Part shown: positions 1-48,153 of the stretch, in pieces | Layout of the letters: each line of letters opens with the position of its first letter | Numbering within the stretch: position 1 is the first letter of the stretch | Assembly: GCA_913774845.1 (NCBI GenBank) | Contig: CAJYJO010000049.1 | Coordinates: 1-48,153 of the forward strand | Direction of reading: 5' to 3' | From: an uncultured Microbacterium sp. | Lineage (GTDB): Bacteria > Actinomycetota > Actinomycetes > Actinomycetales > Microbacteriaceae | DNA: 48,153 bases | Translations under genes and position numbers: made by a program | The notes under the pieces: generated by a model | What the model was told of the DNA's origin: nothing | What the model saw: the letters and a program-made list of their open reading frames with translations, nothing else | Databases searched by the model: none

Positions 1-969
1 GAGAACCCGCCGAAGAAGTACCAGGACATCTACCCGGTCAACTTCGACAACGACCCCGAGGGCATCCGAGCCGAGGTGCTGCGCATCGTGCGGCACTGGA
101 TCGCGCAGGGAGTGACCATCTTCCGCGTCGACAACCCGCACACCAAGCCCCTGCAGTTCTGGGAGTGGCTCATCGCCACGGTCAGCGCCGAAGAGCCCGA
201 CGCCGTGTTCCTGGCCGAGGCGTTCACGCGCCCGGCCCCGCTGCAGGGGCTGGCGATGGCCGGCTTCCAGCAGAGCTACACGTACTTCACGTGGCGGAAC
301 ACGAAAGAGGAGCTCGAGGAGTTCCTCGGCGGGCTGGCGCACGACACCGACGACTTCCTGCGGCCCAACCTGTTCGTCAACACTCCCGACATCCTCACCG
401 AGTACCTGCAGTTCGGCGGGCGTCCGGCGTACAAGATCCGCGCCGCGATCGCCGCGACCGCGGCTCCCACGTACGGCGTCTATGCCGGGTACGAGCTGTA
501 CGAGAACGTGGCGCGTCCGGGATCCGAAGAGAACATCGACAACGAGAAGTACGAGTACAAGTTCCGCGACTGGGAGGGCGCCGAAGCCGCGGGCGACTCG
601 CTCGCCCCCTATCTGCGCATGCTCAACGCGGCGCGTCGCGCGCACCCGGCCCTCCGTCAGCTGCGCAACCTCAGCATCCACTGGAGCGACGACGACGCGA
701 TCCTCGTCTACTCCAAGCACCTCTCTGCGGAGCTGTCGCCGACCGGCCAGACCGACACGATCATCGTCGTCGCGAACGTCGATCCCCACTCGGCGCGGGA
801 GACCACCGTCCACCTCGACACCACCGTGTTCGGTATCGAACCCGGGGCGTCGTACGACGTCGAGGACCTCGTGACGGGCCAGGTCTGGACCTGGGCCGAC
901 CACAACTTCGTGCGCCTCGACGCCTTCGCCGAGCCCGTGCACATCCTGCACGTCAAGGAGAACCGATGA
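1..969 (+). CDS. glgE: Alpha-1,4-glucan:maltose-1-phosphate maltosyltransferase GlgE (C-terminal part)
   Basis: This is the 3' part of a gene that begins before the window; about 322 codons are visible. GlgE is a GH13_3 enzyme that transfers maltosyl units from maltose-1-phosphate onto alpha-1,4-glucan in the cytoplasm. The family's active-site segments are visible: FRVDNPHTKP (fragment residue about 44 is the nucleophile Asp), LAEAFTRP (acid/base Glu) and VNTPDIL (third Asp). A C-terminal beta domain follows. The stop codon overlaps the glgB start in ATGA, so the two are translationally coupled. The motifs distinguish it from ordinary alpha-amylases. I am very sure of the call. Confidence 0.96.
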   Translation, partial: ENPPKKYQDIYPVNFDNDPEGIRAEVLRIVRHWIAQGVTIFRVDNPHTKPLQFWEWLIATVSAEEPDAVFLAEAFTRPAPLQGLAMAGFQQSYTYFTWRNTKEELEEFLGGLAHDTDDFLRPNLFVNTPDILTEYLQFGGRPAYKIRAAIAATAAPTYGVYAGYELYENVARPGSEENIDNEKYEYKFRDWEGAEAAGDSLAPYLRMLNAARRAHPALRQLRNLSIHWSDDDAILVYSKHLSAELSPTGQTDTIIVVANVDPHSARETTVHLDTTVFGIEPGASYDVEDLVTGQVWTWADHNFVRLDAFAEPVHILHVKENR

Positions 970-3104
970 CTCCCCTGTCCCCCGACATCCTCGACGCCGT
1001 CGCCCACGGCGCCCACCACGACCCGCACAGCGTGCTGGGCGTCCACGAGAGCAGCGATGGATGGGTCATCCGCGCGCGTCGACCGCTCGCAGCCGAGGTG
1101 GTGGCCGATCTCGCCGACGGCACGGCGGTGCCCCTCGCCCACGTGCGCGGAGGTATCTGGGAGGCGACCGTGGAGTCCTTCCCCGGTCGCTACACGGTGC
1201 GCGCCACCTACGACGGCACCGAGCACGTCACCGACGACGGCTACCGCCATTCGCCCTCGATCGGCGAGCTCGACCTGCACCTCATCGCGGAGGGCCGTCA
1301 CGAGGAGCTGTGGCGCGTCCTCGGCGCGCACGTGCGCGAGATCGACGGTTCGCAGGGCGTGGCCTTCACGGTCTGGGCTCCGAACGCCCGCGCGGTGCGC
1401 ATCAAGAGCGACTTCAACGACTGGGACGGCAGCGGGAGCGCCATGCGCTCCATGGGCGGCAGCGGCGTCTGGGAGCTGTTCGTTCCCGGCATCGGTGTCG
1501 GAACGCGGTACAAGTTCGAGATCCTCACCCGCAGCGGGCAGTGGATCGAGAAGGCCGACCCCATGGCCCGGGCCGCCGAGGTGCCGCCGGCCACGGCATC
1601 CGTCGTCACCGACACCTCCTACGAGTGGAGCGACGACGCCTGGATCGAGGAGCGCTCGCGCACCGCACCCGTCGACCGGCCGATGTCGATCTACGAGCTG
1701 CACCTCGGTTCGTGGAAGCAGGGGCTGTCGTATCGCGACGCCGCCGATCAGATCATCGACTACGTCGGCGCCCAGGGCTTCACGCACGTCGAGTTCCTTC
1801 CCCTCGCCGAGCACCCGTTCGGCGGGTCGTGGGGATACCAGGTGTCGGGTTACTACGCCCCCACCAGTCGCTTCGGGTCCCCCGACGACCTGCGTTACCT
1901 CATCGACCGGCTGCACCAGGCCGGTATCGGCGTGATCATGGACTGGGTCCCCGGTCACTTCCCCAAGGATGCGTTCGCCCTCGCGCGTTTCGACGGCGAG
2001 GCGCTGTACGAGCACCCCGATCCGCGACGCGGAGAGCACAAGGACTGGGGAACGCTGATCTTCGACTACGGCCGCAACGAGGTGCGCAACTTCCTCGTCG
2101 CGAACGCGCTGTACTGGTTCGAGGAGTTCCACGTCGACGGTCTCCGAGTGGATGCCGTCGCCTCCATGCTCTACCTCGATTACTCCCGTAACGACGGGGA
2201 GTGGGCGCCCAACCAGTTCGGCGGTCGAGAGAACCTCGAGGCCATCCGCTTCCTGCAGGAGGTCAATGCGACCTCGTACAAGCGGTACCCCGGCATCGCG
2301 ATGATCGCGGAGGAGTCCACGAGCTTCCCGGGCGTCACCGCACCCACCTCCGCCGCCGGGCTCGGATTCGGGTTCAAGTGGAACATGGGGTGGATGAACG
2401 ACTCGCTGCAGTACATCGCGCGCGATCCGATGTACCGCTCGCACCACGAGGGCGAGTTGTCGTTCTCCTTCGTCTACGCGTTCAGCGAGAACTTCGTGCT
2501 GCCGATCAGCCACGACGAGGTCGTCCACGGCAAGGGCAGCCTCTTCGGCCGGATGCCGGGAGATCACTGGCAGAAGCTGGCGAACATGCGCGCCTTCCTG
2601 GCGTACATGTGGGGACACCCGGGCAAGCAGCTGCTGTTCATGGGCCAGGAGTTCGGCCAGATGTCGGAGTGGTCCGAGTCACGCGACCTGGACTGGTGGA
2701 TGCTCGACCAGCCGGCGCACCGTCAGCTGCACGACTTCGTCGCCGAGCTGAACCGCGTCTACAAGGACCACGCTCCCCTGTGGTCGCGCGACCACGACGG
2801 TGCCGCGTTCTCGCGCCTGGGTGCTCCGGCGTGGAACCCGAACGTGCTCGCCTTCGCCCGGCGCGACCACCACGGCAACACCGTCGCGGTGATCTGCAAC
2901 TTCTCGGGGGTTCCGCTCGGCGACTTCCCGCTCGATCTGCCCGAGTCGGGAACCTGGACCGAGGTGCTCAACAGCGATGCCGAGGCCTTCGGCGGGTCGG
3001 GCCAGGGCAACCTGGGGGCGGTCACGACCGATACCCGCGGCAGTGCGACACTGACTCTGCCCCCGTTGGGCGTGCTCTGGTTGCATCACCGCACCGACGC
3101 CTGA
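966..3104 (+). CDS. glgB: 1,4-alpha-glucan branching enzyme GlgB
   Basis: A 712-aa GH13 enzyme that cuts alpha-1,4 chains and re-attaches them through alpha-1,6 bonds. The order is an N-terminal branching-enzyme module (HGAHHDPHSVLGVH near residue 15), a CBM48 domain (VWAPNARAVRIKSDFNDW) and the catalytic barrel. Catalytic residues are visible as Asp396 in GLRVDAVASM, Glu449 in MIAEEST and Asp517 in ISHDEVVHGKGS. The ATG at 966 overlaps the glgE stop, which fixes the start although the frame stays open far upstream. Length and motifs are standard. With GlgE it forms the maltose-1-phosphate route to branched glucan. Confidence 0.97.
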   Translation: MTPLSPDILDAVAHGAHHDPHSVLGVHESSDGWVIRARRPLAAEVVADLADGTAVPLAHVRGGIWEATVESFPGRYTVRATYDGTEHVTDDGYRHSPSIGELDLHLIAEGRHEELWRVLGAHVREIDGSQGVAFTVWAPNARAVRIKSDFNDWDGSGSAMRSMGGSGVWELFVPGIGVGTRYKFEILTRSGQWIEKADPMARAAEVPPATASVVTDTSYEWSDDAWIEERSRTAPVDRPMSIYELHLGSWKQGLSYRDAADQIIDYVGAQGFTHVEFLPLAEHPFGGSWGYQVSGYYAPTSRFGSPDDLRYLIDRLHQAGIGVIMDWVPGHFPKDAFALARFDGEALYEHPDPRRGEHKDWGTLIFDYGRNEVRNFLVANALYWFEEFHVDGLRVDAVASMLYLDYSRNDGEWAPNQFGGRENLEAIRFLQEVNATSYKRYPGIAMIAEESTSFPGVTAPTSAAGLGFGFKWNMGWMNDSLQYIARDPMYRSHHEGELSFSFVYAFSENFVLPISHDEVVHGKGSLFGRMPGDHWQKLANMRAFLAYMWGHPGKQLLFMGQEFGQMSEWSESRDLDWWMLDQPAHRQLHDFVAELNRVYKDHAPLWSRDHDGAAFSRLGAPAWNPNVLAFARRDHHGNTVAVICNFSGVPLGDFPLDLPESGTWTEVLNSDAEAFGGSGQGNLGAVTTDTRGSATLTLPPLGVLWLHHRTDA

Positions 3105-3116
3105 CGCGCACCCGCC

Positions 3117-3149
3117 GACGGCCCCGTCTCCTTCGGGAGCGGGGCCGTC
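3117..3149. terminator. Bidirectional hairpin terminator between glgB and the thioredoxin gene
   Basis: GACGGCCCC and GGGGCCGTC form a 9-bp stem. A small internal loop and a CTCC/GGAG stem follow, capped by a TTCG tetraloop. It lies 12 nt after the glgB stop and 19 nt from the stop of the convergent gene, so it can serve both directions. There is no clear U-tract, which is common in high-GC actinobacteria. Confidence 0.8.
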
Positions 3150-3168
3150 GTCGTAGGCGCCGGGTTCG

Positions 3169-4113
3169 TCAGAACAGCAGGGAGGCCAATCGCGCCCGGG
3201 CGCGGACGACCCGGGCGTCGTCGTCGCCGACGAGACCGAACAGCTCCAGCAGCCGCTCGCGGACGGGCGCGCGCTCCTCGGTCGGGAGGGCGGCGAAGAG
3301 GTCGAGCAACCGTCCGAACGCATCGTCGACGTGGCCGCCGACGACGTCGAGGTCGGCGACGAGGAACTGCGCCTCGAGTCCGGTGGGGTCGGCCGCCGCC
3401 GCGGCCCGAGCGGCCTGCAGATCGGCTCCCTGGACGCGGTCGAGCAGTCGCACCTGCCCGAGACCCGCGCGCGCGTCCACGTCGCGCGGGTTCTCGGCGA
3501 GGGCCTGCTCGTACGCGGAGATCGCGCGGACGTAATCGCCCTCTTCGATCGCCGCGAAGGCCTCGGCGTGCAGCGGCGGGAGGGGCGGCTCCTCGGCGGG
3601 AGCATCGGTGCCGGTGTCATCGCCCACCGGGACCGTGCCGGTGACGCCGTGCTGGGCGGCCAGCTGCAGCAGCTGGGCGAAGACCTCGCGCACCTGCTGC
3701 TCGGGAACGGCGCCGGTGAACAGCGGGACGGGCTGACCGGCGACGAGGGCCAGGACCATCGGGATCGACTGCGCCCGGAAACCCTGCGCGAGCTGCGGGT
3801 TCGCGTCGACGTCGACCTTTGCCAGGACGAGGCGACCCGCGAGCTCGTTCACGACCTTCTCGAGGACGGGGCTGAGCTGCTTGCACGGCCCGCACCACTC
3901 CGCCCACAGGTCGATCACGACGGGCACGGTGCGCGAGAGCTCGAGCACCTCGCCGAAGGTGGCGTCCGTGACGTCGAAGACCAGCGGGATCGCCCCCGCC
4001 GGAGACGGGGACGCGTCCGTCGCCGCAGCGGGCGCGGGGGGCTGGGGACGGTTGCGCAGCGACGAGAGGTCGACGGCACCGCGCATCACGGAACCGGGGG
4101 CGGGAGTGCTCAC
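3169..4113 (-). CDS. Thioredoxin-domain protein with TPR-like C-terminus (YbbN/CnoX type)
   Basis: A 314-aa cytoplasmic protein. Residues 1-42 are a Pro/Ala-rich tail. A thioredoxin fold follows with the full active site WAEWCGPCKQL (Cys74 and Cys77), and residues about 180-314 are helical TPR-like repeats. This matches the YbbN/CnoX co-chaperone architecture; here the CxxC is intact, so redox activity is possible. The start is GTG at 4113, which overlaps the stop of the upstream gene in GTGA. The open frame runs on upstream but has no protein-like sequence there. Its exact client role is not visible. Confidence 0.88.
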   Translation of the reverse strand: MSTPAPGSVMRGAVDLSSLRNRPQPPAPAAATDASPSPAGAIPLVFDVTDATFGEVLELSRTVPVVIDLWAEWCGPCKQLSPVLEKVVNELAGRLVLAKVDVDANPQLAQGFRAQSIPMVLALVAGQPVPLFTGAVPEQQVREVFAQLLQLAAQHGVTGTVPVGDDTGTDAPAEEPPLPPLHAEAFAAIEEGDYVRAISAYEQALAENPRDVDARAGLGQVRLLDRVQGADLQAARAAAAADPTGLEAQFLVADLDVVGGHVDDAFGRLLDLFAALPTEERAPVRERLLELFGLVGDDDARVVRARARLASLLF

Positions 4114-5906
4114 GGGGACACCTTCGCTTCGAGGAGGCTGGAACGGTAGCCGAGCAGGCGGATCTGATCGTCGGAGCCCTGGCTGGGCACGTAGAAGAAG
4201 ACCTGGTCGGAGTAGGTCGTCGTGAAGCCCGTCGCCGACTGGTCGACGCCCGTGAGGGCCTTGACCGCCGGGTTGTTGTCGAGCTTGATCACGGCATCGG
4301 TGTTGGTGGGCTTGGCGGTGTCGCTCTCGTAGACGTTGACCGCGACGATCGCACCGGTGTCGAGGGTGGCCAGCGCGATGGGCGTCGCGGGTCCCGCGGA
4401 TGCCGAGAAGCTGATCTCGGCGGTGCCGGCACCGGTCTGGTTCAACTCGTCGGTGCGCTTGGTCTTGTTGTCTTGGATCGCCGAGAGGAGCAGATCGTTG
4501 GCGGTGTCGAACAACGGTGCCGAGGCGCTGTTCGTGCCGTTGTTGATGATGTCGGCGTAGGCCGCTGCGACCTTCTCGGGTGCGAGCACGAGGAACGACG
4601 AGTCCGGCGGCACCTGAGTGGCGCCGACGTAAGGGGCGGCCAGTTCCGGCAGGTTGGTGGATGCCTCGAGATTGCCGACGTACGACGCCTTGTACTCGTC
4701 CCACGGCGTCTGCTGCGTCATCATCATGATCGTCGTGGTCGGAGTCGCGGCATCCGCCGATTCCACCACCGTCATGAGCGAGCGCGGCCACGTACCGGTC
4801 GTCTGCGGCAGGACGATCTGCACCGGCTCGGCCGGGATCGCCGGCAGCGCCGGTCGGTCCGAGATCGCCGCGCGCAGCTTGTAGTTGGTCTCACGCTCCG
4901 CCAGAGCGGGGCCGGAGAGGCGCTCGGCTGCGGCGGTCGCGTCGAGGGCGGCGTCGGCCTGCGCCACGGTCGACGACAGACGCGAGACGATCCGCTGCGC
5001 CTGCGCCTCGGTCACCGCGGGCGGGAATTGGCCCTCCGGGACGATCACGGTCGGAGTCGGACTCGGCGACTCGCTCGCCGCGAGCTGGGGCCATGCGTCG
5101 GCGGAGCAGCCCGCCAGCAGCGCCGCGGACACGCCGAGTGCCGGGACGGCGATGAGCGCCCGTCGCCCACCCCGCACGCGCGAGCCGCGGCGGCCGGCGG
5201 ACGCGCTGATGACGCCCTTCGCCTCGGCGTCACCGCCCACGGTCGAGATCGGCTCGGTCACCGGCAGCGGGAGGCCCTTGCGTCGCGGCCGGCGGGAGCG
5301 CCGGACGTGCCGGATGCCGAGCAGGTACAGCACCAGGCCGATGAGCAGCACGATCCCCCCGCCGACGATGAGCGGGCCCGCCCACGGCGTCGAGTCGTCG
5401 ATCGGCCAGGTCACACTGACGTTCGCCGGGGCGGGCGCCGTGCCGTCGGAGGCGATGAGGACGCTCATGTCGCGCGGGAGCTGGAGGGTCGTCGACAGGG
5501 TTCCGGTCTGCTCGAACTCGTCGAGCCACAGGTCGGAGTCGACCGGGGAACGACCCGCCGCCGCCGTGCTCGTCGGCGTCACGGTGGGCTGCGCCACGGC
5601 GGTCTGCACGACGCCGGCACCGTCGACGGTCACCGCGGTGTACGGGACATCGGCGAGCCACGCCTTGACGTCGGCGGTGCGGCCGTACGACACGAACACG
5701 GCGCCGTCGCCCTCGACGCGCAGCGTCTGCGCGCCCGGGATGCTGTTGAGCACCGAACCGTCGAGGAGCGTGTAGGCCGTCGTCCCCTCGGTCTGCACCG
5801 TCGCGGATGTCTCCGACGGGCCCTGGAACACCGTGCGCTGGGCGATACCGGCACCGATCATGACGGCGGCGATGACGAACGCCACCACGGCCCAGACGAA
5901 TCTCAC
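4110..5906 (-). CDS. Large membrane protein of unknown function, three hydrophobic segments
   Basis: A 598-aa protein I cannot assign with confidence. Hydrophobic segments lie at residues 3-22, 175-197 and 250-266. An Arg/Lys-rich stretch (about 199-249) between the last two suggests a cytoplasmic loop and predicts exposed domains at 25-174 and 267-598. Just after the third segment is AALLAGC, which looks like a lipobox but is internal. The outer C-terminal domain is Thr/Ala-rich with no cysteine nearby. The start is GTG at 5906, with a candidate TAGTCT -10 box 54 nt upstream. It is coupled by GTGA to the thioredoxin-TPR gene, which suggests an envelope folding or stress function. Confidence 0.8.
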   Translation of the reverse strand: MRFVWAVVAFVIAAVMIGAGIAQRTVFQGPSETSATVQTEGTTAYTLLDGSVLNSIPGAQTLRVEGDGAVFVSYGRTADVKAWLADVPYTAVTVDGAGVVQTAVAQPTVTPTSTAAAGRSPVDSDLWLDEFEQTGTLSTTLQLPRDMSVLIASDGTAPAPANVSVTWPIDDSTPWAGPLIVGGGIVLLIGLVLYLLGIRHVRRSRRPRRKGLPLPVTEPISTVGGDAEAKGVISASAGRRGSRVRGGRRALIAVPALGVSAALLAGCSADAWPQLAASESPSPTPTVIVPEGQFPPAVTEAQAQRIVSRLSSTVAQADAALDATAAAERLSGPALAERETNYKLRAAISDRPALPAIPAEPVQIVLPQTTGTWPRSLMTVVESADAATPTTTIMMMTQQTPWDEYKASYVGNLEASTNLPELAAPYVGATQVPPDSSFLVLAPEKVAAAYADIINNGTNSASAPLFDTANDLLLSAIQDNKTKRTDELNQTGAGTAEISFSASAGPATPIALATLDTGAIVAVNVYESDTAKPTNTDAVIKLDNNPAVKALTGVDQSATGFTTTYSDQVFFYVPSQGSDDQIRLLGYRSSLLEAKVSP

Positions 5907-5959
5907 GCTTCACACCATCCCCACCGGCGGCTCGGGCGCCACCGAAGAATCGACGTTTC

Positions 5960-5965
5960 AGACTA
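5960..5965 (-). promoter_or_regulatory. Candidate -10 box for the membrane protein-thioredoxin operon
   Basis: TAGTCT on the minus strand fits the actinobacterial TAnnnT core and would give a leader of about 46 nt. No convincing -35 box is seen. Confidence 0.3.
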
Positions 5966-6029
5966 TCGGAGGGCGCCTGAAAGTTCGCGGCGAGGCCCGT
6001 CGCGCACGCGACCGGCGCTCGCGCCTCAG

Positions 6030-6035
6030 TATCCT
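6030..6035 (+). promoter_or_regulatory. Candidate -10 box for the AI-2E family transporter gene
   Basis: TATCCT matches the -10 consensus at four of six positions and lies 45 nt before the start codon, where a purine-rich GGCGGGAG could serve as ribosome binding site. No clear -35 box is seen. Confidence 0.3.
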
Positions 6036-6080
6036 GACCAGACGGGCACGAGGCCCGGCTGAGGCGGGAGTCGTCGGGCC

Positions 6081-7157
6081 ATGAAGATCCACAACCCATT
6101 CCGGGTCGCGCTGCTGGCGACTCTCGGCGTCGGCGTCGGACTGCTGCTGATCGGCAGCGTCCAGAACCTCTCGACCATCCTGCTCTACGTCGGGACAGCC
6201 CTGTTCCTGTCCCTCGGCCTCGACCCGGTCGTGTCGTTCCTCGAGCGGCGGGGGCTGCCGCGCTGGGCGGCGGTGCTCGTGACGATCCTCGCGGTGCTCG
6301 GCGTCTTCGCCGGCATCATCGTCATGGTCGTGCCCATCATCGTCGGTCAGATCACCCAGCTCGTCGTCCAGATCGAGCAGCTGCTGCAGGCCGACCGGTG
6401 GAACGAGCTCGTCCGCCAGGTGCAGGACTGGGCCTCGCAGACCCTCCCGTGGCTGCGGCTCGACGAGGTGTGGGCCGGGGTGCAGCAGTGGCTCGGCACC
6501 CTCGACGTCGGATCGATCTCGACGATGGTCGGCAACAGCCTGCTGCAGATCGGCGGCGCGGTCGCGGCCGGCCTCGGCGGCGCGTTCATCGTGCTCATCC
6601 TCACGATCTACTTCACGGCATCCACCCCGTCGCTGAAGTCGGCGGTCTACCAACTCGTGCCGGCGTCCAAGCGGGCCCGTTTCATCGAGCTGGCGGAGAA
6701 GATCACCGACTCGGTCGGCTACTACGTCATGGGCCAGGTCAGCCTGGGCGTCATCAACGGCGTGCTGAGCGCGATCTTCCTCTCGATCATCGACGCGCCC
6801 TTCCCCGCCGTCCTCGCCGTCATCGCCTTCTTCTTCTCGCTCATCCCGCTCGTCGGCACGCTCACGGGGTCGACGATCATCGTGCTGACCTGCCTGATCC
6901 CGGGGTTGGGCACCCCGACCTGGGCGATCCTCGCCGCGGCGATCTACTACCTCGTCTACATGCAGATCGAGGCGTACGTGATCTCCCCGCGCATCATGAA
7001 CCGCGCGGTCTCGGTGCCCGGCTCGGTGGTCGTCATCTCGGCCCTCGCAGGCGGTGCGCTGCTGAACCTGCTCGGCGCCCTGATCGCGATCCCGGTGGCC
7101 GCCAGCATTCTCATCATCTACCGCGAGGTCATCATCCCGCGGCAGAACGAGCGCTGA
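6081..7157 (+). CDS. AI-2E family (PerM/TqsA-like) membrane transporter
   Basis: A 358-aa polytopic membrane protein. N-terminal hydrophobic hairpins (about residues 8-75) precede a soluble amphipathic segment (about 95-150), and several membrane spans follow to the end. The C-terminal spans contain PLVGTLTGSTIIVLT and YVISPRIMNRAV, which are typical of the AI-2E transporter superfamily (PF01594). Members are proposed to export small molecules or act as Na+/H+ antiporters; the substrate here is unknown. It is divergent from the 598-aa membrane protein gene, and its 3' end is one base from a convergent hydrolase gene. Confidence 0.92.
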   Translation: MKIHNPFRVALLATLGVGVGLLLIGSVQNLSTILLYVGTALFLSLGLDPVVSFLERRGLPRWAAVLVTILAVLGVFAGIIVMVVPIIVGQITQLVVQIEQLLQADRWNELVRQVQDWASQTLPWLRLDEVWAGVQQWLGTLDVGSISTMVGNSLLQIGGAVAAGLGGAFIVLILTIYFTASTPSLKSAVYQLVPASKRARFIELAEKITDSVGYYVMGQVSLGVINGVLSAIFLSIIDAPFPAVLAVIAFFFSLIPLVGTLTGSTIIVLTCLIPGLGTPTWAILAAAIYYLVYMQIEAYVISPRIMNRAVSVPGSVVVISALAGGALLNLLGALIAIPVAASILIIYREVIIPRQNER

Positions 7158-7158
7158 G

Positions 7159-7881
7159 TCAGTCTTCGACCGGGCCGTCCCACTCGGTGGGCAGCGGCAG
7201 GGCGTCCGGGTTCACCGCGGCGACGATCTCGGTCAGCACACGACGGGTCTGCGTCTCACCGACCCAGAGGTGCTTCCCCCCGTCGACGGCGATGAGGGTG
7301 GCATCCGGGACCGAGGCGAATCGCTCGCGGGCCTCGTCCGGTCGCAGGTAGTCGTCGAACTCGGGCACGAGCACGATCATCCGTCGCGGATCGCCCGCCC
7401 ACGCCGCGACCTCGTCGGCCGTGGCACGGTGCAACGGAGGCGAGAGCAGGATGACGCCCTCGATGTCGTGATCGCGACCGTACTTCAGCGCCAGCTCCGT
7501 GCCGAACGACCACCCCACCAGCCACGGACGCGGCAGTCCCCGCTCGCGCACGAAGTCGACCGCGGCCGCGACGTCGAAGACCTCGTTCGCGCCCCCGTCG
7601 AACGTTCCCTCGCTCGTGCCGCGCGGCGACGACGTGCCGCGGGTGTTGAAGCGGAGCACCGCCAGATCAGCGAGAGCAGGCAGGCGTCCGGCCGCCTTGC
7701 GGAGGATGTGCGAATCCATGAAGCCGCCCGCCGTCGGCAGCGGATGCAGCGTCACCAGGGTGGCCACGGGCTCGCGATCGGCGGGCAGGGCGAGCTCGCC
7801 CACGAGCGTGAGCTCGTCGACCGTGCGCAGGGCGATCTCCTCGCGACGGGCGGGCAGAAGGACGGGTCCGCGAATCTCCAT
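7159..7881 (-). CDS. Alpha/beta hydrolase
   Basis: A 240-aa cytoplasmic alpha/beta-hydrolase fold protein. The nucleophile elbow is GWSFG (GxSxG), preceded by an oxyanion-region segment TLHPLPTAGGFMDSH and FNTRGTSSPRGTSEG. A late acidic residue (PEFDDYLRP) and KHLWVGE supply the Asp and His of the triad. Proteins with HPHP...GG and GRS/GTS motifs are often annotated as dienelactone-hydrolase-like; the substrate is unknown. The ATG at 7881 overlaps the last base of the upstream stop (TGATG), which fixes the start. Confidence 0.87.
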   Translation of the reverse strand: MEIRGPVLLPARREEIALRTVDELTLVGELALPADREPVATLVTLHPLPTAGGFMDSHILRKAAGRLPALADLAVLRFNTRGTSSPRGTSEGTFDGGANEVFDVAAAVDFVRERGLPRPWLVGWSFGTELALKYGRDHDIEGVILLSPPLHRATADEVAAWAGDPRRMIVLVPEFDDYLRPDEARERFASVPDATLIAVDGGKHLWVGETQTRRVLTEIVAAVNPDALPLPTEWDGPVED

Positions 7882-8168
7882 CAGGCGATCCTCCAACAGT
7901 GCGTGTGCCAGTGGCGACGGGCGGCGAGATCGGCGGCATCGCCGAGGACGCCGTCGGCGCGCCACACGACGAGGTGGGGCGTTCCGACGGGGATGGTGCG
8001 CCCGCAACCCGGGCAGACGTACTCTTTGACGGCCTGCGGACCCGACAGGGGTTGCACCGTCCACTCGCCCCCGCGCTTGACCTCGGAGCGCTTCCACCCG
8101 GCGATCAGCCGGTCGAGCGATTCGTCGGCGCGCGAGGAATCGGGGCGCCTCCTACGGGAGCGGGGCAT
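7881..8168 (-). CDS. Small conserved actinobacterial protein with a zinc-ribbon-like motif
   Basis: A 95-aa basic protein. A Ser/Arg-rich N-terminus precedes CPGCGRTIPVGTPH and a later HWHTHCW. The CxxC plus His/Cys pattern could bind one zinc ion, as in HNH-like or zinc-ribbon folds. Relatives in actinobacteria are commonly labelled ATP/GTP-binding protein, but I see no P-loop here, so that label is not supported. It is coupled to the hydrolase downstream by a one-base overlap. Confidence 0.78.
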   Translation of the reverse strand: MPRSRRRRPDSSRADESLDRLIAGWKRSEVKRGGEWTVQPLSGPQAVKEYVCPGCGRTIPVGTPHLVVWRADGVLGDAADLAARRHWHTHCWRIA

Positions 8169-8177
8169 GGATGCCGC

Positions 8178-8894
8178 TCACCACCAGTGATTGGCGGTCC
8201 AGAAGGCGTAGGCGCCGGCCCATCCGCCGTAACGCCCGGTGGCGTAGCCCGTCCCCCACCTCAGGTTGTCGACCGGGTCGTAGCCGTTGCCGGGGACCTT
8301 GCTGCAGGGCAGGGCCTGCACGAGACCGCAGGCTCCCGACGACCGGTTGGTCGCGTTGGGGTTCCACCCGCTCTCGCGACTGACGATGTAGTCGACGAAG
8401 CCCATGTCGGATTCGGCGATGCCCGCCGCGGCCATCCATTCGGCGGGTGCGCCGCCGCCGGTGTAGAACAGCGGACCGGTGCTGCCGGCCGAGGAACCCG
8501 AGTCGGACTCGCGCGACGCCGAGGGCTTGGGTGTCGGCGTCGGGGTGGGCTTCGGCTTGACGTAGACGTTGTAACTGGAGCGCTGAAGGTCGGGCGCCTG
8601 CTTCTCGCCCGAGGTCGACACCGCCTGGACGTCGTCGAGACCCTCGGCGTACAGGGTGACCGTGCGCGGCTCCGACGCCTGGGCCGGCAGCAGCGACGCC
8701 CCCATGGGGCCAACGTACGCGCCCGCGAACAGGACGGCGGCGCACGAGGCGAAGACGCCGACCACGCTGCGCCGGCGCGACCAGCGCGGCGCCGAACGAC
8801 GAGGCAGCTCCGGCGGGATCACGTCGACGCCCGCTCCGCCACGACGGGCGATGCGGGACGAGGAGGAGCGTGAGAGTTCCGAACCAGAAGTCAC
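8178..8894 (-). CDS. Secreted or membrane-anchored transglycosylase-like protein
   Basis: A 238-aa protein. A basic N-terminus is followed by one hydrophobic segment (VVGVFASCAAVLFAGAYVG, about residues 44-62), a linker with a PTPTPTPKP tract, and a C-terminal lysozyme-like domain. That domain has the transglycosylase pattern: VSRESGWNPNATN (catalytic Glu in RESGW), GACGLVQALPCSK and GYATGRYGGW. It probably acts on peptidoglycan outside the membrane. Two cysteines in the loop GAC...LPC could form a disulfide. The start is GTG at 8894, and TAGACT lies 10 nt upstream. Confidence 0.86.
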   Translation of the reverse strand: MTSGSELSRSSSSRIARRGGAGVDVIPPELPRRSAPRWSRRRSVVGVFASCAAVLFAGAYVGPMGASLLPAQASEPRTVTLYAEGLDDVQAVSTSGEKQAPDLQRSSYNVYVKPKPTPTPTPKPSASRESDSGSSAGSTGPLFYTGGGAPAEWMAAAGIAESDMGFVDYIVSRESGWNPNATNRSSGACGLVQALPCSKVPGNGYDPVDNLRWGTGYATGRYGGWAGAYAFWTANHWW

Positions 8895-8904
8895 AGTGCC
8901 ATCG

Positions 8905-8910
8905 AGTCTA
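8905..8910 (-). promoter_or_regulatory. Candidate -10 box, near-leaderless, for the transglycosylase-like gene
   Basis: TAGACT lies 10 nt before the GTG start, so a transcript would carry only a few untranslated bases. An ATG two bases after the box is out of frame and soon stops. Confidence 0.4.
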
Positions 8911-8943
8911 CCGAGGTCCGCGGGAGGGCGCCACGCGCCGGAA

Positions 8944-9516
8944 TCATCCGACGGCGAGCATGACTTCGACGACCGCGTCGAACACGGCGTCGACCTGCGT
9001 CTCCCGGTAGCCGCCCCGCTGCATGCGGAACGCGACCGAGCGCACCTGATCGGGCGTCACCGGGTCGCCCGCTGCGAGGTAGCGCGCGATGCGGTCGGCG
9101 ACGACGTCGACCTCGTCGACGCGGTAGCCGTAACGCAGGATCCCGACACGCTCGAAGCGCTGGCCCCGCGGTCGACGCAGCCGGTCGAGCACCACCTGAG
9201 CCGTGTCGCGCGTCTCGGCCACCCACGCGCGTGCTCCCAGACGGGACAGCGCGTGCTCGCGCTCGCGCGCGGCGAAGGCGTCTTCGACGCGGCCGAGAGC
9301 CGCGTCGACGGCGGTCACCGCATAGCCGCCGCGGACGAGCGGGAAGGCGACCCCCCGGACCTCGGAGGAGCGCAGCGTACCGACCTCGTCGGATTCGAAG
9401 GCCTCACGCGCCCGGGCGAGGAAGGTGTCGACCGCGCGGCGTTCGTATCCTTTGGCGCGGCCCGAGCTCGGAAACGGCGTGGCCGCCACCCGGTCGTGGA
9501 CGGGGGTCTCGGTCAT
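8944..9516 (-). CDS. DivIVA-domain repeat protein
   Basis: A 190-aa protein built from four copies of the DivIVA head motif GY-x4-VD, at about residues 23-30, 64-71, 130-137 and 169-176. Copies two and four also share the preceding pattern VRGVAF/VRSVAF...RGGY. This matches the actinobacterial DivIVA-repeat family (TIGR03543 type). In DivIVA/Wag31 the GY segment binds membranes of negative curvature, but no long coiled coil follows here. The ATG at 9516 overlaps the cdsA stop in ATGA, so it is coupled to phospholipid synthesis. A role at the pole or septum is inference. Confidence 0.82.
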   Translation of the reverse strand: MTETPVHDRVAATPFPSSGRAKGYERRAVDTFLARAREAFESDEVGTLRSSEVRGVAFPLVRGGYAVTAVDAALGRVEDAFAAREREHALSRLGARAWVAETRDTAQVVLDRLRRPRGQRFERVGILRYGYRVDEVDVVADRIARYLAAGDPVTPDQVRSVAFRMQRGGYRETQVDAVFDAVVEVMLAVG

Positions 9517-10562
9517 GACACTCCCAACGTGTGCAACAGGTAGAACATCACCAGCGCGGCGGTGGCCGACGGCAGGATCGAGTCGAGCCGATCGAGCACC
9601 CCGCCGTGTCCCGGCAGCCACGAACTCATGTCTTTGATGCCCAGGTCACGCTTGACCATCGACTCGCCGAGGTCGCCCACGGTCGCCGTGGCGAGCACCA
9701 CGGCGCCGAAGATCAGCCCGGCCCACCACGGCACCTGCAGCATGAACACCGCGAGGATCGCGCCGGCGGCGAGAGCGGCGACGCACGCACCGGCGAAGCC
9801 CTCCCACGTCTTCTTCGGGCTGATCCGCGGCGCCATCGGATGCCGTCCACCACGCCCGAACGTCAGCCCCGACACGTACGCGCCGGTGTCGGCGACGACG
9901 GCGAGGATGAGGAAGGCGAGGACCCACCATTCACCGCGCTCCTGCGCGAGGAGGATCATCGCCGCGCTCGTGAGGAACGGTACGTACATCTGCACGAAGC
10001 CCGCGACCAGCACGTCGCCGATCACGTCGATGTGGGCGCGACCGTCGGCGGCGAACAACTGCGCCACGAGTCGCCAGACGATCACGACGACGACCGCGAC
10101 GAGCGTGGACACCCAGTGGATCCACGGGCTGAGGAAGAAGCCGCTCAGCAGCAGCAGGAATCCCATGACCAGCTGCGGGACGACATCGACCCGTCGCCCC
10201 GCGACCTGCAGCGCGCGGGAGAACTCGAACACGCCCAGCACCATCGCCGCGGCGGCGAACAGCACGAACAGCCACTTCACGAAGATCAGCGACGCGACGA
10301 CGACGGCACCGATCCCGACACCGATCAGTGTCGCCACGATGAGGTCCCGGCCGGTGCGCTGCTTCAGACGCTCGTTCGCCTGATCGAACTCGGCACGGGC
10401 ATGGGCGATGTGCTGCTCGGCATCCGATCGCATCGCACGCAGTTGCGACTCGATCGCCGTCACGCCCTCTCCCGTGGTCGCAGGACGGCGCGTCGAGGAG
10501 TCGCGCCGCGATCCGGTCGGGTCGACCGGATCGCCGTCGCCGATCTCAGGGGCGTCGGGCAT
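9513..10562 (-). CDS. cdsA: Phosphatidate cytidylyltransferase CdsA
   Basis: A 349-aa integral membrane enzyme that makes CDP-diacylglycerol from CTP and phosphatidate. The family signature is complete near the C-terminus: SMVKRDLGIKDMSSWLPGH followed by GGVLDRLD. VVADTGAYVSG and RISPKKTWEG are also typical. About eight membrane spans follow a charged N-terminal extension of roughly 75 residues with a predicted helical stretch (AEQHIAHARAEFDQANERL). The extension is longer than in Escherichia coli and common in actinobacteria. The gene sits in the conserved pyrH-frr-cdsA order. Confidence 0.96.
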   Translation of the reverse strand: MPDAPEIGDGDPVDPTGSRRDSSTRRPATTGEGVTAIESQLRAMRSDAEQHIAHARAEFDQANERLKQRTGRDLIVATLIGVGIGAVVVASLIFVKWLFVLFAAAAMVLGVFEFSRALQVAGRRVDVVPQLVMGFLLLLSGFFLSPWIHWVSTLVAVVVVIVWRLVAQLFAADGRAHIDVIGDVLVAGFVQMYVPFLTSAAMILLAQERGEWWVLAFLILAVVADTGAYVSGLTFGRGGRHPMAPRISPKKTWEGFAGACVAALAAGAILAVFMLQVPWWAGLIFGAVVLATATVGDLGESMVKRDLGIKDMSSWLPGHGGVLDRLDSILPSATAALVMFYLLHTLGVS

Positions 10563-10567
10563 GAGGG

Positions 10568-11122
10568 TCAGACCTCGAGCAGCTCGGCCTCTTTGCGCTT
10601 GAGAGCCTCGTCGATCTGGTCGACGTGGGTGCGCGTGATGCCGTCGAGCTCCTTCTCGGCGCGGACGAGTTCGTCTTCGCCGACCTCGCTCTTGAGGGCG
10701 TCGAGGTCGTCCTTGGCCTTGCGACGGAGGTTGCGCACCTGCACCTTGGCGTCTTCGCCCTTGCTGCGCACGAGCTTGACGTATTCTTTGCGCCGCTCCT
10801 CGGTGAGCTCCGGCATGGTGACCCGGACGATCGAGCCGTCGTTCGTCGGGTTGGCGCCGAGGTTCGGCATGTCGCGGATCGCCTGCTCGATGGCCTTGAG
10901 CGCCGACTTGTCGTAGGGGTTGACGACGACGGTGCGCGCTTCGGGGTTGTTCAGCGACGCGAGCTGAGCCAGCGGGGTCGGCGAACCGTAGTAGTCGACC
11001 ATGACCTTTTGGAACATCTGGGGGTTCGCGCGTCCGGTACGGACGGTCGCGAAGTCCTCCTTGGCGGCCTCCACGGCGCGATCCATGCGCGCTCCGGCAT
11101 CGGCGAGGGCTTCGGCGATCAC
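10568..11122 (-). CDS. frr: Ribosome recycling factor
   Basis: A 184-aa protein that splits post-termination ribosomes together with EF-G. The family pattern [20 protein letters not shown] and [15 protein letters not shown] is clear, and [20 protein letters not shown] follows. Length is standard. The start is GTG at 11122 with GGAG five bases upstream. A TAGACT -10 box lies 30 nt upstream of the start, so it can be transcribed separately from pyrH. The gap to cdsA is 5 nt. Confidence 0.97.
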
Positions 11123-11152
11123 GGTGACTCCATTCGTTGGGACTGACTGCTC

Positions 11153-11158
11153 AGTCTA
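11153..11158 (-). promoter_or_regulatory. Candidate -10 box for frr
   Basis: TAGACT on the minus strand fits TAnnnT and would give a leader of about 23 nt that contains the GGAG ribosome binding site. Confidence 0.4.
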
Positions 11159-11162
11159 GTCG

Positions 11163-11192
11163 CGCGCGGGCCCGGCTCCCCGGGCCCGCGCG
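11163..11192 (-). terminator. GC-rich hairpin downstream of pyrH
   Basis: A perfect 13-bp stem (CGCGCGGGCCCGG with its complement) encloses a 4-nt loop and starts 5 nt after the pyrH stop. There is no U-tract. It would end or attenuate transcription between pyrH and frr. Confidence 0.7.
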
Positions 11193-11197
11193 GCGCG

Positions 11198-11917
11198 TCA
11201 TGCGGTGACGAGGGTGCCCATCGTCTCACCGAGCAGGGCGCGGGTGACGTTGCCGGCGGGTTCCATCCCGAAGACGCGCATGTCGATGCCGTTGTCCATG
11301 CAGAGGCTGAAGGCGGTGGAGTCCACGACCTTCAGGCCCTTCTGCAGGGCGTCGTTGTAGGTGAGGTGGTCGAGCTTCGTGGCGGTGGGGTCGACGTTCG
11401 GGTCGGCCGTGTAGACGCCGTCGACGCCGTTCTTGGCCACGAGGACCTCGACGGCACCGATCTCGAGGGCGCGCTGCGCGGCGACGGTGTCGGTCGAGAA
11501 GTACGGAAGGCCCGCGCCCGCGCCGAAGATCACGACCCGGCCCTTCTCGAGGTGTCGCACCGCGCGGCGCGGGATGTAGGGCTCGGCGACCTGGGTCATG
11601 GAGATCGCGGACTGCACGCGCGTGGCGGCCCCGGCCTGCTCGAGGAAGTCCTGCAGGGCGAGCGAGTTCATCACGGTGCCGAGCATGCCCATGTAGTCGG
11701 CGCGGCCGCGGTCCATGCCGCGCTGGCTGAGCTCGGCGCCGCGGAAGAAGTTGCCGCCGCCGACGACGATCGCGATCTCGACGCGGTCCACCGCCTCGGC
11801 GATCTCGCGCGCGATCTGGCTCACGACGTCGGGGTTCACGCCCAACTGGCCTCCGCCGAACGCCTCCCCCGACAGCTTCAGCAGGACGCGGCGGCGCTTG
11901 GTGGCTTCATCGATCAC
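11198..11917 (-). CDS. pyrH: UMP kinase
   Basis: A 239-aa amino-acid-kinase-fold enzyme that phosphorylates UMP to UDP. Characteristic segments are [13 protein letters not shown] at the N-terminus, [19 protein letters not shown] and [14 protein letters not shown]. Length matches the family. A TAGTTT -10 box and a GAGGA ribosome binding site precede the start. A strong terminator separates it from tsf, so it probably has its own transcript. Confidence 0.97.
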
Positions 11918-11941
11918 GGGTGGTGTCCTCTCGTCTTGAAC

Positions 11942-11947
11942 AAACTA
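11942..11947 (-). promoter_or_regulatory. Candidate -10 box for pyrH
   Basis: TAGTTT on the minus strand fits TAnnnT and lies 24 nt before the pyrH start, giving a short leader that holds a GAGGA ribosome binding site. Confidence 0.4.
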
Positions 11948-11993
11948 TCCCCCGCTCGTTTCCGGCGCGCGTCCGCAGCGCATCCGGGCAGGG

Positions 11994-12026
11994 AAAAGGC
12001 CCGGGATGCCATGGCATCCCGGGCCT
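11994..12026 (-). terminator. Intrinsic terminator of the rpsB-tsf operon
   Basis: On the minus strand a 30-nt perfect palindrome (arms AGGCCCGGGATGCC and GGCATCCCGGGCCT) is followed directly by TTTT. This is a textbook rho-independent terminator placed 28 nt after the tsf stop. Confidence 0.88.
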
Positions 12027-12035
12027 CATGACGGG

Positions 12036-12054
12036 CCCTGAGCCTGTCGAAGGG
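12036..12054. repeat. Short interspersed repeat CCCTTCGACAGGCTCAGGG
   Basis: The 19-nt element reads CCCTGAGCCTGTCGAAGGG on the plus strand and abuts the tsf stop codon. It is an imperfect palindrome. Near-identical sequences are, as far as I know, dispersed between genes in many high-GC bacteria. I found no second copy in this window. Confidence 0.55.
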
Positions 12055-12882
12055 TTACGCGCCGACCTTGAAGCGGGCGAAGTCGGTCAGCGTGAGACCG
12101 GCGTCGGACGCGACCTTGGCGACGGACAGCTTGTTGTCCTTCGCGTAGTCCTGGTCGAGCAGGGCGACCTGCTTGAAGAACGCGTTGACGCGGCCCTCGA
12201 CGATCTTCGGCAGGGCGGCCTCGGGCTTGCCCTCGTTGCGGGAGATCTCGGTGACGATCTCGCGCTCCTTCTCGACGTCGGCCTCGGGGACGGCGTCGCG
12301 GGTGAGGTATGAGGGGTTGGCGAACGAGATGTGCTGCGCGATGGAGCGAGCGGTCTCGGCGTCGTCACCGGTGTAGGCGAGGACCACGCCGACCTGCGGG
12401 GGCAGGTCCTTGCTGGTCTTGTGCAGGTAGACCTCGAACTTGTCGCCCGAGATGGTGCGCACGCGACGCAGCTCGACCTTCTCGCCGATGATGGCGGCCT
12501 CGTCGGAGATGAGCTGCTCGACGGTCTTGCCGTCGGCGTCGGCCGCGAGAGCAGCCTCCACCGAGTCGGCACCGGCGGCGGCGGCCGCGTCGACGACCTT
12601 GTCGGCCAGAGCGATGAAGCGATCGTTCTTGGCGACGAAGTCGGTTTCGCAGGCGAGCTCGAGCAGCGTCACGGAGCCGGCGTTCTCGCGAGCGACGACG
12701 AGGCCCTCGCTGGTCGAACGGTCGGCGCGCTTGGCGTTGCCCTTGGCACCCTTGAGGCGCAGGATCTCGACGGCCTTCTCGACGTCGCCGTCAGCCTCTT
12801 CGAGGGCCTTCTTGGTGTCGACCATGCCGGTGCCGAGCTGCTCGCGCAGCGCCTTGATGTCGGCGATCGTGAAGTTTGCCAT
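12055..12882 (-). CDS. tsf: Translation elongation factor Ts
   Basis: A 275-aa guanine-nucleotide exchange factor for EF-Tu. The N-terminal UBA-like domain reads IKALREQLGTGMVDTKKALE, and ACETDFVAKNDRF is the conserved EF-Tu contact segment with the TDFVAKN signature. The ATG at 12882 has AAGGAG 14-19 nt upstream and starts exactly at the family's usual MANFTIADIK. The open frame extends upstream but with no conserved sequence. It is co-transcribed with rpsB, separated by 140 nt with two hairpins. Confidence 0.97.
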   Translation of the reverse strand: MANFTIADIKALREQLGTGMVDTKKALEEADGDVEKAVEILRLKGAKGNAKRADRSTSEGLVVARENAGSVTLLELACETDFVAKNDRFIALADKVVDAAAAAGADSVEAALAADADGKTVEQLISDEAAIIGEKVELRRVRTISGDKFEVYLHKTSKDLPPQVGVVLAYTGDDAETARSIAQHISFANPSYLTRDAVPEADVEKEREIVTEISRNEGKPEAALPKIVEGRVNAFFKQVALLDQDYAKDNKLSVAKVASDAGLTLTDFARFKVGA

Positions 12883-12923
12883 GGTGTGGCGGTCTCCTTG
12901 TCGTTTGCGTTCTCGATGTGAGC

Positions 12924-12974
12924 CCGGCGGGGCCGTGTCACCGCCTCGGATGGGGGTGGTCACGACCCCGCCGG
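12924..12974 (-). promoter_or_regulatory. Long intercistronic hairpin upstream of tsf
   Basis: CCGGCGGGGCCGTG (12924-12937) pairs with CACGACCCCGCCGG (12961-12974). On the minus-strand RNA this gives 14 bp with one G-U wobble and a 23-nt loop. No U-tract follows. It may attenuate or stabilise the rpsB-tsf message. Confidence 0.5.
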
Positions 12975-12992
12975 ATCGTAGCCTGTGCGGGT

Positions 12993-13014
12993 GACGTCGC
13001 GGTGACGCGACGTC
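12993..13014 (-). promoter_or_regulatory. Hairpin just after rpsB
   Basis: GACGTCGCG and CGCGACGTC form a perfect 9-bp stem with a 4-nt loop. It lies 8 nt after the rpsB stop and has no U-tract, so a partial terminator or RNA-processing site is more likely than a full stop. Confidence 0.5.
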
Positions 13015-13022
13015 GACGCGGC

Positions 13023-13901
13023 TTACTTGCTGTCGGTGGTCTCGGCGTCGGCGGCCTCGGTCGACTCAGCGGCGGGAGCCTCGGTGGACTCGGCGGCGGG
13101 AGCCTCGGTGGACTCCGCGGCCGGAGCCTCGGTCGACTCGGCGGGAGCCTCGAGGAGCTCGCGCTCCCACTCGGCGAGGGGCTCGGCGGCCTCTTCCTCA
13201 CCGGCGGGCTGGTGACGCTGGATCAGGCCCTCCGCGGCGGCGTCAGCGATGATGCGCGTGAGCAGGCTCACGGAACGGATCGCGTCGTCGTTGCCGGGGA
13301 TCGGGTACTGGAACTCGTCGGGGTCGGCGTTCGTGTCGAGGATGCCGATGACGGGGATGCCCAGCTTCTTGGCCTCGTCGACCGCGAGGTGCTCGCGCTT
13401 GGCGTCGACGACCCAGATGGCCGAGGGGGTCTTCTGCAGGTTGCGGATACCACCGAGCGACTTGTGCAGCTTGTCGAGCTCGCGCTTCTTGAGCAGCAGC
13501 TCCTTCTTGGTGAAGCCGCTCTCGGCCGGGTTCTCGTAGTCGAGCTCCTCGAGCTCCTTCATGCGGGCGAGGCGCTTCGACACCGTCTGGAAGTTGGTGA
13601 GGAGGCCACCGAGCCAGCGCTGGTTGACGTAGGGCTGGCCCACGCGCGTCGCCTGCTCGGCGAGGACTTCCTGCGCCTGCTTCTTGGTGCCGACGAAGAG
13701 GATGGTGCCGCCGTGCGCGACGGTCTCCTTGACGAACTCGTACGCCTTGTCGATGTAACCGAGCGACTGCTGCAGGTCGATGATGTGGATGCCGCTGCGC
13801 TCGGTCAGGATGAAGCGCTTGACTTTCGGGTTCCACCGGCGGGTCTGGTGTCCGAAGTGGACGCCGCTGTCGAGCAGCTGGCGGATGGTGACGACGGCCA
13901 T
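13023..13901 (-). CDS. rpsB: 30S ribosomal protein S2
   Basis: A 292-aa protein. The S2 core is complete: [20 protein letters not shown] at the start, [32 protein letters not shown] and [20 protein letters not shown]. After about residue 245 comes an acidic Ala/Glu/Ser/Thr tail made of tandem 8-residue units (STEAPAAE type), which is unusual in length but seen in actinobacteria. The ATG at 13901 has AGGAG 8-12 nt upstream. S2 often represses its own operon through the leader, and a structured leader is present here. Confidence 0.97.
13054..13146 (-). repeat. 24-bp tandem repeat encoding the S2 acidic tail
   Basis: Three full 24-bp units at 13054-13077, 13078-13101 and 13102-13125, then a 21-bp partial fourth unit, encode Ala-Glu-Ser-Thr-Glu-Ala-Pro-Ala repeats in frame. 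Copies differ at only a few positions. Such tracts are prone to length change by slippage. Confidence 0.85.
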
Positions 13902-14206
13902 GGTCGTACTCCTGTTTCTGGGCGCGTACTGCGCCATGGTTGTGGTTGTTCGCGTCAGGCGGAGGCCTGACGAGCCTGGTGCCCGGCGCACACCCGCCGT
14001 CCGCCGGAGCGGAGGACCATGGGGTGTGGATGCCGCGCGGTGCGGCTTCTGCGAAGAAGACGCGATGCGCTGTGGGCACGCGGAGTCATCCCGACGAGCG
14101 AGATGCGTCCCCCAGCATACAGGACGCCTCCTCCCCACCGCGTGCATGGTCCCCAGGCGGACCGAAGCGACCCGCCGTCCATCTCGGGCACGGACAGACT
14201 GCGGCG
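13902..14206 (-). promoter_or_regulatory. rpsB leader and promoter region (305 nt, no gene)
   Basis: No protein-like frame is seen here. Two inverted repeats suggest a structured rpsB leader: CGTCAGGC/GCCTGACG at 13953-13972 (8 bp, 4-nt loop) and CACACCC/GGGTGTG at 13989-14028 with an inner GTCC/GGAC. A candidate -10 box TATGCT on the minus strand at 14114-14119 would give a leader of about 205 nt. No good -35 box is visible. S2 autoregulation through this RNA is inference from other bacteria. Confidence 0.45.
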
Positions 14207-14737
14207 ATGAACCCCGAACGAGTCAGATCCCTGCTCGGCGCCGTGCTCACCGTCGCGCTGGTGATCGGAGCCCCCACCATGTCCATCGCCGTGACGACGG
14301 CGGCCGCGGCATCCACTGCCCATGATGCTCTCGAGGACCGGGGGTGGACCTGGCCCGTCGACGGGGTGCAGCTGCTGCGCCCGTTCACGGCCCCCGCACA
14401 CGCCTACGGCCCGGGGCATCGCGGCGTCGACCTCGCCGCCGGAGCGGTGCTCCGCTCCCCCGCCGACGGACACGTCGCCTTCGCCGGTCAGGTGGCGGGA
14501 CGGCCGGTGGTCACGATCGACCACGGAGACGGCCTGGTCACGACGCTCGAGCCGGCGACGACCGAGCTGTCGGTGGGCGATCCGATCGCTCGGGGCGCCG
14601 TGGTCGGCCGTGTGGCCGAGGGAGGTCACGAGGGATCGGGGACGGTGCACTTCGGCGTGCGCTGGAACGGGGAGTACATCAACCCGTTGCGGCTGCTCGG
14701 GGGTGTGCCCCGTGCGGTGCTGAAAGCGTGCTGCTGA
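14207..14737 (+). CDS. M23/LytM-like exported protein, probably catalytically degenerate
   Basis: A 176-aa protein. A signal peptide (about residues 6-35, ending in the AAAAS region) is followed by one LytM domain. The zinc ligands of M23 peptidases are kept: His71 and Asp75 in GHRGVDLAA, and His148 in GTVHFGVRW. The two catalytic histidines are not. The HxH motif reads Thr146-Val-His148, and the usual YAHL segment reads LEPAT. It may be an activator of cell-wall hydrolases, like EnvC or NlpD, rather than an enzyme. CAGACT lies exactly 6 nt before the ATG. A Cys-Cys pair ends the protein. Confidence 0.85.
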
Positions 14738-14748
14738 CCGCGCCGCCG

Positions 14749-15366
14749 TCAGCCGATCTGATTGCCCCGACCCTCGACGACGGTGGAGCCGACGGTGCCT
14801 CCGGAGCGCACCACGTTGTCCTGCCCGCGCACCGTCACCGCCGAGATGTCCCCGGTCGCCTCGATGCGCGTACGGTCGCCCGACACGTCGACGCTGTCGA
14901 TCGACGCCGACGACGTCACCAGACCGTCGTTGCCCTGCACCACGACGGATCCGAGCGCGCCCGCACTGACCTGGGCCCGATCCCCCGAGATGCGCAACGT
15001 CGTGATCGTCGCCCTCGAGGCGTCGATCACGATCGCAGAACCCGACACCGTCAGCTCGCCGCACGTGCCGGTGATCTGCACGCTGCGCTCGCTTCCCGCC
15101 ACGGACTGGTTCTCTCCGCCCCCGCATTCCAGGACGTCGGCTCCCCCCGCGCCGCCCGAGGGAGCGGGTACGGCCGTCGCGGACGGCGCGGGCGAGAGGG
15201 TCACCACGGTCGGCGAGGGCACGGCGACCGTGGGCCGCGGAGTCTGCGCCTCGAGACCCGGCGGCAGTCGCGTCTCCACGGGTTGCGGCGTCGGGGAACA
15301 GCCCGCCGCGGCGGCGCACAGCACAGCGGTCGCGACGATCGCGGGGAACAGACGGCCAGGGCTCAC
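14749..15366 (-). CDS. DUF3060-like lipoprotein
   Basis: A 205-aa predicted lipoprotein if started at the GTG at 15366, which gives a compact signal MSPGRLFPAIVATAVLCAAA and cysteine after AAG. A Pro/Thr/Val-rich linker follows. Residues from about 95 on form short beta-strand repeats (QITGTCGELTVSGSAIVID, then ATGDISAVTVRGQDN), like DUF3060 and other beta-helix proteins. Function is unknown. An alternative GTG at 15423 overlaps the xerC stop as GTGA and would add 19 residues before the signal. The 3' end converges on the LytM-like gene with an 11-nt gap. Confidence 0.75.
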   Translation of the reverse strand: MSPGRLFPAIVATAVLCAAAAGCSPTPQPVETRLPPGLEAQTPRPTVAVPSPTVVTLSPAPSATAVPAPSGGAGGADVLECGGGENQSVAGSERSVQITGTCGELTVSGSAIVIDASRATITTLRISGDRAQVSAGALGSVVVQGNDGLVTSSASIDSVDVSGDRTRIEATGDISAVTVRGQDNVVRSGGTVGSTVVEGRGNQIG

Positions 15367-15419
15367 GGGCTCCACGCTAGGGGGCCGACGCGGTCCGTGC
15401 CAGACGCTGCGCGACGTGG

Positions 15420-16367
15420 TCACGCGCGGGGGTGGGCGAGCTTGTACGCCTCGCGCAGTCGCTCGGCCGACACGTGCGTGTAGATCTGCGTCGTCCCGAG
15501 GCTCGCGTGACCGAGGATCTCCTGCACCGTGCGCAGATCGGCGCCTCCGTCGAGGAGGTGCGTCGCGGCGGAGTGGCGAAGCGCGTGCGGACCCAGGGTG
15601 TCGGCCCCGACGTGCGGTGCGACGGTGCGCGACACGAGGTCGTGCACGGCTCGCGAACCGAGACGACCGCCTCTCGCGCCGAGGAACACCGCTCGGTCCT
15701 CGATGGCCCGGGCCGGCGAACCGCCGTCGCGATTGGGGCTCGCGGACTCCTCTGCGCGGGCGCGGAGGACGGGCCGGCCGCGGACGAGGTAGGCCTGGAG
15801 AGCGCGCTCCGCGGGGGCACCGAAGGGGACGACCCGCTCCTTGTCCCCTTTGCCGCGCAGGCGGAGGGTGCGGCGCTCGAAGTCGACGGCGTCGACGTCC
15901 AGACCGCAGACTTCGGAGACCCGCGCCCCCGAGCCATAGAGGATCTCCAGGAGAGCGTGATCGCGCAGGTCGATCGCATCACCGCTCTCGGCGCTTCTCG
16001 CCGCCGAAGCGAGCACCGTGTCGAGCGCGTCGGCTGTCGCGACCGTCGGAAGCGAGCGCCCGCGCTTGGGTGAGGCGAGGCGGAGCGACGGGTCCGTGTC
16101 GACGATCCCCTCCTCGCTCGCCCACGAGAAGAACCCGCGCGCGGTGGACGTGCGTCGTGCGGCGGTGGCCTTCGACTGCCCCGCCTTCGTCGCGAGCCAC
16201 TGCCATTCCCGGAGGTCCTCGATGTCGAGCTCGGTGATCGGGCGGTCCCGGACCACCGACACCAGATCGGCCAGATCGGAGCGGTAGGCCCGGACGGTCG
16301 CGGGCGACAAGCGCCGCACGTTCGCGAGGTGGGCGAGGTACCCCTCCACGACGTCGGACGTGCGCAT
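15420..16367 (-). CDS. xerC: Tyrosine recombinase XerC
   Basis: A 315-aa site-specific recombinase that resolves chromosome dimers at dif. The N-terminal SAM-like core-binding domain starts at MRTSDVVEGYLAHLANV. The catalytic set is complete: Arg149 in GSGARVSEV, Lys173 in RGKGDKERVV, His261 and Arg264 in PHALRHSAATH, His287 in LGHASLGTTQ and Tyr296. A polar insertion at about residues 200-225 precedes the last catalytic block. ATG 16367 is preferred, but an in-frame GTG at 16382 is possible. It belongs to the conserved block with dprA and comM. Confidence 0.94.
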   Translation of the reverse strand: MRTSDVVEGYLAHLANVRRLSPATVRAYRSDLADLVSVVRDRPITELDIEDLREWQWLATKAGQSKATAARRTSTARGFFSWASEEGIVDTDPSLRLASPKRGRSLPTVATADALDTVLASAARSAESGDAIDLRDHALLEILYGSGARVSEVCGLDVDAVDFERRTLRLRGKGDKERVVPFGAPAERALQAYLVRGRPVLRARAEESASPNRDGGSPARAIEDRAVFLGARGGRLGSRAVHDLVSRTVAPHVGADTLGPHALRHSAATHLLDGGADLRTVQEILGHASLGTTQIYTHVSAERLREAYKLAHPRA

Positions 16368-16439
16368 GACCCCAGACTGCACCGCCGCACGGCCGCCGCT
16401 GCGCGCACGCGCCGACGGCAGCGGTTCCCGCTGTCGTCC

Positions 16440-17591
16440 TTATCGCTCTCCCCCGCCTGCCCTCCTCGATCGCCAGCCGTCGTCGTCACGCACCGCCCGC
16501 CCCTCGAGCTCTGCGAAACCGAGCAGCACCTCGGCCTGGTCGGGGGCGAGCCCGCTGCGCCGGACGATCTCGTCCGTCGTCCGGGACGAACGCGGCGAGA
16601 GGGCGTCGAGGAGACGGGTCGTGTCGTCGGTACGGCTTTCCCGTCCCTCTTCTCCCGGAGCGTCCGAGCCGAGCATCTCCCGCACGTCGGCCGCCGAGGT
16701 CACGCAGACCCCGTCGAACTCCCGCAGGATGCGATGGCACCCCGCCGACGCGGCGCTCGTGACCGGTCCGGGCACCGCGCCCAGAGCGCGCCCGAGGGTG
16801 GCGGCGTGGGCGGCGGTGTTCAGGGACCCGCTGCGCCACCCTGCCTCGACCACCACGACCGCGTCGGCCATCGCGGCGATGAGGCGGTTGCGGCTGAGGA
16901 AGCGCCACTTCGTCGGGGGCGTTCCGCAGGGCGTCTCGCTCCACACGGCTCCTGCGGCGGCGATGCGGCTCAGCAACCCCTCGTGCCCGCGGGGGTAGGG
17001 GCGGTCCACGCCTCCGGCGAGGAAGGCGATCGTGGTCCCGCCCGCCGAGAGCGCTGCGCGGTGGCTCGCGCCGTCGATCCCGTAGGCCGCGCCGGACACC
17101 ACCGTGACCCCCGCTGTCGAGAGGTCGGCCGCGAGGTCGGCGGCCACGCCCTCGCCGTACGCGGTCGACGCGCGCGCTCCGACGAGCGCGACGACCGGGG
17201 CGTCGGCCTCGAGGTCGCTCCCCCGTCGCCACAGCGCCACCGGGGCATGGGCGCCGAGGTCGTCGAGGCGGCGGGGCCAGGCAACGTCCCCGGGCAGGAT
17301 CAACCGTGCCTCGCAGCGACGCGCAGCGTCGACCGCCGCGTCGACCAGATCTCGTCGCAGCCGCGGCATCCATCGTGACCGGGCCGCCACGACCTCGGAG
17401 TCCGTCGCCGTCGCGGCCCGTCGCAGGGCCTCCGACGCCCCGTGCGTGGCGATGAGCGCGCCGGCGACGCTGTCTCCGGGTTCGACGAGGACGCTCCACA
17501 CCACGCGCGCGTACGCTTCGGCGTCGCCGCCGTCGCGCACCCCCGTCAGTGCCTGCGCCGCGGCCTCATCGCCTGGAATGACGCTCATCAT
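16440..17591 (-). CDS. dprA: DNA-processing protein DprA
   Basis: A 383-aa protein that loads RecA onto incoming single-stranded DNA during uptake. The Rossmann-fold core is clear: VALVGARASTAYGEGVAADL, VVSGAAYGIDGASHRAAL, GGVDRPYPRGHEGLL, then FLSRNRLIAAMADAVVVVEA with SGSLNTAAHAATLGR and AVPGPV. The C-terminal 80 residues form a winged-helix-like segment (TTDEIVRRSGLAPDQAEVLL). The ATG at 17591 overlaps the comM stop in ATGA. An adjacent ATG at 17588 is equally in frame, but overlap favours 17591. Confidence 0.94.
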   Translation of the reverse strand: MMSVIPGDEAAAQALTGVRDGGDAEAYARVVWSVLVEPGDSVAGALIATHGASEALRRAATATDSEVVAARSRWMPRLRRDLVDAAVDAARRCEARLILPGDVAWPRRLDDLGAHAPVALWRRGSDLEADAPVVALVGARASTAYGEGVAADLAADLSTAGVTVVSGAAYGIDGASHRAALSAGGTTIAFLAGGVDRPYPRGHEGLLSRIAAAGAVWSETPCGTPPTKWRFLSRNRLIAAMADAVVVVEAGWRSGSLNTAAHAATLGRALGAVPGPVTSAASAGCHRILREFDGVCVTSAADVREMLGSDAPGEEGRESRTDDTTRLLDALSPRSSRTTDEIVRRSGLAPDQAEVLLGFAELEGRAVRDDDGWRSRRAGGGER

Positions 17592-19111
17592 GCGCCGGCC
17601 GCCCGCCGGAGGTACAGCGCCCGCCCGACGTCGTCGAGCTGCAGGTCGTCGTGACCGGCGATGTCGGCGACCGTCCAGGCGACCCGGAGGAGCCGGTCGT
17701 ATCCGCGCAGCGTGAGCGCGCCCCGCCGCAGCGCGGTGTCGAGGGGCTCGAGCACGCCGGTCGCCGGCGCGGCCGGTCCGCGCAGCCAGGTACCGGGGAC
17801 GTCGGCGTTGCGCCGCCACGGAGTCTCGCGCCATCGCTCGGCCGCTCGCCCCCGAGCCCGGGCCACCGTCCGGCGCGCCTCGGCCGTCGTGACGCCCCGC
17901 GTGTCGTCCTGCATCCGTGCCGAGGAGACCCGCTGCAGTCGCAGGTCGATGTCGATGCGGTCGAGCAGGGGGCCGGACAGGCGTCGCGTGTAGCGCCGGA
18001 TCGCCTGCGGGGCGCAGTCGCACGCTCCCCCGACGACCCCGTACTGCCCGCACGGGCACGGGTTGGTGGCCACCACCAGTTGGAACCGGGCCGGATAGGT
18101 GGCCGTGACACCCGACCGGTGCACCTGGATCGTCCCGTTCTCGAGCGGCTGCCGCAGAGCGTCGAGCACGGACGCGGGAAACTCCCCGCCCTCATCGAGG
18201 AACAGCACGCCCTCGCTCGCCCGCGCGATCGCCCCCGGCCGCACGACCCCCGACCCGCCGCCGATGAGCGCGGCGGCCGTGGCACCGTGATGCGGGCTCT
18301 CGAATGGAGGGACGCGCGAGAGCTGCGTCACCGATTCACCCGCGAGCGATCGGACCGACGCGACCGACAGCGCGGCCTCGTCGTCGAGAGGCGGCAGGAT
18401 GCCGGGGAGTCGCCGCGCCAGCATCGTCTTTCCCGCGCCGGGAGGGCCGCTCATCAGGAGGTGGTGCCCGCCCGCCGCCGCGACCACGAGCGCGTCGACC
18501 GCTTCGGGCTGACCGACGACGTCGGCCAGCTCGAGGGTCTCCTCGCCGCCGTCAGCCGAAGCCGGCATCGTCGCCGCGGGGAGGTCGGGCGCGTCGCTCG
18601 CTCCGCCGTGCCAGCGGACGACCTCGGCGAGGCAGATGGGAGCGAACACCTCGATCCCCTCGACGAGCGCGGCCTCGGCCGCGTTGGGGGCGGGGACCAC
18701 GACGCGCGCCCGCCCCGCCCGTCGCGCCGCCACGACCGCGGGCAGGATGCCCGGCACCGGCCGGAGGCGCCCGTCGAGTCCCAGCTCGCCGAGGTGCACG
18801 GTGTCGGCGACGTGGGCGGTATCCATCTTCACCGTCGTCGCGAGCGCCGCGACGGCGATCGCGACGTCGAAGCCGGACCCGCGCTTGGGCAGACTCGCCG
18901 GCGACAGGTTCACGGTGATGCGCCTCTTGGGCAGGTCGAGCCCGCGGTTGGCGCAGGCGTTGCGCACGCGCCGGCCCGCCTCGCCGAGCGCCTTGTCGGC
19001 CAGCCCGATGATCGAGAACTCGGGCGTCTGCGACGACACGTCGGCCTCCACCTCGACCAGGTCTCCCCGCAGCCCCGACAGCGCCACCGCCCACGTGCGT
19101 GCGACCGTCAC
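17588..19111 (-). CDS. YifB/ComM family magnesium-chelatase-like ATPase
   Basis: A 507-aa AAA+ protein related to the ComM helicase, which promotes branch migration during transformation. An N-terminal Lon-like fold (FSIIGLADKALGEAGRRV and LPKRRITVNLSPASLPKRGS) precedes the AAA module. The Walker A motif is SGPPGAGKTMLARRLPG and the Walker B region is GVLFLDEGGEFP. A cysteine cluster (NPCPCGQYG...CDCAP) fits the family's zinc-binding loop. The start is GTG at 19111, overlapping the yraN stop as GTGA. It sits in an operon with yraN and dprA. Confidence 0.94.
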   Translation of the reverse strand: MTVARTWAVALSGLRGDLVEVEADVSSQTPEFSIIGLADKALGEAGRRVRNACANRGLDLPKRRITVNLSPASLPKRGSGFDVAIAVAALATTVKMDTAHVADTVHLGELGLDGRLRPVPGILPAVVAARRAGRARVVVPAPNAAEAALVEGIEVFAPICLAEVVRWHGGASDAPDLPAATMPASADGGEETLELADVVGQPEAVDALVVAAAGGHHLLMSGPPGAGKTMLARRLPGILPPLDDEAALSVASVRSLAGESVTQLSRVPPFESPHHGATAAALIGGGSGVVRPGAIARASEGVLFLDEGGEFPASVLDALRQPLENGTIQVHRSGVTATYPARFQLVVATNPCPCGQYGVVGGACDCAPQAIRRYTRRLSGPLLDRIDIDLRLQRVSSARMQDDTRGVTTAEARRTVARARGRAAERWRETPWRRNADVPGTWLRGPAAPATGVLEPLDTALRRGALTLRGYDRLLRVAWTVADIAGHDDLQLDDVGRALYLRRAAGA

Positions 19112-19470
19112 AGCGCGTCCTCGAGGTGCTCGAGCCGCGCCGAGGCGGGGTCGGAGCCGACGAGGCCGATCACGTCGACGCGCAGACGGCGCCCGCGCGC
19201 CTCGAGCGGATGGGCGGCGAGCCAGGCCATCGCCAGACGCCAGAGGCGTTGGGCCTTGCGTTTGTCGATCGCCTCGAACGGGTGCCCGAAGTCCTCGCTG
19301 CGCCGGGTCTTCACCTCGACCACCACGAGGGCGCCGTCGCGCTCGGCGACGATGTCGATCTCGCCCTGCGGACATCGCCAGTTGCGCGTGATGATGCGGT
19401 AGCCGTCGCCGATCAGATACGCGACGGCGCGGTCCTCCCCGGCCCTGCCGAGGTCGTCTTTCGCTGCCAT
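19108..19470 (-). CDS. YraN family (UPF0102) nuclease-fold protein
   Basis: A 120-aa protein with an endonuclease-like fold. The restriction-endonuclease pattern is visible as GEIDIVAERDGALVVVEVKT (Asp, then Glu-x-Lys) and DKRKAQRLWRLAMAWL. Family members have weak or unknown DNA-processing roles. It is first in the yraN-comM-dprA operon. Confidence 0.92.
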   Translation of the reverse strand: MAAKDDLGRAGEDRAVAYLIGDGYRIITRNWRCPQGEIDIVAERDGALVVVEVKTRRSEDFGHPFEAIDKRKAQRLWRLAMAWLAAHPLEARGRRLRVDVIGLVGSDPASARLEHLEDAL

Positions 19471-19563
19471 GCCCGAGAGCGTGGCATCCCGCTCATCGAG
19501 CCCGTCGGGACCGAACCCCGTTCTGAGGACAGATGGTCCGGTGCGCCGGTTGGGGAGGAGGCG

Positions 19564-19887
19564 TCAGCTGTCGAGCGAGAGCTCGTCGGGGAGCTGGAAG
19601 TCGTGGCGCGAGAGCTCCTCGACGTTGACGTCTTTGAACGTCAGCACGCGCACCGACTTCACGAAACGGTCGGCGCGGTAGATGTCCCACACCCACACGT
19701 CGGTCATCGAGATCTCGAAGTAGAAGTCGTGCTCGGTGTCGCGGCGTACGACGTTGACGTCGTTCGCGAGATAGAACCGGCGCTCGGTCTCGATCACGTA
19801 GGTGAACTGTCGCACGACATCGCGGTACTCGCGGTACAGGGCCAGTTCGAGTTCGCGGTCGTAGTCCTCGAAGACGTCGTCATCCAT
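19564..19887 (-). CDS. DUF2469 family protein
   Basis: A 107-aa acidic protein, MDDDVFEDYDRELELALYRE at the start and FYFEISMTDVWVWDIYRA in the middle. It is a good match to the DUF2469 family, which is restricted to actinobacteria and usually lies between yraN and rnhB, as here. The function is unknown. A TAGGAT box lies 9 nt before the ATG, so the transcript may be almost leaderless. Confidence 0.93.
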   Translation of the reverse strand: MDDDVFEDYDRELELALYREYRDVVRQFTYVIETERRFYLANDVNVVRRDTEHDFYFEISMTDVWVWDIYRADRFVKSVRVLTFKDVNVEELSRHDFQLPDELSLDS

Positions 19888-19896
19888 GGTTGTTCC

Positions 19897-19902
19897 ATCC
19901 TA
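19897..19902 (-). promoter_or_regulatory. Candidate -10 box, near-leaderless, for the DUF2469 gene
   Basis: TAGGAT on the minus strand matches TATAAT at four positions and lies 9 nt before the ATG. Confidence 0.45.
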
Positions 19903-19984
19903 GGCGCGCGGCGTCTGCGAGGACGCACGCGTGACGCCGCCGGGCGCGTCCGGACACTCGCCCGGGCGCGAGTACGACGATGCG

Positions 19985-20638
19985 TCAGAACAGCGTCGGC
20001 GCTGCCGCGATCGCCCAGGAGTGGCGGTGGTGCTGGCTCATCCCGTGCCGGGAGATCGCGTCGCGGTGGTCGACGCTGGCATAGCCCTTGTTGCGCGCCC
20101 AGCCGTACGCCGGGAGGTCGTCGTGGAGCCCCGTCATGAGCGTGTCTCGCGCGACCTTGGCGATGACGGATGCCGCGGCCGCGCTCGCGCAGTCCCGGTC
20201 GGCCTTCACGATCGGGCGCACGGTGAGATCCGGCTCCCCCGCCGGGGTGATGTAGTCGTGGTTGCCGTCGAGGATGACCAGGGCCTCCTCGGGGACGACC
20301 CCGTGCGCCCGCAGGTCGGCGATCGCCCGCACGGCCGCGAGCCCCAGCGCACGGATGATGCCGATCTCGTCGACCTCGACCGAGCTCGCCCACCCGACGG
20401 CGCTGTGCTGGACGAACGCGGCGGCCCGCGCCGCGACCTCGGGTCGGCGCGCCTCGGGCACGAGCTTGGAGTCCCGCAGTCCCACCGGCACGCGCTTGCG
20501 GGAGCGCGACGGATCGATGACCGCGGCCCCCACCGCCACGGGGCCCGCCAACGCGCCCCGGCCCACCTCGTCGCACGCGATGACGATCGCGTGCTCCTTC
20601 AGCACGCGACGCTCGAGCGTGAGGGTGGGTTCGATCAT
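19985..20638 (-). CDS. rnhB: Ribonuclease HII
   Basis: A 217-aa enzyme that removes ribonucleotides from RNA-DNA hybrids. The type-2 RNase H motifs are present: ACDEVGRGALAGPVAVGA (catalytic Asp-Glu in DEVGRG) and VILDGNHDYI, followed by CASAAAASVIAKVARD. The ATG at 20638 overlaps the lepB stop in ATGA. The order rplS-lepB-rnhB is the conserved actinobacterial one. Confidence 0.96.
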   Translation of the reverse strand: MIEPTLTLERRVLKEHAIVIACDEVGRGALAGPVAVGAAVIDPSRSRKRVPVGLRDSKLVPEARRPEVAARAAAFVQHSAVGWASSVEVDEIGIIRALGLAAVRAIADLRAHGVVPEEALVILDGNHDYITPAGEPDLTVRPIVKADRDCASAAAASVIAKVARDTLMTGLHDDLPAYGWARNKGYASVDHRDAISRHGMSQHHRHSWAIAAAPTLF

Positions 20639-21384
20639 TTCGCCGCCGGTGCGGGGACGCCCGCGAACACGTCGTGGTGGAAGTCGATCAGACCGAAGCG
20701 GTCGAAGGGCCAGGTGATGAGGAAGGCACGACCGACGACGTTGTCGACCGGGACGAAGCCCTGCCCGGGCTGATCCTGGTTGAAACGGGAGTCGCGCGAG
20801 CTGTTGCGGTTGTCGCCGAGCACCCACAACGAGCCCTCGGGCACGGTGACGTCGTACGGCACGGGCTCGGGCGCCGTGGCCCCGGGCGCGAGGCGCACGT
20901 ACGGTTCCTCGAGCGGCACGTCGTTGACCGTCGTCTGCCCCAGAGCGTTGCAGCAGACGACGTGATCGCCCGCCGTGCCGATGACGCGCTTGATGAGGTG
21001 GTCGTCGCTGTCGGGAGCCGACAGGCCGAAGATGGACAGCACCCAGTCCACGCCCTCGACCACCGGGGAGCGCTCGACCGTGGGCTTGGCCTGCAGCCAG
21101 CCGCCCGGATCGCGGAAGACGACCACATCACCCCGGTGGTAGTCGCCGAACCGGGGCGTGATCTCGTCGACCAGGATCCGGTCCTTGATCATCAGCGTGT
21201 TCTCCATCGACCCCGAGGGGATGTAGAACGAGCGCACGACGAAGGTCTTGACCAGGAACGACACCAACAGCGCGATGACGACGATGACCAGCAGGTCGCG
21301 GAGGAAGGCCCCCCACCCGCGGCGGCGACGTGCGGGGGCGGCGGATGCCGGGGCATCCGGGGTCGAGGCGGTCTGGTCGCTCAT
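20635..21384 (-). CDS. lepB: Signal peptidase I LepB
   Basis: A 249-aa membrane-bound protease that releases signal peptides. A Pro/Ala-rich cytoplasmic tail is followed by one membrane span (about residues 30-47), then the catalytic Ser59 in YIPSGSMENTL and Lys132 in LIKRVIGTAGD. GDYHRGDVVVFRDPGG and LGDNRNSSRDSR are the usual boxes. Start choice: ATG 21384 is preceded by AAGGAA at proper spacing, while the longer open frame upstream lacks homology. It is coupled to rnhB. Confidence 0.96.
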   Translation of the reverse strand: MSDQTASTPDAPASAAPARRRRGWGAFLRDLLVIVVIALLVSFLVKTFVVRSFYIPSGSMENTLMIKDRILVDEITPRFGDYHRGDVVVFRDPGGWLQAKPTVERSPVVEGVDWVLSIFGLSAPDSDDHLIKRVIGTAGDHVVCCNALGQTTVNDVPLEEPYVRLAPGATAPEPVPYDVTVPEGSLWVLGDNRNSSRDSRFNQDQPGQGFVPVDNVVGRAFLITWPFDRFGLIDFHHDVFAGVPAPAAK

Positions 21385-21500
21385 GTGTTCCTTCACCGGG
21401 TTCCCGCACACCGGAGAACCGCACGAACCAGGGTCGCACACCCGAGGACCGCCACGTGACCGGATCGCCCGTGAAGACGCCCCGCGCTCGCCGAGAACGA

Positions 21501-21534
21501 CGAACGCCCCGCGGGCGGACCCACGGGGCGTTCG
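21501..21534 (-). terminator. Hairpin terminator downstream of rplS
   Basis: CGAACGCCCCG and CGGGGCGTTCG form a perfect 11-bp stem with a 12-nt loop, 13 nt after the rplS stop. The following minus-strand bases are TCGTTCTC, a weak pyrimidine tract. It should separate rplS from lepB. Confidence 0.75.
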
Positions 21535-21547
21535 GGAAAGACGGGAC

Positions 21548-21895
21548 TCAGCGGTCGCGCTTCTCCTTGATCTTGGCCTTCTTGCCGCGCAGGTTGCGCA
21601 GGTAGTAGAGCTTCGCGCGACGCACGTCACCGCGGGTGACGACCTCGATGTGGTCGATCACGGGGCTGTGAACCGGGAAGGTGCGCTCGACGCCGACCTG
21701 GAAGCTGACCTTGCGGACGCAGAAGGTCTCGCGCACGCCGTCGCCGGAGCGGCCGATGACGACGCCCTGGAACACCTGAATACGCGAACGGTTGCCTTCG
21801 GTGATGTTCACGTGCACCTTGACGGTGTCACCGGGGCCGAAGGCGGGGATGTCGGAGCGGAGCGAAGCCGCGTCGACGGAGTCGAGGATCTGCAT
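21548..21895 (-). CDS. rplS: 50S ribosomal protein L19
   Basis: A 115-aa ribosomal protein. Family segments include [32 protein letters not shown] and [17 protein letters not shown], ending in [18 protein letters not shown]. The ATG at 21895 is preceded by AGGAAG; the open frame upstream is not conserved. Length matches the family. Confidence 0.97.
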
Positions 21896-22057
21896 GATCG
21901 TCACTTCCTGCGACCGCCACAGGTCGATCGCACGATAAAAGGGAAAAAGGTGAGGCGTACCCGAGGCCGCGGATGCGGCGGACTCCCCTGAGGCAGAGCC
22001 GGTCAGGGCACAAGCGTCCATTCTGCCACGCGCGGCGCGTGCGGCCAAAACGAGCCG

Positions 22058-22546
22058 TCAGTCGCGGCGCGACTCCGACACCACGATGACCTCGCCCGCG
22101 CCGGTCGGCTGTTCGCGCGGACGCGTCGGGGGGATGTACGCGGTGCCGTCGGACGTGTGCAACACCGTGACCGCGCCTCGGGCCTCGTTCCACAACTGCG
22201 AAAGAGACGACCAGAAGAGCAGGAGCGCCCCGACCACCGAGAGCACCAGGAGCGGGAAGAACACGCGCGAGTCGAAGGATCCCAGCGCGACGATCGCGAG
22301 CTGCCACGCGCCGACACCGGCCAGATCGCGCCACGACACCGCCCGGGTCTCACGCACGCTCGCGCGCGCCCGGATGAACAAGGCCAGGACGAGCTGCGAC
22401 ACGAAGACGGCCGGGATCGCCACCAGCAGCCACAACAGCGCCCACCCGCTGCCGCCGGAGAACACGATCCATCCCACGAACAACCACAGCGGGAGCACGA
22501 AGGCGGCCGGGAACAACCAGCGGAAGAACAGTCGGCGCAGCACCAT
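22058..22546 (-). CDS. Small four-span membrane protein of unknown function
   Basis: A 162-aa protein with hydrophobic segments at about residues 10-28, 35-56, 78-90 and 95-111, and a polar C-terminal tail of about 50 residues. I do not recognise a family; relatives are sometimes labelled MFS permease, but four spans are too few. The divergent neighbour is map. TAGCAT lies exactly 6 nt before the ATG, which suggests a leaderless transcript. Confidence 0.78.
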   Translation of the reverse strand: MVLRRLFFRWLFPAAFVLPLWLFVGWIVFSGGSGWALLWLLVAIPAVFVSQLVLALFIRARASVRETRAVSWRDLAGVGAWQLAIVALGSFDSRVFFPLLVLSVVGALLLFWSSLSQLWNEARGAVTVLHTSDGTAYIPPTRPREQPTGAGEVIVVSESRRD

Positions 22547-22552
22547 GGGCCG

Positions 22553-22558
22553 ATGCTA
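22553..22558 (-). promoter_or_regulatory. Candidate leaderless -10 box for the small membrane protein
   Basis: TAGCAT on the minus strand is followed by exactly 6 nt and then the ATG, with no room for a ribosome binding site. Confidence 0.5.
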
Positions 22559-22649
22559 CGGCGCGACGATGTGCGCGCGCTTTGAGAAGCCGATGTCCCC
22601 GGGGCTCGGCATCCATCGGCGAGAATGGAGATTCGACGGAAGGAACACC

Positions 22650-23432
22650 ATGATCGAACTGCGCACACCGGCCGAGATCGAAGCGATGCGTCCCGCGGGA
22701 CGGTTCGTCGCGGAGGTGCTGGCGACGCTGCGCGACGAGACCAAGGTGGGCACGAACCTCCTGCACCTGGATCGCCGCGCCCACGACATGATCCGCTCCG
22801 CCGGCGCCGAGTCCTGCTACATCGACTACCACCCGTCGTTCGGCGCGAGCCCCTTCGGCAAGGTGCTGTGCACCTCGATCAACGACGCCGTCCTGCACGG
22901 TCTGCCCCACGACTACGCCCTGCGCGACGGCGACCTCGTCTCGCTCGACTTCGCGGCGTCCGTCGACGGCTGGGTCGCCGACTCCGCGGTGTCGTTCGTC
23001 GTCGGCACCCCGCGCGACGAGGACCTCGCGCTGATCGACACGACCCAGCGAGCCCTCGACGCAGCGATCGACGCCGCCACGGTCGGACACAAGATCGGCG
23101 ACATCTCCGCAGCGATCGCCGCCGTCGCGCACGCGGAGGGCCTGTCGATCAACACCGACTTCGGCGGCCACGGCGTCGGCCGCACCATGCACGGCGACCC
23201 GCACGTCGCCAACGACGGCAAGGCGGGGCGCGGCTATCCGCTGCGCGCGGGTCTGGTCGTCGCTCTCGAGCCGTGGTTCCTGCACACCACCGACCAGCTG
23301 GTGACCGACCCCGACGGCTGGACGCTGCGCAGCGCCGACGGCTCGCGTGGCTCGCACTCCGAGCACACCGTCGCGATCACGGCCGAGGGCCCGATCGTAC
23401 TCACCGACCGCTCGTTCCTCGGCGTCGACTGA
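22650..23432 (+). CDS. map: Methionine aminopeptidase, type I
   Basis: A 260-aa metallo-enzyme that removes the initiator methionine. All five metal ligands are visible: Asp in VSLDFAASVDGWVADSA (both), His in GGHGVGRTMHGDPHV, Glu in VVALEPWF and Glu in SHSEHTVAIT. The ATG at 22650 is preceded by AAGGAA with proper spacing; the frame upstream is open but not protein-like. It is followed by a strong terminator and converges on trmD. Confidence 0.95.
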   Translation: MIELRTPAEIEAMRPAGRFVAEVLATLRDETKVGTNLLHLDRRAHDMIRSAGAESCYIDYHPSFGASPFGKVLCTSINDAVLHGLPHDYALRDGDLVSLDFAASVDGWVADSAVSFVVGTPRDEDLALIDTTQRALDAAIDAATVGHKIGDISAAIAAVAHAEGLSINTDFGGHGVGRTMHGDPHVANDGKAGRGYPLRAGLVVALEPWFLHTTDQLVTDPDGWTLRSADGSRGSHSEHTVAITAEGPIVLTDRSFLGVD

Positions 23433-23442
23433 CGCGTGCTCC

Positions 23443-23474
23443 CGGATGCCGCGGCCTCGGGGTCGCGGCATCCG
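23443..23474. terminator. Bidirectional terminator between map and trmD
   Basis: CGGATGCCGCG pairs perfectly with CGCGGCATCCG (11 bp), and three more inner pairs close a 4-nt loop. It begins 11 nt after the map stop. There is no clear U-tract. Confidence 0.78.
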
Positions 23475-23581
23475 TCGTATCCGGCGCCGGGACGCACGCT
23501 CCGGCAGCGTGCGGCTCCGATGATGCGGGGCCGCTGGGATCGAAGCGAAACCGGATGCCGGGGCGCACTCCCCGCCCGGAG

Positions 23582-24271
23582 TCAGTCCGCGAGCAGATCC
23601 GGTCGACGCTCGCGCGTCCGCTGCACCTGCTGCTCGCGACGCCATGCGGCCACCGCACCGTGGTTGCCGCTCAGCAGCACCGGCGGGACCTCGCGCTCGC
23701 GCCACACGGCGGGCTTCGTGTACGAGGGGTACTCGAGGAGTCCGTCCTCGTGCGACTCCTCGACGAGACTCTCGGGATTGCCGACCACGCCCGGGACGAG
23801 TCGGCCGATGGCCTCGACCATCGCCATGACCGCGACCTCGCCGCCGTTCAGGACGTAGTCGCCCAGCGAGAGCAGCCTGACGTCACCGCGCTCGGCGGCG
23901 TAGTCGAAGACGCGTTCGTCGATGCCCTCATAACGGCCGCAGCCGAACACGATCCGCGGCGCGGTCGAGAGCTCCCGGGCGATGGCCTGGGTGAAGCGTT
24001 CCCCGGCTGGTGAGGGGAAGACGATCAGGGGGCGGTCGTCGACCTCGGAGACGATGTCATCGAGGGCCGCACCCCAGGGCTCGGGCTTCATCACCATGCC
24101 CGCACCCCCGCCGTACGGGGTGTCGTCGACCGTGCGATGGCGGTCGTGCGTGTAGTCACGCAGATCGTGCACACGGATGTCGAGGAGACCGCTCTGCCGT
24201 GCCTTGCCCAGGAGCGACACCTCGAGGGCGTCGAAGATCGTGGGGAAGATCGACACGACGTCGATGCGCAC
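23582..24271 (-). CDS. trmD: tRNA (guanine37-N1)-methyltransferase TrmD
   Basis: A 229-aa SPOUT-fold enzyme that methylates G37 of tRNA. Clear segments are [36 protein letters not shown] and the trefoil-knot region [13 protein letters not shown]...[19 protein letters not shown]. The start is GTG at 24271, one base after the rimM stop, which matches the family N-terminus. It belongs to the rpsP-khpA-rimM-trmD operon. Confidence 0.96.
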
Positions 24272-24272
24272 G

Positions 24273-24920
24273 TCAGTCCTCGCGGTCGGTGGGTGCGTCG
24301 GCGTCGATGGGCTCGGCGGCGTCGGCCGGCTCGGGCTCGTCATCGGGCTCGGCCGGGAGGTCTTCGAACAGACCCGCCGGGGGCGTGACGACGACGCGAC
24401 CGCCGGCGATGTCGACCTCGGGCACGATGGCGCTGACGAAGGGGACGAGCACCTCGGTGTCACCCGACGCGGGGCGCACGATCAAGAGGTCTTGCGCCGG
24501 GAAATGGTCGACGCGCACGACGCGGCCGATGACGGCACCGTCACGGACCACGTCGAGACCGATCAACTGATGGTCGTACCAGGCGTCGTCTTCGGCAGGA
24601 GCCGTCTCGGTGTCCTGGTCGATCCACAGGATCGCCTTGACGAGCTCCTCCGCTGCGGTGCGATCGTCGACGCCCTCGAAGAAGACGACGGGGTGCGAGT
24701 TCATCCAGCGGAACTCGCGCACGACGAGGTCGCGGCCATGCCACGGGGACGACTCCGGCACCTGCAGGGTGAACGCGGCGCCCGGCACGAAACGGCCGTC
24801 GGGGTCGTCGGTGTAGAGCTCCAGCTTGAAGGCGCCCTTGAGGCCGTGGGCCTTGACCAGGCGGCCGACGCGGAGTTGGGTCTTGGCGGGCTGGGAGCCC
24901 GCGGTGTCGCCGTTCGCCAT
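24273..24920 (-). CDS. rimM: Ribosome maturation factor RimM
   Basis: A 215-aa protein that helps assemble the 30S head around S19. The N-terminal domain reads [20 protein letters not shown], and the C-terminal PRC-barrel has [11 protein letters not shown] and [20 protein letters not shown]. About 45 acidic residues extend the C-terminus. The ATG at 24920 overlaps the khpA stop by one base. Confidence 0.95.
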
Positions 24921-25150
24921 CAGTCGTCGGCGACGTCGACGCGCACACGGCGGCCGTCGGCGAGAGCCGACACGACCGTGCGCAGAGCCTTGGCGGTGCG
25001 ACCGCCGCGCCCGATCACGCGACCCCGATCATCGGGGTGCACGCGAACCTCCAGCACCTCTCCACGCGGCGAGGAGCTGGAACGGATGGTCACGGCGTCG
25101 GGGTGATCGACGATCCCCTTGACGACGTGTTCGAGCGCGGCGGACAGCAC
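24920..25150 (-). CDS. khpA: KH-domain RNA-binding protein KhpA
   Basis: A 76-aa single KH domain. The GxxG loop is present in RVIGRGGRTAKALRTVVSA. KhpA proteins bind RNA globally, often with KhpB. The gene lies between rpsP and rimM as in most Gram-positive bacteria. The start is GTG at 25150, 5 nt after the rpsP stop. Confidence 0.94.
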   Translation of the reverse strand: MLSAALEHVVKGIVDHPDAVTIRSSSSPRGEVLEVRVHPDDRGRVIGRGGRTAKALRTVVSALADGRRVRVDVADD

Positions 25151-25155
25151 GGGGA

Positions 25156-25569
25156 TTACTCGGCCGAGGTCTCAGCGGCGTCCTCAGCGGGCGCCTCGGC
25201 GGGAGCGTCGGCCTTCTTCTCGGCCTTGGGCTTGACGACCGACTTCTTCGAGGCGTCGGCCTCGAACGCGGCCTTGGGCTCGCGGACCTTGACGGTCGAC
25301 ACGGCGTCCTTGTCGCCCTTGAACTTGCCCCAGTCGCCCGTGAGCTTGAGGATGGCGGCAACCTGCTCGGTGGGCTGGGCGCCGACCGACAGCCAGTACT
25401 GCGCTCGCTCCGAGTCGACCTCGATGAACGAGGGCTCCTCGGTCGGGTGGTACTTGCCGATCTCCTCGATCACACGACCGTCGCGCTTGGTGCGCGAGTC
25501 GGCGACGACGATGCGGTAGTAGGGCGCGCGGATCTTTCCGAGGCGCTTGAGACGGATCTTGACAGCCAC
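25156..25569 (-). CDS. rpsP: 30S ribosomal protein S16
   Basis: A 137-aa ribosomal protein. The core [31 protein letters not shown] and [14 protein letters not shown] is canonical. The C-terminus carries about 50 extra Lys/Ala/Glu-rich residues, longer than the 80-90-aa minimum. The start is GTG at 25569 with GGAG seven bases upstream; longer frames upstream are not conserved. Confidence 0.96.
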
Positions 25570-25660
25570 GATGACTCCAAATGATGAAAACGAACGAACC
25601 GAACGCCTGGAGAGTGGGGTGCACACCCGGCGGAAGCTCAAAAGGGTGGACCGACACTGG

Positions 25661-25693
25661 ATAGAGGGTCGAGTGGCGGGTCCAGCCCTCTAT
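25661..25693. repeat. Inverted repeat in the rpsP-ybdK intergenic region
   Basis: ATAGAGGG and CCCTCTAT form an 8-bp perfect inverted repeat with a 17-nt spacer. It lies in the 232-nt gap between divergent genes, so it could be an operator or part of the rpsP leader. I see no clear promoter pair nearby. Confidence 0.35.
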
Positions 25694-25801
25694 TCTGCCA
25701 GATGCCACGGCCCCACGGTGACACGCGACGCGCCGCGACACGGACCGACCCGGAGGGTAGCGGAGCATCTCGGCATCCGGGCACCGTGTCAGACTGACCG
25801 C

Positions 25802-26965
25802 ATGAGGCTGCCGTTCGCTGCATCGACGCGTTCGTCCGTGGGTCTGGAGTGGGAGCTCATGCTCGCCGACCGCGAGACCGGCGATCTGGTCCCCCGCGCG
25901 CCCGACATCCTCGCGGAGGTCGAGGAGAGCTCGACGCTCGAGCGCTTCACCGTCACCGGCGAACTGCTGACCAACACGGTCGAGGTCACCAGCGGGGTGG
26001 GTCACACCGTCGCCGAGGCGGTCGACGACATCGGCGACGCCATCTGCGCCCTTCGCGAGCAGACCGAACCGCGCGGCGTCGAGCTGCTGTGCGCCGGCAG
26101 CCACCCGTTCGCCCAGTGGTACGACCAGCAGGTCACCGACAAGACGCGTTACCACACGCTCATCGAGCGCACCCAGTGGTGGGGGCGCAACATGATGATC
26201 TGGGGCATCCACGTGCACATCGGCGTCGACGACGTCGAGAAGGTCATGCCGATCGTCAACGCGTTGACCGTCTTCCTCCCGCACATGCAGGCGCTGTCGG
26301 CATCCAGCCCGTTCTGGGCGGGCGAGCGCACCGGCTACGCGTCCAACCGCGCGCTCGTCTTCCAGCAGCTGCCCACCGCCGGTCTGCCGTGGCAGCTCGA
26401 GACCTGGAGCGACTTCGAGGACTACCTCGACGACATGGTCCGTACCGGGGTGATGGCGGATGCCAGCGAGGTGCGCTGGGACATCCGTCCGGCGCCCCGA
26501 TGGGGCACCGTCGAGATCCGCGCGTGCGACGGCATGTCGACCCTCCCCGAGCTCGCCGCCGTCGCCGCGCTCGCGCAGACGCTCGTCGAGCACTTCTCGC
26601 GCCTGCTCGACGAGGGGCGCGAGCTGCCCGGCATCCCGCCCTGGTACGCCCGCGAGAACAAGTGGCGTGCCGCCCGGTACGGCCTCGACGCCCGCGTGAT
26701 AGTCGACCGCGAGGGCACGCAGCGTCCCGTGGTCGAGCACCTGCGCGAGACGATGGAGCAGCTCGCCGACGTGGCGGTGGAGCTCAAGTGCGCCCGGGAG
26801 TTCGCCAGTCTCGAGACGATCCTCGCGACCGGGGGCAGCTCGGCTCGTCAGATCGCGATCGCCGAGGCCGCGGACGGCGACCTGCGCGAGGTCGTGCAGC
26901 ACCTCATCCGCGAGTTCCGCGGCGGCCCGACGCTGCGGGAGCACCTCGCCGCCCTGCGGGTGTGA
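25802..26965 (+). CDS. Carboxylate-amine ligase, YbdK/GCS2 family
   Basis: A 387-aa ATP-dependent ligase of the glutamate-cysteine ligase 2 family. Signatures are SVGLEWELMLADRETGDLVP, VTGELLTNTVEVTSG, IWGIHVHIGVDD and WGTVEIRACDGMSTLPE. YbdK-type enzymes join glutamate to an amine, weakly with cysteine; the true substrate is not known. No other mycothiol or glutathione gene is near. The ATG at 25802 is preceded by CAGACT plus six bases, a variant of the leaderless pattern. Confidence 0.91.
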   Translation: MRLPFAASTRSSVGLEWELMLADRETGDLVPRAPDILAEVEESSTLERFTVTGELLTNTVEVTSGVGHTVAEAVDDIGDAICALREQTEPRGVELLCAGSHPFAQWYDQQVTDKTRYHTLIERTQWWGRNMMIWGIHVHIGVDDVEKVMPIVNALTVFLPHMQALSASSPFWAGERTGYASNRALVFQQLPTAGLPWQLETWSDFEDYLDDMVRTGVMADASEVRWDIRPAPRWGTVEIRACDGMSTLPELAAVAALAQTLVEHFSRLLDEGRELPGIPPWYARENKWRAARYGLDARVIVDREGTQRPVVEHLRETMEQLADVAVELKCAREFASLETILATGGSSARQIAIAEAADGDLREVVQHLIREFRGGPTLREHLAALRV

Positions 26966-27003
26966 TCGCGCGGCCTCCACGCCCGTTCATAGGCGGGGGC
27001 TTT

Positions 27004-27009
27004 TAGGAT
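27004..27009 (+). promoter_or_regulatory. Candidate leaderless -10 box for the SGNH lipoprotein gene
   Basis: TAGGAT lies 7 nt before the ATG and matches TATAAT at four positions. The same bases contain AGGA, so a short ribosome binding site is an alternative reading. Confidence 0.45.
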
Positions 27010-27016
27010 CGGCTTC

Positions 27017-27742
27017 ATGATGACCGGACGCCGACTCGCCGCGGTTTCGATGATCGCCCTCGCCTCCGGTCTCGTCACCGTCCTCGCCGGTTGCGCCGCG
27101 GAGCCCACCGAGCCGGAGGCGCTGCCGACGTTCGCCGCCCCGGCGCTGCATCCCTCCCCCACCGCCTCGCCCACCGCGTCGACGCCGGAGCGGGTCGTGA
27201 CGCTGGGAGATTCGCTCATGTCGGGGTACGGGCTCGCACCCGAACAAGCGTGGCCGACACTGCTGGGCAGCCGCGCCCGTCTCGCGCTGACGAATCTCGC
27301 CTGCCCGGGCATGGGCTTCGTCGTGCAGGGCGACTGCGGCACCACGTACTCCGGCTTCGTCCCCGCCGTGACGGCGCTGCAGCCGCAGCTGCTCATCGTC
27401 GAGTCCAGCAGCAACGACTTCTGGGAAGACGGAGACGACGTGCGCGTCGACACCGCCGACACGATCCAGGCCCTGCACGACGCGGTGCCGGATGCCCGCA
27501 TCGTGGGCCTGAGCACCATCTGGAACGACGACCCCGACGTCCCCGACGACACCGCCGTCACCTCCGACGCGCTGCGCGACGCCGTCGACGCGGTGGGGGG
27601 CACCTTCCTCGATGTGGGCCAGCCCCTCGCCGGCCACCCGGAGTGGATGCAGGAGGACGACGTCCACCCCACCCCGCGCGGTCAACGCGCGATCGAGCAG
27701 ACCGTCATGTCGGCGCTGCAGGACGCCGGCATCCTGCCCTGA
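27017..27742 (+). CDS. SGNH/GDSL-family hydrolase lipoprotein
   Basis: A 241-aa exported lipoprotein. The signal segment ends in the lipobox LAGC (Cys26 region), then a Pro/Thr/Ser linker. The SGNH blocks are VVTLGDSLMSGYG (nucleophile Ser), NLACPGMGF, VESSSNDFW (Asn of block III) and DDVHPTPRGQRA (Asp and His). It probably deacylates a surface or extracellular ester; the substrate is unknown. A second ATG directly after the first is also possible. Confidence 0.87.
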   Translation: MMTGRRLAAVSMIALASGLVTVLAGCAAEPTEPEALPTFAAPALHPSPTASPTASTPERVVTLGDSLMSGYGLAPEQAWPTLLGSRARLALTNLACPGMGFVVQGDCGTTYSGFVPAVTALQPQLLIVESSSNDFWEDGDDVRVDTADTIQALHDAVPDARIVGLSTIWNDDPDVPDDTAVTSDALRDAVDAVGGTFLDVGQPLAGHPEWMQEDDVHPTPRGQRAIEQTVMSALQDAGILP

Positions 27743-27769
27743 GGCGAACGCCGGTCGTTCGGGAGCGGC

Positions 27770-29314
27770 TCAGCCGCGTCCGAGCATCTTCTGCAGCTCG
27801 GCGAGGTCGGCCTCGCTGGGCGCCGCCTGACCGCCCAGGCCGAAGCCCGAGCCGGTGGCCGGAGCGGATGCCGCGATACCGGCGTTCTCGGCCGCGCGCT
27901 TGGCCGGGTTCCCCGAGCGCGAGCCCTTCGCCTTCTGCTGCTTGCCGCGCTTCGACGAGGCGCCGGGCTTGCCGCCCACCGGACCCATGCCGGGGATGTT
28001 GGGCACACCGCCGCGGGCGACGGTCTTCATCATCTTCGCGGCCTGGTCGAAGCGCTGGACGAGCTGGTTCACGTCGGTGACGGTCATGCCCGAACCGCGC
28101 GCGATTCGCAGACGGCGGGAGCCGTTGAGGATCTTCGGGTTGCGACGCTCGGCGAGCGTCATGGAGCGGATGATGGCCTCGGTGCGGTCGATCTCGCGCT
28201 CGTCGAAGTCCTCGAGCTGCTGCTTCATGTTTCCCATGCCCGGGAGCATCCCGAGCATCTTCTTCATGGAGCCCATCTTCTTCATCTGCTGCATCTGCTC
28301 GAGGAAGTCCTCGAGTGTGAACGTCTCGGTCGCGAGCTTCTCGGCGACCTTCATCGCCTCGGCCTCGTCGAAGGCGTTCTGCGCCTGCTCGATCAGGGTG
28401 AGGATGTCACCGAGGTCGAGGATGCGGGATGCCATGCGGTCGGGGTAGAAGGGCTCGACGTCGTCGAGACCCTCACCGGTGGACGCGAAGATGATCGGCC
28501 GACCGGTGACCGAGGCGACCGACAGCGCGGCACCACCGCGGGCGTCGCCGTCGAGCTTGGACAGCACGACGCCGGTGAAGTCGACGCCGTCCTGGAAGGC
28601 CTTGGCCGTGTTCACCGCATCTTGACCGATCATCGCGTCGATGACGAAGAGCACCTCGTCGGGCTGAGTGGCCTTGCGGATGTCGGACGCCTGCTTCATC
28701 AGCTCGGCGTCGACGCCGAGGCGACCGGCGGTGTCGATGATGACGATGTCGTGCTGCTGACGGGTGGCGTGGGCGACACCGTCGCGCGCGACCCGCACCG
28801 GGTCGCCGACGCCGTTGCCGGGCTCGGGCGCGTAGATCGCGGCCCCGGCGCGCTCGGCCACGACCTGCAGCTGGTTGACGGCGTTGGGACGCTGGAGGTC
28901 GCAGGCGACGAGGAGCGGGGTGTGCCCGTCTTTCTCGAGCATCTTCGCGAGCTTGCCGGCGAAGGTCGTCTTTCCCGAGCCCTGGAGGCCGGCGAGCATG
29001 ATGACCGTGGGCGGGTTCTTGGCGAACTGCAGACGGCGCTGCTGGCCGCCCAGGATGCCGATGAGCTCGTCGTTGACGATCTGCACGACCTGCTGCGCCG
29101 GATTCAGCGCACGGTTGACCTCGTCGCCGAGGGCGCGCTCGCGCACCGCGGCGGTGAACTCCTTGACCACGGGCAGCGCCACGTCGGCGTCGAGGAGGGC
29201 ACGACGGATCTCGCGCACCGTCCCGTCGACGTCGGCGGGCGTGAGCTGGCCCTTCTTCCGAAGGTTGCGGAAGGTCTCTGTGAGCCGGTCGGAGAGGGTG
29301 CCGAAAGTCGCCAT
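27770..29314 (-). CDS. ffh: Signal recognition particle protein Ffh
   Basis: A 514-aa GTPase that binds signal sequences and 4.5S RNA. The N and G domains carry LAGLQGSGKTTFAGKLAK, DLQRPNAVNQL, IIDTAGRLG and LSKLDGDARGG. The Met-rich M domain has KMGSMKKMLGMLPGMGNMKQ and the RNA-binding SRRLRIARGSGMTVTDVN. The C-terminus has a short basic/Gly tail. TAAACT lies 9 nt before the ATG. It works with FtsY encoded at 32688. Confidence 0.97.
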   Translation of the reverse strand: MATFGTLSDRLTETFRNLRKKGQLTPADVDGTVREIRRALLDADVALPVVKEFTAAVRERALGDEVNRALNPAQQVVQIVNDELIGILGGQQRRLQFAKNPPTVIMLAGLQGSGKTTFAGKLAKMLEKDGHTPLLVACDLQRPNAVNQLQVVAERAGAAIYAPEPGNGVGDPVRVARDGVAHATRQQHDIVIIDTAGRLGVDAELMKQASDIRKATQPDEVLFVIDAMIGQDAVNTAKAFQDGVDFTGVVLSKLDGDARGGAALSVASVTGRPIIFASTGEGLDDVEPFYPDRMASRILDLGDILTLIEQAQNAFDEAEAMKVAEKLATETFTLEDFLEQMQQMKKMGSMKKMLGMLPGMGNMKQQLEDFDEREIDRTEAIIRSMTLAERRNPKILNGSRRLRIARGSGMTVTDVNQLVQRFDQAAKMMKTVARGGVPNIPGMGPVGGKPGASSKRGKQQKAKGSRSGNPAKRAAENAGIAASAPATGSGFGLGGQAAPSEADLAELQKMLGRG

Positions 29315-29323
29315 GATGAGACG

Positions 29324-29329
29324 AGTTTA
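29324..29329 (-). promoter_or_regulatory. Candidate near-leaderless -10 box for ffh
   Basis: TAAACT on the minus strand lies 9 nt before the ATG, so the transcript would have at most a few untranslated bases. Confidence 0.4.
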
Positions 29330-29400
29330 CGCGGGCACGCGCCGTCGCGCCGCTCGCCCCGGCCGAGGCGGCACCGCACGAGTCTCGACGGGCGCGGGCA

Positions 29401-29949
29401 TCACGCCGAGGCGAGGGCCTCGGCGAGGATGTCGGGCAGCGATCCACCGGACGCGGTGCGGTCGGCCCAGGCCCACACGGCCGCGAGCACCGCGGCGGAC
29501 GAGGCCCCGGCGCGCACCTGCGCGGCCAGCGGTGCGGCGCCGTCGCGCACCATCCGCGCCGCGATCTCTCGCTGCAGTCGGAATTGACGCACCGCGCGGT
29601 CGCGGTCGAGCTCGACGGCGAGCCCCATCGCCTCGGCGTTCGTGATGGCCAGGGCGAGCGCATCCGGGGCGAGCCCCTCGCCGATGGCCGCCAGCGCACC
29701 GTCGACGGCGACATCGTCGCGGAGGCGGCGAACGGCCTCGTCCGACTGCGCGTCGAAGCCCGACCACAGCACGTCGCCCTTGGCCGAGAAGTAGTTGAAG
29801 AAGCTCGACCGGCTGACTCCCGCGCGCCGCGTGATGTCGGACACCGAGGTGGCGTCGTAGCCCTGCTCGAGGAAGAGCTCGCATGCCGCTTCGGCGAGCA
29901 CCTCGCGCGACGACGCGCGGGGGCGACCGCTGCGGGACTCGGATGCCAT
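29401..29949 (-). CDS. TetR family transcriptional regulator
   Basis: A 182-aa DNA-binding repressor. The N-terminal helix-turn-helix is clear: [20 protein letters not shown], then [20 protein letters not shown]. The C-terminal ligand domain is not recognisable. The motif with FFNYF and [10 protein letters not shown] recalls regulators annotated for mycofactocin-type clusters, but no such genes are nearby. It is divergent from lipB with a 62-nt gap that holds an inverted repeat. Its ATG has TAGGCT exactly 6 nt upstream. Confidence 0.92.
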
Positions 29950-29955
29950 CGCTCC

Positions 29956-29961
29956 AGCCTA
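29956..29961 (-). promoter_or_regulatory. Candidate leaderless -10 box for the TetR gene
   Basis: TAGGCT on the minus strand is followed by exactly 6 nt (GGAGCG) and then ATG. GGAG directly before the ATG is too close to be a normal ribosome binding site. Confidence 0.5.
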
Positions 29962-29978
29962 GGGCCGCGGTGCCGGTG

Positions 29979-29984
29979 TATTCT
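29979..29984 (+). promoter_or_regulatory. Candidate -10 box for lipB-lipA
   Basis: TATTCT matches TATAAT at four positions and would start RNA near 29991, leaving a leader with GGAGGGG before the lipB GTG. No -35 box is clear. Confidence 0.4.
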
Positions 29985-29998
29985 TGGACGCAATCCAA
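29984..29998. promoter_or_regulatory. Candidate TetR operator in the tetR-lipB gap
   Basis: TTGGACGCAATCCAA is a perfect inverted repeat (TTGGA, 5-nt spacer, TCCAA). It touches the lipB -10 box and lies about 35-49 bases before the tetR start, so binding could affect both promoters. TetR-family operators are commonly 15-20-bp palindromes in just such gaps. Confidence 0.55.
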
Positions 29999-30011
29999 CA
30001 TCGGAGGGGTC

Positions 30012-30650
30012 GTGCTCGACATCCACCTCGCGGGACTCGACCCGCACTTCGTTCCCTATCTCGACGGCTGGGCCCACCAGCGCCGCATCCACGCCGACGT
30101 GGTCGCGCGCGACCGGCCCGACACGCTCCTGCTCCTCGAGCACGAGGCGGTCTACACGGCCGGCAAGCGCACCGAGGCCCACGAGAGGCCCGATGACGGC
30201 ACTCCGGTCGTCGACGTCGATCGCGGCGGCAAGATCACGTGGCACGGCCCCGGCCAGCTCGTGGGGTACCCCATCGTGCGCCTGGCCGAGCCCATCGACG
30301 TGGTCGCCCACGTCCGCCGTCTCGAGGCGTTGCTCGTCTCCGCCCTCGGTGCGCATGGCGTCGACGGCTTCACCGTCGAGGGGCGCAGCGGTGTCTGGGT
30401 CCGGCGTCCCCTCGGCGTCGACAAGGTCGCGGCCATCGGGGTCCGCGTCGAAAAGGGAGTGACTATGCACGGCTTCGCCGTCAACTGCGACAACTCGCTC
30501 GCCGCGTTCCGGCGCATCGTCCCGTGCGGGATCTCGGATGCCGGGGTCACGACCGTCAGCGAGGTGCTCGGCGCCGACGTCTCCCCCGTCGACCTCGTCC
30601 CCTCGATCGAACGCGTGTTCCGCGCCGAGTACGCGGCGGTGGCAGCATGA
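30012..30650 (+). CDS. lipB: Octanoyltransferase LipB
   Basis: A 212-aa enzyme that moves octanoyl from acyl carrier protein to lipoyl domains. Signatures are [40 protein letters not shown] and the catalytic Cys in [14 protein letters not shown]. The start is GTG at 30012 with GGAGGGG 2-8 nt upstream. It overlaps lipA in ATGA, forming a two-gene lipoylation operon. Confidence 0.96.
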
Positions 30651-31681
30651 GCGCCTGCGGGACCGGGAACGCCGGGGCGCCGGCATCCACCGCTCCGAAT
30701 GGACGCAAGCTCCTCCGCCTGGAGGTGCGCAACGCGGAGACGCCCATCGAGCGCAAGCCCGAGTGGATCAAGACCAAGGCGAAGATGGGCCCGGAGTACA
30801 CGGCCCTGCAGAACCTCGTGAAGACCGAGGAGCTGCACACCGTCTGCCAGGAAGCCGGGTGCCCCAACATCTTCGAGTGCTGGGAGGACCGCGAGGCGAC
30901 CTTCCTCATCGGCGGCTCGCAGTGCACACGCCGGTGCGACTTCTGCCAGATCGACACCGGCAAACCCGCCGACTACGACACCGACGAGCCGCGTCGCGTC
31001 GCCGAGAGCGTGACGCGCATGCAGCTGCGTTACGCGACGGTCACCGGCGTCGCCCGCGACGACCTCCCCGACGAGGGCGCGTGGCTGCACGCCGAAACCG
31101 TGCGGCGCATCCACGCCGAGAACCCGGGCACCGGAGTCGAGATCCTCGCGACCGACTTCTCGGGCAACCTCTCGCACCTCGACGAGGTGTTCTCGTCGCG
31201 ACCCGAGGTGTTCGCCCACAACGTCGAGACGGTGCCGCGCATCTTCAAGCGCATCCGCCCGGCGTTCCGGTACGAGCGCTCGCTCGGAGTGCTCACCGCG
31301 GCCCGCGACGCGGGTCTCATCACGAAGTCGAACCTCATCCTCGGCATGGGCGAGGAGCCCGAGGAGGTCGTCCAAGCCCTCGAAGACCTGCACGCGGCGG
31401 GCACCGACATCATCACGATCACGCAGTACCTGCGTCCGACCCCGCGTCACCTGCCGGTGCAGCGCTGGGTCAAGCCCGCCGAGTTCGTGGAGTTCAAGGA
31501 GGAGGCGGAGCGCATCGGCTTCCTCGGTGTGCTGGCCGGCCCGCTGGTGCGCTCGTCGTACCGCGCCGGTCGCCTGTGGGCGCAGTCGATGGTGTCGAAG
31601 GGCCGCGAGATCCCGCCGCACCTCGCGCACCTCGCCAAGGACATCGCCGCCGCCGACGCCGGCTTCGCGCAGGCGGTGTGA
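30647..31681 (+). CDS. lipA: Lipoyl synthase LipA
   Basis: A 344-aa radical SAM enzyme that inserts two sulfurs into protein-bound octanoyl. The radical SAM cluster motif is [13 protein letters not shown]. The auxiliary cluster is [15 protein letters not shown], and [13 protein letters not shown] near the end gives the conserved serine. The ATG overlaps the lipB stop. Together with lipB it makes lipoate for pyruvate and glycine-cleavage enzymes. Confidence 0.97.
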
Positions 31682-31682
31682 A

Positions 31683-32111
31683 TCAGACCGGCCAGATGTA
31701 GGGCAGGTCGGCGGGCACGTCGCCGAACCTCGGCACGTAGAACTCGGGGTCTTTGCGCACCAGGTTCGACCGGTGCGCGAGGTGGAACGCCTCGTCGCCG
31801 ATCCACGGCGGGAGGTCGAGGTCCGCCTGAGCGACGCCGTCGACCTCGGGAGCGAAGACGAGGATCTTCTCGCGCACCGTGTCGGCTCGGCCCTGGGCGA
31901 TCCACTCGTCGGTCATGACCAGGCCGTACGACACGAGCGCGGGAAGGTGCCCGTCCCACATCTTGGCTGCGGGGTGGTGTCTCCAGCCGTGGTCGGGCAC
32001 GGTCAGTGCGCGCAGCAGCTGGAACGTCTCGACCCGCTGCTTGCCGAGGCGCTTGAGGTCGAGAGCGCGGGCGGAATCGACGAACGAGGGATACGGCAGG
32101 AAGGTCTGCAC
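31683..32111 (-). CDS. MSMEG_6728-type conserved protein (pyrimidine-dimer glycosylase-like)
   Basis: A 142-aa protein. MQTFLPYPSFVDSARALDLK, LGKQRVETFQLLRAL, then HPAAKMWDGHLPALVSYG are typical of a small family found in actinobacteria and distantly like T4-type pyrimidine-dimer DNA glycosylases. Activity is unproven. The start is GTG at 32111, 5 nt after the stop of the DUF2004-like gene, and it converges on lipA with a one-base gap. Confidence 0.82.
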   Translation of the reverse strand: MQTFLPYPSFVDSARALDLKRLGKQRVETFQLLRALTVPDHGWRHHPAAKMWDGHLPALVSYGLVMTDEWIAQGRADTVREKILVFAPEVDGVAQADLDLPPWIGDEAFHLAHRSNLVRKDPEFYVPRFGDVPADLPYIWPV

Positions 32112-32116
32112 GGGCC

Positions 32117-32617
32117 TCAGTCGGCGCTCGTGACCGACTGCACGCGCCCGTCGGAAGCGAGATTGACCAGCAGAACGTCGTCGGTCGCGTCGGGATCCAG
32201 CGCGTACTCGAGGACCGCGAACGGGTCGGCACCGCCGTGCTCGTCGGCGAGGATCGTCATGCTCATGAGCTGCAGCGCCTTGATGACGTCGATGTGGGTG
32301 TCGCCGGAGGCGTCGACCAGGAAGTCCTCGAGCTCGTCGCCGAGCGTCGCCTGCTGCTGCAGGATGTACTCGGTCACCTCGCTGGTCCGCGAACCCAGCT
32401 CGTCGACCATCGCGTTGCGCGCCGCGAGGTCGATCGACTCGAGGGAGGAGATGAGGGATGCCGCCACGTCGAGCGCCTCGACCGAGACGTCGTCCTGATC
32501 GGGCGCCGTGAGATCGACCGTGACGCTCTGGTCGCCGAACTCGACGTTCTCGCTCCAGAAGATGGACCCGTCGGGGCCCGACTCGAGGAGTCCGAAGAAG
32601 TCGTGCTCGATGGCCAT
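32117..32617 (-). CDS. DUF2004-like protein
   Basis: A 166-aa acidic soluble protein (EHDFFGLLESGPDGSIFWSE at the start; DLTAPDQDDVSVEALDVAA). The pattern fits DUF2004 proteins, which have no known function and are seen with tail-domain or contractile-system immunity genes in some bacteria. No toxin gene is seen here. TTACAT lies 6 nt before the ATG, overlapping a GGAG. Confidence 0.7.
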   Translation of the reverse strand: MAIEHDFFGLLESGPDGSIFWSENVEFGDQSVTVDLTAPDQDDVSVEALDVAASLISSLESIDLAARNAMVDELGSRTSEVTEYILQQQATLGDELEDFLVDASGDTHIDVIKALQLMSMTILADEHGGADPFAVLEYALDPDATDDVLLVNLASDGRVQSVTSAD

Positions 32618-32687
32618 GACTCCATGTAAGCAGTCCGTCCCGGGTTCGGGAAGACGACCCGCCCGGGGGCGGATGTGCGATAGGGGC

Positions 32688-33560
<873 letters not shown>

Positions 33561-33564
33561 TGCT

Positions 33565-36500
33565 TCAGCTTACGGGGGCGGCCTCGGCGCGGGCGGCGGC
33601 ACGGTCGCCCACTCGTTGGCCGACCACCGCCGAGACGCCGTCCTGGCGCATCGAAACGCCGTACAGTGCGTCGGCGATCTCCATCGTGCGCTTCTGGTGG
33701 GTGATGACGATGAGCTGGCTGCTCGCGCGGAGCTTCTCGAACACGCCGAGGAGGCGGCCGAGGTTGGCGTCGTCGAGCGCGGCCTCGACTTCATCGAGGA
33801 TGTAGAACGGGCTCGGTCGGGCCGTGAAGATCGACGTCAGGAACGCCACCGCGGCGAGCGAGCGTTCACCACCGGACAGCAGCGACAGGCGCTCGATCTT
33901 CTTCCCCACCGGTCGCACCGACACCTCGATGCCGGTCGTGAGAGGCGAGTCGGGGTCGGTGAGCGAGATGCTGCCGGCGCCGCCGGGGAAGAGAATCGGG
34001 AAGATCTCGGTGAATGCGACCCGGGTGTCCTCGAAGGCGGCGACGAAGATCGTCTGCATCCGCTCGTCCAGGTCGGCGATGATCGTCTGGAGATCGGCGC
34101 GCGTCTGCTGCAGATCCGCGAGCTGCTCGGTGAGGAACGCGTGCCGCTGCTCGAGCGCGGCGAACTCCTCCAGGGCCAGCGGATTCACCCGCCCGAGTTG
34201 CGACAGTTTGCGCTCGGCATCCTGCAGCCGGCGCTTCTGGGCGGCGCGGTCGAAGGCGACGGTCTGCCCCTCGTCCTCGGCCGGAACGGGCTGATCGGGG
34301 CCGTACTCGGACACGAGGATGTCCTCGTCGAGCGCGAGCTCCGACTGCACGCGCTCGAGCAGGCTCGTGACATGGAGCTTCTTCTCGTGCATCTGGAGCT
34401 CGAGCCCGTGGACGCTCTCCGTGAGGCGCGCGAGCCGTTCGCGGGCGGCGGTCTCGTCGGCCCGCGCCCGGGAGAGCTCATCGGTGATCGCCGCCCGGGC
34501 GGACTCGGCGGCCGCGAGCTCGACCCGCGCCTGGCTGACCGAGCGGTCCACCGAGTCCAGCAGCGCCGGAAGCTGCCCGGCCACGTCGGCGGCGATCTCG
34601 CGCTGCGCCCGTCGGATGACGGCGCGGCGGGCAGCCTCGGCCGCGGCGGCGCGCTCCCGCTCACGCTGCTGCTCGAGCTGGACGATGCGGGCTTCGCCGG
34701 CGCGCACCCGCTCCTTCAGCGTCTCGATCTCGAGGCGGGCGCGCATCTCGTTCTCGCGGGTCGCCTCGACCTCGGCCGCCAGGTGCTCGCGAGCGGAGAC
34801 GTCCAGCAGAGGTCGCGGAGTCTGCAGGGCCCGCTCGAGCTCTTCGTCGGCGCGCCGCGCGGACTCCTCCGCCTCGGTGACGGCTGTCTGCGCCTGAGCG
34901 AGACCGGCAGCCAGCCGCTCGCACTCGGCCACGGCGGCCTCGTGGCGCACGGCGACGCGGTTCACCTTCTCGGCGTGCGCGGCGAGGGCCGCGTCGTGCG
35001 CCCGGAGCGTCGACAGCGCTTCCTTCGTGTGCTGCCTGGCGCCGGTGAGCGCGCGCTGCTCCTCGCCGAGCGCTTCGCGCAGGGAGTCGACGATCACGAC
35101 GATCTCGTCGAGTCGCTCGGCCGCGGCGTCGCGCTCGGCGGCGAGCTCGAGCCGGGAGCGCCCCGACCCCGAGCCCGCGCGCACCGTGTGCGCGGTCAGC
35201 ACCTCGCCCGCGCGCGTGACCACCGTCGCGTCGTGCGGGATGCGGGCCTGCAGGCTCTCCGCCGCGGCGAGATCGTCGACGACGAAGGTTCGTCCCAGGA
35301 TGCCGCGCACCCCCGCCGAGGCTGTGACGACCTCGACCGCGGGAACCGCACCGGGCAGCGACGTCACGGCATCCGGGGCGTCCGTGTCCGCGATCGCGAT
35401 GTCGACGACGCCCAGGTCGGAGGCGCTCGCGGCGCGCGCGGCGGCGAAGGCGGCCGCGGGATCGCCGACGAGCAGTCCCTCGGCGAGAGAGCCGAGGGCG
35501 GCGGCGATCGCCGTCTCGAAGCCCGCGGTCACCTTCACGTCGTCGGACACGAGCCCCCGCACGCCCGCTCCGCCCGCGGCCAGCAGGTCAGCCGCGGCGT
35601 TGCGCACGTCCAGCGCGCGTCCGAGCGCCGTCGTCTGAGCGGTGAGCGCGTCGCGCTCGCGCTCGGCCGCATGCAGGCGCTCGCGCAACCCCGCGACACG
35701 GGTCTCGACATCGTTCGCGTCGCGCTGGGCGCGTTCGTAGGCGGCGGCGTGCTCGGCGCTCGCCGCTTCGGGAGCCACGCCGGGATCGACCTCGGCACGC
35801 TCGCGTTCCGTGTCGGCGCGTCGCTGGAGCGCGGCGTCCAAGGCACGTTGCTGCCTATCGACGCCGGAGATCACCGCCGCCAAGGTCGAGTGGGCGGCAT
35901 CCGCCGACCCCCGCAGCGCCGTGATGCGCATGTCGTGCTCGGAGACGAGAGCGCTCTGGGCCGCGATCTCGACGTCGAGGGCGTCGAGATCGGCACGGGC
36001 TCGGGTCACCGCACGCGCCGCGTCCGCCGCGGCATCCTGCGCTTCCCCCAGACCCGCGGCGATGTCGTCGATCTCGGCGCGCACGTCGTCGATGGTCGAC
36101 TGCGACACGGTGGGAGCGAAGCCGTTCGACTCGCCGTCGTCCTCTCCCAGGAGCGTCAGCCGTTGCCCCGCCAGGCTGTACAGCCCCCGCAGGCGCTCCT
36201 GCACCTGCTGGAGCGAGAAGGCGACGCTGCGCGCACGGTCAACTGCCTCCGAACGCTGATCCTCTTCCAGTCGTTCGACCCGCCGACGCAGCCCCTCCGC
36301 CTGCTCCTGCAGTCCGAGCCGTTCGGTGTGGCGCTCGCTCTCCGCGCGCGCCGCGTCGGCGAGCTGGGTGCGCAGGCGCACGAGGTCGTCGGCGTAGAGC
36401 CTCGCCTTGGCGTCGCGCACCACCGCGGCGATCGTCGCCGCCTCGCGCGCGATCTCCGCCTGCTTGCCGAGCGGTTTGAGCTGGCGGCGCAGTTCGCCCG

Positions 36501-37083
36501 CGAGGTCGCTCAGACGCGTGAGGTTCGTCTCCATCGCCTCGAGCTTGCGAACCGTCTTCTCTTTGCGGCGACGGTGCTTCAGGATGCCGGCGGCTTCCTC
36601 GATGAAACCGCGGCGGTCCTCGGCCGTCGCCTGCAGCACGGTGTCGAGCCGGCCCTGCCCGATGATCACGTGCATCTCGCGCCCGAGGCCCGAATCGCTC
36701 AGCAGCTCCTGCACGTCGAGGAGACGGCAGGTCTGCCCGTTGATCGCGTACTCGCTGGCGCCGGTGCGGAACAGCGTCCGGCTGATCGTCACCTCGCTGT
36801 AGTCGATCGGCAGAGCCCCGTCGGCGTTGTCGATGGTGAGCTGCACCTCGGCACGACCGAGCGGGCCGCGCGTCGAGGTGCCGGCGAAGATGACGTCCTC
36901 CATCTTGCCGCCGCGGAGGGTCTTCGCGCCCTGCTCTCCCATCACCCAGGCGAGAGCGTCGACGACATTCGACTTGCCCGACCCGTTCGGACCGACGATG
37001 CACGTCACCCCGGGTTCGAGAGCGAAGGTCGTGGACTGGGCGAAGGACTTGAAGCCTTTGAGCGTCACGCTCTTGAGGTGCAT
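33565..37083 (-). CDS. smc: Chromosome segregation protein SMC
   Basis: A 1172-aa condensin ATPase. The head starts with FKSFAQSTTFALEPGVTCIV and Walker A GPNGSGKSNVVDAL. Long coiled coils flank a hinge at about residues 500-650 (GVRGILGRTFVVDDL). The C-terminal half-head has signature LLSGGERSLAAVAFLTS and Walker B FYILDEVEAALDDAN. Length and order are standard. It compacts and segregates the chromosome with ScpA/ScpB, which are not in the window. A long open frame on the plus strand is only codon-bias shadow. Confidence 0.98.
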   Translation of the reverse strand: MHLKSVTLKGFKSFAQSTTFALEPGVTCIVGPNGSGKSNVVDALAWVMGEQGAKTLRGGKMEDVIFAGTSTRGPLGRAEVQLTIDNADGALPIDYSEVTISRTLFRTGASEYAINGQTCRLLDVQELLSDSGLGREMHVIIGQGRLDTVLQATAEDRRGFIEEAAGILKHRRRKEKTVRKLEAMETNLTRLSDLAGELRRQLKPLGKQAEIAREAATIAAVVRDAKARLYADDLVRLRTQLADAARAESERHTERLGLQEQAEGLRRRVERLEEDQRSEAVDRARSVAFSLQQVQERLRGLYSLAGQRLTLLGEDDGESNGFAPTVSQSTIDDVRAEIDDIAAGLGEAQDAAADAARAVTRARADLDALDVEIAAQSALVSEHDMRITALRGSADAAHSTLAAVISGVDRQQRALDAALQRRADTERERAEVDPGVAPEAASAEHAAAYERAQRDANDVETRVAGLRERLHAAERERDALTAQTTALGRALDVRNAAADLLAAGGAGVRGLVSDDVKVTAGFETAIAAALGSLAEGLLVGDPAAAFAAARAASASDLGVVDIAIADTDAPDAVTSLPGAVPAVEVVTASAGVRGILGRTFVVDDLAAAESLQARIPHDATVVTRAGEVLTAHTVRAGSGSGRSRLELAAERDAAAERLDEIVVIVDSLREALGEEQRALTGARQHTKEALSTLRAHDAALAAHAEKVNRVAVRHEAAVAECERLAAGLAQAQTAVTEAEESARRADEELERALQTPRPLLDVSAREHLAAEVEATRENEMRARLEIETLKERVRAGEARIVQLEQQRERERAAAAEAARRAVIRRAQREIAADVAGQLPALLDSVDRSVSQARVELAAAESARAAITDELSRARADETAARERLARLTESVHGLELQMHEKKLHVTSLLERVQSELALDEDILVSEYGPDQPVPAEDEGQTVAFDRAAQKRRLQDAERKLSQLGRVNPLALEEFAALEQRHAFLTEQLADLQQTRADLQTIIADLDERMQTIFVAAFEDTRVAFTEIFPILFPGGAGSISLTDPDSPLTTGIEVSVRPVGKKIERLSLLSGGERSLAAVAFLTSIFTARPSPFYILDEVEAALDDANLGRLLGVFEKLRASSQLIVITHQKRTMEIADALYGVSMRQDGVSAVVGQRVGDRAAARAEAAPVS

Positions 37084-37217
37084 GTCACCCGCCCTTCCCG
37101 ATCGCTCGCCCGTACGGGCTCGGCCTCACGGTAGCCGAAAAGCCGCGGGATTCCGCGGCGGCGAGCCGACGGGCCACCCGCGACGCGCCCGAAAGAAGAG
37201 CGAATCTGAATGAAAGC

Positions 37218-37247
37218 TTGACATTGGCTGACAGGCTTCGCTAGCGT
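37218..37247 (+). promoter_or_regulatory. Strong promoter upstream of the small ORF
   Basis: TTGACA (37218-37223) is a perfect -35 consensus. An 18-nt spacer leads to TAGCGT (37242-37247), which fits the TAnnnT -10 core. RNA would start near 37254, about 30 nt before the small ORF. This is the best -35 box I saw in the window. Confidence 0.72.
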
Positions 37248-37284
37248 CTGAGGTCGCAACCGACGTCGAAAGGAGGTTACTTCC

Positions 37285-37398
37285 ATGATTCGCACCACCA
37301 CCGGCTTCACCGCCACCGGCTTCACCGCCGTCCCCGTGCTCTCCGCACCCGTGTTCGAAGTAGCCACCGCCGTCGGAATGCCCACTCGTCTGGGCTGA
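37285..37398 (+). CDS. Small 37-aa ORF with an exceptionally strong ribosome binding site
   Basis: It encodes MIRTTTGFTATGFTAVPVLS and continues through FEVATAVGMPTRLG to a TGA. The sequence AAAGGAGG lies 8 nt before the ATG, an ideal Shine-Dalgarno and the strongest I noticed here, and the TTGACA promoter is just upstream. The peptide is hydrophobic and Thr/Val/Ala-rich with no cysteine. It could be a leader peptide or a small protein in its own right. I know no family. Two tandem 15-bp units encode TGFTA twice. Confidence 0.6.
   Translation: MIRTTTGFTATGFTAVPVLSAPVFEVATAVGMPTRLG
37300..37329 (+). repeat. Two tandem 15-bp repeats inside the small ORF
   Basis: ACCGGCTTCACCGCC occurs twice back to back, encoding Thr-Gly-Phe-Thr-Ala twice. 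The copies are identical. Confidence 0.85.
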
Positions 37399-37543
37399 TT
37401 CGTCGCGTCGAGACGCCTCGCGTCTCCGCTGCCCGTGAGCCCGTCTTCTCGACGTCGGCCACCCGGACCCTCCGCGTCCGCCCCCCGCGTGAGCTCTCTG
37501 CTCCACGCGTCGTCCTCGCCACACCTTCTTACGGAGCCTCCGC

Positions 37544-37831
37544 ATGAACGCCCTGTTCACGCGCGCGCCGCAGCACTCCTCGGCCGCGCCCTCCACCCCT
37601 CCCACCCCCTCCACGGTCACCTTCGACACGACGGCCTACCGACCGCTCGGCCTGTTCGACCGTCTGTCGCTGCGCTTGGGCCTGTGGCTGCTCGACCGGC
37701 ACGCCAACCGCGCCCGTGCTCTCGACCACCGCGCGATCGAGGCGCTTCGCGCTCGAGACGCGGCTGCTGAGCGCGACCGGCGCGAGCGTGCCTGGCAGAG
37801 CGCCGCGGCGCTCAGCCGCCCGCCGTTCTGA
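37544..37831 (+). CDS. Hypothetical 95-aa basic protein
   Basis: No family recognised. The first 25 residues are Ser/Pro/Thr-rich. Residues about 33-60 (YRPLGLFDRLSLRLGLWLLD) could form an amphipathic or membrane-surface helix. The rest is an Arg/Ala/Glu helix (ALRARDAAAERDRRERAW). A GGAG lies 7 nt before the ATG. It follows the small ORF by 145 nt and precedes a strong terminator, so the two form one transcription unit. A GAGACG/CGTCTC hairpin lies between them at 37410-37426. Confidence 0.65.
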   Translation: MNALFTRAPQHSSAAPSTPPTPSTVTFDTTAYRPLGLFDRLSLRLGLWLLDRHANRARALDHRAIEALRARDAAAERDRRERAWQSAAALSRPPF

Positions 37832-37835
37832 TCCC

Positions 37836-37865
37836 GGTGGGGCCGACGCCTCCGTCGGCCCCACC
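37836..37865 (+). terminator. Intrinsic terminator after the 95-aa protein gene
   Basis: GGTGGGGCCGACG and CGTCGGCCCCACC form a perfect 13-bp stem with a 4-nt loop, 4 nt after the stop, followed by TCTTCTCC. It separates this unit from the GNAT gene 30 nt further on. Confidence 0.85.
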
Positions 37866-37895
37866 TCTTCTCCTCCCGTCGACGAAAGACATCGA

Positions 37896-38978
37896 ATGAC
37901 TTCCCTCCCCGCCGGCCTCGAGCTGCGCCCCCTGCACGTCCCCGCCCACATCGACGACCCGGACGCCGCGGACTTCCGCGAGATGGTCCGCCTGCGAAAC
38001 CTGGTCTATGCCGAGATCTCCGGCCACGACGACTCCTCCATGCCCGCCGACGAAGTCCTTCCGCTCTACCGACCGCGACCCGAGATGACGCGATTCGCGT
38101 GGATCGCCGTGTTCCACGGCGAGGTCGTCGGCCGGGTAGGTGTGGATTTCCCCGCAGAAGAGGGCGCCCGGACCGGGTTCTGGCTCGTCGAACTCCGCCG
38201 CTCCGTGTGGGGCCAGGGCATCGGTCGAGCGGCCTTCGCCCTGATCGAAAGCGTCGCCCGGGAACACGGTCGAACCGTCCTCCAGTCGTGGGCGGAGCAC
38301 CCCGCGGCGGACGGACCGCGCCTCGACGCACCGACGGGATTCGGATCGATCCCCCGGGACCACGCGGCGCGCTTCCTCCTGGCATCCGGGTGCTCGCTCG
38401 AACAGATCGTGCGCGTGAGCGCGCTCGATCTCGCCGGGGCGCGACCCCGCGTCCGGGAACTCCTCGCGGAGGCCGAACGGGCAGCCACGGGCTATCGGAT
38501 CGTCCAGTGGACGCTGCCCACCCCCGACGAGTTCGTCGACGCCTTCGCGTGGATGAAGTCCCGCATGGTGACCGACGCCCCGTCGGCGGACCTCGAGTAC
38601 GACGAGGAGGTGTGGGATGTCGCCCGCGTGCGACGCTACGAAGCCGGCTACCTCGACGCCGGCCGGCACATGCTCGTCACCGCGGCGCAGCACGTCGACA
38701 CCGGTGAGCTCGCGGCCTTCAACGAGCTGGTCATCGGCAAGGACCGCACCGCGGCGACCAGTCAGGAGGACACCCTCGTCGTCGCGGCCCACCGCGGCCA
38801 CCGCCTCGGGATGCTCGTCAAGTGCGCGGGACTGCTCGCCTGGAGCGACATCGCGCCGGCGTCGCCGCGTGTGCTGACCTATAACGCCGAGGAGAACCGC
38901 CCCATGCTCTCCATCAACGAGGCGATCGGCTTCGCGCCGATCTCGTACGAAGGGGTCTGGAAGAAGGTGCTGGCCTGA
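37896..38978 (+). CDS. GNAT family N-acetyltransferase, probably two GNAT-like halves
   Basis: A 360-aa protein. The N-terminal half has a GNAT core, FAWIAVFHGEVVGRVGVDFP and ELRRSVWGQGIGRAAFALIE, with the acetyl-CoA loop QGIGRA. The C-terminal half repeats the logic: GELAAFNELVIGK, then VVAAHRGHRLGMLVKCAGLL. Such tandem GNATs act on small molecules or proteins; the substrate is unknown. The ATG follows a weak GAAAG. A 17-bp hairpin just after its stop closes the gene. Confidence 0.85.
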   Translation: MTSLPAGLELRPLHVPAHIDDPDAADFREMVRLRNLVYAEISGHDDSSMPADEVLPLYRPRPEMTRFAWIAVFHGEVVGRVGVDFPAEEGARTGFWLVELRRSVWGQGIGRAAFALIESVAREHGRTVLQSWAEHPAADGPRLDAPTGFGSIPRDHAARFLLASGCSLEQIVRVSALDLAGARPRVRELLAEAERAATGYRIVQWTLPTPDEFVDAFAWMKSRMVTDAPSADLEYDEEVWDVARVRRYEAGYLDAGRHMLVTAAQHVDTGELAAFNELVIGKDRTAATSQEDTLVVAAHRGHRLGMLVKCAGLLAWSDIAPASPRVLTYNAEENRPMLSINEAIGFAPISYEGVWKKVLA

Positions 38979-38980
38979 CG

Positions 38981-39024
38981 GCCCGCGCCGTCCTCGGTCG
39001 TCAGAGGCCGAGGACGGCGCGGGC
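38981..39024. terminator. 17-bp hairpin spanning the GNAT-WXG100 convergence
   Basis: GCCCGCGCCGTCCTCGG (38981-38997) pairs perfectly with its complement at 39008-39024; the loop is 10 nt. The right arm is inside the last eight codons of the WXG100 gene. It can terminate both converging transcripts. Confidence 0.82.
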
Positions 39025-39291
39025 TCCGTCGATGTCGGCGCGCTCGAGGTCGGCGGCGTAGGTCGCCAGGCGCTGGCCCGTGATCTTCAGGATCGCGGCC
39101 TTCTCCCGCATGCGGGCGTCGACCTGAGCGTGTTGCGAGGTGAAGGCACTCTGCGCGTCTCCGGCCCAGCGCCCGCGCAGATCGGACGAGGCGGCGGCCA
39201 GCGAGTCCACGTCTGCGCTGAGCGCCTCGGCCGCGCGCGTCAGAGTCTGCGCCGTCGCCGTGATCGCGGCGGTGTCTGCCGTGAGATTCAT
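39001..39291 (-). CDS. WXG100-type type VII secretion substrate
   Basis: A 96-aa all-helical protein with the WXG turn as Trp42-Ala-Gly44 in SDLRGRWAGDAQSAFTSQ, between two amphipathic helices. This is the ESAT-6/CFP-10 (PF06013) layout and length. GGAG precedes the ATG. I do not see the canonical YxxxD/E export signal after the second helix. It is last in a five-gene minus-strand operon. Confidence 0.85.
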   Translation of the reverse strand: MNLTADTAAITATAQTLTRAAEALSADVDSLAAASSDLRGRWAGDAQSAFTSQHAQVDARMREKAAILKITGQRLATYAADLERADIDGARAVLGL

Positions 39292-39301
39292 GACGTCTCC
39301 T

Positions 39302-39706
39302 TCACGACCAGGGTTCTCCCGTACGCGGATACCCCTGGTCCGCGTCGCGGCGCATGCTCACCGCGATGTCGGATTCCGGGCCGAACAGCTCGGCTCCGCG
39401 GTCGGCGAGTCGAGCCATCGCCGCGTGCTGCGCGTCGGCGATGGTCTGCAGGGTGAGGACACCGAGGGCGTCCAGCGCGAGGTTCTGCGCCGCCGGGCCG
39501 AAGGTCACGGCCCGGAGACGTCCTCCCACACCCGCCTCCACGACCACCTCTCCGCGTGGGCTCCGCGCTTCTGCGGTGATCGCGTCGACGTCGTCGGCCA
39601 GGGCGTTCGCGCGTCGCTTGTTGTCGTGCGCCTTCGCGCGGATCTCGGACAGTTGACGCCGGGCGTCTTCGAAGCCGGCATCCATGCCAGCGAAGGGATC
39701 GGTCAT
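39302..39706 (-). CDS. YbaB/EbfC-like DNA-binding-fold protein of the T7SS-type cluster
   Basis: A 134-aa protein. An N-terminal helix (DARRQLSEIRAKAHDNKRRA) is followed by the beta-hairpin SPRGEVVVEAGVGGRLRAVT and a final helix, the YbaB/EbfC fold. In actinobacteria such proteins often lie beside ESX substrate genes (EspL-like), as here, rather than beside recR. It is 13 nt from the lipoprotein gene and 10 nt from the WXG100 gene. Confidence 0.78.
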   Translation of the reverse strand: MTDPFAGMDAGFEDARRQLSEIRAKAHDNKRRANALADDVDAITAEARSPRGEVVVEAGVGGRLRAVTFGPAAQNLALDALGVLTLQTIADAQHAAMARLADRGAELFGPESDIAVSMRRDADQGYPRTGEPWS

Positions 39707-39719
39707 CTCGGCTCTCGTC

Positions 39720-40271
39720 TCAGCTGGTGGAGGTCACGTCGGAGGGGACGACGGGCACGTCGCCGGGCCACTCACCCAGACGTTCGCGCGCGGACGAGCC
39801 GTCGCGGACGCTGATCGCGGCGACGCTGAAGCCGTTCGAGCTCGGCACCGGTTCGCGGGGCTCGAGCCAGCCCGCGTCGGCGGCGGCGACCGCAGCGTCG
39901 AAATCGCTTCCGGCGCCGGCTGTCACGCTGACGGAGATCTGCGCGTTGGGCATGTAGCCCTCGCGCACCGACCACGCCGACTCCGTGAGGAAGGTGATCA
40001 GAGCGGGGCCGTCCATGATCCGGTATCCCGGTGCGACGGTCACGGCGATGTCATAGCCGGTGTTGCCCTTGACGTTGGGCGCTCCACCTCCGGAGACGTC
40101 GACGGACAGCCCGGGGATCTCGGACACCGCGGCCTGCATCTCGGTGAGGGTCTGTCCGCCCGAGGGGGCGTCGTGCGGGATGTCGTCGCGCCGGGCCTGG
40201 GCGCACCCGGCGACGGAGGCGATTCCGCCGATCACGACCGCCGCAGCGATCCATCGTTCAAGACGGGCCAT
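39720..40271 (-). CDS. Hypothetical lipoprotein in the T7SS-type cluster
   Basis: A 183-aa protein. Residues 1-23 are a lipoprotein signal, WIAAAVVIGGIASVAGC (lipobox VAGC). The mature part has two similar alpha-beta stretches (TLTEMQAAVSEIPGLSVDV and DGPALITFLTESAW). Function is unknown; being surface-anchored beside a possible effector gene, an immunity or chaperone role is possible but unproven. It overlaps the 438-aa gene by 14 nt. Confidence 0.78.
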   Translation of the reverse strand: MARLERWIAAAVVIGGIASVAGCAQARRDDIPHDAPSGGQTLTEMQAAVSEIPGLSVDVSGGGAPNVKGNTGYDIAVTVAPGYRIMDGPALITFLTESAWSVREGYMPNAQISVSVTAGAGSDFDAAVAAADAGWLEPREPVPSSNGFSVAAISVRDGSSARERLGEWPGDVPVVPSDVTSTS

Positions 40272-41574
40272 AGTTCATCATGTCCTCGAGTCGGTACTGC
40301 ATGTCGGCCCAGATGCTCACATCGGAGATGCCGGCGTAGGCGCCGTTGGTGTTGCCGCCGAAGCCGAGCCCGTCGAGAATCGTCTCGTCGTAGGCCCCGG
40401 TGACCTCGAACACGGCGCGTCCGTCGACGTTGCGCAGGCGGAAAGCGACCTCTCCCGGATACTCCGGGTGCCCCTCCTGCGCCGCGATGACGAAACCGTC
40501 GTCGGTGATCTGCTGCACCTGGATGTCGCCCGCCGTCACGCCCGGGATACCCAGGCCGAACAGCGACGTGCGGATCGTCTGCCCCTCGCCGGTCAGCTGC
40601 ATGTAGAGCTGACCGTTGTCGCCGACGCGAGAGGGGAGGAACACGTGACCGAACTGCTCCCGCAGCATCTGATTCAGCTGCTCGGTCGTCATGTCCGTGG
40701 TGCCCAGGTCGTACTCGTGCTGATACCCCAGCGGATAGTCCTGGCGGAAGCGCTGATCGGAGCCGGGATAGGGCACCGGTCCGGGGTTGTAGGTGTCGCC
40801 GAGAGAGCCGTCACCGGGAACCAGACCGGGAAGGCCGCCCAGCCCCGGGATGCTCCCCGGCGGGAACCGCTCGAGGAGACGCCCGAGGAGATTCTCGATG
40901 TCCTGATGGAACGGGACGATCGCGCGGTACAGGTCGGTGACGAGTCGGACCATTTCGCGCAGGGCCTGAAGGACCCGGTCGATGTTGTCGATCACGTCGT
41001 CGATGACGGAGGCGCAGTTGTCGGCGAAATCGCTGATGGCCTGAGCCTTCTCGTCGATCTCCCACGGCCAACTGCCGAACAGCACATCGCCGATCACGCC
41101 GGCCGCCGAAGACAGCAGCTCGAATCCGCTGCAGACGAGCGAGCGCATGATCTCGACCGCGCGCACGCACAGCTGCAGGACCTGGCTGACCACCTTGGCC
41201 CAGTCGGCGACCGAATGGGTGCCCGCCGCGAGAACCGTCAGCGAGCCCTCGACGACCGTGGCGGTGATTCCCTGAATGTGCCCCTGGATCTGGTTGAGTG
41301 CGTCGGTGTACGACTCCGACACCCTCTGCATGTCCCCGGAGTACACCTCCCACGTGTGCGACGCGTGGTAGAGGCCGGCGGGGTCACCGGTGACGCGTTC
41401 CAACAGCTCCTCGAGGGGCTGCACGAACCGCGCGATGCTGGAGGCGAATCCTCCGAGCCCGCTGCCGCAGCCGTCACCGCCCGCTCCGCCGACGGGGAGG
41501 GAGTTCTGCCAGTCACCCGCGGCGAGCCGCGCCGCCGCGGCATCCGCCTCGGGAAGGACGGCGGTCGCTGTCAT
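40258..41574 (-). CDS. 438-aa putative type VII-secreted protein with unclassified C-terminal domain
   Basis: There is no signal peptide. Residues about 45-235 are helical and resemble the N-terminal module of WXG/PPE-like actinobacterial T7 effectors (HTWEVYSGDMQRVSESYTDA). Residues 237-275 are a Pro/Gly linker (PGSIPGLGGLPGLVPGDG). Residues about 276-438 are a separate alpha-beta domain with GYQHEYDLGTTDMTTEQLNQ, VAFRLRNVDGRAVFEVTGAY and the end SIWADMQYRLEDMMNYG, which I cannot assign. This is a typical effector layout, but toxicity is not shown. It overlaps the preceding stop by one base (TGATG). Confidence 0.78.
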   Translation of the reverse strand: MTATAVLPEADAAAARLAAGDWQNSLPVGGAGGDGCGSGLGGFASSIARFVQPLEELLERVTGDPAGLYHASHTWEVYSGDMQRVSESYTDALNQIQGHIQGITATVVEGSLTVLAAGTHSVADWAKVVSQVLQLCVRAVEIMRSLVCSGFELLSSAAGVIGDVLFGSWPWEIDEKAQAISDFADNCASVIDDVIDNIDRVLQALREMVRLVTDLYRAIVPFHQDIENLLGRLLERFPPGSIPGLGGLPGLVPGDGSLGDTYNPGPVPYPGSDQRFRQDYPLGYQHEYDLGTTDMTTEQLNQMLREQFGHVFLPSRVGDNGQLYMQLTGEGQTIRTSLFGLGIPGVTAGDIQVQQITDDGFVIAAQEGHPEYPGEVAFRLRNVDGRAVFEVTGAYDETILDGLGFGGNTNGAYAGISDVSIWADMQYRLEDMMNYGPS

Positions 41575-41882
41575 CAGAGGTCGCCTCCGCGGCGCACGAA
41601 GTCGGCTTCGGCCTCGTCATCGACTCGCTGGAAGCCGGCGAGGGCGGTCTGCACGCCCTCGGCCGATCGCTCCGCGCGCGCACCGACGAACGACGACGCC
41701 CCCTCGAACAGGGACCCGAGGGCGTTGAATCCGGGCGGGATGAAGGCCGCGATCGGGCCGAAGGCCATTCCGGGGACGGCCGAACCGAGCACACCCCCCG
41801 CCGCGTTCAACGACGTCGCCGACTGCAGCAGCGTCTGGCGTACCCGATCGTAGGCGTCGCCGTCGACGTCGATTCGACCCAT
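41574..41882 (-). CDS. EspC/WXG100-like small protein, first gene of the T7SS-type operon
   Basis: A 102-aa helical protein (MGRIDVDGDAYDRVRQTLLQ, then a hydrophobic Ala/Gly/Phe segment AAFIPPGFNALGSLFEG). Length and layout fit the EspC-like T7SS target family. The ATG at 41882 is preceded by GGGGGAG with 6-nt spacing; a longer start upstream is less likely. It is 103 nt from the mutM stop, where a promoter for the operon is expected but none is convincing. Confidence 0.72.
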   Translation of the reverse strand: MGRIDVDGDAYDRVRQTLLQSATSLNAAGGVLGSAVPGMAFGPIAAFIPPGFNALGSLFEGASSFVGARAERSAEGVQTALAGFQRVDDEAEADFVRRGGDL

Positions 41883-41985
41883 GAGAAGCTCCCCCGCACT
41901 CCGGACGCGGTGGCTTCCCCGCGGCCAGCGGAGAGCGTAACACGCCATCTCGGACCAGCCCAGAACAGGCGTATGGCCGGATGCG

Positions 41986-42876
41986 TCACCGCAGGCGTTG
42001 GCAGTGCGGGCAGAAATGGCTCGACCGGTTCATGAACGACACCCGCACGATCGGCCGTCCGCAGCGCGGGCAGGGCTGACCGGTGCGCCCGTACGCATTC
42101 AAGGAGTGGGCGAAGTACCCGGCCTGACCGTTGACGTTGACGTACTGGGCGTCGAAGCTCGTACCGCCCTCGGCGAGGGCATTCTCGAGCACCGCCTGTA
42201 CCTCGCCGAGCAGACGGTTGACGGCGCGGGTGGGCAGATCGGATGCCGCGGTCTCGGGGTGGATGCGCGCAGCCCACAGCGACTCGTCGGCGTAGATGTT
42301 GCCGATGCCGCTCGCCGCCGTCTGATCGAGGAGTACGCGTTTGATCCCCGACGAGGTACGCGCCAACCGGGCGCGGAACGTCGCCGCGTCGAAAGCGGGG
42401 TCGAGGGGGTCGCGACCGATGTGCGCGACCTGCGTCGGTACACGGGCGAGGTCGGAACCCCGCCCGCCCGCCGCGCCGTCGGGCGTGTCGACCAGGGCGT
42501 CGATCGCGAGCGAGCCGAACGTGCGCTGGTCGGCGAAGACGACCGAGAGCGGTCCGTGCCGGGGATGCTCGAGCTCGATGCGGATGCGCTCGTGACGTTC
42601 CTCCGGAGCACCGGGGACGCGCAGCAGCATCTGACCGCTCATGCCCAGGTGGGTGACGATCGCTTCGTCGGCTGCCACCGGCATCCACAGGAACTTGCCG
42701 CGTCGGACCGCGGCGGTGATGCGACGCCCGGTGAGCTCGCTCTCGAAGTGGGACGCTCCCCCGGCGTGACGGGTGAGCGCGCGTTCGTCGCGCACGTCGA
42801 CCGAGGTGATGAGGGCACCCGTCACGGCGGGCTCGAGCCCCGCGCGGACGACCTCGACCTCGGGGAGCTCAGGCAC
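41986..42876 (-). CDS. mutM: Formamidopyrimidine-DNA glycosylase MutM
   Basis: A 296-aa base-excision enzyme that removes 8-oxoguanine. The catalytic N-terminus MPELPEVEVVRAGLEPAV (Pro2 nucleophile after Met removal, Glu3) is intact. The helix-two-turn-helix has ASGIGNIYADESLWAARIHP. The C-terminal zinc finger reads CPRCGRPIVRVSFMN...CPHC. Start and length are standard. It overlaps the end of rnc by 8 nt. Confidence 0.97.
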   Translation of the reverse strand: MPELPEVEVVRAGLEPAVTGALITSVDVRDERALTRHAGGASHFESELTGRRITAAVRRGKFLWMPVAADEAIVTHLGMSGQMLLRVPGAPEERHERIRIELEHPRHGPLSVVFADQRTFGSLAIDALVDTPDGAAGGRGSDLARVPTQVAHIGRDPLDPAFDAATFRARLARTSSGIKRVLLDQTAASGIGNIYADESLWAARIHPETAASDLPTRAVNRLLGEVQAVLENALAEGGTSFDAQYVNVNGQAGYFAHSLNAYGRTGQPCPRCGRPIVRVSFMNRSSHFCPHCQRLR

Positions 42877-43561
42877 GGGCGTCGAGCTCGGTCCACGCGG
42901 TGAGCGCGGCGGCCATCTCGGCCTGCTTCTTGCTCGACCCGTTACCGGTCGTCGCCAGATCGCCCACCGTCACCGTCGCGGTGAAGCGTCGATCGTGGTC
43001 GGGACCGGTGGACTCGACGCCGTAGACGGGGGCGGAGAAGCCGAGCCGCGCGGCGATCTCCTGCAGGCTCGTCTTCGGGTCCATCGCGGCGCCGTAGCGC
43101 GCCGGGTCGGCCAACAGCGGCTCGACGAGGCGCAGCACCATGTCGGTGGCCGCGTCGGGTCCGGCCGAGAGGTAGGTGGCGCCGATGAGCGCCTCCATGG
43201 TGTCGGCGAGGATCGAGTCCTTGTCGCGTCCCCCGGTGAGGATCTCGCCTCGGCCGAGACGGACGTGGTCGCCGAGACCGATCCCGCGGGCCACTTCGGC
43301 CAGGGCGACCGTCGACACCACGCTCGCGCGCCGCTTCGCCAGACTGCCCTCGTCGAGCTCCGGATGACCCGTGAAGAGGCGGACCGTGACGGCCTGGCCG
43401 AGCACGGAGTCGCCGAGGAACTCGAGGCGCTCGTTGTGCGGGATGGCGCCGTTCTCGTAGGCGAACGACCGATGCGTCAGAGCGAGTGAAAGAAGCTCGG
43501 GGTCGATGTCGACCCCGAGCTTCTCGGTGAGCGCACGGCGCTCGACGTGCTTGCGCGTCAC
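42869..43561 (-). CDS. rnc: Ribonuclease III
   Basis: A 230-aa double-stranded RNA endonuclease. The signature is NERLEFLGDSVLGQAVTVRL with acidic metal ligands. DTMEALIGATYLS supplies the second site, and a C-terminal dsRBD (DPKTSLQEIAARLGFSAP and SSKKQAEMAAALTAWTE) follows. The start is GTG at 43561. It lies between rpmF and mutM in the usual actinobacterial order. Confidence 0.97.
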   Translation of the reverse strand: MTRKHVERRALTEKLGVDIDPELLSLALTHRSFAYENGAIPHNERLEFLGDSVLGQAVTVRLFTGHPELDEGSLAKRRASVVSTVALAEVARGIGLGDHVRLGRGEILTGGRDKDSILADTMEALIGATYLSAGPDAATDMVLRLVEPLLADPARYGAAMDPKTSLQEIAARLGFSAPVYGVESTGPDHDRRFTATVTVGDLATTGNGSSKKQAEMAAALTAWTELDARA

Positions 43562-43571
43562 GGAGCGCCGA

Positions 43572-43781
43572 TCAGACGTCGGCGACCTTGCGGCCCTTGT
43601 ACTCGAGGAAGAGCTCGGTGCCCTGCGAGTCGGTCACGACCTTCGCCTGGTGGGGGCGGCTGTAGACGACCTTGCCGTTCTCGATGGTCTTGACCAGCGC
43701 GGGGGCTTCGGCCTTCCACTGCGCGCGACGCGAGCGGGTGTTGGAGCGGGAGACCTTCCGCTTCGGGGGGTTACCTGCCAT
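43572..43781 (-). CDS. rpmF: 50S ribosomal protein L32, zinc-free type
   Basis: A 69-aa protein, MAGNPPKRKVSRSNTRSRRA at the start. The rest has no cysteine, so it lacks the CxxC...CxxC zinc finger of classical L32 and is of the C-minus type. The ATG follows GGTAAC-rich sequence rather than a strong Shine-Dalgarno; it lies 2 nt after the yceD stop. Confidence 0.95.
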   Translation of the reverse strand: MAGNPPKRKVSRSNTRSRRAQWKAEAPALVKTIENGKVVYSRPHQAKVVTDSQGTELFLEYKGRKVADV

Positions 43782-43783
43782 GA

Positions 43784-44344
43784 CTAGCTCTTCTCTGTCT
43801 TGGGGGCGGCGCGGTGCGCATCGCCGTCGTCTGGGGTGTACTGCTGGAGAGCAGCCCATCGAGGATCGACGGGCGCCTGCTCCGTGTCGCCGACGCTCTC
43901 CGTCAGCCTCTCGCCCGTGTTCGGGTCGAGCCCGGGGCAGTCCGGCTGACACACCGGCTGGAACGGAAGCGACAGGACGATGGCGTCCCGAACCAGATTT
44001 TCAAGATCCACGTGGTCGTCTTGAACGTCGTAGTCGCTCGCTTCATCCCCAGGATACGCGAAAAGTTCCTGGAACTCGACTTCGACAGGCTCGGCGATGT
44101 CGATCAGGCATCGACCGCACACGCCCGTGGCGGTGGTGTCGACGGTTCCCGAGACGAGGATGCCCTCGTGGACGGACTCGAGCCGCACATCGAGTTCGAG
44201 CGCTTCGCCCTCGGCGACCGCGACGAGACCCTCACCCCATTTCTCGGGGGCGGGCAGGTCGAGACTGTGCTCGCGCATCTCACCCGGTTTGCGCTCGATG
44301 TCGCGCACGGGGAGCTGGAAAGGTCCGGGACGGTGGGTTCTCAC
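43784..44344 (-). CDS. YceD/DUF177 family protein
   Basis: A 186-aa protein usually encoded just before rpmF, as here, and linked to large-subunit rRNA accumulation. Four cysteines, GVCGRCLID and CQPDCPGLD, form the family's metal-binding-like pair. The N-terminal helix reads PVRDIERKPGEMREHSLDLP. The start is GTG at 44344, with TACGAT 8 nt upstream. The open frame runs further upstream but is not conserved. Confidence 0.9.
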   Translation of the reverse strand: MRTHRPGPFQLPVRDIERKPGEMREHSLDLPAPEKWGEGLVAVAEGEALELDVRLESVHEGILVSGTVDTTATGVCGRCLIDIAEPVEVEFQELFAYPGDEASDYDVQDDHVDLENLVRDAIVLSLPFQPVCQPDCPGLDPNTGERLTESVGDTEQAPVDPRWAALQQYTPDDGDAHRAAPKTEKS

Positions 44345-44352
44345 GGTCGACA

Positions 44353-44358
44353 ATCGTA
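44353..44358 (-). promoter_or_regulatory. Candidate near-leaderless -10 box for yceD-rpmF
   Basis: TACGAT on the minus strand fits TAnnnT and lies 8 nt before the GTG. Confidence 0.4.
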
Positions 44359-44424
44359 CCCGCGCGCCCCTGGGCGAGGGCCGGGGGTCGCCCGACCCGC
44401 CTGGCGCGTCGACGCGGCTGCGCC

Positions 44425-44922
44425 TCAGACGCCGCGGGCTCCGGTGTCGAGGAAGCGCGCGACCGCGCCCGGCACGTAGGGCGAGACGTCTCCGCCGAGA
44501 CCGGCGACCTGACGCACGAGCGAACTCGACACCAGGGCGTGCGACGGGTCGGGCAGGAGGAACACCGTCTCGACGTGGGCGAGGTCGCGATTGACGATGG
44601 CCATGGGCGTCTCGTAGGCCACGTCGACCTGCGAGCGGATCCCCTTCACGAGAACGCGGGCTCCGACGTCGGTCGCGTAGTCGACGAGCAGACCCATGCT
44701 CCACGCGGCGACGATGACGTCGCCCTCGATGCCCGCTTCGGAGATGGACTGCTCCAGCAGATTCTGCCGCTGCGCGATCGGCAGCATCGCCTCTTTGCCG
44801 GGGTTGTGCACGACCAGCACGTGCAGTTGGTCGAAGAGCCCCGCCGCTCGACGGATCACGTCGAGATGACCGAGCGTGGGCGGGTCGAACGAGCCGGGGA
44901 CGACGGCGATCCGGGGGTCCAT
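44425..44922 (-). CDS. coaD: Phosphopantetheine adenylyltransferase CoaD
   Basis: A 165-aa enzyme that adenylates phosphopantetheine in coenzyme A synthesis. The nucleotidyl-transferase motif is [20 protein letters not shown] (TLGH is the HxGH-like box). [20 protein letters not shown] and [20 protein letters not shown] are family-typical. TAGGCT lies exactly 6 nt before the ATG, so it may be leaderless. Confidence 0.96.
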
Positions 44923-44928
44923 TCCGTC

Positions 44929-44934
44929 AGCCTA
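44929..44934 (-). promoter_or_regulatory. Candidate leaderless -10 box for coaD
   Basis: TAGGCT on the minus strand, then GACGGA, then ATG; same arrangement and same box as for the TetR gene. Confidence 0.5.
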
Positions 44935-44995
44935 CCGACGGCACCCTCCCGCGGGTCGGCGATCCGGGGGTTCTGTGGAGGGACCGCGCGGACCG

Positions 44996-47173
44996 TCAGG
45001 ACTTCGCCAGGGCCGCCCGTTCTTCGACGCCCACGCGCCGCTCGAGCGCGGCGGCTAGTCCCGGATGCCGCAGCAGAGCCGGGTCGTCGGCGAGAAGCCG
45101 CTCTCCCTCGGCGCGCGCCTCGACGATCAGATCGGCGTCGGTGACGACGCGCAACAGCCGCAGCGACGAGCGCACCCCCGACTGGGCGCCGCCGAGCACA
45201 TCGCCCTCGCCGCGCAGCTCGAGGTCGACCTCGGCGAGCTGGAACCCGTCGAGGGTGGCGGCGACGGCCTCGACGCGCGAGCGCGACGACGTGCCGGGGG
45301 CCGCCTCCGTGACCAGCAGACACAGTCCGGGCAGGCCACCTCGTCCGACGCGTCCGCGGAGCTGGTGCAGCTGCGAGACTCCGAAGCGGTCGGCTTCGAG
45401 GATGACCATGGTCGACGCGTTGGGCACGTCGACGCCGACCTCGATGACGGTGGTGGCCACGAGCACGTCGATGTCGCCGCGCGAGAAGGCCTGCATCACG
45501 GCGTCTTTCTCGTCGGCCGGCATCTTGCCGTGCAGCGTCTGCACCCGGATGCCGGAGAACGAGGGCAGACGGGAGAGCAGTGCCTCGACCTGGACGACCC
45601 CCCACCGGGTGCGCGAGCTCTCGCCACCGGGCGCGGCGGGCGCGTCGGCCGGTTCGTCGCTCTTCTCGTCGGCCGTGAGCTGTTCGGCGTCGATCGCGGC
45701 GCACACGACGAAGGCCTGCCGACCCAGCGCCACCTCCTCGGCGACGCGGTCCCACACCCGGGTGAACCACCCGGGCTTCTCGGCGAGCGGGGCGACGAAC
45801 GATTGGATGCCGGCACGACCGGCCGGCATGGTGCGGATGGTCGACACGTCGAGGTCGCCGAACACCGTCATCGCGACGGTGCGGGGAATGGGCGTGGCGG
45901 TGAGGACCAGGGTGTGCGGCGAGTCGCCCTTGGCCCGAAGCGCTTCGCGCTGGTCGACGCCGAAGCGGTGCTGTTCGTCGACGACCACGAACCCGAGGTC
46001 GGCGAAGGTGGTGGTGGCGCTGAGCAGCGCGTGCGTCCCGACGACGATGCGCGCCTGCCCGGACGCGACGCGCAGGGCGGCCTTGCGTCGCTCGGCGGCC
46101 GGCATCTGTCCGGTCAGCAACGTCGGCATGAGTTCCGGCGCCAGCTCGGGGCCGAGCATGCGAGCGATCGAGCGGAGGTGCTGGGCGGCGAGGACCTCGG
46201 TCGGGGCGATGAGCGCCGATTGCCCACCGGATTCGGCCACCTGCAGCATGGCGCGAAGCGCCACGAGGGTCTTTCCCGAGCCGACCTCTCCCTGGACCAG
46301 ACGGTTCATCGGCCAGTCCCCGACCAGATCGGCGGCGAGCTGCGCGCCGACGCTCTGCTGATCGGGGGTGAGCTCGAACGGCAGGATCGCATCGAACCGC
46401 TCGAGCAGCCCACCCGTCGTGGCCGGTCGCTTCGTGGCCGACAGCGCACGGACGAACTGCCGCTGCTGGAGCAGAGCCGTCTGCAGGACGAAGGCCTCCT
46501 GCATCCGGAGGGTGCGCACGGCCGGCGGGATCTCGTCGTCGTGCTCAGGTCGGTGGATGTGCTCGAGCGCGGTGCGCGCGCCGAGCAGCCCTCGACGCAC
46601 ACGAAGACTCTCGGGGAGGGGGTCTTCGACGTCTCCGAGAGCGTCGAGCACGATCCCGATCGTCTTCTGCACGAGGGTGCTCGGCACGGAGCTGGTCGCC
46701 GGGTAGATCGGGATGGGACGCTTCGCGGTCGCCTCGGCCTCGGCGCGGGCCTCGGCCAGGTCGTCGAACAGCTCGTAGTCGGGGTTGGTCAGCTGCGTCT
46801 GACGGCGGTACTCCCCCACCTTGCCCGAGAAGATGCCGCGTCGCCCGGGCTCGAGGTCTTTCAGCCGCCACGGCTGATTGAAGAACGTCAGCGACATGCG
46901 CGTGTCGCCGTCGCTGATGACGACCTCGAGCAGAGAGCCCCGCCGGTTCTGCATCCGACGCTCGTTGGCGCTGACCACCTCGGCCACGATCGTGACCGGT
47001 TCGCCCAGCGGCAGAGTCGCGATCGGCGTCAACTCACCTCGACGGGCGTAGCGCCTCGGGTAGTGCTCGAGCAGTTCGCCGACGGTCTTCACGCCGAACG
47101 CCTTGTCGAAGGCCGCCGCGGTCTTGCCGCCCACGGCGCCGTCGAGCCGGGAGGCGAGCGAGAGACCGGGCAT
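44996..47173 (-). CDS. recG: ATP-dependent DNA helicase RecG
   Basis: A 725-aa helicase that remodels stalled forks. An N-terminal wedge domain (residues about 1-160) is followed by Walker A in LVQGEVGSGKTLVALRAML, the DExH box as DEQHRFGVDQRE, and LTATPIPRTVAMTVFGDLD. The helicase C-terminal core has DVPNASTMVILEADRFGVSQ and QLRGRVGRGGLPGLCLL. An insertion of about 25 polar residues (DEKSDEPADAPAAPGGESS) precedes the C-terminal helicase half. TAGACT lies exactly 6 nt before the ATG. Confidence 0.97.
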   Translation of the reverse strand: MPGLSLASRLDGAVGGKTAAAFDKAFGVKTVGELLEHYPRRYARRGELTPIATLPLGEPVTIVAEVVSANERRMQNRRGSLLEVVISDGDTRMSLTFFNQPWRLKDLEPGRRGIFSGKVGEYRRQTQLTNPDYELFDDLAEARAEAEATAKRPIPIYPATSSVPSTLVQKTIGIVLDALGDVEDPLPESLRVRRGLLGARTALEHIHRPEHDDEIPPAVRTLRMQEAFVLQTALLQQRQFVRALSATKRPATTGGLLERFDAILPFELTPDQQSVGAQLAADLVGDWPMNRLVQGEVGSGKTLVALRAMLQVAESGGQSALIAPTEVLAAQHLRSIARMLGPELAPELMPTLLTGQMPAAERRKAALRVASGQARIVVGTHALLSATTTFADLGFVVVDEQHRFGVDQREALRAKGDSPHTLVLTATPIPRTVAMTVFGDLDVSTIRTMPAGRAGIQSFVAPLAEKPGWFTRVWDRVAEEVALGRQAFVVCAAIDAEQLTADEKSDEPADAPAAPGGESSRTRWGVVQVEALLSRLPSFSGIRVQTLHGKMPADEKDAVMQAFSRGDIDVLVATTVIEVGVDVPNASTMVILEADRFGVSQLHQLRGRVGRGGLPGLCLLVTEAAPGTSSRSRVEAVAATLDGFQLAEVDLELRGEGDVLGGAQSGVRSSLRLLRVVTDADLIVEARAEGERLLADDPALLRHPGLAAALERRVGVEERAALAKS

Positions 47174-47179
47174 GATCCG

Positions 47180-47185
47180 AGTCTA
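47180..47185 (-). promoter_or_regulatory. Candidate leaderless -10 box for recG
   Basis: TAGACT on the minus strand is followed by CGGATC and then ATG. No Shine-Dalgarno is present. Confidence 0.52.
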
Positions 47186-47264
47186 GGCAGAGGGTCCGAC
47201 ATCGACGGTCCGACTGTCCACTGCACGGCCACCGAGCCCGCGCCGCTCTTCGAGCCGGGCCGAA

Positions 47265-47270
47265 TAGGGT
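47265..47270 (+). promoter_or_regulatory. Candidate leaderless -10 box for rsmD
   Basis: TAGGGT is followed by GAGACG and then GTG. It is one of a divergent pair of leaderless-type boxes, with the recG box 79 nt away on the other strand. Confidence 0.5.
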
Positions 47271-47276
47271 GAGACG

Positions 47277-47840
47277 GTGACGCGCATCATCTCGGGCCGC
47301 GCGGGCGGCACCGTCCTCGACGTGCCCCCCAAGGGCACCCGGCCCACGAGCGATCGCGTACGCGAGTCGCTGTTCGGCGCCCTCGAGTCGTCGGGGGCGC
47401 TCGACGACGCGCGCGTCGCCGACCTGTTCGCCGGTTCCGGAGCGCTGGGGCTCGAGAGCCTCAGCCGCGGCGCCGCGTCCGCAGACCTCGTCGAACTGTC
47501 CGCTCCCGCCGCGGCCCTCATCCGCAAGAACGCCGAACGCGTGCGAGGCGCCGGTGTGACCGCGCCCGCACGCGTGCACCGCGCGAGCGTCACGACGTAC
47601 CTCGCGGCATCCACGGCCGTCTGGGATCTCGTGTTCCTCGATCCGCCGTACGACATCGCCGATGCCGAACTCACCCGGGCCCTCGTCGCCCTGGCGCCGC
47701 GTCTCAGTCCCGACGCGACCGTGATCGTGGAGCGGGCGAAGCGCTCCGCCGCTCCCGCGTGGACCGCCGCCGGCCTCGAACCCGAGCGCGACCGCGCCTA
47801 CGGCGACACGACGATGTGGTGGGGCCGGCCGGCGCTCTGA
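47277..47840 (+). CDS. rsmD: 16S rRNA (guanine966-N2)-methyltransferase RsmD
   Basis: A 187-aa methyltransferase. The N-terminus MTRIISGRAGGTVLDVPPKG and PTSDRVRESLFGALE is family-specific. VADLFAGSGALGLESLSRGA binds SAM, and DLVFLDPPYDIADAEL carries the catalytic DPPY. The start is GTG at 47277. It usually lies near recG and coaD, as here. Confidence 0.95.
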   Translation: MTRIISGRAGGTVLDVPPKGTRPTSDRVRESLFGALESSGALDDARVADLFAGSGALGLESLSRGAASADLVELSAPAAALIRKNAERVRGAGVTAPARVHRASVTTYLAASTAVWDLVFLDPPYDIADAELTRALVALAPRLSPDATVIVERAKRSAAPAWTAAGLEPERDRAYGDTTMWWGRPAL

Positions 47841-47843
47841 GCG

Positions 47844-48153
47844 CTATCCCCGTCCGGCGTCCCAATCGCGGTACGGGTCCCAGCCGGCGCGCCCCGACCA
47901 CGGTGCGCCGTCGACGAGCAGCGCCGCCTCGGCGCGCGCACGCACGGTGCCGATGCGGCGCCCGAGGGGCTCGGCATCCGGAGCGAAGGTCACGAGGAAG
48001 CCGTGATCCTCTCCCCCACCGAGCGCCCGGGCGGGGTCGTCGCCGAGGGTCGCGGAATCGAGGGCGATCGTGACGTCGGACGCATCGGCCATGCGCGTGG
48101 CGTCGAGGGCGAGGCCGTCCGAGATGTCCATCATCGCCGACGCTCCGGATGCC
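47844..48153 (-). CDS. thiL: Thiamine-monophosphate kinase ThiL (C-terminal part)
   Basis: The 3' part of a gene cut by the window end; about 103 codons are visible. ThiL phosphorylates thiamine monophosphate to the active diphosphate. ASAMMDISDGLALDATRMAD and ALGGGEDHGFLVTF are typical of the AIR-synthase-like fold (the second fits the GGEDYELLF-type motif). The 3' end converges on rsmD with a three-base gap. The N-terminal ATP-binding part lies outside. Confidence 0.9.
   Translation of the reverse strand, partial: ASGASAMMDISDGLALDATRMADASDVTIALDSATLGDDPARALGGGEDHGFLVTFAPDAEPLGRRIGTVRARAEAALLVDGAPWSGRAGWDPYRDWDAGRG

Follow-up and report, generated by a model that had tools for sequence, protein, structure and literature searches.

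Five minus-strand genes in the window (the whole 48,153-nt stretch analysed, from an uncultured Microbacterium sp.) probably constitute a polymorphic effector–immunity cassette of the T7SSa (ESX) type, which would serve the genome's own secretion machine, encoded on another contig (C33). The genes form a compact operon, placed and spaced as the earlier note had described (Table 1): the 102-aa and 438-aa genes have one base in common, the 183-aa gene overlaps the 438-aa gene by 14 nt, and gaps of 13 nt and 10 nt separate the 183-aa from the 134-aa gene and the 134-aa from the 96-aa gene. Because an independent codon-usage gene caller called the same five genes, and because their order and similar lengths are kept in seven other Microbacterium genomes (loci L014 and L055–L060), they were taken as real genes and not chance ORFs.

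Table 1. Features of the cassette and of its flanks in the window.
Feature	Position	Strand	Basis
360-aa GNAT gene	37896–38978	+	PF00583
Downstream junction with convergent GNAT gene, insertion boundary	38979–39000
96-aa WXG100 protein	39001–39291	-	PF06013; WAG motif
134-aa YbaB/EbfC-family protein, proposed EspL-like secretion partner	39302–39706	-	PF02575
183-aa lipoprotein, proposed cognate immunity protein	39720–40271	-	Lipobox VAG-C23 (by eye and regex)
438-aa effector	40258–41574	-	Helical WXG100-like N-domain (~1–240) and C-domain (~259–438)
Effector C-terminal, toxin-position domain	40261–40803	-	Also ends RHS-type proteins; DUF1990-like similarity is weak
102-aa small helical-type protein, EspC/PE/Lap1-like partner	41574–41882	-	Position; FQRVD, a C-terminal export-type motif of FxxxD form
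Upstream junction with mutM, insertion boundary	41883–41985

The earlier note had set the insertion between smc and mutM. The mutM side of this claim stood and the smc side did not: a 95-aa ORF and the GNAT gene part smc (PF02463) from the cassette, so the insertion point is mutM/GNAT and not smc itself. When the flank of mutM was compared within Microbacterium, the cassette proved not to be fixed there. It adjoined mutM in none of the 22 other Microbacterium genomes searched and was present beside mutM in M. testaceum StLB037, so the five genes are not universal at this site and the cassette is accessory, as the earlier note had suggested. A scan of the contigs of close relatives gave a single locus, with StLB037 as the nearest named relative.

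The five genes had been read as orphan substrates, a view that found no support. Contig C33 of the same genome carries an ESX locus with EccC, EccD and EccB over their cut-offs, a mycosin-like protease (108.4 bits, below the cut-off of 278.75) and WXG100 proteins. Among 198 Microbacterium genomes, EccC (E ≤ 1e-100) was present in 26/26 of those in which the effector N-domain was detected and in 42/172 of those in which it was not (Fisher 1.9e-14, a value that overstates independence given that the genomes are related), the single-sequence N-domain query being one that misses diverged copies (3 in the window's own genome at E ≤ 0.001, as against 6 by profile). G144, the sole genome in which the C-domain occurs only on an RHS-type protein, is without EccC. 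The earlier description of the operon as type VII substrate-like was supported by comparison.

The small proteins are probable secretion partners. As expected in the earlier note, the 96-aa protein matched PF06013 (WXG100; 35.9 bits, cut-off 27.3) and the 134-aa protein matched PF02575 (YbaB; 27.4 bits, cut-off 25.5). Against NCBIfam TIGR03930 the 96-aa protein scored 42.8, just below the cut-off of 44.85; it has a WAG motif and, at the place of the orthologues' YRQAD, an export-type motif (LERAD) that lacks the canonical Y/F. All five PF02575 loci found in the genome lie within effector cassettes of this sort. The 102-aa protein matched no Pfam family at E ≤ 1, PF10824 (EspC) included, and "EspC" was accordingly dropped as a family label. 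Within the last 32 residues, [FYW]xxx[DE] occurred in 30 of 31 distinct homologues of this protein (8.5 expected by shuffling). The bipartite WXG/[YF]xxx[D/E] signal is represented by FQRVD in the 102-aa partner, by WAG in the WXG100 protein and by an invariant W75 in the effector.

Neither the 438-aa effector nor the 183-aa protein had a Pfam match over cut-off. PF25547 (WXG100_2) passed its cut-off in some effector homologues, not in the window protein, and Pfam reported no LXG family for the window effector or for the other cassette effectors that were scanned. The label "PPE" (PF00823) was rejected, the 438-aa protein being unmatched and a short homologue (L080) reaching 24.1 bits, below the cut-off of 26. 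In other cassettes the N-domain is joined to hydrolase-like C-termini, to an Endonuclea_NS_2 C-terminus (E 1e-19), to an ADP-ribosyltransferase C-terminus (PF03496, E 1.1e-6) or to an RHS shell; a trafficking domain is thus held in common while C-terminal domains are exchanged, as in polymorphic toxins. The hydrolase-like class was defined by the motif GFSQGG, which we take to be a nucleophile elbow; Abhydrolase_2 was seen in 4 of 7 such effectors scanned (L047, L061, L069 and L070), always below the cut-off of 23 bits (14.6–16.3 bits), and was not found in L048, L063 and L075. In several genomes this class adjoins a VKOR gene (PF07884) and, by eye, a large rne-like ORF.

The C-domain of the window effector contains the invariant residues H286 and G368-H369-P370. 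Its mean identity of 84.9% is the highest conservation within the cassette, a stronger constraint than is often seen in arms-race toxins. In L068 and L164 the same domain ends RHS-type proteins whose repeats pass the PF05593 cut-off; in L162 and L163 the RHS type was assigned by eye, with no Pfam match, and in L161 the domain ends a protein with a weak WXG100 match below cut-off. One C-domain is therefore used with different carriers, again as in polymorphic toxins, and in 5/5 of these other carriers a multi-pass membrane-protein ORF directly follows it. Similarity to DUF1990 (PF09348) stayed below the family cut-off of 23 bits: 2 of 9 C-domain members matched weakly (best E 0.0052) and the window sequence did not match, L160 reached 16.7 bits in a separate scan, and hhalign gave a probability of 68.6 over 55 columns. 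A PDB sequence search with the C-domain returned no match, and an AlphaFold model of the effector, made from two sequences (itself and one relative), was unusable (pLDDT 36.6).

As shown by family profiles, which were built largely from the loci counted (14 lipoproteins from the 20 hydrolase-like cassettes counted were the seed of the hydrolase-type profile, which was then iterated on those cassettes, and the window-type profile contains 8 of its 11), the window-type lipoprotein lies beside 11/11 window-type effectors and 0/20 hydrolase-like ones, and the latter have their own type in 20/20; one window-type lipoprotein (L055) also matched the hydrolase-type profile marginally (5e-04). Counting was by profile because a strict lipobox scan found a lipoprotein in 9/11 window-type and 12/20 hydrolase-like cassettes, and alignments show lipobox cysteines in most of the proteins that it missed. 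By the same scan, a lipobox-like ORF adjoins one of two nuclease cassettes. Among the other 16 cassettes, a hydrolase-type lipoprotein occurs once, in L065; GFSQGG there is off-frame from the called ORF or could not be joined to it, so L065 may be a hydrolase-like cassette that is broken or was misassembled. Seven intact lipoprotein genes, 57–86% identical, stand in tandem in L158, and L072 and L081 have several copies of the hydrolase type. The RHS-borne C-domain copies (L068 and L161–L164) are without a homologue of the lipoprotein. Position, type pairing and tandem arrays fit a cognate immunity gene beside its toxin, and the guess of a toxin–immunity or chaperone arrangement in the earlier note is backed by this comparison. 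With an hhalign probability of 85.6, the two types of lipoprotein may be distantly homologous, in which case a general accessory instead of a specific immunity protein is possible. Since the lipoprotein tracks the C-domain, occurs in tandem copies and gives way elsewhere to membrane-protein ORFs, a site of action on the outer surface of the cytoplasmic membrane is probable for the toxin, with the lipoprotein as its probable immunity protein.

We propose that, in the cytoplasm, the 102-aa FxxxD protein would bind the helical N-domain of the effector, the WXG100 and YbaB proteins probably joining the complex, which would be recruited to the EccC-type machine. The C-domain would reach neighbouring cells or be released, and it would act at the membrane's outer face, where it would most likely be an enzyme whose substrate is a lipid or a lipid-linked wall precursor and which uses H286 and/or H369. 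On the producer's own membrane, the lipoprotein would neutralise the C-domain.

The high conservation of the C-domain would also suit a T7SS-secreted enzyme or binding protein for envelope maintenance or the cell surface, complexed with the lipoprotein on the producer and exported with the small proteins as partners. The VKOR and rne-like neighbours of the hydrolase-like class, the resemblance of the lipoprotein types to one fold and the DUF1990-like similarity, which points to stand-alone proteins, agree with such a role. Against it stand the toxin position of the C-domain in RHS-type proteins, the nuclease and ADP-ribosyltransferase domains of sister cassettes, the tandem, non-identical lipoprotein arrays and the patchy distribution, and we consider it unlikely.

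An effector directed at a host or another eukaryote (plant or protist), with the lipoprotein as an unrelated envelope factor, seems very improbable. M. testaceum StLB037, the nearest named relative, is associated with plants. CpnT, a T7SS toxin of mycobacteria, has a part in host infection (PMC8092274), but a host-only effector would not need a lipoprotein that tracks the C-domain and is amplified in L158, and membrane-protein ORFs come after the C-domain elsewhere. YbaB family proteins have been described as nucleoid-associated in other bacteria (PMC9610160); a DNA-binding or regulatory WXG100/YbaB operon without a secretion role is nevertheless hardly credible beside the unbroken company of EccC, the export-type motifs and the presence of a lipoprotein and a multi-domain effector.

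The effector–immunity cassette preferred here follows the logic of known T7SS polymorphic toxins and so gives no support to a wholly undescribed system, for which the earlier note had seen a candidate here. CpnT/TNT has an immunity factor, and EspL carries a YbaB domain. CpnT/TNT with EsxE–EsxF of M. tuberculosis is likewise a T7SSa toxin with a helical N-domain and operonic Esx partners, but its toxin domain differs, and neither a YbaB protein nor a lipoprotein was found in the description of it drawn from PMC8092274. EspL of ESX-1, a proposed chaperone tied to ESX substrates, lies within the ESX-1 locus and stabilises EspE/EspF/EspH (PMC6319747), whereas the YbaB genes of the window genome accompany effector cassettes away from the machinery. 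The LXG–Lap1/Lap2–immunity cassettes of T7SSb (TelC, TelD) also have one helical N-domain for toxins whose C-termini vary, a pair of small helical partners, one of them (Lap1) with FxxxD (PMC9600955), and an operonic immunity gene (PMC10730906); the window genome differs in its T7SSa machine (EccC/EccD/EccB), its N-domain, which by homologues is WXG100_2-like and not LXG, and its extra YbaB protein. Lipoprotein immunity, two helical partners and repeated immunity genes are shared with TslA–TilA, the S. aureus T7SS lipase toxin, in which the domain order is reversed (PMC10730906); the window C-domain is not a recognisable lipase, although the sister hydrolase-like cassettes may be lipases. Arrays of T7SS immunity genes are described for esaG/tsaI/tipC (PMC9484751). 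RHS and other polymorphic toxins (PMC3482391) share the domain logic, and the window C-domain also ends RHS-type proteins, but the 438-aa protein has no RHS repeats; DUF1990, YbaB and EspC were not found in the text of that survey that was searched.

In the literature consulted, bacterial antagonism via T7SS has been described for firmicute T7SSb (PMC9600955), and T7SSa mainly for mycobacterial host interaction (PMC8092274). Swappable effectors, candidate immunity genes of lipoprotein and cytosolic kinds, and YbaB, WXG100 and FxxxD partners in a non-mycobacterial genus would open the role of such ESX systems to direct test, and the cassette offers for study a toxin-position domain with two invariant histidines. 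More tentatively, and at somewhat less than even chances, the C-domain could belong to a novel class of bacterial toxins that act on the envelope, with one half resembling DUF1990 and with delivery by both RHS and ESX carriers; environmental ESX systems would then be mainly antibacterial, and their dedicated YbaB proteins would now serve as effector chaperones, the five YbaB-family loci found in this genome all sitting in effector cassettes.

The best PADLOC match had an E value of 0.058, and none of 160 pattern matches in viral contigs encoded a relative. In 396 genomes of the phylum, the C-domain search matched the window's own copy alone, and the relatives described here were drawn from genus and family searches. 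The N-domain search of 396 genomes of the phylum matched eight, the window's own included; from the other seven, the four weakest places (E 1e-9 to 5e-4) were left out and the four strongest (L166–L169, in three genomes) were taken.

The five minus-strand genes of the cassette were present as the earlier note had placed them, with gaps of 10-13 nt or overlaps of up to 14 nt, and the same five were selected by a codon-usage gene caller. Gene order and similar lengths were kept in M. testaceum StLB037 (L014, where the EspC-like and lipoprotein ORFs, skipped by the gene caller, were taken from the ORF list) and in six further Microbacterium genomes (L055-L060). HMM searches against Pfam upheld the YbaB (27.4 bits; cut-off 25.5) and WXG100 (35.9 bits; cut-off 27.3) identities but not the proposed EspC similarity, no family being over its cut-off for the 102-aa, the 438-aa or the 183-aa protein. 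The 183-aa protein carries a lipobox-like stretch with C23 at its end. The cassette is probably of the T7SSa polymorphic effector-immunity type, with a YbaB partner, a domain in the toxin position and a lipoprotein as immunity protein.

The cassette had been described as orphan substrates; the own genome, however, carries an ESX machine on another contig (C33), where EccC (TIGR03924/03925), EccD and EccB were all over their cut-offs and WXG100 proteins were also found, with a mycosin-like protease under its cut-off. The effector was matched in 27 of 198 Microbacterium genomes, in 26 of them in the N-domain (residues ~1-240). At E <= 1e-100, EccC was detected in 26/26 N-domain genomes versus 42/172 others (Fisher 1.9e-14, uncorrected for kinship, and with N-domain genomes counted by a single-sequence search that overlooks diverged N-domains). 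A near-full-length best match to EccC, with at least 56% identity, was seen in 49 genomes, and all 26 were among these. The 27th genome (G144), with no EccC at E <= 1e-100, matched in the C-domain (~259-438) only, on an RHS-type protein.

The N-terminal 240 residues are predicted to be helical by a poor structural model, and W75 was invariant across 16 diverse homologues. Although the window effector itself had no WXG100_2 match, homologues of its N-domain exceeded the cut-off of 27 (L080, 38.6 bits; L168, 33; L166, 28.1), by way of which the N-domain is classed as WXG100_2-like. Judged by sequence, the effector is modular, one N-domain being joined to different C-termini: six N-domain copies were found in the own genome, the window cassette included (see the table), and in relatives the N-domain was followed by Endonuclea_NS_2 (L084, E 1e-19) or an RHS shell (L166). 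In L079, L080 and L086-L088, the effector ended soon after the N-domain (~290 aa by the gene caller) and no lipoprotein was present; four of these five cassettes (all except L086) held two YbaB-type genes.

Cassettes and related arrangements, with coordinates within each locus
Locus	Source	Arrangement	Pfam match
Window, 39001..41882 (minus strand)	own genome	EspC-like (102 aa), effector (438 aa), lipoprotein (183 aa), YbaB (134 aa), WXG100 (96 aa)	
L047, L048	own genome	N-domain with GFSQGG hydrolase-like C-terminus	
L165:4949-7061	own genome, contig C50	YbaB, EspC-like, effector with ADP-ribosyltransferase end	PF03496, E 1.1e-6
L050:4172-6201	own genome, contig C19	effector breaking off in nuclease-like stretch (by eye) beside integrase-core gene	PF00665 (integrase core)
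L054	own genome	N-domain with Gly/Ala-rich tail	
L158:2090-6295	G808, other Microbacteriaceae genus	effector with window C-domain, followed directly by a tandem array of seven lipoprotein ORFs	
L162:5710-9092	G738	RHS-like end (by eye) with C-domain, small hydrophobic protein, second RHS-like end, other C-terminus	

The lipoprotein type follows the C-domain type. When pairing was counted by family profile in 47 fetched cassettes, from which both profiles had largely been built, window-type lipoproteins adjoined 11/11 effectors with the window C-domain and 0/20 hydrolase-like ones, and hydrolase-type lipoproteins adjoined all 20 of the latter; one window-type lipoprotein (L055) was also marginal with the hydrolase-type profile (5e-04). 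Among the remaining 16 cassettes (nuclease, other and short), a hydrolase-type lipoprotein occurred only in L065, where a GFSQGG motif lies nearby, outside the called effector ORF. In the nuclease cassettes L084 and L085, the effector was followed instead by small proteins lacking a signal peptide by eye. An hhalign probability of 85.6 between the two lipoprotein types suggests that they share one fold. The lipoproteins of the L158 array are homologous to the 183-aa protein, each with a lipobox, at 57-86% mutual identity, and several hydrolase-type copies were present in L072 and L081. Strings of non-identical immunity genes are on record for T7SS toxins (PMC9484751), as is a lipoprotein that gives immunity to TslA (PMC10730906). 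After the C-domain in its five other carriers, the next same-strand ORF encoded 3-6 hydrophobic segments in L068, L161, L163 and L164 (simple hydropathy scan) and a hydrophobic protein by eye in L162; Pfam gave no match for these ORFs where scanned. Together, the pairing, the arrays, these parallels and the hydrophobic ORFs make the outer side of the cytoplasmic membrane the probable place where the toxin would act, and the 183-aa lipoprotein is the probable immunity protein.

The second, commoner cassette type (GFSQGG, with its own lipoprotein family) was found in L047, L048, L061-L064, L066, L067, L069-L077 and L081-L083, and in several genomes lay beside a VKOR gene (PF07884 in L066). Abhydrolase_2 was matched in its effectors only under the Pfam cut-off, and this cassette may encode a T7SSa lipase toxin paired with an immunity lipoprotein.

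The window C-domain was found in nine of 299 family genomes, the own one counted. It also ends RHS-type proteins in L068 (PF05593, 60.4 bits) and L164 (22.9 bits; cut-off 22), proteins of L162 and L163 that are RHS-type by eye only, without a Pfam match, and an L161 protein with a sub-cut-off WXG100 match (17.6 bits). The L162 arrangement looks like RHS toxin turnover. Eighteen residues, including H286 and G368-H369-P370, were invariant over 16 C-domain sequences. Across eight cassettes, mean pairwise identity was 84.9% for the C-domain, 75.5% for the N-domain, 63.8% for YbaB, 60.5% for the EspC-like protein, 57.1% for the lipoprotein and 55.3% for WXG100; such strong C-domain conservation speaks against a rapid arms race over the putative toxin. 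DUF1990 appeared weakly in two of nine C-domain sequences (Pfam, best E 0.0052), scored 16.7 bits in L160 (cut-off 23), and, represented by eight sequences, aligned with the C-domain at an hhalign probability of 68.6 along a 55-column stretch that includes the GHPE motif; a PDB sequence search with the C-domain returned no relative. Provided that the C-domain is a toxin, it might be an enzyme that is directed at the envelope and relies on H286, H369 or both, a tentative assignment that we hold at slightly less than an even chance.

The suggestion of an accessory insertion was borne out by comparison of mutM loci among Microbacterium genomes. Pfam identifies the cassette neighbours as mutM (PF01149), a GNAT gene (PF00583) and smc (PF02463); in L095 (G006), mutM and GNAT lie ~95 bp apart, both flanks align to the window and the cassette is missing. 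Beside mutM, none of 22 other Microbacterium loci had a cassette-gene match; a GNAT homologue lay directly beyond mutM in 12, and no GNAT match was found in 10 within the ~1.5 kb examined. In M. testaceum StLB037 the cassette sits between mutM and smc, with ~1.1 kb extra next to mutM, and the six orthologous cassettes L055-L060 occupy other gene neighbourhoods. Cassette G+C is near that of its surroundings (69.2 vs 70.4%).

All five PF02575 loci found in the own genome (G000) lie in effector cassettes, and no recR-type YbaB was detected there at the HMM threshold used. This location pattern would fit a role like that of EspL (PMC6319747) better than a general nucleoid role. In the literature covered, which includes few subscription journals, nothing was found linking YbaB to WXG100 proteins and toxins or to type VII secretion in Actinobacteria, nor anything relevant tying DUF1990 to toxins; on type VII toxins and immunity in Microbacterium a single review came up, and the words DUF1990, YbaB and EspC are absent from the available text of a polymorphic-toxin survey (PMC3482391); these negatives are no proof of cassette novelty.

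A [FYW]xxx[DE] motif was present within the last 32 residues of 30 of 31 distinct EspC-like proteins, against 8.5 expected by shuffling (FQRVD in the window protein); according to PMC9600955, FxxxD in Lap1 proteins is needed for LXG export. WxG occurred in 27 and an export-type motif in 25 of the 30 WXG100 proteins encoded close to effectors, a small number of which may come from other operons; the WXG100 protein of the window keeps WAG but has LERAD where its orthologues have YRQAD. With gene-caller misses scored as absences, YbaB was present in 31, WXG100 in 28 and the EspC-like protein in 31 of 35 cassettes with a called effector.
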